The position numbers and the translations under genes are program-made. 64,000 bases of DNA, from NCBI GenBank assembly GCA_015064725.1, contig SVRQ01000002.1, forward strand, positions 78,753 to 142,752, read 5' to 3'. Numbering within the stretch: position 1 is the first letter of the stretch; every line of letters starts with the position of its first letter. The DNA is from Oscillospiraceae bacterium (lineage in GTDB: Bacteria > Bacillota > Clostridia > Oscillospirales > CAG-272). Shown one piece after another: positions 1 through 64,000 of the stretch. The notes below the pieces were generated by a model, which was given only the letters and a program-made list of their open reading frames with translations, was not told the origin of the DNA and ran no database searches.

Positions 1-1
1 G

Positions 2-229
2 CATTGGGGTATGCTGCGCCCGATACTTCATCCGGGAGAGGGCAGGGTGGATTTCGATGCTCTTATTGCGGCTATGCCCCGCTATGACTACAGCGTAACG
101 CTGGAAAGCCCCGTGCTTTCGCCGGACGGCGCGATAAACACGGAAAAGCTGAACGCATCCCTTGCATATCTTTACAGAAAATTTGCCGAAAAAGAGCAGA
201 ACGAAAAACTAATTGCGAACAATCGGTAA
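2..229 (+). CDS. C-terminal part of a sugar phosphate isomerase/epimerase-like TIM-barrel protein (5' truncated by window edge)
   Basis: Open frame from the window edge: HWGMLRPILHPGEGRVDFDALIAAM..YSVTLESPV, typical C-terminal layout of this superfamily. Confidence 0.55.
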   Translation, partial: HWGMLRPILHPGEGRVDFDALIAAMPRYDYSVTLESPVLSPDGAINTEKLNASLAYLYRKFAEKEQNEKLIANNR

Positions 230-316
230 ACTTTGCCTTACCTCGGTGGACTTTTTTCACCGTGTGTGATACAATGAAAAAGTATGCAAAACTTTATTTA
301 TATTACGGAGGATAAA

Positions 317-1807
317 ATGGAAAATACAAATAAAAACACCAAAAAGCTCGTGATAATTATCGCGGCGTTTCTCGCCGCGCTCCTTGTCATAGTGCCTTTG
401 GTCGTGCTTTTGGCGGCAAGAAGCACCGCACCGATAGATTTCTTGATGGAGAAGGACCTTTCAAAATACGTTGATTTTGAAATTCCCGAAACAATAAAAT
501 ACGGCGATATTAAAGAAGCCGTTGCTTCCGGATACGACGTTTTCCGCGTGGGGCTCACGGAATCTTATTTCGGAACGGACGTTTACGTTGAAGAGGGCTC
601 TACGATGGACTTTACGCTCTCTGCAGAGCTCGTTACGGAATCCGAGGGTGCGAAGGAATATACCGAGATAACGCTTCCTGCGGAATATGCAAAAATAGTT
701 GGCTACCGCCCTTATTCCGAGGCGGAGAACCGCTTCTTTGACGACGCTCTTGCAAAAGCGGGCAATATTGACGATTACAGCCAATACTACCTCTCCAAAA
801 ATACAGCTGCAAAATTTGAGCTTACGTTGCCGGAGGGAGAGAGATTTGGCGAATACGCGGGCAAGACGCTCCGTTTTACCATTACCGTGACAGATTACGT
901 TTGCCGCTATATCTATCTTTATGACGGCTATGATAATTCCATTACCACGGTTGAGGATTGGTATTGCAAGATAATAACAAGCACCGCAGAAAAGAGCAGC
1001 GGAAAGATCGAGGAGGGGGATATCGTCCTTTTCGATTGCACGGATACTTACAAGAACGGCACAACGGAAAAATACGAAGACCTCTGCATTGAAGCCACGG
1101 GCGATTACCTTGAATACTTTAAGGACCGTTCCGAGGGGGATTCTTTTACCGAAGAGTTTTCCGATATTACGGAGAATTTCGTTATAAAGGGCGTTTATAA
1201 AGCGGAAAACGCAGAGGAAGCCGTGAAAGCGCTCGGATATGACAGCGTTTTTGCCTTGAAGGAGGAGCTTCGCATCTGGTGCTATGCCGTTTACAGCGAT
1301 GGCTTTATGCTCCTTGCAACGCAGAGTGCAAAGGTGCTCTCTTATCCCAAAAACCTTTTGAATACTTACACAAAGCTTGAGGACGCAACGTGGGAAACGG
1401 ATTTCCGCAAGGATGCTGTTTCCTTTGCAGAAGCACTCGGTGACGAAACGGCTCTTGAAACGTACGGCATCACGGGCTATGAAACTATAGAGGATTACCT
1501 GGATGACCTTCTGGAGGACCACGTTAAGACCCTTACGGGAGAGCTTATGACGTCTTTTGCTATGGCAAAGGAATTCGGCGTTTTGGAGGAACTTCACGAA
1601 AGATATGAAACCTCTTTGGCAAGCTATATTGTAAGCGGCGGCTTTGCCAATAAGCAGGAAGCGCTTGAAGCGCTTTATGCAAACGGCGACGAGGCGTGCG
1701 TCTTCTATTCCAACTTCCTTTCCCCCATACTCGGCACGAAGTTTGCGCAGAGAGTTACGGATGCCCCCTTCGCACAGTACCTTACGGACAGTTACGTTTC
1801 CTATTAA
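317..1807 (+). CDS. Membrane-anchored trigger-factor/FKBP-like protein
   Basis: ATG at 317 preceded by GGAGG; N-terminal TM segment (LVIIIAAFLAALLVIVPLVVLLAA); trigger-factor PPIase-like stretch IEEGDIVLFDCTDTYKNG; paralogous layout to the next gene. Confidence 0.6.
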   Translation: MENTNKNTKKLVIIIAAFLAALLVIVPLVVLLAARSTAPIDFLMEKDLSKYVDFEIPETIKYGDIKEAVASGYDVFRVGLTESYFGTDVYVEEGSTMDFTLSAELVTESEGAKEYTEITLPAEYAKIVGYRPYSEAENRFFDDALAKAGNIDDYSQYYLSKNTAAKFELTLPEGERFGEYAGKTLRFTITVTDYVCRYIYLYDGYDNSITTVEDWYCKIITSTAEKSSGKIEEGDIVLFDCTDTYKNGTTEKYEDLCIEATGDYLEYFKDRSEGDSFTEEFSDITENFVIKGVYKAENAEEAVKALGYDSVFALKEELRIWCYAVYSDGFMLLATQSAKVLSYPKNLLNTYTKLEDATWETDFRKDAVSFAEALGDETALETYGITGYETIEDYLDDLLEDHVKTLTGELMTSFAMAKEFGVLEELHERYETSLASYIVSGGFANKQEALEALYANGDEACVFYSNFLSPILGTKFAQRVTDAPFAQYLTDSYVSY

Positions 1808-1832
1808 AAAATAAATGAAAGCGGATGTTACT

Positions 1833-3275
1833 ATGTTTAAAAATATAAAGATAAATTTGAAAAAAATATTGGCGGTATCTCTTGCGGCGGCAACGCTTTG
1901 CGCCGCGGGATGCGGAGAGAAAGAACTGCCCGATTTTGACTATGCTTCGGAGGACCTTTCCTCCTACGTTACTCTGCCCGATATCGGCTCTTACACGCGC
2001 GAGGGTGTTGTTGCCGAATATGAAAAGGCGATCAAGGAGGCGGAGATCCCGGACTCCTATATAATAAGCGGCGGCTCCTATTTTGATTTTTACGTTACGG
2101 CGTATATCAAAAACGGGGAGGAGTTTGAAAAGTACGAAAAGCTTTCTTATGAAACGTACGGCTCTCCCATAAGCGGCTACCGTGTGCTTCAAGACGGAAA
2201 AAACGCGGATTTCGACAAATGCCTTATGGCAAGCGTTATCTCTGCGGAAGAAGCCGCAGTTCAGCCCAGAACGATAAAAAACGGAAAGCAGTTCTCTTTT
2301 ACGCTTGATATCGGTGCGGACAATGAAAACGCCGATATAGCAGGGAAAACGCTTAAATTCGTTATAACCCCCGTAGGCTATACGGCACCGCTTTACGATG
2401 ATGCGGAGCTTAACGTATATACAAGAAAATATTTTGACGGCGTATCAAACAAAACGACGGTAGAGGCCGGCGACGGCGTATTCTTTTCCGTTGTAGCTAC
2501 GGCGGACGGTGCCGCTATCTACACCAACACAAACGCTTTTCTCTTTGTCGGGGACAACAGCCTTTTCCCCGGCTTTGACGAATATCTGATCGGCAAAAAG
2601 GTCGGCGGCTCTAATTTCTCCGTTACATTCAGCAACGATGCTTTTACAAAAGGGAACGGCCTTTTCCTTGCCAACGGCAAAAAAGTGGATTTTTATATCA
2701 ATATAACGAAGATATGCGACACGAAGACCTTGCCTGAAAATGATAATTTCAAAACCGTTTGGGAATTGAAGGAATATTGTGCGCTTGAAAGCTTTGCGAA
2801 AGAATATCTCTACGATGCCGTATTTTCCGATGCGAAAGTAAACTCTTATCCTGAAAAGGGATATGCGAAGATGGAAGAGCAGATGAAAGAGCAGCTAAGC
2901 GGTAACCTCGATTATTACAGAGAATACCTCGAAGAACGCCTTGGCGATGTTTCCGAGGAATACGTTTTTTCTTATATGCAGAAAGAGATCTTCGGTGAGG
3001 AAGAATATGAGGACGCGGAAGCTCTTATCCGCAGTGTTGTAACGGAACAGATGGATTATATTATCAAAAACAACGTGCTTGCGGATATGCTCGGAGTGGA
3101 ATATTCGTATGAGGAATACGAAAAGGACATCAAAGCACTTGTATCCTCCTCCTACCCCGATTATGAGATAACTGTGGAAGAATTTGAAAGCGGTATGCTC
3201 GGCGGAAAACATTATTGGTATGCCTACTTCCTGTATGACAAGATAGTGGAAGCGCTTGCGGACAAGGTAATTTAA
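1833..3275 (+). CDS. Trigger-factor-like lipoprotein (FKBP-like domain plus helical C-terminus)
   Basis: Signal peptide with lipobox-like AAGC; VEAGDGVFFSVVATADG...LFPGFDEYLIGKKVGG resembles the trigger factor PPIase domain. ORF could begin at 1815. Confidence 0.65.
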   Translation: MFKNIKINLKKILAVSLAAATLCAAGCGEKELPDFDYASEDLSSYVTLPDIGSYTREGVVAEYEKAIKEAEIPDSYIISGGSYFDFYVTAYIKNGEEFEKYEKLSYETYGSPISGYRVLQDGKNADFDKCLMASVISAEEAAVQPRTIKNGKQFSFTLDIGADNENADIAGKTLKFVITPVGYTAPLYDDAELNVYTRKYFDGVSNKTTVEAGDGVFFSVVATADGAAIYTNTNAFLFVGDNSLFPGFDEYLIGKKVGGSNFSVTFSNDAFTKGNGLFLANGKKVDFYINITKICDTKTLPENDNFKTVWELKEYCALESFAKEYLYDAVFSDAKVNSYPEKGYAKMEEQMKEQLSGNLDYYREYLEERLGDVSEEYVFSYMQKEIFGEEEYEDAEALIRSVVTEQMDYIIKNNVLADMLGVEYSYEEYEKDIKALVSSSYPDYEITVEEFESGMLGGKHYWYAYFLYDKIVEALADKVI

Positions 3276-3296
3276 ATATTATAAAGATATTTTGAA

Positions 3297-3327
3297 AGCG
3301 GAACTCAAAAAAGAGTTCCGCTTTTTT
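3297..3327 (+). terminator. Rho-independent terminator
   Basis: AGCGGAACTC-aaaaaa-GAGTTCCGCT followed by T-run. Confidence 0.85.
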
Positions 3328-3499
3328 TATCGAAATTAAAATTGAAAATATATTATGAATTTTTTAATTAAATATGGAAAAGATGTTTTGAATGTGGTAT
3401 AATTATATTGATTTTCTATATCATCGTGCCAAAAACACGTTTTAATGTCAAAAAATACCTTGCCAAAACGGCATTTATATAAAGAAAGGCAATATCCCA

Positions 3500-5917
3500 A
3501 TGTCAGAAACAACAGAAAAAATAAGAAAGCTCAAGCTTCCTTGTGTCGCTATGCGTCAGATCGTCGCTTTTCCCGGCATACCGATGAACCTCGACGTTGC
3601 GCGCACCCCCTCCAAGAGAGCTTGCGAAGCCGCAGTACGCGCGGATAATATGATCTTCCTCGTATGCCAGAACGATCCCACGGTGCAGAGTCCTACACAG
3701 AAGGATTGCTATACGGTCGGTACGGTTGCAAAAATAAAACAGCTTGTAAAAGGGCAGGGAACGTCCCTTCACATCATCGTGGAGCCCGTTGCCCGCGCCT
3801 ACGTAGAGGAAATTACGTTTGATAAATACCTGAGTGCAACGGTTATGGAAAAGAGAATATACGTTGAGGAGGGCGGCGGCATCAAGGGCGAGGCCCTTAT
3901 GAGGGACGTGCGCCGGCTCCTCGGAGATTTTACAAAGCTTCTTCCCAAATTCTCCAAGGAGCTTTGGTTCGTCATAAATTCCATAGAGGACCCGGGCGTG
4001 ATAGGCGACTTCGTTTCCTCCAACGTGGTATCCGATATACACGATAAGCAGATGCTGCTTGAAGAGTTCGACCCCATTACAAGACTCCAAAAGCTGCTTA
4101 TAATCCTTGAACGCGAAAAGGAGATCCTTTTAACGGAAGCAAAGATCCAGGAAGAGGTCCGTGAAAATATGGATCGCAACCAGCGCGATTACTACCTGCG
4201 CGAACAGCTCAAGGTCATCCAGAGCGAGCTTGGCGAGGACGCAGACCTTGATGACGATATTATCGAATACAGAAAAAAGATAGCGGATGGGAAATTCCCG
4301 AAGGAAGTTGCGGAAAGACTCGAACGCGAGATAAAGAAGCTGCAGCGTACACCCGTCGGCTCTGCGGATAACGTCGTTATCCGCAACTATATAGAAGCGT
4401 GCCTTGAAATTCCGTGGTCAAAATCCACAAAGGAACGTAACGACGTTAAGATGGTGCAGAAGATCCTTGACGAAGACCACGACGGACTTGAAAAAGTAAA
4501 AGAGCGAATCGTGGAGTATATGTCTGCAATAAAGCTTAACCCCGAGCTTAAAAACCAGGTAATCTGCCTTGTGGGTCCTCCCGGAACGGGTAAGACCTCC
4601 ATTGCCGCGTCTATTGCACGCGCAACGAAGCGCAAATACGTCCGCGTTTCCCTCGGCGGTGTCCACGATGAGGCGGAGATCCGCGGCCACAGAAAAACTT
4701 ACGTCGGCTCTATGCCCGGCAGAATAGTTCAGGCGCTCTGCCAGGCAGAGTCCAATAACCCCCTTATCCTTCTTGACGAGATAGATAAGATGGCAAGCGA
4801 TATGCGCGGCGACCCCGCGAGCGCTATGCTTGAGGTTCTTGATGGGGAGCAGAACAAGACCTTCCGCGACCACTTCGTGGAAATGCCCGTCGATCTTTCC
4901 CGTTGTATGTTTATTGCAACGGCGAACACGCTAGACACCATAGCGCGCCCCTTGCTCGACCGAATGGAGATAATCGAGCTTAAAAGCTATACAAGACAGG
5001 AGAAATTCTCTATCGCGCGCAATCACCTTATTCCCAAGCAGAAAAAACGCCACGGTCTTAAAGGCAGAATGTTCACGCTTGAAGATGATGCGCTTTATAC
5101 GATCATCGACCGTTATACGCGCGAAAGCGGCGTGAGAAGCCTTGAGCGTCTTATTGCAAGATGCTGCCGCAAGGCGGCGAAGCTCATCTCCCTCGACGGA
5201 GAAAAGAGTGTGCGCGTGACAAAGGCGAACCTTACGGATTTTGTCGGTGTTTCCAAGATAATTCCCGAAAAGGTTTACGATTTTGATGAAGTAGGCACGT
5301 CGCAAGGTATGGCTTGGACAGAGGTCGGCGGCTCGCTTCTTCGCATAGAGTCCGTTGCTATGGAAGGCACGGGCAAGATAGAGCTTACGGGCTCTTTGGG
5401 CGACGTTATGAAGGAGTCCGCGCGTGCCGCGGTAAGCTATATCCGCGCCCACGCACGCGAGCTTGGAATAGAACCCGATTTCTACAAGACAAAAGATATA
5501 CATATCCATTTTCCCGAGGGTGCGGTCCCCAAGGACGGCCCTTCCGCAGGTACGGCTATCACGACCTCGCTTGTAAGCGAGCTTACGGGAATACCCTGCC
5601 GCCGCGACGTTTCTATGACGGGCGAGATCACTCTCCACGGCAGAGTGACGGCGATCGGAGGCTTGCGCGAAAAGACGATGGCGGCATACCTTGCAGGTAT
5701 AAAAACGATCCTTATCCCCAAAGAAAACGAGGCGGATATGGAGGAGATCGCGGACGAGGTAAAGGCTAACGTCCGTATCGTTACCGTTTCAAACGTGGCG
5801 CAGGCGCTTTCCATTGCTCTTGCGGAAAATCCCTTTGAAAGAAAAACGGCGAGCGATCCGCTTCCCGTTTCCGAAAACAGCGCATCCTGCGGCACTTCCC
5901 GCACAAGCGCAAGATAA
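3500..5917 (+). CDS. lon: ATP-dependent endopeptidase La (Lon)
   Basis: Walker A GPPGTGKTSIA, LLDEIDKM, catalytic Ser motif PKDGPSAGTA; full length 805 aa. Confidence 0.97.
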   Translation: MSETTEKIRKLKLPCVAMRQIVAFPGIPMNLDVARTPSKRACEAAVRADNMIFLVCQNDPTVQSPTQKDCYTVGTVAKIKQLVKGQGTSLHIIVEPVARAYVEEITFDKYLSATVMEKRIYVEEGGGIKGEALMRDVRRLLGDFTKLLPKFSKELWFVINSIEDPGVIGDFVSSNVVSDIHDKQMLLEEFDPITRLQKLLIILEREKEILLTEAKIQEEVRENMDRNQRDYYLREQLKVIQSELGEDADLDDDIIEYRKKIADGKFPKEVAERLEREIKKLQRTPVGSADNVVIRNYIEACLEIPWSKSTKERNDVKMVQKILDEDHDGLEKVKERIVEYMSAIKLNPELKNQVICLVGPPGTGKTSIAASIARATKRKYVRVSLGGVHDEAEIRGHRKTYVGSMPGRIVQALCQAESNNPLILLDEIDKMASDMRGDPASAMLEVLDGEQNKTFRDHFVEMPVDLSRCMFIATANTLDTIARPLLDRMEIIELKSYTRQEKFSIARNHLIPKQKKRHGLKGRMFTLEDDALYTIIDRYTRESGVRSLERLIARCCRKAAKLISLDGEKSVRVTKANLTDFVGVSKIIPEKVYDFDEVGTSQGMAWTEVGGSLLRIESVAMEGTGKIELTGSLGDVMKESARAAVSYIRAHARELGIEPDFYKTKDIHIHFPEGAVPKDGPSAGTAITTSLVSELTGIPCRRDVSMTGEITLHGRVTAIGGLREKTMAAYLAGIKTILIPKENEADMEEIADEVKANVRIVTVSNVAQALSIALAENPFERKTASDPLPVSENSASCGTSRTSAR

Positions 5918-5940
5918 ATTTAACATTTAGAGGAAAAAAT

Positions 5941-6543
5941 ATGCTGAACACACAAAACGTTGTGCTTTCTATGACGGCGGGCTTGCCGACGCAGTTCCCC
6001 AAGGATGAGCTTCCCCAGATAGCTCTTTCGGGACGCTCCAACGTGGGCAAAAGCTCGCTTATAAACACGGTCCTCGGCAGAAAAAATTTTGCGCGTGTCA
6101 GCTCCGCGCCCGGAAAGACGATAACGATAAACTTTTATAATATAGATAAAAAGATCTATCTTGTCGATCTCCCCGGCTACGGCTACGCAAAGCGCACGGC
6201 AGAGGAACAGAAAAAATTCTCGGGTCTTACGGACACGTATCTTCGCCGTAACACGCCCGGTCTTATCGTCCAGCTCGTTGACCTGAAAGCAGGTGCTACG
6301 GCGGACGACCGTATGATGTTCGATTTTATGAACAGCACGGGGATCCCGTATATCATCGCGGCAACAAAATGCGATAAACTCAACAAAACGGAAAGAAACG
6401 CGCACCTTGCCTCTCTTTCCGAGGACCCTCTTCTCAATCCGCCGCACGCGGTAAAGAAGATAGACATCATTCCGTTCTCCTCGCTGAACGGCGAGGGTAA
6501 AGCGGAGCTGCTTTCCGTTATATCCGCACTTGCCGAAAAATAA
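5941..6543 (+). CDS. engB: Ribosome biogenesis GTP-binding protein YihA/YsxC (EngB)
   Basis: GRSNVGKSSLIN, DLPGYGYA, TKCDK motifs; directly after lon as in other Bacillota. Confidence 0.95.
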   Translation: MLNTQNVVLSMTAGLPTQFPKDELPQIALSGRSNVGKSSLINTVLGRKNFARVSSAPGKTITINFYNIDKKIYLVDLPGYGYAKRTAEEQKKFSGLTDTYLRRNTPGLIVQLVDLKAGATADDRMMFDFMNSTGIPYIIAATKCDKLNKTERNAHLASLSEDPLLNPPHAVKKIDIIPFSSLNGEGKAELLSVISALAEK

Positions 6544-6566
6544 ATTTTTGGATTGGAAAGAATTAA

Positions 6567-7229
6567 ATGCCACAACAACTGATAATGAGATTATTCGGAA
6601 TATTGCTTACCGTGCCGGCGGCGCTCATTTCCATCGCCGTTCACGAAAGCGCCCACGGGTACGTTTCCTATAAGCAGGGCGACCCGACGGCAAGAAACCT
6701 TGGGCGTATAACGCTCAACCCCTTAAAGCACTTTGACATTATGGGCTTTATATGTATGGTGCTTTTCCGCGTGGGCTGGGCAAAGCCCGTTCCCGTAAAT
6801 CCGCGCTACTATAAAAACCCTCGCCGCGGTATGGCGATAACAGCCGCGGCAGGCCCCGTATCCAACATAATTATGGCGTTCATAGGCGTTATAGGCTATG
6901 AGCTTGTGGGGCTAATCTTTCGGGAGATGAATACGGCATATTATATATGCGTGACGATATATATGTTTTTCCAAGTTTTTGCAAGTCTTAACGTATTTCT
7001 TGCTATATTCAATCTTATTCCCGTGCCGCCGTTCGATGGCTCCAGGATCGCGTATATCTTTATGCCGCCGAAGGCGTATTTCGGAATTATGAAGTATGAA
7101 AGATACATTATGCTCGGTATGATAGCGATCCTCTGGCTTGGCGTGCTGGATACACCGCTTGACTTTCTTTCAACATCGATACTGAACGGTATGGAATGGC
7201 TTGTAGAGCTTGTACCTATTTTCAAATAA
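6567..7229 (+). CDS. Site-2 protease family (M50) membrane metalloprotease
   Basis: HESAHGYVSYKQGDPTARNLGRITLNPLKH and NLIPVPPFDGSRI motifs. Confidence 0.9.
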   Translation: MPQQLIMRLFGILLTVPAALISIAVHESAHGYVSYKQGDPTARNLGRITLNPLKHFDIMGFICMVLFRVGWAKPVPVNPRYYKNPRRGMAITAAAGPVSNIIMAFIGVIGYELVGLIFREMNTAYYICVTIYMFFQVFASLNVFLAIFNLIPVPPFDGSRIAYIFMPPKAYFGIMKYERYIMLGMIAILWLGVLDTPLDFLSTSILNGMEWLVELVPIFK

Positions 7230-7246
7230 AACATTCGGAGTAATAA

Positions 7247-8011
7247 ATGTCGGAACTCGTTTTTAAAACGGGCGCGTACGAAGGCCCTCTGGAGCTTTTG
7301 CTTGCCCTTATCGCAAAAAACAAAATGAATATCTTCGATATCCAAATACACGTCCTCTTTGACCAGTATATGGCGTACGTGGAGGAGATGAAGCGTATGG
7401 ATATGGAGGTTGCGGGTGAGTTTATCACGATGGCGGCGGAGCTTATGCTTATAAAAAGCAAGATGCTCCTGCCCAAGCAGGAGGAGGATCCGAGGGAGGA
7501 GCTTGTCCGCAAGCTTATGGAATACAAGACCGCAAAGGAGGCGGCAAGCATACTTGCTCTGCGTGCGCGTGAGTTCGGCGGAAGATTCGAGAAAGAAACG
7601 GACGAAATAAAGCCCGATAAAAACGCGGTGCTTGACCTTGACGTCAACCTGCTGACGGGCGCACTTTCGCGCCTGCTATTTAAGATGGCGAACAAGGATA
7701 AAGAGGAAGAAAGCGCCCCGATAGAGCTTATAAATCCGCTTATCAAGAAAAAGACGGTGTCCATACCGGGCAAGGTGCTTTCCATTATGCGAAAGATGCT
7801 GAAAAGGAGGAACGTCTATTTCGACGAATTTTTCGAGGATGTCCGCAGCCGTTCGGAGCTTGTGGCAACGTTTTATGCCGTGCTTGAGCTTCTGAAAGCG
7901 GGAAGGATCTCTCTTGAACGTGAATATTCCGCAGACGGTATGGAAAATATCCTTTTAACACTTAACAGAGAACACAATATAAGAAAAAAAGAAGAAGAGG
8001 AGGCGGGCTAA
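7247..8011 (+). CDS. scpA: Segregation and condensation protein A
   Basis: YEGPLELLLALIAKNKMNIFDIQI N-terminus; followed by scpB. Confidence 0.93.
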   Translation: MSELVFKTGAYEGPLELLLALIAKNKMNIFDIQIHVLFDQYMAYVEEMKRMDMEVAGEFITMAAELMLIKSKMLLPKQEEDPREELVRKLMEYKTAKEAASILALRAREFGGRFEKETDEIKPDKNAVLDLDVNLLTGALSRLLFKMANKDKEEESAPIELINPLIKKKTVSIPGKVLSIMRKMLKRRNVYFDEFFEDVRSRSELVATFYAVLELLKAGRISLEREYSADGMENILLTLNREHNIRKKEEEEAG

Positions 8012-8575
8012 ATGTTTGATGAACCCTTGGAGCTCAGAGAGAGCCTTTCGGGCGACGAAGCTAAAAAAGTTTTGGAGGCCGTGCTTTTTGCCGCCGGACA
8101 CGCCGTGACGTATAAAAAGCTTGCCGAAGTTATGAATATGGCGGAGGAAGACGTTCGCACGCTCGTTTCCGAATATCAGCAAGAGTATGACGCCTCTATT
8201 CCGCGTGGGATACAGCTTTTGACTCTCGGAAACGCCTGCCAGCTCGTTACAAAGGAGGAGTATGCGGGATATATCCGCACTGCCCTTGGTATAAAGGATG
8301 GCGGCAACCTCGCAAAATCGGCTTTGGAAACTCTTGCCATCATCGCATATAACCAGCCCGTAACGAAGACATATGTGGATCAGGTGCGCGGTGCGGACAG
8401 CGCGTACGCGGTAAACTCTCTGCTTGACAGAGGGCTTATCGAATGTCAGGGCAGGCTTGACGTGCCCGGAAAGCCCAGACTGTACGGAACGACGGCAACG
8501 TTTTTGCGCTCCTTCGGGCTTAACTCTATAGAGGAGCTTCCTCCGCTGGAGCTTTCCGCAGGGGAAAATCTATGA
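8012..8575 (+). CDS. scpB: Segregation and condensation protein B
   Basis: ALETLAIIAYNQPVTKTYVDQVRGADS, LYGTTATFLRSFGL motifs; abuts scpA. Confidence 0.94.
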   Translation: MFDEPLELRESLSGDEAKKVLEAVLFAAGHAVTYKKLAEVMNMAEEDVRTLVSEYQQEYDASIPRGIQLLTLGNACQLVTKEEYAGYIRTALGIKDGGNLAKSALETLAIIAYNQPVTKTYVDQVRGADSAYAVNSLLDRGLIECQGRLDVPGKPRLYGTTATFLRSFGLNSIEELPPLELSAGENL

Positions 8576-9303
8576 CGGCGCTCATAATTATAGGCTCTGT
8601 CTTACTGCTGTTTTTCCTGATAGGCTGTATAAGACCGCACGTGTTTCTTCGTGTGAAGGAAGACTTTGAGGTCAGAATAAAAGTACTTTTTATAAACAAG
8701 CGCGTGTTCACGACAAAAAAGACCGAACCGCCCGACCCGGAGCTTGACCTGCCGCAAAAGAAGAAAAAGCCTAAAAAGAAAAAAACGAAAAAGAAAAAGA
8801 GCACGGATAAAAATAAACCGAAAACGAAGATAGCCATTATGGATATCCTCGATATGGTGAAAAAGCTTATTGCAACTGTATTTAAAAAGTTTAAAAGATA
8901 TTTGCGCGTGCGCGTATATAATTTCTCCGTGGACGTTGCCACGGGGGACGCGGCGAAAACAGCGATACTTTTCGGCGCGGTGTGCGGTGCGTGCAGCCTC
9001 ATATTCGAGATACTTGAGGGTGCGATGGATTTTCGCATAAATGATGACGCGGACATCGGCGCCAGATGCGATTACCTTTCCGAAAAGACAAGGGCAAATA
9101 TAGAGGTGGATATATCGATTTCCGTGGGCCAAGTGGTAAGGCTTGCACTTTCTGCCGCAGGCGTGGCGCTTTGGGGGCTTCTTACCGCAAAAAAGACAAA
9201 GAAGACGCCCAAGCAGAAAAAGAACGAAAAAATTAAAGAAAACAAAGATAAAAAAGAAATAACAGCGGCGCAAACGCCGGAAAGGAACGAAGACAATGCG
9301 TGA
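8572..9303 (+). CDS. DUF2953 domain-containing protein
   Basis: N-terminal TM, Lys-rich linker, position between scpB and ytfJ as in clostridia. Confidence 0.7.
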   Translation: MTALIIIGSVLLLFFLIGCIRPHVFLRVKEDFEVRIKVLFINKRVFTTKKTEPPDPELDLPQKKKKPKKKKTKKKKSTDKNKPKTKIAIMDILDMVKKLIATVFKKFKRYLRVRVYNFSVDVATGDAAKTAILFGAVCGACSLIFEILEGAMDFRINDDADIGARCDYLSEKTRANIEVDISISVGQVVRLALSAAGVALWGLLTAKKTKKTPKQKKNEKIKENKDKKEITAAQTPERNEDNA

Positions 9304-9859
9304 AAAAACTCAGGAACAGAACAACGAAAAAAACAAGATAAGTGAGCTTATCAAGGAATCCTTGGGCAGCGTGCGCGAATTTTTGGACGCAAATACCGTT
9401 ACGGGTACGCCCATCGAAACAGCTTCCGGCACGGTCATCATCCCGATCTCCAAGATCTCTATGGGATTTGCCGGCGGCGGCAACGATTACGCAGGCAAGA
9501 ACGCAAGCGCAAAGCAGAAGAACAATTTCGGCGGAGGCGGCGGCACGGGCGTTTCCGTTGTTCCGATCGGTTTCCTCGTTGTTGACAGCGAGGGCAAGGT
9601 GGAGATGATAAACATCAACAACCCCGGCAACGATATCGGCTCCTCTATCGAAAGCATTGTGGAAAAGCTTCCCGCGATTATGGACAAGCTCAAAGAGACG
9701 TTTGAAAAGAAAAAGGCGGAAAAAGAAGAAAAGAAGGCGGAAGAAGCCACCGAAAACGCCGAAAACACGGAAAACGCCGAAAGCAAACAGGAAGAAAACG
9801 AAAAGACTGAAAAAAGTTTTGAAATAAAATCCTCCAAAACGGAAGAAAAAGCCGAATAA
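9296..9859 (+). CDS. ytfJ: YtfJ/GerW family sporulation protein
   Basis: TVTGTPIETASGTVIIPISKISMGFAGGG ... GGGGGTGVSVVPIGFLVV signature. Confidence 0.88.
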   Translation: MREKTQEQNNEKNKISELIKESLGSVREFLDANTVTGTPIETASGTVIIPISKISMGFAGGGNDYAGKNASAKQKNNFGGGGGTGVSVVPIGFLVVDSEGKVEMININNPGNDIGSSIESIVEKLPAIMDKLKETFEKKKAEKEEKKAEEATENAENTENAESKQEENEKTEKSFEIKSSKTEEKAE

Positions 9860-9943
9860 AGCGGCTTTTTCCACGGCGTATTCGGAATAAAAACGAAAAA
9901 TTCCCGAAAAATATATTTAAAAATATATTTTCGGAGAAGAAGA

Positions 9944-11035
9944 ATGAAAAAAATAACGGCTCTTTTGCTTCTTTTGATGCTCTGTGCGCTCCCTTTGCGC
10001 GTAAGCGCGCTTGACGTAAGCGCGCACAGTGCCGTGCTTATAGAAGCGGAAAGCGGAAAAATAATTTTTGCAAAAGACGAAAACACGCGCCGCGGTATGG
10101 CAAGCACCACGAAGATAGTAACGGCTCTTGTGGCAATAGAGAATATGCCGCTTGATACCGTTCTCACCGTACCGCGTGAGGCCGTGGGTGTCGAGGGCTC
10201 TTCCGTATATCTTACCGAAGGCGAAACGCTGACTCTGGAGGATCTGCTTTACGCGCTTATGCTTCAGAGCGCGAACGATGCGGCGGCGGTCATTGCGCTT
10301 GCCGTCGGCGGAAGCATCGAGGGCTTTGCCGATATGATGAACGAAAAGTGTGCCTCTCTCGGGCTTACGGATACGCACTTTGAAAATCCGCACGGGCTTG
10401 ACGGGGATTCCCATTATACTACGGCATACGAGCTTGCGCTGCTCTCTGCCTACGCGCTTGAAAACGAAGATTTTGCGCGTATCGTTTCCACGGAAAAGAG
10501 GACGATAGAAACGCAGGGCGGAAATACCCCTTTTCGCGTGCTTGTGAATCATAACCGCTTGCTAAGGACTTACGATGATGTTATCGGAGTAAAGACGGGA
10601 TTTACGAAAAAATGCGGAAGGACGCTTGTTTCCGCGGCGGAACGGGACGGGGTGCGCCTTGTCTGCGTTACGCTTAACGATGGCGACGATTGGCGCGACC
10701 ACCGCGCTATGCTCGACCTTGGCTTTGAGCTATACGAAAGTGTGAGCATTGCGGCGGCGGGGGAGCTTTCTTTCGATATTCCCGTTGTGGGCGGAGAGGC
10801 GGAAACGGTGAGCGTTTCCAATAAAGAGGAGCTTCGGCTTACTCTCCCGAGGGACCGCGGGGATATAACCGTGAAAACCGAGCTTGAAAGATTTATATAT
10901 GCGGGGCTTCCCGCAGGAAGCCGCGCAGGGCGCGCACGCTTTTTCCTTGATGGAAAGCAGATAGGTGCGCTTACTCTCTACACGGCGGAAGATATTCCGA
11001 AAAAGACCGTTAAGCGCGGCTTTTTCGGGAAATAA
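9944..11035 (+). CDS. dacF: D-alanyl-D-alanine carboxypeptidase (DacF-type PBP)
   Basis: Signal peptide; STTKI (SxxK), SAND, KTG motifs. Confidence 0.92.
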   Translation: MKKITALLLLLMLCALPLRVSALDVSAHSAVLIEAESGKIIFAKDENTRRGMASTTKIVTALVAIENMPLDTVLTVPREAVGVEGSSVYLTEGETLTLEDLLYALMLQSANDAAAVIALAVGGSIEGFADMMNEKCASLGLTDTHFENPHGLDGDSHYTTAYELALLSAYALENEDFARIVSTEKRTIETQGGNTPFRVLVNHNRLLRTYDDVIGVKTGFTKKCGRTLVSAAERDGVRLVCVTLNDGDDWRDHRAMLDLGFELYESVSIAAAGELSFDIPVVGGEAETVSVSNKEELRLTLPRDRGDITVKTELERFIYAGLPAGSRAGRARFFLDGKQIGALTLYTAEDIPKKTVKRGFFGK

Positions 11036-11055
11036 TAATTTAGGAATTTGCATTT

Positions 11056-11766
11056 ATGGAGAAAAGACTTCAAAAATTTATGTCCGAGGCGGGAGTTATG
11101 TCCCGCCGCGCGGCAGAAGAAGAGATAGAAAGAGGCAACGTCACGGTGAACGGCGTGCGCGCCGTCCTCGGTCAGAAGATAGACGATGAGGTTGACGTTG
11201 TGGAATACCGCGGCAAGCGCATCGGCACTGCCGCAAAAAAGAACGTGTATATTATGCTCAATAAGCCCGTAGGCTACGTTACCACGATGAACGATGAGCA
11301 GGGCAGAGCCTGCGTTGCGGAGCTTGTTGCGGACGTCGGTACGCGAGTTTACCCCATCGGCAGACTTGACAAGGAAAGCGAAGGCTTGCTTCTTTTCACA
11401 AACGACGGTGAGCTTGCAAACCGCCTTATGCACCCGCGCTACCACAAGCCCAAGGTGTACCACGTTAAGGTGCGAGGCAAGGTCGAACCGGAAAAGATAC
11501 GCGCGCTTTCAAGACCTATGAAGATAGACGATTATACGGCAAAGCCCGTAAACGTATCCGTTATCACGATGAAAGAGGAATATACGGTGCTTGCAATGGA
11601 GCTTTTTGAGGGAAGAAACCGCCAGATAAGAAAAATGTGCGAGCAGGTGGAGCTTGATATAATCACACTTCGCCGCATTTCGCTCGGCTCGCTCAAGCTC
11701 GGCGACCTTCGCCCCGGTAAGTGGAGATACCTTACAAGAAGCGAAATAGATGCGCTTATGTCTTAA
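11056..11766 (+). CDS. rluB: Pseudouridine synthase (RluB/RsuA family)
   Basis: S4-like N-terminus, PIGRLDKESEGLLLFTNDGELANRL motif, GRNRQIRKM. Confidence 0.93.
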   Translation: MEKRLQKFMSEAGVMSRRAAEEEIERGNVTVNGVRAVLGQKIDDEVDVVEYRGKRIGTAAKKNVYIMLNKPVGYVTTMNDEQGRACVAELVADVGTRVYPIGRLDKESEGLLLFTNDGELANRLMHPRYHKPKVYHVKVRGKVEPEKIRALSRPMKIDDYTAKPVNVSVITMKEEYTVLAMELFEGRNRQIRKMCEQVELDIITLRRISLGSLKLGDLRPGKWRYLTRSEIDALMS

Positions 11767-11777
11767 AGGAGAAAATA

Positions 11778-12158
11778 ATGCTTACAGTAAAACCTATTGA
11801 TAAGAAAGAAGACCAGAAAACGCTTTGCGAAAAATGCTCCGTTACATATAATGCGGATTATTTTGCATATTCCGCATATGAGGACGGCGTATTCCTCGGC
11901 GTTTGCCAATTCAGTATGCGCGACGGCGCAGGGCATATATACGATATCGCACCCGCACCGGACACGGACGATTTTACCTCGCAGTTCGTTTTGGGACGTG
12001 CGGCGCTCAATTTTATGGACCTTTGCGGCGTAAAGGATGCATATTTCGAGGGGGAAGAAAGCAGACTCACCCTTGCCGTAGGCTTTAAAAAGCTCGATGA
12101 CGGCAGACTTTATATGAACCTTGAGGGATTTTTCACGAGCGATCCCTGCAAGCACTGA
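11778..12158 (+). CDS. Hypothetical protein, possibly GNAT-related
   Basis: ATG at 11778 preceded by AAAGGAG; ORF directly after rluB; no firm motif. Confidence 0.5.
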   Translation: MLTVKPIDKKEDQKTLCEKCSVTYNADYFAYSAYEDGVFLGVCQFSMRDGAGHIYDIAPAPDTDDFTSQFVLGRAALNFMDLCGVKDAYFEGEESRLTLAVGFKKLDDGRLYMNLEGFFTSDPCKH

Positions 12159-12304
12159 GGAAAAACAAGTTATTTTGGCAAAAGATTTTTACTTTTATAA
12201 AAAAGTTGCAAAACTCGGTTTACAATTTTGAAATATTGTGGTAAAATAGTAATGAACATACCATAAATTTCCGAAAACAACGCTTTGTGCGTGGGAGGAC
12301 AGAC

Positions 12305-13405
12305 TTGATAGTACAACTTGAAGAAGCAAAATACAAGCTTTTGGAGCTTGAGGACGCGGTAAAAGAGCTTGCGTCCGCGATAAAAATAGATAAGCTTACG
12401 GCAAAAATAGCAGAGCTTGAAGAGCAGACTGCCGCGCCCGGCTTCTGGGAAACGGAAGGCTCCGGCAAGGTATTGCAGGATCTTAAAAGAGCAAAAGATA
12501 AGATCGAAGAATATAATAGCCTTAAAGCGCAGACGGAAGACGCGCTTATGCTTGCCGAAATGGGCATAGAAGAAAACGACGAAAGCGTTGTTGACGAAGT
12601 GCTTTCGGAGCTTGCCGAAATAGAAAAGGGCGAGGAAAAGATGCGCCTTGAAACGCTTCTTTCCGGCGAATACGACGGCTGTAACGCCATCGTTTCCCTC
12701 CATCCCGGTGCAGGCGGTACGGAAGCGCAGGATTGGGCGCAGATGCTCTACCGTATGTACACGCGCTGGGCAGAACGCCACGGCTACACAGTCAAGCTCC
12801 TTGACTGGCTCGACGGCGAAGAAGCGGGTATCAAGAGCGCGACCATCCTTATCGAAGGCGACAATGTTTACGGTTACCTTAAAAGTGAGCACGGCGTTCA
12901 CAGACTTGTGCGCGTTTCTCCCTTTGACGGCTCCGGCAGAAGGCACACATCTTTCGCCTCCGTCGAGGTCACACCCGAGCTTGATGACAGCACGGATATA
13001 GAGCTCAAGGCGGAAGACCTTGAAATTACGGCGCACCGCGCAAGCGGCGCAGGCGGTCAGCATATCAATAAGACCGACTCCGCTATCCGTATCGTTCACA
13101 AGCCCACGGGTATTGTTGTAGGCTGCCAAACAGAGCGCAGCCAGCTCCAGAACAAAGAAACAGCCCTCAAGATGCTTAAAAGTAAGCTTGCGGAGATCAA
13201 AGCAAGAGAAAACCTTGAAAAGATCGAAGACATCCGCGGCGAAAAAACGAACATCGAATGGGGCTCTCAGATCCGTTCCTACGTGTTTATGCCCTATACG
13301 CTGGCGAAAGACAGCCGCACCTCTTATGAGGACGGAAACATTACAGCCGTTATGGACGGTGAGATAGACGGATTTATCAACGCTTATCTCAAAATGAAAG
13401 TGTAA
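12305..13405 (+). CDS. prfB: Peptide chain release factor 2
   Basis: HRASGAGGQHINKTDSAIRI (GGQ), anticodon-like domain; TTG at 12305 is 6 nt after GGAGG (12294-12298). ORF track start is GTG 12287. Confidence 0.95.
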   Translation: MIVQLEEAKYKLLELEDAVKELASAIKIDKLTAKIAELEEQTAAPGFWETEGSGKVLQDLKRAKDKIEEYNSLKAQTEDALMLAEMGIEENDESVVDEVLSELAEIEKGEEKMRLETLLSGEYDGCNAIVSLHPGAGGTEAQDWAQMLYRMYTRWAERHGYTVKLLDWLDGEEAGIKSATILIEGDNVYGYLKSEHGVHRLVRVSPFDGSGRRHTSFASVEVTPELDDSTDIELKAEDLEITAHRASGAGGQHINKTDSAIRIVHKPTGIVVGCQTERSQLQNKETALKMLKSKLAEIKARENLEKIEDIRGEKTNIEWGSQIRSYVFMPYTLAKDSRTSYEDGNITAVMDGEIDGFINAYLKMKV

Positions 13406-13429
13406 TTTTTTTAAAGGAGGATATATATT

Positions 13430-13768
13430 ATGTTCAAAAACACAAAATTCTACGTGGCTATTGCCCTCATCGCGCAGTCCATCGCATCTTTGGTTGCTTT
13501 CATCATTTTGGCAACTAAGAAAAAAGGCATTTCCGCAGCGTTCCTCGCTATTTCCGGCGTAAGCGGCGCGGCAGGTGCATACCTTATGTGCGAATGCTAC
13601 AATGAAGAAAAAGACTTTGAAGAATATTGCGACGGCGATTGCGAAGCTTGCGATGAATGCGAAGATTGCGAAGCTCTTGAAGAGTGCGAAGCTGAAGAAG
13701 AAGTTGAAGATTTCGAGCTTGAAGGCGAACCCTTTGCACGCGCTGCAGAAGCAAAAGAACACGAATAA
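13430..13768 (+). CDS. Small membrane protein with acidic Cys-rich C-terminal tail
   Basis: AAAGGAGG RBS; two hydrophobic stretches; tail CDGDCEACDECEDCEALEECEAEEE. Confidence 0.7.
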   Translation: MFKNTKFYVAIALIAQSIASLVAFIILATKKKGISAAFLAISGVSGAAGAYLMCECYNEEKDFEEYCDGDCEACDECEDCEALEECEAEEEVEDFELEGEPFARAAEAKEHE

Positions 13769-13777
13769 TTCTCAATC

Positions 13778-13803
13778 AAAAAACTCCCGAAAGGGAGTTT
13801 TTT
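13778..13803 (+). terminator. Rho-independent terminator
   Basis: AACTCCC-gaaa-GGGAGTT plus T-run. Confidence 0.85.
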
Positions 13804-13860
13804 GTTGCGTTTTGTTTATGCTCATAGGGGAGAACTTTGTTCTCCCGTTTTGCTTCTGAC

Positions 13861-14124
13861 TTATTCTTTGCCATTATCTCGCTCTCGCAGTTTTACCGTT
13901 AAAAGCTCATACGAGCAGATATGGAAGTATTGGTACAGATTGTATAAAACTCGGCAGCTCATTTGCGGGGGAACGAAATCGTTTTCGATGGATCGGAGCG
14001 TTTTCATACAAACACCCATAATTCGAATCATTTTTGTACGCGATAGCTGATGTTTTTCCATAAGATATTTTACGTTGTCACATAGGATGAGCTTTTTGCT
14101 ATCTGTTTTTTCTTTACGGTTCAT
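13861..14124 (-). CDS. Small HTH (XRE-like) protein
   Basis: LCDNVKYLMEKHQLSRTKMIRIMGVCMKTLRSIEN helix-turn-helix-like. Confidence 0.6.
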   Translation of the reverse strand: MNRKEKTDSKKLILCDNVKYLMEKHQLSRTKMIRIMGVCMKTLRSIENDFVPPQMSCRVLYNLYQYFHICSYELLTVKLRERDNGKE

Positions 14125-14195
14125 TTTTTACCTCCTGAATTTTTTATCAGCTCTATTCCGTCTTTTGTTTTGCGATATTCATTTTTATTTACAGT

Positions 14196-14570
14196 ATAGA
14201 CCCTCTCCGTCACGCTTGGCGCGACACCTCTCCCGAAGTGAGAGGCTTTACGCTTTATTTTAATTATAACAATCTTTTTTGAAAAAATTAAAAATGCACC
14301 CTAAGAGGTGCGGAATATTTTTGGAGCTTACAAATGCCTCGTCGCCCGCATTGGCTTGACAGCTTTTTTTTCGTATGATAAAATAAAAACGTACATAATC
14401 CGAAAAAGCTCTGATGAAGTTAGCCTTCCTCCGGGAGGAAGGTGGATTTTGCAAAGCAAAAGACGGAAGGAGAGTGCGAAATTTTTAAAATTTTGTTTGA
14501 TTTTTTGAACGCTTTCTCCTTAAGTCAGCTTGCGCTGACAGCTCCCTTTCGGAGGGAGCTAAGTTAAAAA
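14196..14570. repeat. Cluster of GC-rich palindromic intergenic repeats (three related copies)
   Basis: CCCTCTCCGTCACGCTTGGCGCGACACCTCTCCCGAAGTGAGAGGC; CCTTCCTCCGGGAGGAAGG...GACGGAAGGAG; TCCTTAAGTCAGCTTGCGCTGACAGCTCCCTTTCGGAGGGAGC. Confidence 0.6.
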
Positions 14571-14601
14571 AATTATTATTGCACAAAAAAGGAGAACTAC
14601 T

Positions 14602-15117
14602 ATGAAACTTATGATAGCTTCCGATATACACGGCTCGGCGTATTATTGCGAAAAGTTACTTGAAGCATATAAAAAAGAGGGCGCGGAGCGTCTTTTGCTG
14701 CTTGGCGACGTGCTTTACCACGGTCCGCGCAACGATCTGCCCGAAAAATATGCACCAAAAAGCGTTATTTCGATGCTTAACGCGATGAAAAACGAGATCA
14801 TCTGCGTGCGCGGCAACTGCGACACGGAGGTTGACCAGATGGTGCTGGAATTTCCGATACTTTCGGAAACTGCCGTTATCTTTGACGGAAGCGTGAAGAT
14901 ATTTGCAACGCACGGGCATAAATTCAACAAAGATAACCTGCCTCCGCTTTGCGAGGGGGACGTGCTTGTGTATGGTCACACACACGTTCCGATAGACATT
15001 GTTTCCGGCGGGGTAAGATGCCTTAATCCCGGCTCCGTTTCCATTCCCAAGGAGGGAAGCGCGCACGGATATATCATCTACGAAAACGGAGAATTTTCCC
15101 ATAAATCGCTTGACTGA
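14602..15117 (+). CDS. yfcE: YfcE-type phosphodiesterase (calcineurin-like metallophosphatase)
   Basis: MIASDIHGSAYYCEKLL, LLGDVLYHGPRN, VRGNCD, YGHTHVP motifs. Confidence 0.92.
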   Translation: MKLMIASDIHGSAYYCEKLLEAYKKEGAERLLLLGDVLYHGPRNDLPEKYAPKSVISMLNAMKNEIICVRGNCDTEVDQMVLEFPILSETAVIFDGSVKIFATHGHKFNKDNLPPLCEGDVLVYGHTHVPIDIVSGGVRCLNPGSVSIPKEGSAHGYIIYENGEFSHKSLD

Positions 15118-15164
15118 ACGGTTGACACGAGGAAATTTTTGTGCTATCCTAATTAAAAATAAAT

Positions 15165-15290
15165 ATCTTGCGGTGCGGACAAGGAAATCTCGGTGAAAAT
15201 CCGTCGCAACAGCCATTACCGTAATTGCTTTTTGCATAAGTCGGAATGCTTGCCGCCCCGTCGCTTACCGATACATCGGGCACTTTTGGG
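15165..15290 (+). ncRNA. Cobalamin riboswitch
   Basis: GGTGAAAATCCGTCGCAACAGCCATTACCGTAA core and AAGTCGGAATGCTTGCCGCCC; preceded by promoter TTGACA(15122)-17 nt-TATCCT(15145). Confidence 0.85.
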
Positions 15291-15370
15291 TATATAGGAG
15301 AGTGCGGCCGTTTTTGAAGATCCGTTTTTCGCAGGAGCATTTCTGCGCTTTTTCTGCACGGAATTTTGCG

Positions 15371-15412
15371 GCGCTCTTTAGACCTTTGTGTTTAAAGAGC
15401 GCTTTTTGTTTT
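15371..15412 (+). terminator. Intrinsic terminator downstream of riboswitch (likely expression platform)
   Basis: GCGCTCTTTA-gacctttgtgtt-TAAAGAGCGC-TTTTTGTTTT. Confidence 0.8.
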
Positions 15413-15488
15413 GAATCGGCGGGCGTTCCGTCTGCGCCTTGTATGAAAATGATGTTTGTTTTATTAAAATCAAAAGGAGAATATCAAA

Positions 15489-16172
15489 ATGAAAAAACAG
15501 GCAAAAAGAATAGTTTCTCTTGTTCTCGCACTTGCAATGCTTGCGCTTTGCGCTCTTACATTTGCATCCTGCGGCGAAAAGGATTACGTTTACGTAACCA
15601 TCGCGGATGAAAAAGGAAACATAGTTGTGGCTTATGAAAAAGTTTACCCAAAAGAGCTCACGGCAGATGCGGCACTCTCTGCGGCGCACGAAAAATTCTA
15701 TGAGGGTGGTTCGGATGGATACGCGAGCGCGGAATCTTCCTACGGTCTTTCTCTTACAAAGCTTTGGGGTACGGAAAACGGCGGCTCTTACGGCTACTAC
15801 GTAAATAACGTTTCCCCCAATTCCCTTTGTGATGCCGTTGCCGTCGGCGACCATATATACGCTTTCGTTTACACGGACCTTGAATCATTCAGCGATAAAT
15901 ATTCTTACTTCAACATAAAGACGGGCGAAGCGAGCCGCGGCTCTACGTTTGAGCTTGAACTTACGTATCTTGATTACGACGAAAATTGGAACATTGTGAA
16001 AAAAGCGGCGGCAGGTGCATATATCACCATCGACGGCGATAGAACGGAGTTTGTGACAGATGAAAACGGCAAGGCCCACGTCAAGATCGCGGAAAAGGGA
16101 GAATACGTTATAAGCGCGGAAAGCGATACGCTCACCCTTGCTCCCGCCGTTGCGCTCATCACGGTAAAATAA
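15489..16172 (+). CDS. DUF4430 lipoprotein (transcobalamin beta-domain-like)
   Basis: Lipobox TFASC; ELTADAALSAAHEKF...SYGLSLTKLWGTENGGSYGYYVNNVSPNSLCDAVAVGDHIYAFVYTD is DUF4430-like. Confidence 0.75.
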   Translation: MKKQAKRIVSLVLALAMLALCALTFASCGEKDYVYVTIADEKGNIVVAYEKVYPKELTADAALSAAHEKFYEGGSDGYASAESSYGLSLTKLWGTENGGSYGYYVNNVSPNSLCDAVAVGDHIYAFVYTDLESFSDKYSYFNIKTGEASRGSTFELELTYLDYDENWNIVKKAAAGAYITIDGDRTEFVTDENGKAHVKIAEKGEYVISAESDTLTLAPAVALITVK

Positions 16173-17255
16173 ATGAAAAGAGTTTTTTCTTTGCTTTTGG
16201 CGGCAATGTTGTTTAGCTTTGCTTTTTCGGCTTCTGCCTTTGACGTGCGTGACGATATAGACGGTATCGCCTCGTACAAAACGAAGGAATACGGCGCGAA
16301 AAGCGTGCAAGGGCTTGCGGATGCCCTTGCCGAGGATGCCGGAAAGGGCGCGGAGTGGTACGCGATAAGCCTTTGTGCGCTCGGAGAATACGATATGAGT
16401 GCATACGTACAGGCACTTGCGGACTTTCTTTCCGAAAATAAGCTTATGGGCACGGAGGCACAAAGGTGTGCGCTTGCCTTTATCGCTTGCGGCGTTAAGA
16501 GCGATTACATAGATCGTGCCGCGGAAAATTATATAGGCAAGCAGGGAATGATGAGCTATATCTGGGGGCTTCATCTTCTTAACAATGGTGCAAAAAGCTC
16601 CGTTTATACGGCGGAGAGTACGGCTCTTGCAATTATAGAGCGTCAATGCACGGACGGCGGTTTTTCCATTACGGGGGAGCGCGGCGACGTTGACGTAACG
16701 TCAATGGCTCTTTGCGCGCTTGCACCGCATATAAAAAATAACGATGAGATCGCAGATTCCGCGCAAAAAGCACTCTCTTTTCTGTCGGCCGCACAGCTTG
16801 AAAACGGCGGCTTTAAAAGCCGCGGAGAGGAAAACAGCGAAAGCGCGGCGCAGGTCATAACCGCGCTTTGTTCTCTTGGCATCGACCCTCGGACGGATGC
16901 GCGATTTATCAAAAACGGCAATAGTGCGCTTGACGCACTTTCCTCATATAAGCTCGCAGGCGGAGCTTACGAGCATACAAGCGGCGCGGGTGCGAACGAT
17001 ATAGCGACACAGCAGGCTCTTTACGCGCTCATCTCCCTTCAAATGTTTGACGAGGGGAAAGGCTCCTTCTTCATTTTTGAAGATAAAGGGGATAAAACTC
17101 CTGCGGGTTTTCGCGATGTGGAATTTGAGCGCGGAAACGGCGAAGTGCCCAAAGAAAAGGCGGATATAAAGACCATCGTGTGCGTTGCGGTGATCGGCGT
17201 TTGCGCGCTCGGCATTGCGGCGGCTTTGCTTATGCCTAAGAAGAAAAAAGAATAA
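16173..17255 (+). CDS. Secreted membrane-anchored alpha/alpha-toroid protein (prenyltransferase/squalene-cyclase-like repeats)
   Basis: Signal peptide; repeats with DGGFSITGERGDVDVTSMALCALAP and LENGGFKSRGEENSESAAQVITALCSLG; C-terminal TM plus KKKKE; ATG directly follows the DUF4430 stop. Confidence 0.75.
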   Translation: MKRVFSLLLAAMLFSFAFSASAFDVRDDIDGIASYKTKEYGAKSVQGLADALAEDAGKGAEWYAISLCALGEYDMSAYVQALADFLSENKLMGTEAQRCALAFIACGVKSDYIDRAAENYIGKQGMMSYIWGLHLLNNGAKSSVYTAESTALAIIERQCTDGGFSITGERGDVDVTSMALCALAPHIKNNDEIADSAQKALSFLSAAQLENGGFKSRGEENSESAAQVITALCSLGIDPRTDARFIKNGNSALDALSSYKLAGGAYEHTSGAGANDIATQQALYALISLQMFDEGKGSFFIFEDKGDKTPAGFRDVEFERGNGEVPKEKADIKTIVCVAVIGVCALGIAAALLMPKKKKE

Positions 17256-17257
17256 AG

Positions 17258-17285
17258 AAAAATGCGGGAAACCGCATTTTTCTTT
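17258..17285 (+). terminator. Rho-independent terminator
   Basis: AAAAATGCGG-gaaa-CCGCATTTTT. Confidence 0.8.
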
Positions 17286-17388
17286 TGCAGGTTCTTTGTG
17301 CAAATTTTATATCATATATTGACTTGAAGCATTTTTTATTGTATAATATTTGCAGTAATCTTAATTTATTTGAAAGGACTTTTTACCT

Positions 17389-19398
17389 ATGAAGAAAGTA
17401 ACAAGTTTATTGGCTCTCGTTTTGGCGCTCCTTATGTTGTTTACGGCTTGCGGCGAACCTGCTGTAACAACGGAAGCTACAAAAGATACGAATGCCACAA
17501 CAGAAGCCTCCACAACGGAAGAAGCTACAACAGCTACTACTGCTACTACAGAAGCAAAAGCTTGCGTTCACGAATGGGAAGTGCTCGAAGGCACAGCACC
17601 CGGCGTTTTGACGGAAGGCACAGGCAAATTCAAGTGCAAACTCTGCGAAGAAACGTTTGAAGGCACACTTCCCGCTACAAAGAAGATAAAGATCCTTGCT
17701 ATCGGTAACAGCTTCAGCGTTGACGCTATGGAAACTCACCTCCACAAAGTTTTCGCGGCTCTCGGCATCGAAGCAACGCTTGGCAACCTTTACATCGGCG
17801 GTTGCTCTCTCGATACACACTGGAATAATATCGAAAACAACAAGAAGGCTTATACATACTATTATAAATCTGCTCAGAAGAGCTCCTTCACTTCTATCAC
17901 AAACAGCGTAAACTCCGCCCTCAAATCTCAGGATTGGGATATTATCACTATCCAGCAGGTTAGCCAGGACAGCGGACGTCCCGAAACTTTCAACAACCTC
18001 CAGAACATCCTCGATTTCATCGAAGCTAACAAGACAAACCCCAACGCTAAGATCTATTGGCATATGACTTGGGCTTACGCACAGGGCAGCACACACGATG
18101 GTTTCAAAAACTACAACAAAGACCAGATGACGATGTACAACGCCATCACGGATGCTGTTGAAAACTACATTATGAAGTACGACGCTATCGACGGCGTTAT
18201 CCCCTCCGGTACAGCTATCCAGAACCTTCGTACATCCTACATCGGCGATAACCTCACACGCGACGGCTATCACCTCAACTTCACGGCGGACTCCCTTGGC
18301 AGACTTACAGCATCCGTTACTTGGGCTGCTGCGCTCACAGGCTCCGACCTTTCCGATTTCAAATATGAAAACAAAGCGTATCCCTCCGTTGCAGAAGCGG
18401 TTCCCGCTATCGTTGACGCGGTTTTGAACGCTGTTAAGACTCCTTTTGACGTTACACCCTCCAAGTATCCTCCCGAAGAGCCCGTTGTAGTTCCCAACGA
18501 AGCTTTGACGGAAGAGGATAAGGCTATCCTTAAAGGCTACGGTGTAAACCCCGATGATTACGAAGCACTCCCGCTTGATCTTACACTCCACGCATATTAC
18601 AATTCTTCCGGCGGTTCCACACTTACGACTAAATCCAACTCCACCGCAACTAACCTTGTAAACTTCATTGCAACACAGATATTTGAAAAAGCTCAGATCC
18701 CGAACGGCTCTATCATCTATATCAAGGATGGTTACCAGTACCGTCCCGAGGGTTGGACAGCTCTTAACACAAAGACTGCAAGCCGTCCCGGCAACGTAAC
18801 AACGGAATTTGTTGTTGTTGACTCTGCTTGGTGGGGCTCTTTCAACTACCGTGCGTTCAATATCGCGATCGAAGGTGCTGCTGCTTCCGCAGTTGTTGCA
18901 GAAAAGGATATGGGCGTATTCAAGGTTTATATTCCCAAGAATCCCGTTGAAGAAAAGCCTGCTGAAAAGCCTGCTATTCCCACAAGAGAAGAGCTTGCGG
19001 ATACAAGCAAATATAAGAAGCTTGATATCGATTTCACAGTACACGCATACTACAACTCCAGCGACAATACCTATAAATCCACAATGATCACAAGCTCCAA
19101 CAGCACAGCTTCCAACATCCCCAACTTTATAGCTACGCAGATCTTCACAAAAGAAGAGCTTCCCGTTGGTGCGGTTATCGTTGTTGACAAGGGCTATCAG
19201 TACCGTCCCGAAGGCTGGACAGCTCTTAATACAAAGACTGCTAACCGTCCCGGCAACGTAACGGATGAGATCGTTGTTATCGACGATGCTTGGTGGGGCT
19301 CCTTTAACCACCGTGCGTTCAACCTTTCCAAAAATCCCAACGCAACGATGAAGCAGTCCGATACAGAGCACTTTGCAATCTACATCCCCGTAAAATAA
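17389..19398 (+). CDS. DUF4886-type SGNH-hydrolase-like lipoprotein with duplicated C-terminal domain
   Basis: Lipobox FTAC; Thr-rich linker; ILAIGNSFSVDAMETHLHKV (SGNH block I) and DGYHLN; two copies of an about 100-aa domain ending WGSFNxRAFN. Confidence 0.75.
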   Translation: MKKVTSLLALVLALLMLFTACGEPAVTTEATKDTNATTEASTTEEATTATTATTEAKACVHEWEVLEGTAPGVLTEGTGKFKCKLCEETFEGTLPATKKIKILAIGNSFSVDAMETHLHKVFAALGIEATLGNLYIGGCSLDTHWNNIENNKKAYTYYYKSAQKSSFTSITNSVNSALKSQDWDIITIQQVSQDSGRPETFNNLQNILDFIEANKTNPNAKIYWHMTWAYAQGSTHDGFKNYNKDQMTMYNAITDAVENYIMKYDAIDGVIPSGTAIQNLRTSYIGDNLTRDGYHLNFTADSLGRLTASVTWAAALTGSDLSDFKYENKAYPSVAEAVPAIVDAVLNAVKTPFDVTPSKYPPEEPVVVPNEALTEEDKAILKGYGVNPDDYEALPLDLTLHAYYNSSGGSTLTTKSNSTATNLVNFIATQIFEKAQIPNGSIIYIKDGYQYRPEGWTALNTKTASRPGNVTTEFVVVDSAWWGSFNYRAFNIAIEGAAASAVVAEKDMGVFKVYIPKNPVEEKPAEKPAIPTREELADTSKYKKLDIDFTVHAYYNSSDNTYKSTMITSSNSTASNIPNFIATQIFTKEELPVGAVIVVDKGYQYRPEGWTALNTKTANRPGNVTDEIVVIDDAWWGSFNHRAFNLSKNPNATMKQSDTEHFAIYIPVK

Positions 19399-19406
19399 GT
19401 TAACTC

Positions 19407-19439
19407 AAAAACGCACTTCAATTTTGAAGTGCGTTTTTT
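19407..19439 (+). terminator. Rho-independent terminator
   Basis: AAAACGCACTTCAAttttGAAGTGCGTTTTTT. Confidence 0.85.
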
Positions 19440-19515
19440 GTTCAAAATGCGATGTTGACACCGACTTTCCTCTTTGCTACAATGAAATTGTAATTTTATA
19501 AAGGAGCTTTTGCTT

Positions 19516-21831
19516 ATGTATAATATGTATAATCCAACCGAAAAATGGCTCAGAGCGCGTTTTTTGCCCTGTATTCCGCTTGGGGATAACAGGTCTGCTG
19601 TGACCGCTTGCGAACGTCATATTCAGCTTTCGCGCCGCGCGGCTTGCGAGGGCAGCGTTCTGCTCAAAAACAAGAACGGCTTTTTGCCGCTTGAAAAGGG
19701 CAAAAGGGTTGCCGTTTTCGGCAATGCACAGATAGATTACGTTAAGGGCGGAAGCGGCTCCGGTATGGTTCACACGGTCTATGTGAGAAATATCTATGAT
19801 GGGCTTAAAATGAAGGCGGGAAAGGTTGACGTGTTCGACTCTCTCTCCCTCTTTTATACAGACTACGTTGTAAATGAATATAAAAACGGCGGCGAAAACG
19901 GCAGGCTTAAAGAACCGAAAGTCCCCGCATCGCTTATGCGCTCCGCTTCCGAGTTTACGGATACTGCGATAATCACCATTTGCCGTTTTTCGGGCGAAGG
20001 CTTCGACAGATATAACGACGATAAAAACAAGTATTTCGACCTTGAAGACGGCGAAAAAGAAATGATCGCCGATGTGCTTGCAAATTTTGAGCACGTTGTG
20101 GTGCTTCTCAATGTAGGAAGTGCGATAAATACCGCTTGGCTTGCGAATGAGGACAAGATAGAATCCGCAATACTTCTCTGGCAGGGAGGAATCGAGGGCG
20201 GTCTTGCGGCGGCGGATATGCTTGTGGGCGACGATGCGCCCAGCGGCAAACTTCCCGATACCTTTGCAAGAAGCTTCGAGGACTATCCAACCTCTGCGGG
20301 CTTTCACGAATCCGAGGATTACGTTAAATACACGGAAGATATTTTCGTGGGCTACCGCTATTTTGAAACCATACCCGGAAAACAGGAATGTGTTGTCTAT
20401 CCTTTCGGACACGGTCTTACGTACACGGAATTTAAAATTTCCGATATTTTCGTTTGCAGTAACGGCAAACGCATTTTCGTGAATGCCGATGTGACCAATA
20501 TCGGAAATCGTGCGGGCAAAGAGGTCGTACAGGTTTATTACAGCGCTCCAAAGGGCAGGATAAGCAAAGAAAAGATAGCACTCGCGGCATTTGCAAAAAC
20601 TCCGCTTATTCAGCCGGGGAAGACCGTTACCGTGAATATGATGTTCAATGTTTCCGATATGGCAAGCTTTGACGATATGGGCGACGTGGAAAAGAGCGCA
20701 TACGTGCTTGAAAAAGGCGAATACAAGATATTCGTCGGCACGTCCGTGCGCGACAACGTTTGCGCAGATTACAAATACGTTCTTGAAGAAGACGTTATCG
20801 TAGAGAAGCTTAATTCGTACTGCGCGCCGAAAAAATTGGAAAAACGCTTGATGGCAGATGGAACTTTCCGAAGCGTTCCCGTATGCGCGGAAGAAAAGCA
20901 AAAAGCATTCCCCGTGAAATATCATAACGAATATAAGCCCAAGGATAAGGTCATAGAGCTTTACGACGTTGACGAGGGCAGGGCGACTCTTGATGAGTTT
21001 ATTTCGCAGATGAGCAATGAAGAACTTATGCTCCTCCTCTGCGGCAAGCCCGAAACGGGCGTGAGCGCGGGCACTATCGGCGGCGTGTTCAAATATAGAG
21101 TTATGCCCATTGCAACGGCGGACGGTCCTTCTGGTCTTCGTCTGCATTGGCAGAGAGGCGTTCGCCCAACGGCTTTCCCCGTTCCCACGGCGCGTGCAGC
21201 TTCCTTTAATACGGCTCTTGAGGAGGAGATAGGTAAAGCTATCGCTCTTGAATGCAAGGAAAACAATATTCAAGTATGGCTGGGACCGGGAATGAATATT
21301 CACAGAAATCCTCTTTGCGGAAGAAACTTTGAATATTACTCCGAAGACCCGATTGTTGCGGGCAAGATGAGTGCGGCGGCGGTACGCGGAGCAGAATCCG
21401 AACGTGTTGCGGCAACACCGAAGCATTTTGCCGCAAACAACAAGGAAACAAACCGTTTGGAAAGTGATTCCATCGTTTCGGAACGCGCCTTGCGCGAGAT
21501 ATACCTCAAAGGCTTCGAGATATGCGTGAAAGAAGCATATCCGAAAACGATAATGTCCTCCTATAACCGCATAAACGGTGTACACGGATCCGAAAACGCG
21601 GAGCTTCTTACGGGAATTTTGCGCGAGGAATGGGGTTTTGAGGGTATGGTATCCTCCGACTGGGAAAACACCGCAGAGCACTATAGAGAGGTCATCGGAG
21701 GAACGGACGTGCGTATGCCCGGCAACCAAGAGGGATTACTCAAAGCTCCCTATGAAGCGGGTCTTATCACAAGAGATCAGATGGCGGTATGCGTAAAACG
21801 CGCACTTGAAATGATACTTTGGGTGGAATAA
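19516..21831 (+). CDS. Glycoside hydrolase family 3 (beta-glucosidase-like), domain-reversed
   Basis: N-terminal LLKNKNGFLPLEKG (GH3 C-domain) and C-terminal GPGMNIHRNPLCGRNFEYYSEDP, TPKHFAANNKETNR, GMVSSDWEN (catalytic domain); ATG 19516 after AAGGAG. Confidence 0.93.
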   Translation: MYNMYNPTEKWLRARFLPCIPLGDNRSAVTACERHIQLSRRAACEGSVLLKNKNGFLPLEKGKRVAVFGNAQIDYVKGGSGSGMVHTVYVRNIYDGLKMKAGKVDVFDSLSLFYTDYVVNEYKNGGENGRLKEPKVPASLMRSASEFTDTAIITICRFSGEGFDRYNDDKNKYFDLEDGEKEMIADVLANFEHVVVLLNVGSAINTAWLANEDKIESAILLWQGGIEGGLAAADMLVGDDAPSGKLPDTFARSFEDYPTSAGFHESEDYVKYTEDIFVGYRYFETIPGKQECVVYPFGHGLTYTEFKISDIFVCSNGKRIFVNADVTNIGNRAGKEVVQVYYSAPKGRISKEKIALAAFAKTPLIQPGKTVTVNMMFNVSDMASFDDMGDVEKSAYVLEKGEYKIFVGTSVRDNVCADYKYVLEEDVIVEKLNSYCAPKKLEKRLMADGTFRSVPVCAEEKQKAFPVKYHNEYKPKDKVIELYDVDEGRATLDEFISQMSNEELMLLLCGKPETGVSAGTIGGVFKYRVMPIATADGPSGLRLHWQRGVRPTAFPVPTARAASFNTALEEEIGKAIALECKENNIQVWLGPGMNIHRNPLCGRNFEYYSEDPIVAGKMSAAAVRGAESERVAATPKHFAANNKETNRLESDSIVSERALREIYLKGFEICVKEAYPKTIMSSYNRINGVHGSENAELLTGILREEWGFEGMVSSDWENTAEHYREVIGGTDVRMPGNQEGLLKAPYEAGLITRDQMAVCVKRALEMILWVE

Positions 21832-21847
21832 GCTTTCACCAAAAATG

Positions 21848-21870
21848 AAAAAGCCCGCACAGGGCTTTTT
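21848..21870 (+). terminator. Rho-independent terminator
   Basis: AAAAAGCCCgcacaGGGCTTTTT. Confidence 0.8.
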
Positions 21871-21984
21871 CATTTTTTTGAATTTTTTACAATGAAATAA
21901 TTGAAAAGTTATATATCTTGTGATAGAATAAATACGTTATTTTTTATGCCGAGCTCACTCGGCGAAACAAAGAAGGGTGATTTT

Positions 21985-22968
21985 ATGATTCGTATAGGTA
22001 TTTTTGGTTACGGCAACCTTGGCAGAGGCGTTGAAAGCGCTATCCGCCAGAACAGCGATATGGAGCTCGCGGCTGTTTTCACGCGCCGCGCCCCCGAAAG
22101 CGTAAAGCTTAGAACGGAAGGAGTTCCCGTATATCACGCGGATAAAGCCGCAGAGATGGCGGATAAGATCGACGTTATGATCCTTTGCGGAGGCAGCGCA
22201 ACTGACCTTCCCCGTCAGACACCCGAAATGGTTAAATATTTTAACGTAATTGACAGCTTTGATACACACGCAAAAATTCCGGAGCATTTTGAGGATGTTG
22301 ATGCTGCTGCTAAGGAAAGCGGCAAGATCGGCATTATCTCCGTTGGCTGGGATCCCGGTATGTTCTCCCTCAACCGCCTTTTCGGAGAGGCTATTCTTGC
22401 AAACGGTGCAACTTATACTTTCTGGGGCAAGGGCGTAAGCCAGGGCCATTCCGATGCCATCCGCCGTATTGAGGGCGTTGCAGATGCAAGACAGTACACA
22501 ATTCCCGTTGAAAGCGCACTTGAAGCGGTAAGAAGCGGTGCAAACCCCGAGCTTACCACGCGTGAAAAGCACACGCGCGAATGTTTCGTTGTTGCAAAAG
22601 ACGGTGCAGACAAGGCTCGCATTGAGAACGAGATAAAAACTATGCCCAACTATTTTGCGGATTATGACACAACGGTGCATTTCATCTCTCAGGAAGAGCT
22701 TAATGAAAAGCACGGCGGTATTCCGCACGGCGGCTTTGTTATCCGCAGCGGCAAGACGGGCTTTGAGCTTGAGAACAACCATATTATCGAATACAGCCTG
22801 AAGCTTGATTCCAACCCCGAATTTACTTCCTCCGTGCTCGTGGCGTATGCGCGTGCGGCTTACAGAATGAATAAAGAGGGTATGAACGGTTGTAAGACGG
22901 TGTTCGACGTAGCTCCCGCGTATCTCTCCCCTAAAACAGGCGCAGAGCTTCGCAAAGAATTGCTTTAA
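21985..22968 (+). CDS. ddh: meso-diaminopimelate D-dehydrogenase
   Basis: MIRIGIFGYGNLGRGVESAI..., GWDPGMFSLNRL, TFWGKGVSQGHSDAIRR motifs. Confidence 0.93.
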   Translation: MIRIGIFGYGNLGRGVESAIRQNSDMELAAVFTRRAPESVKLRTEGVPVYHADKAAEMADKIDVMILCGGSATDLPRQTPEMVKYFNVIDSFDTHAKIPEHFEDVDAAAKESGKIGIISVGWDPGMFSLNRLFGEAILANGATYTFWGKGVSQGHSDAIRRIEGVADARQYTIPVESALEAVRSGANPELTTREKHTRECFVVAKDGADKARIENEIKTMPNYFADYDTTVHFISQEELNEKHGGIPHGGFVIRSGKTGFELENNHIIEYSLKLDSNPEFTSSVLVAYARAAYRMNKEGMNGCKTVFDVAPAYLSPKTGAELRKELL

Positions 22969-22976
22969 TAGGAATC

Positions 22977-23007
22977 AAAAAATCCACTCTCACGAGTGGA
23001 TTTTTTA
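22977..23007. terminator. Bidirectional terminator between convergent genes
   Basis: AAAAAATCCACTCtcacGAGTGGATTTTTT. Confidence 0.85.
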
Positions 23008-23008
23008 C

Positions 23009-23695
23009 TTATGCAAGCTCTATTTTTTTAACTTCGTGTTCTACGGGCTCTTTTGTGCAGATGCACGCACGGTAGCCGTAGATGTGCTTGAATTCATCAA
23101 AGAAAGCGTCCGTTTGGGGTACGTTGTTTTCTATCATAGAAGCTTTGCCGCGGTGAAAATCGCAACGGAGCGCTTTAAGACCCATAGAAAATCCCGTGCC
23201 GCGCATTTTAACGTAGCTCTCTCTGATAGTCCAAAGACGGCAGAAAGCTTCCGTGGGGTTTTGCGACATCAAAATAGCATTCTGCTCCATTGTGGAGAAG
23301 AATCTTCCCGCGATACCCATAAGATCGTGGGGGCGCGTTGCGTTTTCAACGTCAACACCGCATTCCACGTCGGAAACGGTGCAAACAACGATCCTGCCGC
23401 TGTGAGAAATGTTGAAAAATTTATCCGTTTCGCCTGCAAGGTAAGGCTTTTCGTATTCGTTAAGCGTTATTTCGGGATTTTTAATGCCGAAAACGGTGGA
23501 AAGTGCGTAATCTCTCAAAAGTTCAGCACAAAGAAGCTCCGCTTTTGTGACGTTGTTGCGTGCACGCTCTATGCGCGCACGGCGGGCATCGGAAACGGAA
23601 GCAAGCTTTTCCTCGAAAAGGGGAGAGAGCTCGTCCGTTGCGGCGTTGTAAAATTTATCTGTATCTGAAAAAAAGGTTTTAGCGAAATGACTCAT
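23009..23695 (-). CDS. 4'-phosphopantetheinyl transferase superfamily (Sfp-like)
   Basis: FNISHSGRIVVCTVSDVECGVDVE and RLWTIRESYVKMRGTG motifs. Confidence 0.9.
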   Translation of the reverse strand: MSHFAKTFFSDTDKFYNAATDELSPLFEEKLASVSDARRARIERARNNVTKAELLCAELLRDYALSTVFGIKNPEITLNEYEKPYLAGETDKFFNISHSGRIVVCTVSDVECGVDVENATRPHDLMGIAGRFFSTMEQNAILMSQNPTEAFCRLWTIRESYVKMRGTGFSMGLKALRCDFHRGKASMIENNVPQTDAFFDEFKHIYGYRACICTKEPVEHEVKKIELA

Positions 23696-23860
23696 TTTAT
23701 CTCCGTGTTATAATTATAATCTTGTAGTAAAATGATAACATAAATAAGGATGAAAGTCAAGAAAGCGCACCTATTTTAAGTGCTTTAAAAGCCCCTTATT
23801 GACACACGGACAAAAAAAGTGTACAATATAATCAAACAGAAAGAAAAGGATGACACGAAA

Positions 23861-24514
23861 ATGATAAAAGCAGTTATATTTGACCTTGACGGTACTCTTG
23901 CAAACACGTTTGACGATCTTCGCTCCTCAATAGACGATATGCGTGCGGCTTTCGGAATGGGACCTATCTCCCTGGAACAGATGACGTCATTTATAAACGC
24001 ATCTCTTCGCGGATTTGCTGAAGGCGGACTCGGCGGCGAGCGCACGGAGGAAGAGCTTGAAAAAGCTATGAAGATATACGTTGACGCTTATGCGGTACAC
24101 TATCTCGAAAAGACCTGCATTTACGAAGGACTTCCCGAAGTTTTGCAGAAACTTAAAGATGGCGGTGCAAGACTTGCTGTTTACTCCAACAAAATGGCGG
24201 ATTACGTTAAAAAAATATGCTTAAAGCTTTACGGCGAGGATACGTTCGATATACTTATGGGACCGGACGGCATTACTCCCAAGCCGGACCCTATGGGGGC
24301 TCTTATCGTTGCCGGAAAATGGGGCATCGACCCTTCTGAGATCGCTTACGTCGGCGACTCCGTAACGGATATGAAAACGGGGCTTGCGGCAGGAATGCAC
24401 ACTATAGGCGTTTCTTGGGGCTTTACCGCAAGAGAAGACCTTGCGGCGGCAGGCGCACATTACATCGTTGACACAAGACCCGAGCTTCTTGAGCTTCTCG
24501 AAAAATTGGCATAA
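23861..24514 (+). CDS. HAD family hydrolase (phosphoglycolate phosphatase-like)
   Basis: AVIFDLDGTLANTF, AVYSNK, YVGDSVTDMKTGLAAGM. Confidence 0.92.
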   Translation: MIKAVIFDLDGTLANTFDDLRSSIDDMRAAFGMGPISLEQMTSFINASLRGFAEGGLGGERTEEELEKAMKIYVDAYAVHYLEKTCIYEGLPEVLQKLKDGGARLAVYSNKMADYVKKICLKLYGEDTFDILMGPDGITPKPDPMGALIVAGKWGIDPSEIAYVGDSVTDMKTGLAAGMHTIGVSWGFTAREDLAAAGAHYIVDTRPELLELLEKLA

Positions 24515-24516
24515 GT

Positions 24517-24546
24517 AAAACCGCCCTTGGGAACAAGGGCGGTTTT
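24517..24546 (+). terminator. Rho-independent terminator
   Basis: AAAACCGCCCTTgggaacAAGGGCGGTTTT. Confidence 0.85.
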
Positions 24547-24557
24547 GAATTTGAGTT

Positions 24558-24618
24558 AAAACGATAAGTCGTTTTAACGAAATTATTTAACTCACTTTTT
24601 CTTATTTAAAGAAAAAGT
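24558..24618. repeat. Two-hairpin dispersed intergenic repeat, copy 1
   Basis: AAAACGATAAGTCGTTTT..GAAATTATTT..CTTTTTCTTATTTAAAGAAAAAG, shared with 42993-43054. Confidence 0.65.
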
Positions 24619-24776
24619 TGAATAGAATAAATTTTTTAAAACACAACGTGTTTTAACTCCTCTAAAATAATAAAAAGCTTTTCCTCTTTACACAAAGAGG
24701 AAAAAATATATTGTACTATTTAATTTTTTGTGATACAATAATATTATAATGAAATAAAAAACAAGGAGAAACAAAA

Positions 24777-25631
24777 ATGAAACTTCCTTTCAATATTGAC
24801 CTTACAAATAAAGTTTGCGTTGTTACAGGCGGTGCAGGCGTTCTTTGCGCCGGCTTTGCAAAAACTGTTGCAGCTTGCGGCGCAAGCGTTGCTATCCTCG
24901 ACCTCAACGAAGAAATGGCAAAAAAAGTTGCGGACGATATCGTAGCCGACGGCGGCAAGGCTATCGGTGTTAAGACAAACGTTCTTGAGCGCGAAAGCGT
25001 TGAAGCAGCAAGACAGGCCGTTCTCGATGCGTTCGGCACTTGCGACATCCTTATCAACGGTGCGGGCGGCAACAATCCCCGCGGTACAACAACAAAAGAA
25101 TATCTCTTCCCCGAAGACGTTGACGGTATCGAAGGTATTACAACTTTCTTTGACCTTGACCCCAAGGGTGTTGAATTCGTATTCAACCTCAACTTCCTCG
25201 GTACGCTTATCCCCACACAGGTATTTGCGCGCGATATGGCAAAGAAAGAGGGCACGAGCATCATCAATATTTCCAGTATGAACAGCTTCCGTCCCCTTAC
25301 AAAGATTCCTGCGTACTCCGGTGCTAAAGCCGCTATCTCCAATTTTACACAGTGGCTTGCAGTTCACTTCTCCAAGGTCGGCATAAGAGTTAACGCTATG
25401 GCTCCCGGTTTCTTCCTTACAAACCAGAACCACGCGCTTCTTATGAACCCCGACGGCACATATACGGAAAGAAGCAACAAGATCCTTTCCCACACTCCTA
25501 TGGGACGCTTCGGCACACCCGAAGATCTTACAGGTACGCTCCTTTGGCTCTGCGATAACAACGCTTCCGGCTTTGTAAACGGCGTTGTTGTGCCGATCGA
25601 CGGCGGTTTTGCCGCTTACTCCGGCGTATGA
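24777..25631 (+). CDS. SDR family oxidoreductase (D-mannonate oxidoreductase/UxuB-like)
   Basis: VVTGGAGVLCAGFAK, NGAGGNNPRGTT, YSGAKAA (YxxxK), IDGGFAAYSGV. Confidence 0.88.
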   Translation: MKLPFNIDLTNKVCVVTGGAGVLCAGFAKTVAACGASVAILDLNEEMAKKVADDIVADGGKAIGVKTNVLERESVEAARQAVLDAFGTCDILINGAGGNNPRGTTTKEYLFPEDVDGIEGITTFFDLDPKGVEFVFNLNFLGTLIPTQVFARDMAKKEGTSIINISSMNSFRPLTKIPAYSGAKAAISNFTQWLAVHFSKVGIRVNAMAPGFFLTNQNHALLMNPDGTYTERSNKILSHTPMGRFGTPEDLTGTLLWLCDNNASGFVNGVVVPIDGGFAAYSGV

Positions 25632-26221
25632 TATTTCCAAAAGATGCAGATCTTTCCCGCGCACTCGAATTTACCATTGAAATGGACAAGATGAAAAGCA
25701 TTTTTCGCCGTTCATCCATTTTCGATGGTTCAAGAAGAGAGAATGACGCGGAACATTCCTACCACATTTGCGCGATGGCGCTTGCTTTTGAAAAATTCGC
25801 GCCCGAGGGTGTGGACCTTCTTCGCGTGCTTAAAATGCTTATCGTCCACGATATTGTGGAAATTGACGCGGGCGACACCTTCGCCTACGATAAAAACGCC
25901 AATCTTTCCAAAAAAGAGCGCGAAAGCGCGGCGGCGGACAGGCTCTTTTCTATGATAGAGAACGGGGCGGAGCTTCGTGCACTTTGGGAGGAGTTTGACG
26001 ATATGCAAACGCCCGATGCGCTCTATGCCATCAGTCTTGACAGGCTCCAGCCGTTTCTTGCAAACTGCCTTAACAAGGGCGACACCTGGTTTGCCGGAGG
26101 CGTTGGCAAGGAAGCTATCCTTGCGCGCATGGCTCCCGTGGAAAAGGGCATACCTGCGCTTTGGCCTACTATACTTGAACTTATAGAGGAAAACGTGGAG
26201 CAAGGCTACGTTGGAAAATGA
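25628..26221 (+). CDS. HD domain protein (YfbR-like 5'-deoxynucleotidase family)
   Basis: ENDAEHSYHICAMALAF...HDIVEIDAGDTFAYD metal-binding HD pattern. Confidence 0.9.
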   Translation: MIFPKDADLSRALEFTIEMDKMKSIFRRSSIFDGSRRENDAEHSYHICAMALAFEKFAPEGVDLLRVLKMLIVHDIVEIDAGDTFAYDKNANLSKKERESAAADRLFSMIENGAELRALWEEFDDMQTPDALYAISLDRLQPFLANCLNKGDTWFAGGVGKEAILARMAPVEKGIPALWPTILELIEENVEQGYVGK

Positions 26222-26230
26222 AATTGAATT

Positions 26231-26260
26231 AAAAAACGCAGGAATTTTCCTGCGTTTTTT
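26231..26260 (+). terminator. Terminator (also placed to serve the convergent XRE gene)
   Basis: AAAAAACGCAGGAattTTCCTGCGTTTTTT. Confidence 0.85.
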
Positions 26261-26269
26261 GCTTATATT

Positions 26270-26512
26270 TCAAACCATTTCTTGTTCTAATTTTTCAAAA
26301 TCGGAAGTATTAAAAAAGTCTGTAATGGAGATTCCCAAACCATCGCAAAGCATTTTTATCGTGACGATTCCGGGATTTTTGCTTTTGCCGTACAGTATAT
26401 TTTTTATTGTGGACGGCGCAACACCTGATTCCAAAGCCAATTTGTGTATTGAAAATTTCTTTTCTTCGCAAAGAACGAGGATTCTGTTTTTTACTGCTGT
26501 ATATGTGTCCAT
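26270..26512 (-). CDS. XRE family transcriptional regulator
   Basis: RILVLCEEKKFSIHKLALESGVAPSTIKNILYG HTH; ATG at 26512 preceded by GGAGG. Confidence 0.88.
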   Translation of the reverse strand: MDTYTAVKNRILVLCEEKKFSIHKLALESGVAPSTIKNILYGKSKNPGIVTIKMLCDGLGISITDFFNTSDFEKLEQEMV

Positions 26513-26532
26513 AATTACCTCCAAAATATTTT

Positions 26533-26602
26533 GGACTAATTATAGCCTTTTAAACTTGACAATGCGGGCTATATATGATACAATATGGACTATAAATAGA
26601 CC
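26533..26602. promoter_or_regulatory. Divergent promoter region with three operator-like dyads
   Basis: TTGACA(26556)-17-TACAAT(26579); GGACTAATTATAGCC (26533), GGGCTATATATGATA (26566), GGACTATAAATAGACC (26587). Confidence 0.65.
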
Positions 26603-26614
26603 ACGGAGGCTAAT

Positions 26615-27688
26615 ATGGAAGAAAAACAACCCAAAAATGCAGTTTTGGCAAATTTTATTCACGATATACTGAAGCTGGAGTACAAAGCGTACGGCTTGCG
26701 GCAGTTGGCTCGTGACAGTGAGGCGGAAGCGGATAAGTTAAACGCAATCATCGAAAGGGATAACGAAAGTGCGGATGACGATTGGCTTGAGAATAGAAAA
26801 AAAATAAGCGAATTGGAAAGCTTAAAAAATAAAGACGGAACTTATCCCGAAGAATACTATGTGTATGAAGAAAATAAATTTTTCTCCATTCCAAGGCTTT
26901 TATGTATTTGGATATTTGCTTTATTTGCGAGTCTTCTGGTCGTTTACGGATTGGCAGAACTTTTAGTATCAGGGCTTGATGCTTCGATGGGCTCTATTAT
27001 TTTGTTGAGTATTTTATTGATGTTGATTGTACCGCCCTCTTTGACATTATTGATAAATTTGATATATGTTAAAATAAATCCTGTAGTCAAAAAGCCCGCA
27101 ACAAAAGAAACCAAAGGCAGTTTTAACGTGTTGCCTGATTTTGTTGGAATTGAAGCCGAATTAAAGAAAAGTATGGAGAAAATAGATGCAAATTTAAGCG
27201 TTACGGTCGCAAAAAAAGAAAATCAAATACAAAATTATTTGATGACAGCGAAAAATCTTAAAAATCAAGCTTTAGAGATAGATAAAATAATACAGAAAAT
27301 GCATAGCTTTAATGTTATTCCCACAGATTACAGGAATGTGGGGTGTCTTTCGGAACTTTATAAAATTTTCAAAAACAATTTGGCGGATAATATGCGTGAA
27401 GCCATTGCAATATATGAAACCAGAGTGTTCAGAGGAGAGGTTATAAAAAGTATAAAACGCATAGGCGATATGATCGACGATTTATCCGACGATCTATATG
27501 ATATTCGCAGGGATATTTCCAATATGGGAAATGAGATACGGCAAATGCGGAGATCGCAGGACAATAATGCGGCTATGCAATCGGAAATGCTTTCCGAAAT
27601 GCGCGCAACACGCTATGCAAATGATTCTGTTAATGAAAGCAACCGCATTTATGAATGGTATTTGAATTATAAATTTTGGAATGAATAA
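26615..27688 (+). CDS. Hypothetical membrane protein with two TM segments and coiled-coil C-terminus
   Basis: CGGAGG RBS; TM spans LLCIWIFALFASLLVVYGLAELLV and IILLSILLMLIVPPSLTLLINLIY; heptad-like DMIDDLSDDLYDIRRDISNMGNEIRQM. Confidence 0.8.
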   Translation: MEEKQPKNAVLANFIHDILKLEYKAYGLRQLARDSEAEADKLNAIIERDNESADDDWLENRKKISELESLKNKDGTYPEEYYVYEENKFFSIPRLLCIWIFALFASLLVVYGLAELLVSGLDASMGSIILLSILLMLIVPPSLTLLINLIYVKINPVVKKPATKETKGSFNVLPDFVGIEAELKKSMEKIDANLSVTVAKKENQIQNYLMTAKNLKNQALEIDKIIQKMHSFNVIPTDYRNVGCLSELYKIFKNNLADNMREAIAIYETRVFRGEVIKSIKRIGDMIDDLSDDLYDIRRDISNMGNEIRQMRRSQDNNAAMQSEMLSEMRATRYANDSVNESNRIYEWYLNYKFWNE

Positions 27689-27691
27689 ATT

Positions 27692-27724
27692 AAAAAACGG
27701 GCGAACTGCGGTTCGCCCGTTTTT
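27692..27724. terminator. Bidirectional terminator
   Basis: AAAAAACGGGCGAACtgcGGTTCGCCCGTTTTT. Confidence 0.85.
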
Positions 27725-27727
27725 GAT

Positions 27728-28540
27728 TCAAAGTTTATCTATATCTACTTTTTCTGCAAAAATTCCTTCGCTTTCGCCAAGGAAGATGCTTGCCGATGCC
27801 GCAAAGCCCGTTGGGTCATCGGAAACAAAGTAGCGTACCTCTCCCTTTTCGCGGGAGGAGGAAAGAAGCCCTTTTGCGTTAAATTCCGCCGCCATCGCCT
27901 TTGCCGCTTCCTTTGCGGGGTTTATGAGCGTAACGCCGGGAAGTGCTTTTGCAATATGCTCTTTTATTATTGGGAAGTGAGTGCAGCCCATAATGAGGGT
28001 GTCTATCTCGCCCTCGAACTCTGCAAGGTAACGCTCGCAGGCAAGGCGTGTTACCTCGTCACCGTCCGCCGTAAAGCCGTATTCCACAAGGGACACGAAA
28101 AGCGGGCAGGCTTTCTGCAAAACGACCGCATTCGGGTCTATCGCTTCTATCTTGCGCTTGAATATGCCCGAATTTACCGTGGCTTGTGTGCCGATAACGC
28201 CGATGCGCTTTGTTCGCGAGGCATTGTATGCGGCTTTTGCCGCGTCCTCTACAACGCCGAAAACGGGAACGTCCGTTATATCCCTTATGCACTCCAATGC
28301 GTTGGAGCTTACCGTGCCGCACGCGGCAAGGATCGCTTTTACGCCGTGAGAGAGAAGAAAACGTGCATCCTCTTTAGTATATTTGCGAATAGTTTCACGC
28401 GATTTTGTTCCGTAGGGGACTCTGCCTGTGTCACCGAAATATATGATGTTTTCGTTCGGCAGCAGGCGCGAAAGCTCGCGCACGGCGCAAAGTCCGCCAA
28501 GACCGCTGTCGAAAACGCCTATAGCGCTGTTTTGGGACAT
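27728..28540 (-). CDS. murI: Glutamate racemase
   Basis: IGVFDSGLGGLCAVREL, YFGDTGRVPYGTKS, AACGTVSSNAL, GCTHFPI. Confidence 0.96.
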   Translation of the reverse strand: MSQNSAIGVFDSGLGGLCAVRELSRLLPNENIIYFGDTGRVPYGTKSRETIRKYTKEDARFLLSHGVKAILAACGTVSSNALECIRDITDVPVFGVVEDAAKAAYNASRTKRIGVIGTQATVNSGIFKRKIEAIDPNAVVLQKACPLFVSLVEYGFTADGDEVTRLACERYLAEFEGEIDTLIMGCTHFPIIKEHIAKALPGVTLINPAKEAAKAMAAEFNAKGLLSSSREKGEVRYFVSDDPTGFAASASIFLGESEGIFAEKVDIDKL

Positions 28541-28612
28541 AAAAAGCTCCTTTATGTTTTTTTCTAATACAGGGAATTGCGGACGAGCAATGCTCGCCCA
28601 CCTAATAACAAC

Positions 28613-29467
28613 TTATTTATATTCGTTTTGATCGATTTTTATGAGTGCGCCGCGAACGTTTCCGCCGTAATCACGGAAGATTTCGCAGTAAAGACCTGCA
28701 TTTTCGCAAAGAGCGCGTATCGCTTCTTCTTGGTCGTATCCTATTTCAAAGATAATTATTCCGTCCGTATTTAATTTTGCGGGTAAAACCTCAATAAATC
28801 TTTTGTAAAAAACAAGGCCGTCCTCGCCTCCGTCAAGCGCGCCGAACGGCTCGCGGCGGACTTCTTCGGATAGAGCCGCTATATCCTTTGTCGGGATATA
28901 CGGCGGATTTGAAACGATAAGATCGTATTTTTCGCATTCTTTTGCAAAATCCTCGGAAAGTGCATCGCAGTATTCAAGCGTGACTTTATCGGAAAGGGAA
29001 AGGCGCACGGCATTTTTTTTTGCTATATCGAGAGCCTCTTCGGAAATATCGAGGGCGCGAACCTTTGCGTGCGAATTCGCGGCGATGGCGAGGGCAATGC
29101 AGCCGCTTCCCGTGCATATATCGAGAACGTTCGCGCGCTTTTCGCCCAAAAATTCAAGCGCACGTTCCACAATGACCTCCGTGTCCGCGCGCGGAGTAAG
29201 GCAAGCGGGGCTTACCAGAAAATTAAGGCTGAAAAAGTCCGTGTTCCCGAGTATATATGCAAGAGGCTCGCCGTTTTTGCGGCGAGCTACTGTATTTTCT
29301 GTTTCTTCCGTTTTGTCGGGGGCTTCTTCGTGGGAGATAAGCGTAAGCGTGCGCTTATCAAGCCCGAAGATATGGCAAACGATCTTTTCGGCTTCATAGG
29401 AAGCATACTCCCCGCAAACGGGGAGCAAGGCTTCTTTTATATGCTTTTTGATTTGAAAATACGTCAT
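28613..29467 (-). CDS. prmC: Release factor glutamine methyltransferase
   Basis: DICTGSGCIALAIA and SNPPYIPTKD motifs; start assigned to MTYFQIKKH at 29467. Confidence 0.94.
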   Translation of the reverse strand: MTYFQIKKHIKEALLPVCGEYASYEAEKIVCHIFGLDKRTLTLISHEEAPDKTEETENTVARRKNGEPLAYILGNTDFFSLNFLVSPACLTPRADTEVIVERALEFLGEKRANVLDICTGSGCIALAIAANSHAKVRALDISEEALDIAKKNAVRLSLSDKVTLEYCDALSEDFAKECEKYDLIVSNPPYIPTKDIAALSEEVRREPFGALDGGEDGLVFYKRFIEVLPAKLNTDGIIIFEIGYDQEEAIRALCENAGLYCEIFRDYGGNVRGALIKIDQNEYK

Positions 29468-29468
29468 T

Positions 29469-30491
29469 TTACTCTGTAGCGTCCGTGTTGTTTTCGCCGT
29501 CTTTGCCGTCTTCTTCTGTGCAGGCTCCCGTTTCTTCCGGAGGAAATTCATCGGGAAGGGCCGCTTTGAGCGACATTATCGCACATTCTATCTGCTCTTC
29601 ATCGGGCTCCTTTGTTGTGATGCGCTGCATCCAAAGACCGGGCGCGGAGAGAGCGCGGATGAGGAAATTATCGTGCTTGCCTGCGTACATAAGAAATTCA
29701 TATCCGACACCCATAACGATGGGCATAAGAAGTATCTTTATGGCAACGCGCAAAAGCTTGTTTTCCCAGGTTATGAAAAGACCTACGACTATTGTAAGCA
29801 GTATCATAACGAACATAAAGCTTGTGCCGCAACGGGGGTGGAAACGGGAGTGCTTTTTTACGTTTTCGACCGTAAGCTCCTCTCCTGCTTCGTAGCAGAA
29901 GATTGATTTATGCTCCGCACCGTGGAACTCGAACGTTCTGCGTATATCCTTCATAAGGGAAACGAGGAGCATATAGCCAACGAATATGGCAACCTTGAAT
30001 CCGCCCTCGATAACGCTTTTCCAAAGACCGAGGTCGCCCGTAAAGCGTTCTATAAGCCCCGTGAAGAACGTGGGCAGGAACATAAAGAGGAAGAGAGCAA
30101 GTGCGATACCGAGCACCATTGCAACGAGCATAATAAAATCCATAACGCTCTTGCCGAAGTGCTTTTTGAGCCATTTTTCAAATTTGGTTTCTTCCATCTC
30201 CTCGTCTATGCCGAGCATTTCCGCGGAATCGTTGAGCGTGCTGAAGGAGAGCTTCATCATCTCTATAAAGTTCACAACGCCGCGCACGATGGGAAGATTG
30301 AAAAATTTATTCTTTTTTCTGATGGAAACAAATTTGGAAATTTTCGTTTCCTTGGTGCCGTCGTCTTTACGCACGGTGAGGGCGACTCTTTCGCCGCTTT
30401 TCATCATAACGCCCTCCAGCACCGCTTGACCGCCGACCTTGCCTCGGCGTTCGGGTATGTAACAGCATTTCTGCTTTTTATCTTTACTCAT
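29469..30491 (-). CDS. DUF1385 domain-containing membrane protein
   Basis: GGQAVLEGVMMKSGERVALTVR and EFHGAEHKSIFCYEAGEELTVENVKKHSRFHPRCGTSF. Confidence 0.93.
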   Translation of the reverse strand: MSKDKKQKCCYIPERRGKVGGQAVLEGVMMKSGERVALTVRKDDGTKETKISKFVSIRKKNKFFNLPIVRGVVNFIEMMKLSFSTLNDSAEMLGIDEEMEETKFEKWLKKHFGKSVMDFIMLVAMVLGIALALFLFMFLPTFFTGLIERFTGDLGLWKSVIEGGFKVAIFVGYMLLVSLMKDIRRTFEFHGAEHKSIFCYEAGEELTVENVKKHSRFHPRCGTSFMFVMILLTIVVGLFITWENKLLRVAIKILLMPIVMGVGYEFLMYAGKHDNFLIRALSAPGLWMQRITTKEPDEEQIECAIMSLKAALPDEFPPEETGACTEEDGKDGENNTDATE

Positions 30492-30616
30492 TGTAAAAGC
30501 CTTTCTTGGGTTAAAATATTATAACAAAGATATTATACAACATAATTGTTAATAAATAAAGTGAAAAAAAGAAAAAAGCCGTCAAATTCGGCGGCTTTTT
30601 TTCGTTTTTGTTTAAA

Positions 30617-30865
30617 TTAGAGAGAGCAAACGATGTAAGCAGCGATAGCAACAACAGCGAAAACTGCGCAAGCGATCGTTGTATAGCGAGAAAGCTTCTT
30701 CTCTTTTGTCTGACCCTGGTTTTTGCCGAAGTAGGAATCGCCGGTCGTACCGCCGATAGCACCGGAAAGACCGTGCTTCTTGGAGTTCTGGAAAAGAACG
30801 AGAACAATGAGCAATACGGAAACGAGCATAAGAACGCTGCCGAGAACATAAGCAAGGACTGTCAT
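30617..30865 (-). CDS. secG: Preprotein translocase subunit SecG
   Basis: LIVLVLFQNSKKHGLSGAIGGTTGDSYFGKNQG. Confidence 0.93.
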   Translation of the reverse strand: MTVLAYVLGSVLMLVSVLLIVLVLFQNSKKHGLSGAIGGTTGDSYFGKNQGQTKEKKLSRYTTIACAVFAVVAIAAYIVCSL

Positions 30866-31045
30866 CTTAATAAAACCTCCGATTTGGCAGGGACAACCCG
30901 CCGAAATTTTTTCGTTAGAGCAAGGCGCAAAGCACCCCTATAAACACTTGTATTTAATCATACCACAACAAAAACAAAAATGCAAGTGTTTTTTTGAAAC
31001 TTAAATAAAAATGTCTTAAATTTATATCTATTTTCCAAAAAAATA

Positions 31046-31074
31046 TTGACAAATCTATATATATGTGATAAAAT
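31046..31074 (+). promoter_or_regulatory. Sigma70-type promoter for rpsF-ssb-rpsR
   Basis: TTGACA (31046) - 17 nt - TAAAAT (31069). Confidence 0.7.
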
Positions 31075-31167
31075 ATCAATTCGGAAAAGTGCCGAAACGG
31101 CAACTTTCTCCTTGCTGCGAAAAATCAAAGTGTTCGCGGCCTTATGTCCAAAAGGAGGTGTACTTAA

Positions 31168-31461
31168 ATGGAAAACATCAAAGCATCCTATGAAACAATG
31201 TTCATCGTTGATATGACAAAGGGTGAAGAAGCAGTTGCAGCTGTTGTTGCTAAGTTCAAAGCTCTTATCGAAGCTAACGGTGAAGTTGAATCTTTCAACG
31301 AATGGGGCAAACGCAAGCTCGCATACCCCATCAATGATCTTACGGAAGGCTATTATGTTCTCGTAAACTACAAGGCTGAAACAAGCTTTGTTGCTGAACT
31401 TGAACGTAACTTCAACATTTCCGAAGATATTATGCGCTCCATGACAATCAGCGTAGCGTAA
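31168..31461 (+). CDS. rpsF: 30S ribosomal protein S6
   Basis: YETMFIVDMTK...EWGKRKLAYPINDLTEGYYVLVNYKAE. Confidence 0.96.
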   Translation: MENIKASYETMFIVDMTKGEEAVAAVVAKFKALIEANGEVESFNEWGKRKLAYPINDLTEGYYVLVNYKAETSFVAELERNFNISEDIMRSMTISVA

Positions 31462-31484
31462 TTTTACAAAGGAGAGAACAAGAA

Positions 31485-31916
31485 ATGGCAAGTCTTAACA
31501 AGGTAATTCTTATCGGACACCTTACAGCGGATCCCGAGCTCAAGCAGACTCCCTCCGGTGTAAGCGTTACATCCTTTTCTATCGGCGTTACCCGCAGATT
31601 TACAAGAGCGGGCGAGCAGGCGCAGAGCGACTTTATCAATATCGTTGCGTGGAGAAATACCGCTGAATTTATTACTAAATATTTCAGAAAAGGCAATGCT
31701 ATCTGCATTTGCGGTTCCCTCCAGACAAGAACTTGGACTGCAAACGACGGTTCCAAGCGCTATGCAACGGAAGTCGTGGCTGACGAAGCTACTTTCGTTG
31801 AAAAGAAGAGCGAAAGCTCTCGCGGAGACGATTTTCAGGCTCCCGCATTTTCTTCCGATATGGGAAGCGCTCCCAAGTTTGAAGAGGTTGCGGCAGACGA
31901 TGATCTCCCGTTCTGA
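31485..31916 (+). CDS. ssb: Single-stranded DNA-binding protein
   Basis: LNKVILIGHLTADPELKQTPSG, acidic C-terminal tip DDDLPF. Confidence 0.97.
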   Translation: MASLNKVILIGHLTADPELKQTPSGVSVTSFSIGVTRRFTRAGEQAQSDFINIVAWRNTAEFITKYFRKGNAICICGSLQTRTWTANDGSKRYATEVVADEATFVEKKSESSRGDDFQAPAFSSDMGSAPKFEEVAADDDLPF

Positions 31917-31964
31917 TGCCGTTCGTATTTAACGGCGAAAAAATAATATAGGAGGTTTTTTACA

Positions 31965-32216
31965 ATGGAAAATAGAGAACAGAGACCCGCAAGAGGCGGC
32001 AATATGCACAGAAGAAAAAAAGTTTGTGTGTTCTGCGCTGAAAAAGCAACTGCTATCGACTACAAGGACGTAGCAAAGCTCCACAAATTCATTTCCGAAC
32101 GTTCCAAGATTCTTCCCAGAAGAGTTACAGGTACTTGTGCTGCACACCAGCGTGCGCTTACAGAAGCTATCAAACGTGCTCGCCACGTAGCGCTTCTTCC
32201 TTTCGTTACAGACTAA
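31965..32216 (+). CDS. rpsR: 30S ribosomal protein S18
   Basis: [51 protein letters not shown]. Confidence 0.97.
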
Positions 32217-32231
32217 TTTATTCTGTATATA

Positions 32232-32265
32232 CAAAACAGCAGACCGTATGGTCTGCTGTTTTTTC
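32232..32265 (+). terminator. Rho-independent terminator
   Basis: AAAACAGCAGACCgtatGGTCTGCTGTTTTTT. Confidence 0.85.
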
Positions 32266-32350
32266 GTGTTGCAAAGCTAAAGAAGGTATGATATAATTAT
32301 AAAAAGTTTTTGCCTTTATCAAATGAACGGTAGCATAAATCGGAGGAAAT

Positions 32351-34171
32351 ATGCAGATACACGAAATAAAAACAAAGAGCTTCCTTTTTAAGATCGATGC
32401 GGAAAACATCAAATATACGGTAGTTTTGAATTCTGGCGCGGTCTGGACTGTAACAAAAAGACCGTACGTCCGCTTTGCTTCCGGCAAAGTGGCGGAATTT
32501 CCTTCCCCTAAAGAAATAAAAATTACGTCAACGGGCACTTTTGACGGTGTAAGAGCGTATTACGAGCTGACGGATGAAGAAATATCCATAATGACACATA
32601 CTTATGTGGACAGAACAACGCAGGATATTGTTTTCGAGCTGCGTGTGGACGGGGACAAAAAAGGAGATATCGAGGTAGTTTCCTATCCTGCGCCTTTTGA
32701 TTTCGGAGCAAAGGAGGGGGAAGGGTACACTGTACTTCCGCGAATGCAGGGAACTCTTGTGCCGGCGGGAACGGCAATAAACGTTCCGATAGGAGATATC
32801 TTCGGAAGAGATGCATATATGCCTTTTTATGGGCAAGTGAGAAATAATTCGGGTTATACCGCTATTTTCGCAACACCGTATGATGCCAAATACAAATTCC
32901 GCGATGACAGGGTCGTTCCCTTGTTCCGTCCCTCTATGGGAAGGATGTCATATATAAGAAAGATGATCTTTCGTTTTTGCGAACAGTGCGATTATAACGT
33001 TATAGCAAAATGCTACAGAGCCTATGTAAAAGAAAACGGAAGATTGATAACGCTTAAAGAAAAAATATGCAAAAACCCCAACGTGGCGTCACTGTTCGGC
33101 TGCCCGATAATACATACGAGCATATCCACGCACAGACAGCCTACGTCCGACAGCTATAACCGTGAACATCCGGAAAAAAACGATTATTTCTTTTCGTTTG
33201 CCCAAAGGGAAGAAGAGCTGAAGGCTCTGAAGGCAAAGGGTCTTGACAAAGCATATACGCATTTTGACGGATGGGGCGTAAGAGGATATGACAATCTTCA
33301 CCCATCCCCGTTCCCTCCGAGCGAGGAAGCCGGCGGAACGGAAGGTATGCGAAAGCTTTGCAATACCGTAAGAGAGATGGGATATATTTTCGGAGTTCAC
33401 GATCAGTACAGGGATTATTATCTCGATTGCCCCGATTTTTCATATGATGAAGCAACTCTTAAGCTTAACGGTTCATATCCGTACAAAACTATGTGGCAGG
33501 GCGGCGCACATTCGTATCTTTGCTCCGAAAGGGCCGTGGATTACGTAAGAAGAAATTATGCGGAGTTTGAACGTCTTGGCATAAAGATAGATTCTGCGTA
33601 TCTGGACGTGTTTTCGCTGGCTGACTTGGATGAGTGCTATTCTCCCGACCACCCAACGACAAGAGAGCAATGCGCCGTAAACAGAATGCGCTGCTTCGAT
33701 ATATTGACGGACAAGGGGATCATCCCTTCCTCCGAAGAAATAATAGATTGCGTGCTTCCTTCGCAGGTGCTTTGCCACCACGCTCCGTTCTATACGGCGG
33801 ACATAGGCAGCAACGCTTCGCAAGCAAGCGGCATACCGATACCTCTTTTGAATCTCGTTTATCACGATTGCGTTGTTATTCCTTGGATAGGCTTGAAAGG
33901 GGAGCGCGGCGGCTCCGGTATCCCCAAAAACGACAGCGCGTATTCTTATGCGATACTTAACGCAGATCCTGTATATTGCCCCATAGATGCAACAGAGGAA
34001 CAAATAAAAGAGATAAAATTTGCCTGCGAATTATCGGAAAGGCTTGCTCTGTGTGAAATGGTAAAGCACGAATTTATCTCCGATGATCTGAGAAGGCAAA
34101 GAACGACCTTTTCCGACGGAACTGTGATAGAGGTAGATCTTGACAAGGATGAATACGTTATCAACCCATAA
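32351..34171 (+). CDS. TIM-barrel glycoside-hydrolase-like protein (DUF5696-type)
   Basis: DKAYTHFDGWGVRGYDNLHP, GYIFGVHDQYRDYYLD, KIDSAYLDVFSLADLDECY architecture; precise family not verified. Confidence 0.5.
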   Translation: MQIHEIKTKSFLFKIDAENIKYTVVLNSGAVWTVTKRPYVRFASGKVAEFPSPKEIKITSTGTFDGVRAYYELTDEEISIMTHTYVDRTTQDIVFELRVDGDKKGDIEVVSYPAPFDFGAKEGEGYTVLPRMQGTLVPAGTAINVPIGDIFGRDAYMPFYGQVRNNSGYTAIFATPYDAKYKFRDDRVVPLFRPSMGRMSYIRKMIFRFCEQCDYNVIAKCYRAYVKENGRLITLKEKICKNPNVASLFGCPIIHTSISTHRQPTSDSYNREHPEKNDYFFSFAQREEELKALKAKGLDKAYTHFDGWGVRGYDNLHPSPFPPSEEAGGTEGMRKLCNTVREMGYIFGVHDQYRDYYLDCPDFSYDEATLKLNGSYPYKTMWQGGAHSYLCSERAVDYVRRNYAEFERLGIKIDSAYLDVFSLADLDECYSPDHPTTREQCAVNRMRCFDILTDKGIIPSSEEIIDCVLPSQVLCHHAPFYTADIGSNASQASGIPIPLLNLVYHDCVVIPWIGLKGERGGSGIPKNDSAYSYAILNADPVYCPIDATEEQIKEIKFACELSERLALCEMVKHEFISDDLRRQRTTFSDGTVIEVDLDKDEYVINP

Positions 34172-34290
34172 GGTCTACAAATAAGATCGTTTGTTTGTAC
34201 TCCGAAAATAATGCTTAAAAAGGTGAGAAAACAAGACACTTTTTCCGACTAAACCATAAAATGATATATAGTTTAGGAAAGGTGTCTATT

Positions 34291-34914
34291 ATGAAAAAAT
34301 ATATTTTTTTATCCGCTGTTTTATCTTTTTGCATTTTGCTTTGCTCGTGCGCGGGCGCGCCCGACGAGGGGCAGACAACCGTACTTTTCGATGCGGCAAC
34401 GACCGCGCCGATCACGGTGATCACATCAACAACGGTCAAGACAACTGCCGCCGTAACTACCGGGACGGCGGACTTTACCACTACTACAGCGCAAATATGC
34501 TATTTTGAAGACCCTGCAAACAGGAAAGCCAAGAACGCCTATGTCAACGTGCTTCTTGACGGCGAGAGAATAGAGCCGTGGAACTCTCTTTTGTATTCAC
34601 GCTATGACGGCATCGTTGCGGACGGATATATAATGTTTATGGATCCGCCGTATAACGAATTTCCCGAATATGAGCTAAAAAAAGATTTGAAAATAACCAT
34701 AGACGGGGTGGATAAACCGTCTGTTACAGTACGGGATGCCGTAACGCACGGCATAATCGGTACTGTCGATACGGAAAACGCCGCTGAAAATATAAAAGCT
34801 CAATTCGGCGCTGGCAGATATATCATCGTTTTCGATGCTAAAAATTTCGGCACGGGAATATATGCAGAGGATTGCATCGTATATTCACACTATTTCTTTG
34901 TAACGGTTAGCTGA
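34291..34914 (+). CDS. Lipoprotein with Thr-rich linker
   Basis: Lipobox LLCSC; TTTAPITVITSTTVKTTAAVTTGTADFTTTT linker. Confidence 0.6.
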   Translation: MKKYIFLSAVLSFCILLCSCAGAPDEGQTTVLFDAATTAPITVITSTTVKTTAAVTTGTADFTTTTAQICYFEDPANRKAKNAYVNVLLDGERIEPWNSLLYSRYDGIVADGYIMFMDPPYNEFPEYELKKDLKITIDGVDKPSVTVRDAVTHGIIGTVDTENAAENIKAQFGAGRYIIVFDAKNFGTGIYAEDCIVYSHYFFVTVS

Positions 34915-34916
34915 AT

Positions 34917-35423
34917 TTATATAACTTCCGCTTCCTTTTCAAAACCGTGGATAAATCCTGCGGAATCTGCGGAGCAGACGTCTCCGCCGACTATCTTGTT
35001 GCGGTAAACGAGCAAGTTGACGTACACAACGCCCTCATAATCCTCGTAATTTGTCACCTCATATGTATAGCGCACAACATCCTTGCCCTTGTATTTTGCA
35101 AGGTTGAGCCCTTGCTCCTTTTGAATATCGTTATAGCCAACGTAAACGCTGTCAAATTCCGAGGGGATAGTCACTTCTATCTCTTCTATGGGCGTTTGGT
35201 TTACGTTCCAACCGAACTGAGCGATAAAATCTATCCTGTCGCTGTTGGAATATACGTTTTGGTAATTCACGCTGTTTTTTGCGTTTGCACTTTCATATTT
35301 CGGCACGAAAATGACGAGCGCGGCAACTATAAGCACGGAGCATAGCGTGATGGCTGTAAATTTTATTGTGTTTGAGCGTAAAGTGGTTATAAACATAAAA
35401 AACCTCCGAAATAAAATTCTCAT
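34917..35423 (-). CDS. Hypothetical secreted/membrane-anchored protein
   Basis: N-terminal TM; ORF with reasonable RBS. Confidence 0.6.
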   Translation of the reverse strand: MRILFRRFFMFITTLRSNTIKFTAITLCSVLIVAALVIFVPKYESANAKNSVNYQNVYSNSDRIDFIAQFGWNVNQTPIEEIEVTIPSEFDSVYVGYNDIQKEQGLNLAKYKGKDVVRYTYEVTNYEDYEGVVYVNLLVYRNKIVGGDVCSADSAGFIHGFEKEAEVI

Positions 35424-35464
35424 TTGAATTTTATTCGGGGGTCTTTGCTTTTATTACAGCAGAA

Positions 35465-36064
35465 TTATTCTTTTTCCGGCTTTTCTTCTTTTTTCTTTTC
35501 GGCTTTCTCTTTCTCCTTCTCCTTCTCATCCGTTTCTTTTTTGCCGAAAGCGGAGTAGGCGAAGTTTGCAATTATCTTTTCCGTGCCGGAGCGTACCGCG
35601 TTTTCTATCGTTATGGCGCAGAGCATCTCCTCCGTTTTTTCTTCTTTTTCAAAAGCTTCGGAAATATCGTGCGAAAGGGAAGAAAGGCGCGTTTCAAACA
35701 TTGCGGAAAAATCGTCCAGCATCCTTTCTATGCCGAAAAGCTTTTCGCTTCGCTCCATAATATCAGCAATGGCAGAGATCTCCATAACGGGCTTGAGAAT
35801 ACATATGACGAGCAGCTTGGCAAGATGCTCGCGGCTGTACTTTTTCTTAACGGGAGGGGGGAGTATGCGGTTTTTAACATAGTTGTTTATCATAGACGGT
35901 GTTAGAACGGGGTCATCCGATACCGCCATAACGCTCAGATATTTATCGGTCACGGAAATTACCTGGTCCATATACAGATCTATTTCGGGCAGGTCCTTCC
36001 AACGGGGCATATGAAAGTTGTTGAATGTATTTATTTTATCCAAAAATATTTTTTCGTTTTCCAT
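35465..36064 (-). CDS. DUF1836 domain-containing protein
   Basis: LTPSMINNYVKNRILPPPVKKKYSREHLAKLLVICILKPVMEISAI MerR-like signature. Confidence 0.85.
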   Translation of the reverse strand: MENEKIFLDKINTFNNFHMPRWKDLPEIDLYMDQVISVTDKYLSVMAVSDDPVLTPSMINNYVKNRILPPPVKKKYSREHLAKLLVICILKPVMEISAIADIMERSEKLFGIERMLDDFSAMFETRLSSLSHDISEAFEKEEKTEEMLCAITIENAVRSGTEKIIANFAYSAFGKKETDEKEKEKEKAEKKKEEKPEKE

Positions 36065-36217
36065 AAAGACAGCTCCTTGAATTTGAGATAAGACCGTTCT
36101 GATCTATTTTAACATATATTTTTTATGAAATCAATAATAAAGTGATATTTTTGGGCAGAAAATATCACTTGACATAATTGCAAAAAACTTGTATAATAGT
36201 TTTGAAAACGAGATGCG

Positions 36218-36733
36218 CTATTGCGCGAATGAAATTATATTCGCTTCTGTTCCGCGGCAGATTATTTTAAGCGGACAGCGGGAGCCTGCGTCTATATACA
36301 TAACGGTATCCTCGTTTTCATTCCGGCAGACGTAAACGGCAACTCCGCCGAGAGCTTCCTTGTTTATCTTCCAAGTGCCGGATACGGGTATCCTGAAAAG
36401 AGAGGAAAGCTTTGAGATGCTCAGAAGATCTTCCCCTGCATCGATCGGCACGGTGAGAGTACCTGCTTTTACGGAAATTTTGCCGTCATTTACGATGAAG
36501 ACGAAGTTTGCAAGGTTCTTTGGCTCGTTGAACGAAAAATAAACGGCGCTGCCTTGCTTGCTTACCTCGGCTTTGTATTTTACACCGTCCAGCGTGATGT
36601 ACGCGGCGGCTTTGAAATCCTTGTTTTGATAATCCGTGAGCTTTTCCATATTCGTTCCCGCAGAGCATGAGGAAAGCCCGAAAAATCCAAATAATATCAT
36701 TATAAGGCACAGCATACGCTTCAAATTTGCCAC
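36218..36733 (-). CDS. Hypothetical lipoprotein
   Basis: Signal peptide with lipobox GLSSC. Confidence 0.65.
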   Translation of the reverse strand: MANLKRMLCLIMILFGFFGLSSCSAGTNMEKLTDYQNKDFKAAAYITLDGVKYKAEVSKQGSAVYFSFNEPKNLANFVFIVNDGKISVKAGTLTVPIDAGEDLLSISKLSSLFRIPVSGTWKINKEALGGVAVYVCRNENEDTVMYIDAGSRCPLKIICRGTEANIISFAQ

Positions 36734-36902
36734 CTCCGAAAAAATGATATTTAATTATATTACGTGAAAATACGTTTTATGAATTGTTAAGCTTTTATGA
36801 AGCTTGTTGTAAAATTTGCATATCTATGATAAAATATATAAAAACGGAATGAATAGCTAAAGAATATATTGGTAAACATAAAATAAAAAAGGAGATGATA
36901 TT

Positions 36903-37826
36903 TTGACACTTGTTGTTATGGCGGCAGGTATGGGCAGCCGCTTTGGCGGCTTGAAGCAGCTCACCCCCCTTACGGATGATAATGAATTTATTATCGATTT
37001 TACGGTTTACGATGCTATCCGCGCGGGATTTGATAAGATCGTATTCATTATAAAGGAAGAAAATCTGGAGCTTTTTGAAGAGACCATCGGTGCGCGTGTC
37101 AGAAGAAGCGGCATTGACGTTGGCTACGCTTTTCAAAAGCAGGAGCTGGGCGCAGGTTACGCCGTTCCCGCAGAGCGCAAGAAGCCTTGGGGTACGACGC
37201 ACGCCATCCTTTCTCTCGGAAAAATGAACGAAAACTTCGGCGTGCTCAATGCGGACGATTTTTACGGTTACGATACGCTTAAAAAGCTGCACGATTTTTT
37301 GGAAACTGCGCGCGACACGGACAAGGCCCATTACTGTATGATAGGCTACAAGATAGAAAATACACTCAGCGACCACGGCACGGTATGCCGCGGTATCTGC
37401 CGCGTAAGCGAAGACGGTATGCTCGATTTTATAGAGGAAAACAAGCGTGTTGAGCGTCTTCCCTCCGGAAAGATGATAAACACCTACCCGGACGGAAGCG
37501 TGGCGCTCATACCCGAAAGCTGCACTGCATCGATGAACTGCTTCGGTTTTACTCCGTCCGTTCTTGAATATATGAGGCCTTTGTTTGAAGAATTTCTGGA
37601 GCATAATAAGGATGACCTTTCCTCCTGCGAGCTGCTTGTTCCGACAACGGTGAAAATGCTTATAGACAGCGGTAAATGCGACGTTCGCGTGATCCCAACG
37701 GAATCTGTTTGGAAGGGCGTGACCTATATAGAGGACAGCGAGCCTTTCCGCGAGTTTATCCGCGAGCAGAAAGCCATAGGTAACTATCCCAAGGACCTTT
37801 GGGAAAAGGAAGAGGTTTGTGTATAA
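36903..37826 (+). CDS. Sugar nucleotidyltransferase-like NTP transferase
   Basis: LVVMAAGMGSRFGGLKQLTPL, FGVLNADDFYG; start codon may be TTG just upstream/in frame. Confidence 0.85.
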   Translation: MTLVVMAAGMGSRFGGLKQLTPLTDDNEFIIDFTVYDAIRAGFDKIVFIIKEENLELFEETIGARVRRSGIDVGYAFQKQELGAGYAVPAERKKPWGTTHAILSLGKMNENFGVLNADDFYGYDTLKKLHDFLETARDTDKAHYCMIGYKIENTLSDHGTVCRGICRVSEDGMLDFIEENKRVERLPSGKMINTYPDGSVALIPESCTASMNCFGFTPSVLEYMRPLFEEFLEHNKDDLSSCELLVPTTVKMLIDSGKCDVRVIPTESVWKGVTYIEDSEPFREFIREQKAIGNYPKDLWEKEEVCV

Positions 37827-37831
37827 ACAAT

Positions 37832-37862
37832 AAAAAACTCCCGATTTTTTGTGGGAGTTTTT
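37832..37862 (+). terminator. Rho-independent terminator
   Basis: AAAAAACTCCCgattttttgtGGGAGTTTTT. Confidence 0.75.
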
Positions 37863-37923
37863 GCTTGATGATGGACCGGAATTGTGCTAAAATTAAATAA
37901 AAAAGATAATGGAGAATATCATT

Positions 37924-39012
37924 ATGAAAAAGATTTTGGCAATATTTTTAGCACTTGCCTGCATATTTGCGGCGTGCTCCTGCGCTCTTATGCCGAGCAA
38001 CGAGCCAGATGCCTACATAACGACTTCTTTTACCGTTGCAAACGATGACGGTACAAAGGTGCTCAAGGAATTTGACGAGGTTGGCGCGGAAAAGAGAACT
38101 ACGTATGCCGCAAACGGCAAAGTGGCTTCTGTTGAAGAATTCGATAAGGACGGCAAGCTTACAAAGCGTGTTAAATATGATACGGACGGAGCTTTCGTTT
38201 CTTGCGAGGTTCGCGAATACGGCCCGGACGGCAAGGTCTGCAAGGTAAACGATTATAACGAAGCGGAAAAGCTCATTGCCGTGCGCGAATATAACGGCGA
38301 GCTCAAGCTTATCAAGCATACGAAATATTATGACAACGGCGAAATACGCATCATTCAGGAATATGACAACGCCGGCGCGGCCGTTGTGAAAACAACGTAT
38401 TACACGGAGGACGGACTTGGCTATTCCGTTGTTACGGCAGATAAAACAACGTATTTCGGAAAGCATACTCACAAGGATGAAAACGGCGTTGTAACGGCTG
38501 TTTCCGAATACAGAGATAACGGAAATTATTTGAAGATAACTTATTATAACGCGGACGGCACCGTGAAGAGCGTTTCCGATTATACGGAAAACGGCATACA
38601 CCAAAAGGATACTTTTTATAAAGAAAACGGCGTTATCTCTTCCTATGCGGAATATGATGATAACGGAGACGTGATCAAACGTGTAAAGTATAATGACGAC
38701 GGTTCCGTTTCCGAATATGACAAGGACGGCAATTGCAGACTTCACACAACGTATTCCGGCAAAAAGCCTGTTCTCGGCGTTGAATATGACGAGAACGGCA
38801 AGCGCACAAAGATTATAAATTACGATTCCGACGGAAAGCTCTACCAGGAGACCTCTTATAACGCCAACGATCAGATAACGGTTGTTAAGATGTACAATAC
38901 CAAGGGAAAGATAACCTCTTGGTCCGAGCGCGTTTACGATGAAAACGGAAATCATATAAAGGATATCATCTACAAGCCCGACGGCACGGTAGAATACGAA
39001 CTTATAGTTTAA
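37924..39012 (+). CDS. Lipoprotein with tandem YwqK/MORN-like repeats
   Basis: Lipobox FAACSC; roughly 20-aa repeats of form YDENGKxxKxxxYDxDG throughout. Confidence 0.75.
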   Translation: MKKILAIFLALACIFAACSCALMPSNEPDAYITTSFTVANDDGTKVLKEFDEVGAEKRTTYAANGKVASVEEFDKDGKLTKRVKYDTDGAFVSCEVREYGPDGKVCKVNDYNEAEKLIAVREYNGELKLIKHTKYYDNGEIRIIQEYDNAGAAVVKTTYYTEDGLGYSVVTADKTTYFGKHTHKDENGVVTAVSEYRDNGNYLKITYYNADGTVKSVSDYTENGIHQKDTFYKENGVISSYAEYDDNGDVIKRVKYNDDGSVSEYDKDGNCRLHTTYSGKKPVLGVEYDENGKRTKIINYDSDGKLYQETSYNANDQITVVKMYNTKGKITSWSERVYDENGNHIKDIIYKPDGTVEYELIV

Positions 39013-39037
39013 TAAGCGCAAAAAGTGCTTCCCCTTT

Positions 39038-39250
39038 GGCGTGATACTCTTAACGGAGTATCACGCCAGTTCTATTCGCCTCCCGGCGAGTGATATTGCT
39101 ACGCAGTGATATTCGGCTTACGCCGAGTGTTATTCGCTTCGCGAGTTTATGGGCGAATAGAATATCACTGTGAGGCGTAGCCGAACAATATCACTGCTCG
39201 CAAGGGCAATATCACTCTTTGCGAAAGCAAAGAATATCACTCATAGACAG
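39038..39250. repeat. Intergenic hairpin-array inverted repeat (ATATCAC type)
   Basis: Repeated GTGATATT / AATATCAC spacers alternating with mini-hairpins; outer arms TTCTATTCGCC...GGGCGAATAGAA. Confidence 0.7.
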
Positions 39251-39411
39251 CAGAAAAAGAGAGAGTCTTACGGAATTTTGCTTCCGAAACACTCTCTCTT
39301 CTGTTTTTATTGCAAGTTTCGCATTTGTTTTACAAATGCATCGGGCTGCGCCCATACCCCTATCTTATTTCTCCGATAAGGACATCACACATTAAGAGGA
39401 ATCACTTTTGT

Positions 39412-41064
39412 TTATGTATTTGCGTTTGCGGGAGGGAAAGCTTTGTATCCTTCGGGCGGTGTAACGGTTGCGTTATCGCCGATGGCGGTAAATTCAAAGC
39501 TGTCATAGATGAGAAGGCTTACGGCTATTTCCTGACCTTCGGAAACCATAGTACCGTCAAGATAATAGGAAACTTCATAATAATCGATATATCCGTCTTC
39601 CGTAACGTAGGCGTAAAGCTCCGGCTCGGAAATTACCATATTTTCAATATCAAGACCGAGGAGCTCTATATACGCATCTATCTGCGCGCTGAAGTTGAGG
39701 CGGAAATACGTTTCGTCAAGCACGAAATGAAGCTCTGTCATATTTTCCTCGGTCGGGTCGGGCTGTATCTCGACCTGTGTTGTGCCGGCCTCGGAAACGA
39801 TAACGAGGGATTCTTTAAGCATATTCTTTATAAGCTCGTTCGGATCGTCTTCCATTTGCGACTGAGGTATCTTTCCTGTTTCCGTACCCGACGTCATATA
39901 ATAATATCCGTTTTCATAATAAATATCGGAATACAAAAGGTTATTGAAGGCTTGGAATTGAAGCGTTTCACGAAATACGATATTGCCCGTATTTTCACCC
40001 TTTACGGACATATCCGATCTGTAAAGTATTTCCGTGCTAAGACCCACAAATTCCATATTGATGGAGCCGAACTCCGTTACGTTATAATCCGTAAGCGCAA
40101 GAGTTTTGGCAATGGCCGCGGACAGCGTTTCAAACGCGATACCCTCCTCGGAGTAGAGAGGGAAGCTTTCGTACCCTTCGGGTATATCGAGAGTTACCTC
40201 TTTATCACGGAAGAAGCTTACGCTGTAAACGTAGGATATTTTCGTAACGGAGGAAACACCGTCTGTGGGTGTCATATAGGAGAACGTGATGGAGGGGGTA
40301 TAGGAGCTAAGGTAACCGTCGCGGTCGATGGCGATATCCACCTTTGCAGAGGTTATGATGCGCTGCGTTTGTATGGAGAAGATTTCAGACATTGCCGCAA
40401 TGCTTTCCTCCATAGAGGAAAGTATATCGTTAAAAATAGAGTAAGAATCGTCTTTTTTAAGGTCAACTGTGATGTATATGTGTTTTTCGTCTTCCGTTAT
40501 TTCGGAAATGGATTTTTCGGGGATGCTCTTTATTCTTTCGGAAATTTCGGAAAGTACGTTGAATTCCTCGTCTGTTTCTTCGCTACTTTCATATTTTGCG
40601 TTAATGCCTGCCTCGGAAAGGTAATAAAAGCCGTCCTTGGCATAAAGCTTTGAGTTTAACGTCATAGTTTCTCCGTTAATTCCGATGGATTCCTTTGTGT
40701 TAACGGAATATTCCGATTTTGAAAGCACGTTGAAATCCGCTTCAAAAACGCCGCTGTAATTGAGGTCGCTTTTATTGCTTGTAACGGTAATTTCCTCGAA
40801 TATTTCCGCGCAGTAGGTTTTTTGGTTCACGGATTTATTTTTCGCGTTTGTGATAAGGAAAGCCGCACCGCCTTTTGTGGAAGGCTTCTGCATACCGGGG
40901 TATGTTGTAACTGCCGTTGTGGCTTCGGTTGTTGCCGTGGTGGCTTCCGTTGTGGTCTGTGTGGTCTGCGTTGTTTGTGTGGTTTCGCCGGGCTTTCCGC
41001 CGAAGCACGCGGTAAGACATATTATAATTGAAAGTGTCAAAAATACAGAGATTATCTTTTTCAT
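39412..41064 (-). CDS. Lipoprotein with TTQTTQTTQTT linker
   Basis: Lipobox LTACF; Thr/Gln-rich linker; large secreted domain. Confidence 0.7.
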   Translation of the reverse strand: MKKIISVFLTLSIIICLTACFGGKPGETTQTTQTTQTTTEATTATTEATTAVTTYPGMQKPSTKGGAAFLITNAKNKSVNQKTYCAEIFEEITVTSNKSDLNYSGVFEADFNVLSKSEYSVNTKESIGINGETMTLNSKLYAKDGFYYLSEAGINAKYESSEETDEEFNVLSEISERIKSIPEKSISEITEDEKHIYITVDLKKDDSYSIFNDILSSMEESIAAMSEIFSIQTQRIITSAKVDIAIDRDGYLSSYTPSITFSYMTPTDGVSSVTKISYVYSVSFFRDKEVTLDIPEGYESFPLYSEEGIAFETLSAAIAKTLALTDYNVTEFGSINMEFVGLSTEILYRSDMSVKGENTGNIVFRETLQFQAFNNLLYSDIYYENGYYYMTSGTETGKIPQSQMEDDPNELIKNMLKESLVIVSEAGTTQVEIQPDPTEENMTELHFVLDETYFRLNFSAQIDAYIELLGLDIENMVISEPELYAYVTEDGYIDYYEVSYYLDGTMVSEGQEIAVSLLIYDSFEFTAIGDNATVTPPEGYKAFPPANANT

Positions 41065-41114
41065 AATGTTATTCCTTTACAAATAGAGGTGAGAATTTTT
41101 CTCACCTCTAAAAA

Positions 41115-42050
41115 TTATTCCGTGGGCGTATCTGTGGAGATAAATTCTTTTACGCTTGTTGCAAGACCTGCAAGAGATTGAATTTCGCTGGGGATAATGA
41201 TCTTCGTTGCTTTTCCGTCTGCCGCCTTTTCAAACGCTTCAAGGCTCTTGATGGCGATAACGGATTGGGAGGGATTTGCTTCGTTGATAAGGCGGATACC
41301 CTCTGCCGTTGCTTTCTGCACCTGGAGGATAGCTTCCGCTTCACCCTCTGCACGGCGGATACGGGCTTCTTTTTCGGCCTCTGCAAGGAGTATCTGTTCC
41401 TGCTTCTGCGCTTCCGCATTGAGGATCATAGACTGTTTTTTGCCCTCTGCCGTGAGGATGTCTGCCGCTTTTGTACCCTCTGCGATGAGGATCTTTTCGC
41501 GGCGTTCGCGTTCTGCCTTCATCTGTTTTTCCATCGCATCCTGAATTTCCTTGGGCGGGATGATGTTTTTAAGCTCTACGCGGTTTACCTTGATGCCCCA
41601 GGGGTCCGTTGCTTCGTCAAGCGTTGTACGCATACGCGCATTGATAAGGTCGCGGGAGGTAAGTGTGTTGTCAAGCTCAAGCTCACCGATGATGTTACGA
41701 AGTGTTGTTGCGGTGAGATTTTCAATAGCCATTCTGGGTTTTTCCACACCGTATGTGTAAAGCTTGCAGTCCGTTATCTGATAGAAAACGACTGTGTCGA
41801 TGCGCATTTTTACGTTATCCTTTGTAATAACGTCCTGCGGATCGAAGTCCGCTATTTTTTCCATAAGGGAGATCTTGCTTCTTATCCTGTCGAAGAAGGG
41901 AAGCTTGAAGTGAAGACCCGTGTGCCAGGTCGTGTGATAAGTGCCGAGGCGTTCGATGATGTATGCCTGCGCCTGAGGCACGATGCAGATGTTCGCTATT
42001 GCAAGTACGATGATGACGAGCAATATAATGCCGAGAATGATCCAAACCAT
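41115..42050 (-). CDS. SPFH/Band 7 (stomatin-like, QmcA/YbbK) protein
   Basis: VPQAQAYIIERLGTYHTTWHTGLHFKLPFFDRI...MEKQMKAERERREKILIAEGTK. Confidence 0.94.
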   Translation of the reverse strand: MVWIILGIILLVIIVLAIANICIVPQAQAYIIERLGTYHTTWHTGLHFKLPFFDRIRSKISLMEKIADFDPQDVITKDNVKMRIDTVVFYQITDCKLYTYGVEKPRMAIENLTATTLRNIIGELELDNTLTSRDLINARMRTTLDEATDPWGIKVNRVELKNIIPPKEIQDAMEKQMKAERERREKILIAEGTKAADILTAEGKKQSMILNAEAQKQEQILLAEAEKEARIRRAEGEAEAILQVQKATAEGIRLINEANPSQSVIAIKSLEAFEKAADGKATKIIIPSEIQSLAGLATSVKEFISTDTPTE

Positions 42051-42072
42051 AATGTGTCCTCCTGTTTATTTG

Positions 42073-42528
42073 TTATTTATTTTCGTCTGTGTTTATTTTA
42101 CGGCAGATCAGCTTCACACCTTGGATGGAGATAACGCTGACGATCTCTCCGACCTCAAGATCCTCTCCGTCTGCGCTGCGTGCGCTCCAGATCTGACCGC
42201 GGACCTTTGCAAGTCCCTTGTTTTCGATATTGCAAACGCGCTCCGTTATGATGGCTTGTTCTCCTATAACGGCGTCCGCGTTTGTTGGGGTGGGGTTCTT
42301 TTTAAGAAGCGTATTCTTGAATATTATGCGCGAAAATACGATAAAAAGTACGGCGCAGACCAAGAAAACGATTATTTGCAAGGCGAGTGGTACCTTGCAG
42401 AAAGCGAGTATCATAGATATCAGTGCGGGCGGCACGAACCAAATGGCAACCAGAGAGGAAGTCAGCGCTTCCGCCAGAACGGAAAATACTATGACCGCTA
42501 TCCAGATATACGGCATAATTTGATCCAT
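42073..42528 (-). CDS. NfeD-like membrane protein
   Basis: TM segments followed by OB-fold GEQAIITERVCNIENKGLAKVRGQIWSARSADGEDLEVGEIVSVISIQGVKLIC; upstream of SPFH gene. Confidence 0.9.
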   Translation of the reverse strand: MDQIMPYIWIAVIVFSVLAEALTSSLVAIWFVPPALISMILAFCKVPLALQIIVFLVCAVLFIVFSRIIFKNTLLKKNPTPTNADAVIGEQAIITERVCNIENKGLAKVRGQIWSARSADGEDLEVGEIVSVISIQGVKLICRKINTDENK

Positions 42529-42731
42529 AAAAACCTCCTTTGTATATTTGAAATATAATATTACAATTTAATAATACCATATTTCCTTAAATTTGTAAAT
42601 AGCAAGTTTATGTAAGCATAAAAAAGTCAAAAATCATCTGTGAATTAAAACGATGCAATTATACCAATATGGGATATTTATGTTATACCGCTTTGGTATA
42701 ATATTGTCAAGAGAATTTTTGAGGTATTGGT

Positions 42732-42938
42732 ATGCGGCTTTCTGAATTGCGGAAAAAAAGGGGAATATCGCAGCTTAAATTGGCGATGGACCTGAATATG
42801 AATCAAAACAGTATAAGCCGTTATGAAAACGGCGAGCGCGAAGCGGATTATGCAACGCTTATAAAGCTTGCGGATTATTTTGATGTGTCAATTGATTATC
42901 TGCTTGGAAGAACGGACAAGCCGGAAATAAACAGATAA
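42732..42938 (+). CDS. XRE family regulator (68 aa)
   Basis: LRKKRGISQLKLAMDLNMNQNSISRYENGEREADYATLIKLADYFDVSIDYLLGRTD. Confidence 0.92.
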   Translation: MRLSELRKKRGISQLKLAMDLNMNQNSISRYENGEREADYATLIKLADYFDVSIDYLLGRTDKPEINR

Positions 42939-42992
42939 GTCAAGACCGACAAGAGTGGGGTCTTGATTTTCTTTTTAAAAGAAAAAAGAGGT

Positions 42993-43054
42993 AAAAAACG
43001 CTCAAGCGTTTTTTGAAATTATTTTATATCGCTTTTTCTTATTTAAAGAAAAAG
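42993..43054. repeat. Two-hairpin dispersed intergenic repeat, copy 2
   Basis: AAAAAACGCTCAAGCGTTTTTT GAAATTATTT..CTTTTTCTTATTTAAAGAAAAAG. Confidence 0.65.
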
Positions 43055-43501
43055 CTAGCAAAAAGATAAAAAACCCTGCAGGTTTATCGGCTATCGAAAA
43101 TGAGAATGGTTCGTTGTCCGCTTAGTGCAAACATATCTATACCCTTCTTTGCTTTGTGCAGATTTTTTACTGTAGTATAATTCTCGCTGTGCTCGAAGGG
43201 CGAATACCGCACATTTTTCACTCACAGGCTCGCAAAAATCACGTGGAATCCCATAGTGCTAACAAATCTATTGCCATTTTTATTTCGCAAAAATTTTTTA
43301 ATGTAGCCAAATTCAAATTCTGCGAATTTGAAGGCGTAACGCGGAGGTCATTAAAATTCTGCTTTTTAATGAAAGCGCGTGATAGCAACGCAAAAAATTT
43401 TTACATATGCCATCCCGCGTTTTAAACTTAAACTTTGAAGTCGGAGCTCTTCAGCTGTAGAATAAAACAAAAGAACAGGCTTTTGCCTGTTCTTTTTGCA
43501 T

Positions 43502-44347
43502 TTATTTCTGTTTTTTTGCCGCTGTGAGCGTATTTTTGAGGAGCATTGTTATAGTCATAGGACCAACACCGCCGGGAACGGGGGTGATAAAGCTTGCCTT
43601 GGGCTCAACGGAGGCATAGTCAACGTCGCCCGTGAGCTTGCCGTCCGCGCGGCGGTTCATACCAACGTCGATAACGACTGCGCCGTCTTTGACCATATCG
43701 CCCGTTACGAAATCTGCACGGCCGATAGCCACAACGAGGATATCAGCACGTCTTGTCACTTCTGCGAGGTTTTTTGTCTTGGAGTGACAAATCGTTACAG
43801 TGCCGTTTTCTGCAAGAAGAAGCTGAGAGATGGGCTTGCCCACGATGTTGCTTCTGCCGATAACGACGCATTCCTTGCCGGCAACCTCAATGCCGCTTCT
43901 TGCAAGGAGCTGCATAATTCCGGCAGGCGTGCAGGGGAGGAAGTCCGCCGTACCGAGCATCATTTCACCGATATTTTCTACGCAGAATGCGTCAACGTCC
44001 TTGGAAGGGGAGATCGCGGCAATAACTGCTCTCTCGTCTATCTGCTTGGGAAGGGGGAGCTGAACGAGTATGCCGTGAATATCGCGTCTTGCATTGAGCT
44101 CGTCTATCTTGGCAAGGAGCTCTGCCTGTGTTGTTTCCTCTGCCATTTCGATGATCTCGGAGTACATTCCGACCTCAGCGCAGCCCTTGCCCTTGTTGCG
44201 GACGTAAACCTTGGAAGCGGGATTTTCGCCCACGATGATCACCGCAAGACCGGGAACCGTGCCTTCCGCTTTCATCTGCGCTACTTCCGCTGCGATCTCT
44301 TCTCTTATTTGTGCGGATATTTTCTTTCCGTCAATTATCTGTGCCAT
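43502..44347 (-). CDS. folD: Bifunctional methylenetetrahydrofolate dehydrogenase/cyclohydrolase
   Basis: VGENPASKVYVRNKGKGCAEVG, VQLPLPKQID, VVIGRSNIVGKPISQLLL, VPGGVGPMT. Confidence 0.96.
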   Translation of the reverse strand: MAQIIDGKKISAQIREEIAAEVAQMKAEGTVPGLAVIIVGENPASKVYVRNKGKGCAEVGMYSEIIEMAEETTQAELLAKIDELNARRDIHGILVQLPLPKQIDERAVIAAISPSKDVDAFCVENIGEMMLGTADFLPCTPAGIMQLLARSGIEVAGKECVVIGRSNIVGKPISQLLLAENGTVTICHSKTKNLAEVTRRADILVVAIGRADFVTGDMVKDGAVVIDVGMNRRADGKLTGDVDYASVEPKASFITPVPGGVGPMTITMLLKNTLTAAKKQK

Positions 44348-45590
44348 TTTCTTTTACCTCTTTTTCTTCCTTATTTTCTTCTTCCGTTGTTTCTGTTTCA
44401 GTTTTGGTTTCAGCTTTGGCTTCAGCTTCAGCTTCCGTTTCGGTTTTGGTTTCAGCTTCCGTTTCGGCTTCAGCTTCCGTTTCGGCTTCAGCTTCAGCTT
44501 CAGCTTCCGTTTCGGTTTTGGTTTCAGCTTCCGTTTCGGCTTCAGCTTCCGTTTCGGCTTCAGCTTCCGTTTCGGTTTCAGCTTCCGTTTCGGTTTCAGC
44601 TTCAGCTTCTGCTTCTACTTCTGCTTCTTCCTCTTCCTCTGCTTCAGCTGTGTTTATTTCATCCGTGCTTATCATGGAATTGAGCAGCTCCATCATTTCT
44701 TCGCGGCTCTTTTCTTCTGCCTTTTTAAGACCGAACACCAAGCCGAAATCTGCAATGGCATCCTTTTCCCAAATACCTTCCTTGCAAAGCTTTGCGTGTC
44801 TTACTCTTCCGATGATGATAAGCGGAAGCGCAAGCGCGAAGCATACAAGACCGAGAAGCGCGGAAACGCGAATGTTCGTATTGCCAAGATACAGCGAATC
44901 TGTGCGCAGATTTTCTATGAAAAATCTGCCAAGACCGTACCAGGCGAAATACCAGAGCATAACCTCGCCGCGGAATTTTCTCTTTTTGTAGAATACGTTG
45001 ATGAGCGTAAAACCGAGAACGTTCCAAAGCGATTCGTAAAGGAACGTGGGGTGAACGTCCATCGTCTGGTAATCTGTAAGATGGTTGCAAAGGCGCATAC
45101 GCCAGGGAAGCGTTGTTACGCCGCCGAAGGCTTCTCCGTTCATAAAGTTGCCCCATCTGCCTATGAGCTGACCGAGCATTACGCCGGGCATAAGCGCGTC
45201 CGCGATGGTGAAGAAGTTTATCTTTTTGAATCTGGATACAAGGAACACGGCAAGCGCACCGCCGATAATGCCGCCGTATATGGCAAGACCGCCGTTCCAA
45301 ACGGCAATTATCTCATAAAACGTGTCATACCCTTCGGGATTGAAGATGATATAGTAAAGGCGCGCGCCGACGATCGCCGTTGGAACGGTTATGAGCGCGT
45401 AATCGAGCAGCGTATCGAAAACGATGCCCTCTTTTGTTGCACGCCAAGCAAAATAGGAAAAAGCAAGGATTATACCAAGGCAGATTATCATACCGTACCA
45501 TGTGACCTGTATATCTCCTATTTTAAAAGCCGTGCGGCTTATTTCAAATTCTCCGATGCCAAGACCGGGGAAGGATATTGTGGATTTCAT
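44331..45590 (-). CDS. lgt: Prolipoprotein diacylglyceryl transferase with Glu/Ala/Thr-rich low-complexity C-terminal extension
   Basis: IGRWGNFMNGEAFGG, HPTFLYESLWN motifs; about 90-aa EAETEAE repeat tail. Confidence 0.95.
   Translation of the reverse strand: MKSTISFPGLGIGEFEISRTAFKIGDIQVTWYGMIICLGIILAFSYFAWRATKEGIVFDTLLDYALITVPTAIVGARLYYIIFNPEGYDTFYEIIAVWNGGLAIYGGIIGGALAVFLVSRFKKINFFTIADALMPGVMLGQLIGRWGNFMNGEAFGGVTTLPWRMRLCNHLTDYQTMDVHPTFLYESLWNVLGFTLINVFYKKRKFRGEVMLWYFAWYGLGRFFIENLRTDSLYLGNTNIRVSALLGLVCFALALPLIIIGRVRHAKLCKEGIWEKDAIADFGLVFGLKKAEEKSREEMMELLNSMISTDEINTAEAEEEEEAEVEAEAEAETETEAETETEAEAETEAEAETEAETKTETEAEAEAEAETEAEAETEAETKTETEAEAEAKAETKTETETTEEENKEEKEVKENGTDN
44392..44640. repeat. 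In-frame short tandem repeat tract in lgt 3' end
   Basis: Iterated CTTCAG / CTTCCGTTTCGG hexamer-type units incl. a long duplicated block. Confidence 0.85.
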
Positions 45591-46900
45591 TACTTGTCCT
45601 CCTTTTCAAGGGGGTAAACTACGCTTGTTGCGTAATATTTTTCATCAAAGAGCTCGCGAACGAGCGCGTTTGCTTCCTCTACGGTTACCTTGGCGATAAT
45701 ATCGCCTATCTCAAACCAATCTGTTTCCTTTATAAGCGACATAGCAAATACCTCCGCGATATTGACGCTTTCAAAGCTGCGGATATACTCCGCATATTTT
45801 GCGCGGCGTGCATTTTCGAAGGCTTCGGGATCTATGCCGTTTTTCTTTACGTCCTCCATATAGGAGATGAACTTTTGCGTTGCCGCATCGATATCGTCCG
45901 TTTCTCCGCCGAAGATGAAATGTGCGCTTATCTTACCTGCGGAATAACCGGCTTCCATTTCGTCGATGAGCGCGCTTTCGTAAACGTCAACGGCAAATTC
46001 GGAAGCATCTCCGAAGAGTGTTTCCGTTGCAAGCTGGAGCGCGATGGTGCGCTTCATCTTATCGTGTGCGTTAAGCGGCTTATAAATATCCTTAACGCCC
46101 ATAAGGAACATAGGCTTTGCAACCTCAAATCTTGCGCTTACGAACTTTTCTGCGACCTCGCGGCTTTCCTCGTTATAGGAACGGACGATGTTTTTCACTT
46201 CGCCCGCGGGGAGCATTTTGTCTGCAACGGCGAGTATCTCTTCCATCGTTACGTTGCCCGCAACGCAAAGGAACATATTTGAAAGGTGATAGAACACCTC
46301 GTAGCATTTGTAGAGCGTGTCCGCATTTATTTCTGCGATGGATTCCACAGTGCCGGCAACGTCGATATTTATCTGGGAATCTTTATAAAGCGCGCGGATG
46401 AGGTTCATATATACGGCGAAATCGGGGTGATCCTCTCTGCCGCGTATCTCCTGACCGATGATGCCCTGTTCCTTTTCCACGTTTTCGGGAGTGAAATAGG
46501 GATGCGTAACGTAATCGAGGAGGACACCGAGATTTTCCGGAAAGTTTTCCGTGCATTTGAAGAGGTATGCAGTTACCTCTGTGGATGTAAATGCGTTTGC
46601 GCTTGCGCCGTATTTTGCAAAGCGGGAGAAGGTATCCACACCGTCCTCGTTCTCGAACATCTTGTGCTCAAGGTAGTGTGCAATGCCGTCGGGAACGCGA
46701 GTGAACTCTTCCTCCCCCTCAAGCTTGAAGCAGTTGTCCACCGCGCCGTATCGTGTGCAGAAAAGCGCGTAAGACGCGGAAAGCTCCTTTGGAATAAGGT
46801 AGATGTCAAGCCCGCTTTTGTGTTTTGTGTAATAGTATTTTTCGCCGATGAGGGCGTTTTCTTTCGTTATGATATTCATTGCGCACCCTCCGTTCCGCAA
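45590..46900 (-). CDS. M16 family peptidase (YfmH-like)
   Basis: GIAHYLEHKMFENEDGVD (HxxEH variant), downstream of second M16 gene. Confidence 0.9.
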   Translation of the reverse strand: MRNGGCAMNIITKENALIGEKYYYTKHKSGLDIYLIPKELSASYALFCTRYGAVDNCFKLEGEEEFTRVPDGIAHYLEHKMFENEDGVDTFSRFAKYGASANAFTSTEVTAYLFKCTENFPENLGVLLDYVTHPYFTPENVEKEQGIIGQEIRGREDHPDFAVYMNLIRALYKDSQINIDVAGTVESIAEINADTLYKCYEVFYHLSNMFLCVAGNVTMEEILAVADKMLPAGEVKNIVRSYNEESREVAEKFVSARFEVAKPMFLMGVKDIYKPLNAHDKMKRTIALQLATETLFGDASEFAVDVYESALIDEMEAGYSAGKISAHFIFGGETDDIDAATQKFISYMEDVKKNGIDPEAFENARRAKYAEYIRSFESVNIAEVFAMSLIKETDWFEIGDIIAKVTVEEANALVRELFDEKYYATSVVYPLEKEDK

Positions 46901-48150
46901 AGGAAATATTCTGTATCGAGCTGTATATTTTTAGCCGCGGCAACCACTTGCTCTATGGTCACGCGCTCTGTTTTTTCAATAAGGTCGGCAGGGGAGTCCT
47001 CTGAGCCGAATATTCTTGACGAGGCATAGTGGGAATGTATTGCATCCGCGCTGTCATCCACGGAAAGGAAAGCGTTGCGAAGACGCTTTTTCGCGCTTAC
47101 GAGCTCTTCTTCCGTGACGTTGCCTTTCTTGATCTCTTCAAGCTGGAAAAGTATTTCGTTTCTCGCCTTTTCGCGGTTGGCAACTTCAATACCGCTTGTT
47201 ACCATCATAACGCCCTTTGTATATATTCGGGAAGAGCAGTGATAGCACAGGGAGAGCTTTTCGCGCACGTTGCGGAAAAGCTTGGACTGCGTTCCGGAGC
47301 CGAAAACACCGTTCAGCACGCGAAGCACGTTGTAATCCTCCTCATAGCCGCCGATGCCCGTGCGGAAGCCGAGGACGAGCTTGCCCTGGTTGAGCGTTTG
47401 GTGTTCGCATACTTTTTTCACTTCGTTTGCTTCTTTTACAACGTCCGTGGAATAATCGGGTATCTCGCCGCGTGCAACGTCCGCGAACGTATTGCGTACA
47501 AAAGCTTCGGAAACAGCTTCTTCGATATCGCCTATAACCCAAACCTCTGTTTTTGCGTGTGAAAGGATATATTTGTATCTTTCAAAAAGAGAAGCGGGAG
47601 TGATCTTTGCCACGTCTTCCGCTTTGCCTATTTCGGAAATGCCCCACGCTTCGTTTGTGCACATTATTTCCGTGCAGCGTTTGAGCGCGAACGAGTCTTT
47701 ATCGTTTATCTGTGCTTCAATATCCGTAATAAGCTTGTCCTTTTCGCTTTCAACGTAAGCTTTATCGAAGACGCCGTTCTCTGTTTTGGGTGATTTGATT
47801 ATTTCCGTAAGCAGGGAGGTAACACCGCCGGTAATATCCTCGCCGTTAAGAGCGTATCTGTTTGAGAGGAGCTTTGCGTAGATCGTAATAACGTGTGCTT
47901 CTCCGTTTGTTCCGACGTAGCTGTCTATTTCCGCGCCGTAAAGGGAAGCAAGCTCTTTTTGTATGGAAAGAAGATTTTGGTGGTTATTTGTACCGCGAAG
48001 GAGCACGGAGGTAAACAGCGCGTTTTCTGCCGCGTGCTCGCGCTCCAGGGGGAGAATGAGATCTATAAATATTCTGTTAAATTTGAATTTGCCTGTCTTG
48101 ACTGTGGTAAGTGCAATGCCGTCAAAAATATCTTTTCTTGATATTTGCAT
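46876..48150 (-). CDS. M16 family peptidase-like (YfmF-like, inactive-type partner)
   Basis: LPLEREHAAENALFTSVLLRGTNNH; overlaps the following M16 gene. Confidence 0.88.
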   Translation of the reverse strand: MQISRKDIFDGIALTTVKTGKFKFNRIFIDLILPLEREHAAENALFTSVLLRGTNNHQNLLSIQKELASLYGAEIDSYVGTNGEAHVITIYAKLLSNRYALNGEDITGGVTSLLTEIIKSPKTENGVFDKAYVESEKDKLITDIEAQINDKDSFALKRCTEIMCTNEAWGISEIGKAEDVAKITPASLFERYKYILSHAKTEVWVIGDIEEAVSEAFVRNTFADVARGEIPDYSTDVVKEANEVKKVCEHQTLNQGKLVLGFRTGIGGYEEDYNVLRVLNGVFGSGTQSKLFRNVREKLSLCYHCSSRIYTKGVMMVTSGIEVANREKARNEILFQLEEIKKGNVTEEELVSAKKRLRNAFLSVDDSADAIHSHYASSRIFGSEDSPADLIEKTERVTIEQVVAAAKNIQLDTEYFLCGTEGAQ

Positions 48151-48574
48151 TATTCCCTCCGATATTGGTATGATTTACGTAAATATATAATATAATATTC
48201 TACTCTATTTTGCGATATAATGCAATGGGAAAAATGTAAATAAATATGATAAACAGGAAAAAAGCGCCCGCAAGGACGCTTTTTTCTTTTGCAAACAGAT
48301 CGGAAAATATTAAGTACCTCGGACGGTAAACCGCCCGCGGTATTTAATCGTATTAAAACTTTACAGGATATAAAAGATACGTTAAGGATTGAATTGGAAA
48401 AATATATCATTTTCATAAATTATGAGAATTGAATAATGTTTCCTTATTTTATAAAATATTGGTAAAATAAGAATGTTCTTCATAATTGCACTTATATGAG
48501 TACAAATATATTATATTCTAAAAATATAATAATGTCAAGAATTTCTTGTCGGATTGAATAAAGGTGATATTATT

Positions 48575-48808
48575 ATGGATGAAAAAATAGAAAAACATAT
48601 AGGAAAGAACATACGCGCCCTGCGCGAACGCTCAGGACTTACACAGGAAACTATGGCGGCAAAGCTGCAGCTGCGCGGCTGCGATATAACGCGCAGTGCC
48701 GTTGCAAAAATAGAAGTGGGGCAAAGACATCTTTACCCCGATGAGATAATGCACATAAAAGAAATTTTGGGTGCTGAATACGATGAGATATTTTATTTGT
48801 CTGAATAA
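48575..48808 (+). CDS. XRE family regulator
   Basis: IGKNIRALRERSGLTQETMAAKLQLRGCDITRSAVAKIEVGQRHLYPDEIMHI. Confidence 0.9.
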   Translation: MDEKIEKHIGKNIRALRERSGLTQETMAAKLQLRGCDITRSAVAKIEVGQRHLYPDEIMHIKEILGAEYDEIFYLSE

Positions 48809-48891
48809 AATATGCAATCATTTGCAACAAAAACTTACTTTTCGGTTGACAGTTTGCCCGATGTGTGCTACAATAATAAAAGCGTGATTTT

Positions 48892-48975
48892 GCGGCTGTG
48901 GCGAAATTGGCAGACGCGCCAGACTTAGGATCTGGTGTCTTCGACGTGGGGGTTCAAGTCCCTTCAGCCGCACCA
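48892..48975 (+). tRNA. tRNA-Leu (anticodon TAG)
   Basis: GCGGCTG...CAGCCGC acceptor, CCAGA-CTTAGGA-TCTGG anticodon arm, GGTTCAAGTCC T-arm, encoded CCA. Confidence 0.96.
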
Positions 48976-49019
48976 AAAAAGAAGTAACTTTTGTCTACCA
49001 AAAGTTACTTCTTTTTTTA
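48976..49019 (+). terminator. Terminator after tRNA-Leu
   Basis: AAGAAGTAACTTTTgtctaccAAAAGTTACTTCTT with flanking A/T runs. Confidence 0.9.
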
Positions 49020-49206
49020 TCCAAGCCGCAGGCTTGGCATATCATCGCCGCACAAAGTGCGGTGCATATTATCAGCCCCTTTGGGGCTGTATCTCATCAC
49101 GCGCCAGCGTGTATTTTCCCTGCGGCTTGATGAGATGCAACACTGCGTGTTGATGATATACCGCAACAAGTTGCGGATGATATACAAGGCTTCGCCTTGA
49201 TTTGTT
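49018..49206. repeat. Intergenic hairpin-array inverted repeat (TATCATC type)
   Basis: Mini-hairpins (AAGCCGCAGGCTT, CCGCACAAAGTGCGG, AGCCCCTTTGGGGCT, CCGCAACAAGTTGCGG, AAGGCTTCGCCTT) separated by CATATCATC / GATGATATAC spacers. Confidence 0.7.
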
Positions 49207-49305
49207 CCATCAAAAATACATGTAACACAAACGCCCTCGGCAGCCAGAACGGTTGTCGAGGGCGTTTGTAGCGATCGGTTAAAATATTCATCTGAAATTT
49301 TCGCA

Positions 49306-50646
49306 CTATTTGTTCGTTTGGAACTGATCGAGCTTGTTGCTACTTTTGGCAATATGAAAACCAGAATACACCGCAACTGCCAACTCAGTAATCGGCATAA
49401 CCCACCACAGAAGTTCTGCTCCAAACAGTACCGGAAGCAGAAATACCAAGATACCACACAAAACAATTCCTCGTGTCAGCGAAACGATCAATGCTTTTCT
49501 TGGCAACATGACAGATTGGAAGTAATACGTTGCGAAGATATTCAAAGGCAGGAACAAGTATGCAAAACAATAAACACGCATAATACCGGGTGCGATCTGT
49601 AATACACTGTCAGTAGGTGCCATAAAAAGTTTTACAAAGGAATTCGGGAACATAAGGACGGCCCCCGTCCAAAGTAAACCAAATATAACAACTGTCCAAA
49701 GTGCATATTTTTTTGTTTCCTCAATACGTTCCCACTTGTTTGCACCATAATTTGCAGAGATAATCGGCTGAGATGCCTGTCCGACACCGTATGTCGAACA
49801 TTGAACAACGCCGGAAACCTGAACAATCACACCAAATACTGCAAGGGCATCTGCACTATAGTAGTGCATGATTTGGCGATTAAACAGCATTGCAATGACT
49901 CCCATTGCAATATCGGAAACAAAGGAAGAAAAACCGTTAATCGACAATACTTTTGTTTTATGAATATGACCGTAAATTCGTGACAGTTTAATTGAATTCT
50001 TCTTTGTGAAGAAGTGCGTAACCATGATTACAATGGACATCGTTGCGCCAAGGGCGGTTGCAAGACCGGCACCAAACATTCCCAAATCAAGTCTGAACAC
50101 AAAATAAATATCACCGAACACATTAAAGATACCGCCGAATAATGTTGCAAAAGTTGCCAGTCCCGGTGCGTTATCATTTCGCAGAAATGCAGCAAGCATC
50201 TGTGTAAAGGGATATGCAGGGATCACATACTGAACCGGACGCAGGTAATTTTTTGCTAAAGGTAAAAGCACATCGTCAGCACCGAAAAAACGTAGCAACG
50301 CATCATCAAATGCTGTCAAACCAAACCAACAAATAATTGCAACAACGGAAGTCAGAACCAAGGACAGCGTAAAATAAGCATTTGCCTTATCTGTTTTTCC
50401 CTGTGCTTTATAATAAGAATAATTGACCGACCCGCCAATACCGAACAATAAGCCCAAGCTATACAGAATCGTCCAAATCGGCATTACAATAGATAGTGCC
50501 GCCGTTCCTTGCGGACCTTGGTATTGACCAACGACTGCCGCATCTACCAAACCGTAGATACAAGAAATCATTGCGCTGCCAAGAGCGGCTCCAAGATAAT
50601 GAAAATAATGCTTTTTGATACTGCCTTGCGTCAAATCTTTATCCAT
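49306..50646 (-). CDS. MATE family efflux transporter
   Basis: 12-TM MATE layout; YGLVDAAVVGQYQGPQGTAALSIVMPI, GVGQASQPIISANYGA. Confidence 0.94.
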   Translation of the reverse strand: MDKDLTQGSIKKHYFHYLGAALGSAMISCIYGLVDAAVVGQYQGPQGTAALSIVMPIWTILYSLGLLFGIGGSVNYSYYKAQGKTDKANAYFTLSLVLTSVVAIICWFGLTAFDDALLRFFGADDVLLPLAKNYLRPVQYVIPAYPFTQMLAAFLRNDNAPGLATFATLFGGIFNVFGDIYFVFRLDLGMFGAGLATALGATMSIVIMVTHFFTKKNSIKLSRIYGHIHKTKVLSINGFSSFVSDIAMGVIAMLFNRQIMHYYSADALAVFGVIVQVSGVVQCSTYGVGQASQPIISANYGANKWERIEETKKYALWTVVIFGLLWTGAVLMFPNSFVKLFMAPTDSVLQIAPGIMRVYCFAYLFLPLNIFATYYFQSVMLPRKALIVSLTRGIVLCGILVFLLPVLFGAELLWWVMPITELAVAVYSGFHIAKSSNKLDQFQTNK

Positions 50647-50865
50647 AGTAACCTCCCGGTTAATTTAGAAAATAAAATATGCTGTAACAGAAAACGCCGG
50701 ATAAGATCTGCCACACATGGTCGTCAAATTTATCCGGCGTTCGCATTACGCTGCGACAGCCTCCATAAGACGGATGTATGGGAAATCTTATCCGGCGTTG
50801 TAATTACGATTTACATTGCCTCCGAAATCTTAATTATTATAGCACAATCGTTCAGGAAAAGTCAA
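50647..50865 (-). promoter_or_regulatory. MATE promoter and structured leader with tandem repeats
   Basis: TTGACT(50865..50860)-18-TATAAT(50841..50836); AACGCCGGATAAGAT (50799..50785), AACGCCGGATAAATT (50741..50727), complementary ATCTTATCCGGCGTT (50707..50693). Confidence 0.7.
50660..50746 (-). CDS. Candidate upstream ORF/leader peptide MRTPDKFDDHVWQILSGVFCYSIFYFLN
   Basis: ATG at 50746, stop at 50660-50662, 13 nt before the MATE start; GGAGG upstream; preceded by MEAVAA* with TAATG overlap. Confidence 0.45.
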   Translation of the reverse strand: MRTPDKFDDHVWQILSGVFCYSIFYFLN

Positions 50866-50925
50866 TATATCACCGACAAATCCCATTTTTCGAACAGCGC
50901 TGCTACAATACTTTTGGTCGTTTTC

Positions 50926-51068
50926 AGTTATATTCGCCTTCGCCGAGTTATATTGCCCTCTGGGCAGTTTTGGAGGCGAATATAAGAATATAATATAACT
51001 GCTGCGTAGCAGCAATATAACTTTTGCAAAGCAAAAATATCACTCCATCGAAGACGGAATATCACTAA
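50926..51068. repeat. Intergenic hairpin-array inverted repeat (ATATAAC/ATATCAC type)
   Basis: GTTATATT spacers on the left, AATATAAC/AATATCAC on the right, alternating with mini-hairpins (CTGCTGCGTAGCAG, TTTTGCAAAGCAAAA). Confidence 0.65.
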
Positions 51069-51334
51069 ACAAACGATTATGCAAGAGCTCGAATCCACGC
51101 GCAAAAACGCAATAATATCTTTTTTGCAGCTATAGACAAAAGGTATGATCCGAACCCAAAGCCGGTAGGCGAAGGGTTCGGATTTGTTTTTTGTTCGGTG
51201 ACCTGTGATGTCAATCCGCTGTTACCTATAATGAATACAAACTCAAAAGAGTAACAAAATTATTACTCTTTTTGGTTTATTTTTTTGCTCGTACATGATA
51301 TAATTTGAAATATAGTTTATCTATGAGGTACATT

Positions 51335-52342
51335 ATGGAAAATACCAATAAAATAAAACTCTTGAAGTTGTTTGAATTTTTACAACATAACAGCGATGAA
51401 GCACATCCTGTAACAGCCAAAAATATCTGCAAAATATTAAATAAATACGGGATTTTGTGTGACAGAAGGACCTTAAGCAAAGATATAAAAACACTGAATG
51501 ATTTTGGCTATGAGGTGCTTTCCAAAATGATTGGACATGAAAAAGCATATTACGTGGAAGACAGAAGCTTTAGTGTACCTGAAATAAAAATTTTGATAGA
51601 CGCAGTACAGTCAGCGGCTTTTATTACAAACAAGAAAACAGAGGTGCTTATTGATAAGATAGCCGCGCTTGGAGGAAAGCACTGTGCCGAATTGTTAACA
51701 AATTGCGATATTCGCTATAATATAAAAAAGCACTCAAACGAACAGGTATATTATAATATAGATTTATTGGAAAAAGCTATGCAATCACGCAAAAAAGCTT
51801 CATTTAGGTATTTTGATTTTGATGAAAACGGCGAAATTGAATACAGAAGAAACGGGCAGATCTACATTTGTGAGCCGATGGAAATGAAGCTTGACGATGA
51901 TAATTACTATTTGATATCATATGATGCTTCTGAGAAAAAATTAAAAACATACAGAATAGACAAAATGAAGCAAGTGTGTGTTCTAGATGATGATATAAGC
52001 AATTCTGCTTCGGCTATGCGTTCCGATGTTGATTCATACACCGCTCAATCGTTCCGAATGTATGAGGGCGAGTCTACGACTGTAACACTTGTCTTTGATA
52101 AACAGCGTATGGGAGCTATCTATGATAAATTCGGTGAGGATATTAAGATAAACAAAGTCTCCGAAAATAAATATATCGCTACGGTAAAAATACAGGAAAG
52201 CCCTCCGTTCTGGGGATGGCTATTCCAATTTGAAGGAAATATAACTATCATATATCCCGATGATATGATAGAAAAAAGTAATGCTAAGATCAAAAAGCTT
52301 TCTGAAAAAATGAATTCGAAGCAGGAGAAGGAAAATGCCTGA
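51335..52342 (+). CDS. WYL domain-containing transcriptional regulator
   Basis: HTH N-terminus; KASFRYFDFDENGEIEYRRNGQIYICEPMEMKLDDDNYYLISYDASEKKLKTYRIDKMKQVCVLDD WYL region; overlaps cas3. Confidence 0.9.
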   Translation: MENTNKIKLLKLFEFLQHNSDEAHPVTAKNICKILNKYGILCDRRTLSKDIKTLNDFGYEVLSKMIGHEKAYYVEDRSFSVPEIKILIDAVQSAAFITNKKTEVLIDKIAALGGKHCAELLTNCDIRYNIKKHSNEQVYYNIDLLEKAMQSRKKASFRYFDFDENGEIEYRRNGQIYICEPMEMKLDDDNYYLISYDASEKKLKTYRIDKMKQVCVLDDDISNSASAMRSDVDSYTAQSFRMYEGESTTVTLVFDKQRMGAIYDKFGEDIKINKVSENKYIATVKIQESPPFWGWLFQFEGNITIIYPDDMIEKSNAKIKKLSEKMNSKQEKENA

Positions 52343-54554
52343 TAAACAATTTTATGCCCATAGCCGTGAAGAGGAAAATTCAAAAGAATACCAAACCATA
52401 AAAGATCATGCAGCGGGAGTTGCGGAATTGGTAAGCAAATTTTCATATAATTGGTGTGAACGGAATTTCGCAGAAGCAATATCCTTTTTGCATGATATAG
52501 GAAAATATCAGCCGACATTTCAAAAAAGAATTTGCGGAGCAAAAGTTTCTGTTCCCCATGCTATTTGTGGAGCAAAAGAATTTGCCGAATATAACTTACC
52601 AGATGCCGCGGCATATATAATATCAGGCCACCACGCAGGTCTTCCGGACAAATGTGTTCTTTGCGAGCACTTGAAAGAAAAGACAGAATTTTATGGTTCA
52701 TACAAATCAGAGCTTACTATTCCTGCTTGCTCAAAAAAAGCAAAGCCCTATAAAAACACAGTTTCAGAAAAAGGGGAAATCGCTTGGAAAGAATACGCTT
52801 TCTGGATACGAATGATGTTTTCCTGTCTTGTCGATGCCGATTTTCTTGATACCGAGGCTTTTTGCAGTAAGGGGAAAGTTGAGCGCGGAATAGAAACGGA
52901 TTTCAAGAAATGCTTGAAAAATTTGAAAAATCTTGTGACTACTCTTCAAGAAAAAGCCTCTACAAAAACCGAAATAGCGCGCAAGGTATTGACTGAACAA
53001 GTTTTATCCCATACGCAAGATGATGCAAATATTTATTATATGAATATGCCTACCGGCAGCGGTAAAACGCTGGCGAGTATGAATTTCGCTTTGGAAAGAG
53101 CTATTCATACGGGTAAAAAGCGAATTATTTACGTTATACCTTATACAAGCATTATAGACCAGAATGCAAAGGTTTTCAAAAATATGTTCGGGAATGACGC
53201 TGTTCTGGAACACCATTGTAATTTTGACTATGAATCATACGAAAACGAATCCACACGCGAAAAAATGTGCCGTTCATCGGAAAACTGGGATTCCTCAATT
53301 ATCGTCACAACAAATGTACAGCTTTTTGAATCCATATACGGTAATAAAACAAGCAAATTACGAAAGCTACACAATATCGCAGACAGTATAATAGTTTTTG
53401 ATGAAGTACATATGCTGCCTAAAGGTTTTTTTCAGCCTTGCTTGGAAGCAATAAAAATACTCACACAGAAATACGGCTGTGAAGCCGTATTCTTAACGGC
53501 AACAATGCCGGATTTCGATGAATGGCTGGAAAAATTCAAGTGTTCCGGGCTGAAAACGTGTGATCTGATAGACGATACTTCCTGCTTTGATGCTTTTGAA
53601 AGATGTAAAATAGAAAATCTCGGAGAGGTGAGCGACGAGTTTGTTTTAGAAAAAGCCGTGTCGGCTAAAAATGCGCTCATCGTTGTTAATAAGCGTCAAA
53701 CAGCGAAAGAACTCTACGAAAAGTGCCCCATAAAGAAATATCATCTTTCTACGTATATGAATCATTTTGATAGAGATAGGGTTATCAGTGAGGTCAAACG
53801 ATCGATTGAATCGGACGAGCATTTTTGCCTTTTTTCCACTTCGCTGATAGAAGCCGGTGTCGACCTTGATTTTGATATTGTTTTCCGAGAGCTTTCCGGG
53901 TTGGATAACCTTCTGCAAACGGCAGGCCGTTGCAACAGAAGCGGCAGAAAAAACGCCGATAAATGTATCACATATTCTTTTGAACTTGAATCTCACGCTA
54001 TGAAAAATAAAAACGAGAGATATTCCGCAAAAGATGTTTTCGATAAATTTGAGAATGTAGCCTCTCCGGAAGCAATACGCTTCTATTTTAATAAACTTTA
54101 TGAAATCGAGCAGGAAAATATGGAGAAAAACGATTTTCTCTATGCCAAAGCGGAGGGAATGCACACGGACTATTCAAGGCGAGCCGAAGGATTTGACATC
54201 AATAAAATATACCGAAGTCTTGAAGAAAAAGGTATTTCATATTTCAATTTTGCCGGATATGCAAAAAGCTTCAAACTGATAGATGAGTTCAACTACCCTC
54301 TTTTAATCATAGACAAACGAAACAGGGCGGAAGTAGAAATGCTGTTTGACGAACTCAAATATGCTGTTTCAGGCAGAATGATACGAAGAAAGCTTCAAAA
54401 ATATATCGTATCATTGCGTCATTATGAATTGGAAAAGCTTATGGAAGCAGGCGTTATTCAAACGCGCGAAGGGATCGACTGTCTTGCCAATGAAAACTAC
54501 TACAATAAAGAAACAGGGATCCGTTTTGAAGATAACACAGACTATATTTTTTAG
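52335..54554 (+). CDS. cas3: CRISPR-associated helicase/nuclease Cas3 (type I-C)
   Basis: HD domain FLHDIGKYQPTFQ, Walker A MPTGSGKTLASM, DEVH, TSLIEAGVDLDFDIVFRE, QTAGRCNRSGR. Confidence 0.96.
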   Translation: MPDKQFYAHSREEENSKEYQTIKDHAAGVAELVSKFSYNWCERNFAEAISFLHDIGKYQPTFQKRICGAKVSVPHAICGAKEFAEYNLPDAAAYIISGHHAGLPDKCVLCEHLKEKTEFYGSYKSELTIPACSKKAKPYKNTVSEKGEIAWKEYAFWIRMMFSCLVDADFLDTEAFCSKGKVERGIETDFKKCLKNLKNLVTTLQEKASTKTEIARKVLTEQVLSHTQDDANIYYMNMPTGSGKTLASMNFALERAIHTGKKRIIYVIPYTSIIDQNAKVFKNMFGNDAVLEHHCNFDYESYENESTREKMCRSSENWDSSIIVTTNVQLFESIYGNKTSKLRKLHNIADSIIVFDEVHMLPKGFFQPCLEAIKILTQKYGCEAVFLTATMPDFDEWLEKFKCSGLKTCDLIDDTSCFDAFERCKIENLGEVSDEFVLEKAVSAKNALIVVNKRQTAKELYEKCPIKKYHLSTYMNHFDRDRVISEVKRSIESDEHFCLFSTSLIEAGVDLDFDIVFRELSGLDNLLQTAGRCNRSGRKNADKCITYSFELESHAMKNKNERYSAKDVFDKFENVASPEAIRFYFNKLYEIEQENMEKNDFLYAKAEGMHTDYSRRAEGFDINKIYRSLEEKGISYFNFAGYAKSFKLIDEFNYPLLIIDKRNRAEVEMLFDELKYAVSGRMIRRKLQKYIVSLRHYELEKLMEAGVIQTREGIDCLANENYYNKETGIRFEDNTDYIF

Positions 54555-54568
54555 AAAGGAGAAATAAA

Positions 54569-55249
54569 ATGGCTTTTGGATTTAATTTTACCGTAAAAGG
54601 CGATTATGCGCTTTTTACCCGCCCGGAATTTGGCGTTGAGCGCGTAAGCTACGATGTTCCCACGCCATCGGCTCTTGTGGGGCTTATATCCTCTGTTTAT
54701 TGGCATCCGGGTGTAAAGTATTTAATAGATGAGATTCGCATATATAACCCCGTAAATTTTGTGAATATAAGGCGAAACGAAGTGTCCGATAAGATTCCCA
54801 TCAAATCTATAACCGATAAAATGTCAGGCAAAGCAAAAGATTTGGGAATATATACAAAAGAAAGCATAAGCCAGCGCGCTTCCTTGCTTTTGAAGGACGT
54901 TTACTACGGAGTTTCCGCGCACTTTGAGCTGACGAAAGAAAAAGACGAAGAACAATCTGAAGACAAGGTTTACGCCATACTTTCACGTAGATTGAAAAAG
55001 GGGCAATGCTTTTCGCAACCGTTCTTGGGCTGCCGAGAGTTCCCGGCAAAAGTGGAATGGGTAGAGGCTTTGCCGCAGAGCACGCTCAACTATAATGCGG
55101 ATCTCGGTTATATGCTCTACGATCTCCAATATGCAAAAGATAAAAATGGAAAAGCGCTCGACAGTGGCGAACCTCGCTTCTACAGGCCGCACGTTGAAAA
55201 CGGTGTTATTGACGTGCAAAAATGGGCGGAGGTGAGCCTGCGGTGTTAA
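54569..55249 (+). CDS. cas5: CRISPR-associated protein Cas5c
   Basis: FTVKGDYALFTRPEFGVERVSYDVPTPSALVGLISSVYWHPGV, typical Cas5d/c. Confidence 0.96.
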   Translation: MAFGFNFTVKGDYALFTRPEFGVERVSYDVPTPSALVGLISSVYWHPGVKYLIDEIRIYNPVNFVNIRRNEVSDKIPIKSITDKMSGKAKDLGIYTKESISQRASLLLKDVYYGVSAHFELTKEKDEEQSEDKVYAILSRRLKKGQCFSQPFLGCREFPAKVEWVEALPQSTLNYNADLGYMLYDLQYAKDKNGKALDSGEPRFYRPHVENGVIDVQKWAEVSLRC

Positions 55250-57096
55250 AAGAGTTAGTGGAGTATTACGAGTGTGCGGTAGAACGAACACAGTTAAATT
55301 CGCATATAGATAACAGTGAAAGTGATTTTTATGATGGATATAGCCATATTGCCAACATTGAATATAAAATCGTTTTAAGAAACGATGGCACATTAAAGGA
55401 CATACTTCCTTATAATAACCACGAAATTTTCCCTTTCAGATTTTCGGTATCATCTACATCAGCAGAATATATCGATCATAGAGGAAAATACATCTTTGGC
55501 GTAGAATGGAACAGTAAGCAAAACTCTTTTAAGCTTTCTATCGAGGCGTTTGAGAAAAACAAAGAAGTAAATTTGCATTTTCTTTCGGATATAGATACCC
55601 CAATTGCAAATGCATATAAATTATTTTTACAAAATTGGAATCCCGAAAATGAATTAGAAAATCCCGTATTGTTATCATTGGGAAAGAATTTTTCAAAAAG
55701 CTTTTGTGTTGTAGTGGAAGGATTTGAATCCAGTAAGTATGTGCTTCATAGAGATGCTATCGTAAAGAAAAAATGGGAGGAAATCTGGTCTCTAGATACG
55801 TATTTTCAAAAAAACGAAAACTTTCCCGAAGGGTATTGCTCCGTATCGGGGAAAAGAGGAAAGATTCCAAACATTCATTTTAATTTAACCAGTGTAGGTG
55901 GAAACTCAGGCTCAAAGCTTGTAAGTTTCAAAAAGGATGCTTTTTGGTCTTACGGAAAAAAAGAATCAATAAATAGTTCCATCTCTCTCGAAACAATGAA
56001 AAAATATGTACAGGCATTTAATTATTTGAATTTCTCTCAAAAAAATCACCTCACTATTGATGATGCTGATGATATGACTCTTTTCTTTTGGGCGAACACC
56101 AAGGAAAAAGAAGCACCATATCTTGAAGATTTTCTTTGCGAGCTTTTTGAAGCGGATGTAGAACTCGAAAAAAATTCCAAAAAAATAGGCAAGGGGAAAA
56201 CAATCGACATACTTGGCAATATCGACGAAAATATAGAATTCTGCATATTGGGTGTCAAGCCCAACTCCAGCCGCCTTGCAATAAAAATATTTGAAAAAGA
56301 CAGCTTTGGCAATATTATGTCACGCATAGCAAAGCATCAGGAGGATATGCGCCTTGGCGAAGATGACAGGCAGATTTCTCTAAATCAAATTATAAATGAG
56401 TTAAAATCTACAGTATCCAGAAGCAACAAAAAAATAAAAAAAGATAAAAATAATGATATTATATCGCCGGATTTATCATCAAAGTTGCTTACGGCCATTT
56501 TGAATAACCGTCCTTACCCGGAATATCTTTTGCAAACAGTAGTACGGCGTGTAAAAGTGGACAAGGATATTAGGGATGAAAATAATCCGCAAAAAATAAA
56601 AATTTATTCTATTAGCGAAAAACGGGCAAGAATCATAAAAGCTTGCCTTGTGCGTTCAAAATATTATAAAGGAGATGAATATATGATAGACTCTAAAAAT
56701 CAAACAGATGCTTTCCGTTGCGGTAGACTTTTTGCGGTCTTGGAAAGAATACAGATAGAATCACTAAAAGCAAAACAGCAACACAATGATACAAGCGAAA
56801 AAGATACTGACTCGACTATAAATTCAACTATTAGGGAGAGATTTTTTACTTCCGCTTGTTCAACACCCAAAGTGATACTGGGCAGACTTATAAATCTTTC
56901 ACAGCATCATCTTTCTAAATTAAATATGGGAAAATACATTGCCTATGAAAAATTATTGCAGGATATTATGGTTGATATGACAGGATTTCCCGAAGTGCTT
57001 TCTCTAAAACAGCAAGGTGATTTTGTACTTGGCTATTATCAACAAAAACAGACTTTCTTTATATCTAAAAACAAAACAGAAGGAGAAGATGAATGA
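55243..57096 (+). CDS. cas8c: CRISPR-associated protein Cas8c/Csd1
   Basis: LKELVEYYE N-terminus, YCSVSGKRGKIPNIHFN, GRLFAVLERIQ; GTG start 55243 after GGAGG overlapping cas5 stop. Confidence 0.95.
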   Translation: MLKELVEYYECAVERTQLNSHIDNSESDFYDGYSHIANIEYKIVLRNDGTLKDILPYNNHEIFPFRFSVSSTSAEYIDHRGKYIFGVEWNSKQNSFKLSIEAFEKNKEVNLHFLSDIDTPIANAYKLFLQNWNPENELENPVLLSLGKNFSKSFCVVVEGFESSKYVLHRDAIVKKKWEEIWSLDTYFQKNENFPEGYCSVSGKRGKIPNIHFNLTSVGGNSGSKLVSFKKDAFWSYGKKESINSSISLETMKKYVQAFNYLNFSQKNHLTIDDADDMTLFFWANTKEKEAPYLEDFLCELFEADVELEKNSKKIGKGKTIDILGNIDENIEFCILGVKPNSSRLAIKIFEKDSFGNIMSRIAKHQEDMRLGEDDRQISLNQIINELKSTVSRSNKKIKKDKNNDIISPDLSSKLLTAILNNRPYPEYLLQTVVRRVKVDKDIRDENNPQKIKIYSISEKRARIIKACLVRSKYYKGDEYMIDSKNQTDAFRCGRLFAVLERIQIESLKAKQQHNDTSEKDTDSTINSTIRERFFTSACSTPKVILGRLINLSQHHLSKLNMGKYIAYEKLLQDIMVDMTGFPEVLSLKQQGDFVLGYYQQKQTFFISKNKTEGEDE

Positions 57097-57965
57097 TGTC
57101 ACAGCTTAATAACAGATATGAATTTATAATGATTTTCGACGTGGAAAACGGTAATCCCAACGGGGACCCCGATGCGGGAAATATGCCTCGTGTTGATGCG
57201 GAAACCGGATATGGAATAGTTACAGATGTTTGTTTAAAGCGCAAAATCAGAAATTATATAGATGAGATTTACGAAGGCGAAGCGGGAAAAAACATTCTCA
57301 TAAAAACAGATAAATCCTTAAATAGAAAATTCAAAGAAGCATATGAGGCATGCGGATTGAAAACTGCAAAAATCGACGCTGACAAAAAACCTGACCCTGA
57401 TGAAGCCGAAAAAGCGCAAGAATACTTATTAGCAAATTATTATGATGTTAGAACATTTGGTGCGGTAATGAATACTGGGGGAAACCGCGCTGGAACTGTT
57501 AAAGGTCCTGTCCAGGTAAATTTTGCACGCAGTATAGATAAGGTATTTCCACAAGAAATCACAATAACACGCCAAGCTATCACGAAAGAGAAAGATATGG
57601 CGTCAAAAGAAACTGAGATGGGCAAAAAAACGTTTATTCCTTACGGCTTGTACCGTGCAGAGGGTTACGTTTCCGCCCTCCTCGCAAGAAAAACTAACTT
57701 TTCGGAAGAGGATCTTGAGCTTCTTTGGGAGTCCATTGCAAATATGTTCGAGCTTGACCACAGCGCGGCACGCGGAAAGCTCTGTATGAGAAAGCTTATC
57801 GTATTCAAGCACGAAACAATGCTTGGCAACGCGCCCTCCCACGTTTTGTTTGATAAGGTTGTTATAGAGAAAAAAGAGGATGTTGAAGTTCCTCGCAAAT
57901 TTGCAGATTACTCAATAATAATTGACGATATGCCGGAAGGTGTTGAGCTTATTGAAAAGCTTTGA
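57093..57965 (+). CDS. cas7: CRISPR-associated protein Cas7c/Csd2
   Basis: NRYEFIMIFDVENGNPNGDPDAGNMPRVDAETGYGIVTDVCLKRKIRNYI. Confidence 0.97.
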   Translation: MMSQLNNRYEFIMIFDVENGNPNGDPDAGNMPRVDAETGYGIVTDVCLKRKIRNYIDEIYEGEAGKNILIKTDKSLNRKFKEAYEACGLKTAKIDADKKPDPDEAEKAQEYLLANYYDVRTFGAVMNTGGNRAGTVKGPVQVNFARSIDKVFPQEITITRQAITKEKDMASKETEMGKKTFIPYGLYRAEGYVSALLARKTNFSEEDLELLWESIANMFELDHSAARGKLCMRKLIVFKHETMLGNAPSHVLFDKVVIEKKEDVEVPRKFADYSIIIDDMPEGVELIEKL

Positions 57966-58572
57966 TGAAACTGTAGATTTACGTTCAATACAGCAATATT
58001 TGTATTGCCCTCACCGCTTTGGGTTGATGGAAAATAATTGCTCTTGGGCGGAAAACATATTTGTAAATAAAGGGAATTTGGCGCATAAGCATGTTTCCGA
58101 GGGCGACTTTTCTTCTTCAAAAGGAGTGTTGCAAGAACGTTCCATTCGGATTTATAACGATGAATGGGGACTTTTCGGAGTTTTGGATAGTTTGGAGTTC
58201 AAAAAAAGCGAATACGGCACGTATATTCCCGCATATGGTGGAACTTATGTCGTAAGCATAGTTGAATACAAAGTAACCGCACCTAAAAACGGAAATATAC
58301 GAAAAGACGAGCATATGCAACTTCTGGGGCAAAAAATTTGCGTAGATTCTCTTTTTGGGTGTGATTCTCAAACGTATTTTTACTATAGCGATACTCGCAA
58401 ACGCGAAAAAATAGAATTTTGCAAGGAAGACTACACCTTCTTTGCGGAAACACTGAAACAAATTCGCCAAATAAAACAAAACGGCACTATTCCTCCTATA
58501 AAAGACGACCAATACTGCGGCGGTTGTTCTATGAAAGATATATGCTTGCCGCCCAAAAGGAGCAAAACATGA
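57952..58572 (+). CDS. cas4: CRISPR-associated exonuclease Cas4
   Basis: DLRSIQQYLYCPHRFGLME, CGGCSMKDICLP; non-ATG start inside cas7 3' end (TTG 57952 chosen, uncertain). Confidence 0.93.
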   Translation: MKSFDETVDLRSIQQYLYCPHRFGLMENNCSWAENIFVNKGNLAHKHVSEGDFSSSKGVLQERSIRIYNDEWGLFGVLDSLEFKKSEYGTYIPAYGGTYVVSIVEYKVTAPKNGNIRKDEHMQLLGQKICVDSLFGCDSQTYFYYSDTRKREKIEFCKEDYTFFAETLKQIRQIKQNGTIPPIKDDQYCGGCSMKDICLPPKRSKT

Positions 58573-59597
58573 GAAAACTTTTGAACACTTTGTACGTTAC
58601 AAAGGAAGACGGATATCTTTCGTTGGATGGTGAAAACCTTGTTTTAAGCATTGATGGAAAAGAAGCTATCCGACTGCCGTTTTCGAATATAGAAAGTATC
58701 GTGTGTATAAATTATCCCGGTTGCAGCCCAGCACTTATGGGAAAATGCGCGGAAGAACAAGTTGGGCTTTGCTTTGTTTCTCCTCACGGAAGGTTTCTTG
58801 CGCGTGTAACGGGACCGATAAAGGGCAATGTGTTGCTGCGCAGAGAGCAAGTCCGTATTTTTGAAGATGACGGCATTCGTCTAAGTATAGTTCGAGCTAT
58901 TCTCACAGCAAAACTAAAAAACACGCGAAACTTAATGCTTCGAAGCAGACGCGATAATCCTGAAACAGATGAAGACGGATTTATATCACATACCTTGAAT
59001 ATGTTGCAAAGAAATATTGAGAATATAAATGTCGAAACGGATTTTGAAGTTTTGCGTGGAATTGAAGGCCATAGTGCAAAAACATATTTTAACGTGTTTA
59101 ACCGCTTAATAACAAAGCAAAAGGAAGATTTCACTATGCTTGATCGTAGTAAAAGACCTCCTCTCGACCGCGTGAATGCTATACTGTCTTTTTTGTATAC
59201 GGTTTGCACCAATGATATCGCTTCCGCGCTTGAGTGCGTTGGATTGGACCCATATATAGGTGTATTCCATACGTTGCGTCCGGGACGTGTTTCTTTGGCT
59301 TGCGATATGATGGAGGAATTCCGAGCTATGATTGAAAGATTGACTATTTCTCTTATAAATCTCAAAACCATACAGGCAGATGACTTTGATGTACAAATAA
59401 GCGGAGCCGTTCTTTTGAACGATAGCGGCAGAAAAAAGGTCATCACAGCTTGGCAAAACAAAAAGAAAGAAATTATACTTCACCCGTTTTTAAGGGAGAA
59501 GGTTGCCATAGGACTCTTCCCCTACGTGCAGGCAACTCTGATGGCAAAATATATCCGCGGAGAAAACCAAGAATATTATCCGTTTATATGGGGGTGA
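58569..59597 (+). CDS. cas1: CRISPR-associated endonuclease Cas1 (type I-C)
   Basis: LLNTLYVTKEDGYLSLDGENLVL, full-length; ATGA overlap with cas4. Confidence 0.97.
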   Translation: MRKLLNTLYVTKEDGYLSLDGENLVLSIDGKEAIRLPFSNIESIVCINYPGCSPALMGKCAEEQVGLCFVSPHGRFLARVTGPIKGNVLLRREQVRIFEDDGIRLSIVRAILTAKLKNTRNLMLRSRRDNPETDEDGFISHTLNMLQRNIENINVETDFEVLRGIEGHSAKTYFNVFNRLITKQKEDFTMLDRSKRPPLDRVNAILSFLYTVCTNDIASALECVGLDPYIGVFHTLRPGRVSLACDMMEEFRAMIERLTISLINLKTIQADDFDVQISGAVLLNDSGRKKVITAWQNKKKEIILHPFLREKVAIGLFPYVQATLMAKYIRGENQEYYPFIWG

Positions 59598-59601
59598 TAT
59601 T

Positions 59602-59892
59602 TTGTTTGTTATTATTGCTTATGACGTTAATACAACGGATAAAACGGGAAAAACACGACTGCGACGAGTTGCCAAAGAGTGTGTAAATTACGGTCAAAGA
59701 GTACAAAATTCTGTATTTGAAGTTAATATCGATTACGGAAAATTTGTTTTGCTAAAAGAACGGCTCATAAAGCTGATAGACAAAGAAACCGATAGTTTGC
59801 GTTTCTATTACCTCGGAGATAAATGGGAAAAACGCATCGAACACATCGGGGCTAAACCCGGATATAATAGCGAAGGAGTGCTGATTATTTAG
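59602..59892 (+). CDS. cas2: CRISPR-associated endoribonuclease Cas2
   Basis: FVIIAYDVNTTDKTGKTRLRRVAKECVNYGQRVQNSVFEVNI. Confidence 0.97.
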   Translation: MFVIIAYDVNTTDKTGKTRLRRVAKECVNYGQRVQNSVFEVNIDYGKFVLLKERLIKLIDKETDSLRFYYLGDKWEKRIEHIGAKPGYNSEGVLII

Positions 59893-60038
59893 CGCGAACC
59901 CCAAATGATATAAAAAATCCGTTTGGTTCGCGGATGATTATCTAAAAATGAACCTAAAATTTGATATAAAAGTTTTATGACTTTTTATATATTGTCCACT
60001 TCTTGTGAGGGTAGCTCTTTATTTACACAAAATATAGA
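59893..60038 (+). promoter_or_regulatory. CRISPR leader
   Basis: AT-rich stretch between cas2 stop and first repeat, opening with GCGAACCCCAAA..TTTGGTTCGC hairpin. Confidence 0.75.
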
Positions 60039-62213
60039 GTCGCACCTCGCAAGAGGTGCGTGGATTGAAATATCAATGCAGGTATTATCAATGAAGATGG
60101 TACTGGTCGCACCTCGCAAGAGGTGCGTGGATTGAAATTTAGTAGCGTCTTTAACAAATTTAACGCAAAGTGGTCGCACCTCGCAAGAGGTGCGTGGATT
60201 GAAATTTACATATGTCAGGACTCTATTTCGGATATTTAAGTCGCACCTCGCAAGAGGTGCGTGGATTGAAATTAAATTGTATTGATAAAGCAATTCATAT
60301 TGCAGAGTCGCACCTCGCAAGAGGTGCGTGGATTGAAATTGGGATTAAACACGCAAAATATTACATTTAATTAGTCGCACCTCGCAAGAGGTGCGTGGAT
60401 TGAAATAACGAGCATATATCATATTATCGTGAGCAGATAGGTCGCACCTCGCAAGAGGTGCGTGGATTGAAATAATAAAAAAATAAATTACAGCTTTTTT
60501 CATTTAGTCGCACCTCGCAAGAGGTGCGTGGATTGAAATTTGGAATTCCATGTATTTGGGATCGCTTGATTCAGTCGCACCTCGCAAGAGGTGCGTGGAT
60601 TGAAATGATTTATCAATGGGGGATATGAGGCGTAGAGCGAGTCGCACCTCGCAAGAGGTGCGTGGATTGAAATTGTTTTGTGTAGTGATATTGATCAGAA
60701 AAAATTAGTCGCACCTCGCAAGAGGTGCGTGGATTGAAATTTATGGAGGCTTTTAATTCTTCAAACGAATATACGTCGCACCTCGCAAGAGGTGCGTGGA
60801 TTGAAATTTATGTACAGCGCGACGGATTCGCCTTTTTCTGCGTCGCACCTCGCAAGAGGTGCGTGGATTGAAATCTATAAAAGCTATTGAAGCCGGAAAC
60901 GAAGTTGAGTCGCACCTCGCAAGAGGTGCGTGGATTGAAATCCGAATATGACGATTATATGCGCCGTATCCACTTGTCGCACCTCGCAAGAGGTGCGTGG
61001 ATTGAAATAAATACATTCTTACTCCCGAATATGACGATTATAGTCGCACCTCGCAAGAGGTGCGTGGATTGAAATTTGCTGGTCTTCCATTGACCAATTC
61101 TTCTATTCAGTCGCACCTCGCAAGAGGTGCGTGGATTGAAATTTTAGCAGCCTGCGTGTCGAACGCGAGAGTTTACGTCGCACCTCGCAAGAGGTGCGTG
61201 GATTGAAATCGAAAAATCTGCGAAGAAACCGGAAAAGGATAATGTCGCACCTCGCAAGAGGTGCGTGGATTGAAATATGATGAAGCGATGCTTATTTTCT
61301 CTCGTCTTGAGTCGCACCTCGCAAGAGGTGCGTGGATTGAAATAGAACGTGTCTGACCTTTTAAGCAGTGAAATAGGTCGCACCTCGCAAGAGGTGCGTG
61401 GATTGAAATAGAATACACAACCGGCTACAACGTATCCGGCGGCGTCGCACCTCGCAAGAGGTGCGTGGATTGAAATATGGATAAGATTATTGAACAGGTC
61501 ATTCAAGACAGTCGCACCTCGCAAGAGGTGCGTGGATTGAAATATCGATGTGCCAGTGCCCGCAAAACCAAGCCTTAGTCGCACCTCGCAAGAGGTGCGT
61601 GGATTGAAATAATAGGGTATTTGCCGTATGAATTAAAGTGGTCCGTCGCACCTCGCAAGAGGTGCGTGGATTGAAATTTCTGAAGTATTTGCAAATAAAT
61701 TCGGCTGTGGAGTCGCACCTCGCAAGAGGTGCGTGGATTGAAATTACATATCCTAGATGGCATTTCAGTGCGTGCGCCGTCGCACCTCGCAAGAGGTGCG
61801 TGGATTGAAATGTTGTTTTGGCGTTTATCGCCGTTATCGTTGTTTGTCGCACCTCGCAAGAGGTGCGTGGATTGAAATTTATAACATAAAAAGCCGCCTG
61901 TGTCAAGGCGGTGTCGCACCTCGCAAGAGGTGCGTGGATTGAAATTGAAGACTCGGACTCTTTTTTGATGTCTGCTTTCGTCGCACCTCGCAAGAGGTGC
62001 GTGGATTGAAATATCAGACACTAAGATTATAGCAAAAAAACGCGGAGTCGCACCTCGCAAGAGGTGCGTGGATTGAAATATGCAAAGGGAACAAGCGGAC
62101 ACAAAGGCGGCAAGTCGCACCTCGCAAGAGGTGCGTGGATTGAAATTCCTGTCTGAAATTAGCCGAAAAGCGTTGACAAAGTCGCACCTCGCAAGAGGTG
62201 CGTGAATTAAAAT
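60039..62213 (+). CRISPR. Type I-C CRISPR array: 33 repeats of 33 nt, 32 spacers of about 32-35 nt
   Basis: Repeat GTCGCACCTCGCAAGAGGTGCGTGGATTGAAAT; perfect GCACCTC-GCAA-GAGGTGC stem; terminal repeat at 62181 ends GTGAATTAAAAT. Confidence 0.99.
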
Positions 62214-62265
62214 CAAAAAAAGCTATCGCGATATTGAATGTGATAGAACTACTTTTTCCTGTTAC

Positions 62266-62303
62266 AAAAACAAGGTTGTATCTCCAATCACAACCTTGTT
62301 TTT
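62266..62303 (+). terminator. Rho-independent terminator after the array
   Basis: AAAAACAAGGTTGTatctccaatcACAACCTTGTTTTT. Confidence 0.85.
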
Positions 62304-62330
62304 CTATCGAGGAAAATCTTGTAGATTTCC

Positions 62331-62381
62331 TTGACAAACTTTCTCTTATATGCTATAATTTATATACGGTACATTTGTACC
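62331..62381 (+). promoter_or_regulatory. Promoter plus dyad operator for lexA-like gene
   Basis: TTGACA (62331)-17 nt-TATAAT (62354); GGTACA-TT-TGTACC dyad at 62368-62381. Confidence 0.8.
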
Positions 62382-62402
62382 TTTGGCGGTTTGGAGGTAT
62401 TT

Positions 62403-63008
62403 ATGAATAAGTGGAGTCCCGAAAGAGCGGAGGCAATCCGCAAATTTATAGACGAATATTTTATGGAGAACCGCAAGTCTCCGACGGTGCGCGACATCGC
62501 GGCAGGTACGGGTATCTCCAAAACTTCGGTACAGAGATACCTCACCGATATGAAAGAACAAGGCGAAATCGAGTACAATGGTCGCCGCAGTATCGGCACA
62601 AATCTTTCACGAAATATGTTTGAAACAACACCCGCAATCCGCTACGATTCTACCGTGTCCTGTGGATTGCCAAGTGAACCAAACATGGAGGAAGCTGACG
62701 TTATTCCCCTTCCTACCGCGCTTGTTGGCGACGGAAAATTTTTCATTCTCACAGCCAAAGGCGACTCGATGACGGGCATCGGAGTTGACGACGGTGATCT
62801 TGTTATCGTGCGAGAGCAGAACAATTGCAGGGACGGTGACTATGCCGTTGTCCTTGTAAATGGAACTGAAACGTTGCTCAAAACGATCACCTATCTTCCC
62901 GGCAAGAAAGCATATTTACTTCACGCCGAGAATCCCAATTACGATGATCGTATTGAGCGCAATGTTCAAATTCAAGGAATTGCTACACAAGTTATAAAGA
63001 AACTTTGA
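62403..63008 (+). CDS. LexA/CI-like S24 family repressor
   Basis: wHTH N-terminus; GDSMTGIGVDDGDLVIV (Ser) and ETLLKTI (Lys) of the S24 autoprotease; candidate CG cleavage site. Confidence 0.92.
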   Translation: MNKWSPERAEAIRKFIDEYFMENRKSPTVRDIAAGTGISKTSVQRYLTDMKEQGEIEYNGRRSIGTNLSRNMFETTPAIRYDSTVSCGLPSEPNMEEADVIPLPTALVGDGKFFILTAKGDSMTGIGVDDGDLVIVREQNNCRDGDYAVVLVNGTETLLKTITYLPGKKAYLLHAENPNYDDRIERNVQIQGIATQVIKKL

Positions 63009-63029
63009 CAACGCTCTGCTTGTCTGTCA

Positions 63030-63165
63030 GTCTTAGCAAGCACTGCTTTTGGGCATCCAAAAGCCATTTTCGCTAATATGTCCGTTGGTCTTAGCAAGCA
63101 TCGCGGTTGGACGCCCAAAGCCAATCGAAAGAAAATACATCAGTCGCAGCAAGCACTGCTTTTGT
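63030..63165. repeat. Three degenerate copies of an about 57-bp repeat
   Basis: GTCTTAGCAAGCACTGC (63030), GTCTTAGCAAGCATCGC (63088), GTCGCAGCAAGCACTGC (63143). Confidence 0.65.
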
Positions 63166-63493
63166 CATGACAGACAAAACCTTAGGAGGTAAATGTAATT
63201 TGAAGATCAAAGAAATGTTAAATAGAATGATAGACATCCTCAACCACGTTGGTTTGCGTGGAGCTTCCCACAATAAACAAAGAAGCGTTGCGTAAAAAAA
63301 TCATAGCTATCTTAAAAGGATAAGCAAGGCGGCATCGGAAAGGAATTGGATATTCCCGATGATGAAATCGAAGCGTTTGCGGACGTGCTACTGCCGGGTG
63401 TTATTAAATTCTTCTCCTCTGACGAGTGGCGCGCCGAGCTTGAAGCTTGGAAGAAGGAGCAAGAAGTATTAGCGAAAAAGAAGGAGACCGAAA

Positions 63494-63952
63494 ATGGGAT
63501 TGCTTGAATGTGCAAGCGGCGTATCTGTTTGGCGCGGCTATGACTATTACAACGAGAAAAAAGTTAAGAACCTAACGGAGACTGCTTCGGGAGTATTCAC
63601 TGCTGATGTTATTGGAACGGCAAGTGAGCCTTACGTTGTTGAAGTCGACGTTGCGCATCCGAGAAAATCAACTTGCAACTGTCCGCATGCTGACGGCAAG
63701 CGCATTGTCTGCAAGCATATGGTGGCAACATATTTTACCGCTTATCCAGAAGAGGCAGTTAGATTTTACCGAGAGTATTTGAAAGCGCAAGAGGAAGCCG
63801 AGCAATACGAGGAAAAACTCTACGATAGAGTGCAGGAATACGTTGGACATATGAAAAAGAACGAGCTTCAGCAAGCCTTGCTTGAGTTGCTCTTTGACGG
63901 ACCCGAGTGGCAGTTTGAAAGATTTGTAAGAGACCACGATTTAGACGAGTAA
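63494..63952 (+). CDS. SWIM zinc finger domain-containing protein
   Basis: STCNCPHADGKRIVCKHMVATYF (CxC...CxH) motif. Confidence 0.88.
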   Translation: MGLLECASGVSVWRGYDYYNEKKVKNLTETASGVFTADVIGTASEPYVVEVDVAHPRKSTCNCPHADGKRIVCKHMVATYFTAYPEEAVRFYREYLKAQEEAEQYEEKLYDRVQEYVGHMKKNELQQALLELLFDGPEWQFERFVRDHDLDE

Positions 63953-63968
63953 TGAAAGGAGGGATTCA

Positions 63969-64000
63969 ATGACAGGAGTAATATACGCTCGCTATTCCTC
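63969..64000 (+). CDS. N-terminus of serine recombinase/resolvase (truncated at window edge)
   Basis: AAAGGAGG RBS then MTGVIYARYS, canonical serine recombinase start. Confidence 0.7.
   Translation, partial: MTGVIYARYS

Follow-up and report, generated by a model that had tools for sequence, protein, structure and literature searches.

A two-gene unit in the window, as the whole 64,000-nucleotide stretch of DNA analysed here is called, probably encodes a cobalamin-repressed surface module that captures corrinoids for an ECF transporter of the CbrT type. Its two genes, both on the forward strand, specify protein D (positions 15489-16172), a putative lipoprotein, and protein T (16173-17255), a secreted alpha/alpha toroid with a C-terminal transmembrane (TM) anchor. 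Both frames are intact and adjoin with zero gap (16172/16173), as a sequence-only reading of the same DNA had described. The computed evidence for the system comprises the riboswitch that precedes the genes, its terminator, the presence of a CbrT-like ECF transporter in the same operon in relatives, the division of T into two parts, a second locus in the same genome and purifying selection on both proteins (dN/dS of 0.17 for D and 0.13 for T).

The unit opens with a candidate sigma-70-type promoter (15122-15150, forward strand; TTGACA-17-TATCCT), a consensus match at 10 of 12 positions with an extended -10 TG, which the earlier reading had also noted. Next comes a cobalamin riboswitch aptamer of AdoCbl-II-like type (15160-15265, forward strand). 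At the Rfam gathering cut-off, zero riboswitch matches were obtained for the window leader. With relaxed thresholds the top match was RF01689, the AdoCbl-II family (15172-15259; 27.8 bits, E 2.6e-4; gathering cut-off 36.5), while RF00174 scored just 9.3 bits; the Rfam check thus returned a cobalamin family as the best match, at a score short of the curated threshold. Relaxed AdoCbl-II matches were present in 60 of 148 genomes of the same family, 3 of them exceeding the cut-off, and a clade model (R1) was built from 23 aligned relatives among these matches, above-threshold members included and the window and its genus excluded. This model gave the window riboswitch 93 bits (E 1e-22), the second-best match in the window reaching 10.9 bits, and the claim of a cobalamin riboswitch was thereby borne out. 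In the core alignment, the window element possesses, at a regulatory position, the conserved core and the pairing common to the above-threshold homologues, and the closing helix of the alignment contains compensatory changes. The element resembles RF01689 riboswitches in core sequence, helix pattern, location upstream of B12-uptake genes and the presence of a terminator downstream, but differs from them in being clade-specific in sequence and under the curated threshold.

The expression platform of the riboswitch includes an intrinsic terminator (15370-15413, forward strand), composed of a 14-pair stem (15370-15403) and a subsequent T tract, in agreement with the earlier prediction. Among 80 related loci, which were fetched through D, the clade model matched in 60, every match being on the coding strand (a few of the genomes counted here may also have fed the model). 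In 51 loci, the window among them, the distance from the riboswitch end to the D match ranged from 80 to 803 nt (median 370), and a terminator-like hairpin was located between the two in 45 of the 51, versus 2 of 51 shuffled controls. In view of the clade-model scores, the coding-strand placement and the hairpins before D, the riboswitch is real and forms part of the D-T operon. Across the genus, a single strong riboswitch per genome was detected with the clade model in all six genomes; it sits at D-T in all four that were checked for position, and the ECF locus of the genus gave no match with this model. A second candidate in the genome of the window (G000:C22) was rejected, since it scored 20.6 bits, lacks the cobalamin core and is not matched by Rfam. 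At its other end, the two-gene unit is closed by a hairpin resembling a bidirectional terminator (17254-17285), recognized from the sequence, and a separate promoter-like site (17319) precedes the downstream gene. Two further elements were observed: Gut-1 RNA (RF01706), at window positions 39067-39138 and at L227:12-182, with several copies in the genome, and a small HNH_repeat (PF18780) reading frame, located between the riboswitch and D in several loci (e.g., L079:8088-8288).

The alpha/alpha toroid with a C-terminal TM helix that had been proposed for T was upheld. Its AlphaFold2 model (pLDDT 93.5) consists of paired helices, a C-terminal helix (residues 332-353) and a chain end of KKKKE, and by this model T has the alpha/alpha toroid fold of the Prenyltrans clan. 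Foldseek matches included terpene cyclases, farnesyltransferase beta and GH105, with modest TM-scores, and the Pfam matches of the window T to Prenyltrans and SQHop were weak and sub-threshold. Terpene cyclases resemble the toroid more closely in sequence than any B12-binding protein does. Class II terpene cyclases are characterized by the acid motif DXDD; a conserved DVDV in T stands at its place. A bona fide C-terminal DUF4430 domain (PF14478) is carried by 62 of the 75 T homologues and is lacking in the window T. In the fused relatives, the layout is toroid-TM-TM-DUF4430, and the two TM helices are joined by a basic loop, so that the toroid and the DUF4430 domain should both face outward.

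The complete gene order in the Clostridia relatives is riboswitch, D, T, EcfT (CbiQ), double ABC ATPase and S component. D is located directly upstream of T in 68 of 75 T loci; ECF genes occur no more than four genes downstream of T in 53 of the 75, and upstream in 2 more. A profile of 30 S components had a single PDB match, chain A of 6FNP (E 3.9e-14), the structure of ECF-CbrT, which transports cobalamin and cobinamide (PMC5997447).

In the window locus the ECF genes are missing, and T contains just the first of the two TM helices. In the genome of the window (G000; 1.6 Mb, 70% complete), the S component and PF14478 each occur in one place, contig C31, where profile searches revealed, on the minus strand (L227 9634-5943), genes for a TM-DUF4430 protein, CbiQ/EcfT, a double ABC ATPase and S. 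The DUF4430 protein, of 180 amino acids, has an N-terminal TM helix followed by the DUF4430 domain (59.6 bits), and the S component matches 6FNP with an E value of 9e-11. The C31 locus, with its CbrT-like S component, EcfT and two ABC ATPase domains, represents an ECF-CbrT system, and the unlinked importer that the sequence-only reading had postulated was thereby located. Since T ends at the first TM helix, and the DUF4430 half and the ECF genes are on C31, these sequences indicate that T is cut at the cytoplasmic loop between the two TM helices and that the operon is divided in the genus of the window. The gene for the DUF4430 protein lies with that for the S component in five of six genus genomes. 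In the toroid tree, the window genus nests inside the fused T sequences, and one further locus (L172) is close to the genus there as well as in the S tree, which is consistent with one ancestral operon. In genome G021 (98% complete; L063, L232), neither a CbrT-like S component nor adjacent ECF genes were found; this genome retains the riboswitch, D, T and a free DUF4430 gene.

Protein D comprises a DUF4430-like N-terminal domain and an Ig-like/CarboxypepD_reg-like C-terminal domain, and its AlphaFold2 model has a pLDDT of 93.8 (70-75 homologues in the alignments). Homologues of D were detected in 49 of 148 family genomes (E ≤ 0.001), and the protein is kept in those genus genomes that were searched for it. 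Its earlier description as a DUF4430 lipoprotein holds at most as a probable, distant profile likeness and fails as a family assignment: Pfam gave no PF14478 match for the window D, and PF14478 is missing from the families listed for 70 D homologues. With the signal peptide removed, the N-terminal domain was related by hhalign to two DUF4430 groups with probabilities of 53% and 30%; as controls, two true DUF4430 groups gave 58% against each other, and shuffled profiles gave 2.7% or less. An earlier hhalign comparison of D with DUF4430 lipoproteins (96.8%) was discounted, its score having been inflated by signal peptides. D is, on these profiles, probably a distant DUF4430 relative and not a member of the family, and it constitutes a third, additional component, not simply the beta half of a transcobalamin. 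The Ig-like half outweighed the rest of D in the fold search, and no direct sequence link of D to the solved structures of transcobalamin (TC) and intrinsic factor (IF) was found. LPXTG-type anchor features were observed in 19 D homologues. Many D homologues (alignment A1) also contain a dockerin/EF-hand-like segment, DxDxDGxLTxxDAL, a possible calcium site that is not in the window copy.

Animal TC and IF contain an alpha/alpha barrel. The DUF4430 domain is placed at the C-terminus of transcobalamins in a published paper (PMC4350170). An alpha/alpha barrel followed by a DUF4430-type beta domain, the arrangement of TC, IF and haptocorrin, is likewise that of the fused T homologues, and the occurrence of toroid and DUF4430 in one chain in 62 of 75 of them supports the transcobalamin-like domain pair claimed earlier, with the correction that the true DUF4430 partner is encoded beside the importer and is not D. 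In contrast to the animal carriers, the T homologues are anchored in the membrane and have a hairpin of two TM helices separating the domains; in the window genus the carrier domains are furthermore split over two loci, the window T lacking the toroid and DUF4430 combination in one chain, and there is the extra D protein. The comparison of structures lent the earlier reading no support: TC/IF were absent from the best 50 fold matches listed for the single-chain models of D and T. Similarly, a PDB search with profiles of the toroid and DUF4430 halves (E ≤ 10) produced no match to TC or IF.

A demand for B12 is apparent in the genome of the window, which encodes a B12-dependent MetH with both B12 domains and, on the same contig, metF and a gene for the MetH activation domain. 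This activation domain is a separate gene of 202 amino acids (L233:4566-5171), ahead of an 803-amino-acid MetH without that domain. CbiC, which marks the ability to make the corrin ring de novo, was found in none of the six genus genomes. A BtuC-type FecCD permease was not found in the window's own genome, in G085 and G021 (97-98% complete) or in G149; FecCD/BtuC is present in two of the six (G130 and G148). For B12 uptake in the genus, G021 excepted, the natural route is the ECF system with the CbrT-like S component.

In the mechanism that we propose, for which we infer ligand binding, hand-over and the direction of regulation, low cellular adenosylcobalamin would cause the riboswitch (15160-15265) to let transcription through the terminator (15370-15413), and D and T would be synthesized, secreted and tethered to the outer side of the membrane. 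The toroid of T, the DUF4430 domain and D would then bind corrinoid outside the cell, the DUF4430 partner having ancestrally been part of the T chain and being supplied here, in this scheme, by the separate N-terminally anchored protein of the ECF locus. The captured corrinoid would be passed to EcfT, EcfAA' and the CbrT-like S component, and would be imported for the B12-dependent methionine synthase. By analogy with transcobalamin, the extracellular toroid and DUF4430 domain may close over the corrinoid before handing it to ECF-CbrT, in which case the carrier of the genus would consist of two anchored halves encoded at different loci, one of them under the riboswitch. Such a clamp is plausible because of the domain architecture, and is put forward tentatively, at slightly less than an even chance.

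CbrT alone binds B12 at about 9 nM (PMC5997447), so that a helper protein is not obligatory. The CbrT-like S, EcfT and EcfA/A' components of the relatives' operon and of the C31 locus resemble those of ECF-CbrT from Lactobacillus delbrueckii (6FNP), but the L. delbrueckii cluster, nrdJ-cbrS-cbrT-pduO, includes no toroid/DUF4430 proteins (PMC5997447), whereas here proteins of this type are under a B12 riboswitch. That the characterised ECF-CbrT functions without such subunits (PMC5997447) would agree with a purely structural or accessory role for D and T in the transporter, in assembly, anchoring or cell-wall organisation, with no corrinoid binding of their own. The strict ECF gene linkage would also suit such a role, as would the Ig-like domain of D and the LPXTG-type anchors of its 19 homologues, which are typical of wall proteins. 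This explanation is nevertheless considered unlikely, given that toroid and DUF4430 match the domain order of TC and IF and that both halves of T are conserved even once at separate loci.

Surface capture of B12 is already known in Bacteroides (PMC6143338, PMC13398666), where BtuG strips B12 from intrinsic factor (PMC6143338) and BtuH-type DUF4465 lipoproteins bind B12 at the surface (PMC13398666). D and T would share with BtuG and BtuH the character of surface-anchored B12 scavengers tied to a B12 transporter; they differ in belonging to unrelated families (DUF4465 for BtuH) and in serving an ECF system, not an outer-membrane TonB system. The ability of BtuG to take B12 from intrinsic factor (PMC6143338), and the inclusion of both enzymes and protein-binding folds among alpha/alpha toroids, would favour a role in which T and D interact with a protein that carries B12 or alter the corrinoid (e.g., by stripping B12 from binders of the host or of other bacteria, or by acting on the lower ligand) before it is released to CbrT. 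With no catalytic family assigned, such a role appears quite improbable. The replacement of the class II terpene cyclase motif by DVDV in T also argues against it. There is very little chance that D-T is the decaying remnant of an ECF operon whose transporter has relocated, for although the ECF genes and the DUF4430 half of T are gone from the window locus, both frames are intact with dN/dS values of 0.17 (D) and 0.13 (T), the riboswitch persists in all six genus genomes and D in those searched, and the split-off DUF4430 half is intact on C31.

To our knowledge, ECF transporters are thought to operate without an extracytoplasmic capture stage; a capture module for ECF-CbrT, if true, would provide one. 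The riboswitch-linked surface module and ECF-CbrT would then be the Clostridia counterpart of BtuG/BtuH, and would offer a bacterial parallel to, or a possible source of, the domain pair of the animal B12 carriers. The module also yields functional hypotheses for DUF4430 and "squalene-oxidase-repeat" surface proteins, which are usually annotated generically. No description of the D-T module was found in text searches of 5.39 million open papers, and none of the six among them that name DUF4430 deals with bacterial B12 uptake, as judged by titles, abstracts and a passage. The papers found likewise contain no account of Gram-positive gut bacteria competing for extracellular B12, for which Bacteroides have BtuG/BtuH.

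Related arrangements were observed at other loci. In a second class of operon with the same riboswitch (L101:8597-9599 and about a dozen alike, L082, L085, L086, L088-L092, L099 and L100), a short DUF4430 lipoprotein is followed by a membrane protein of ~190 amino acids without a Pfam match, which resembles an ECF S component and may be a stripped-down variant of the same scheme. In other Clostridia families, class-level matches revealed related domains that share one protein or reading frame, about 850-2000 residues long (L093:3811-8586).
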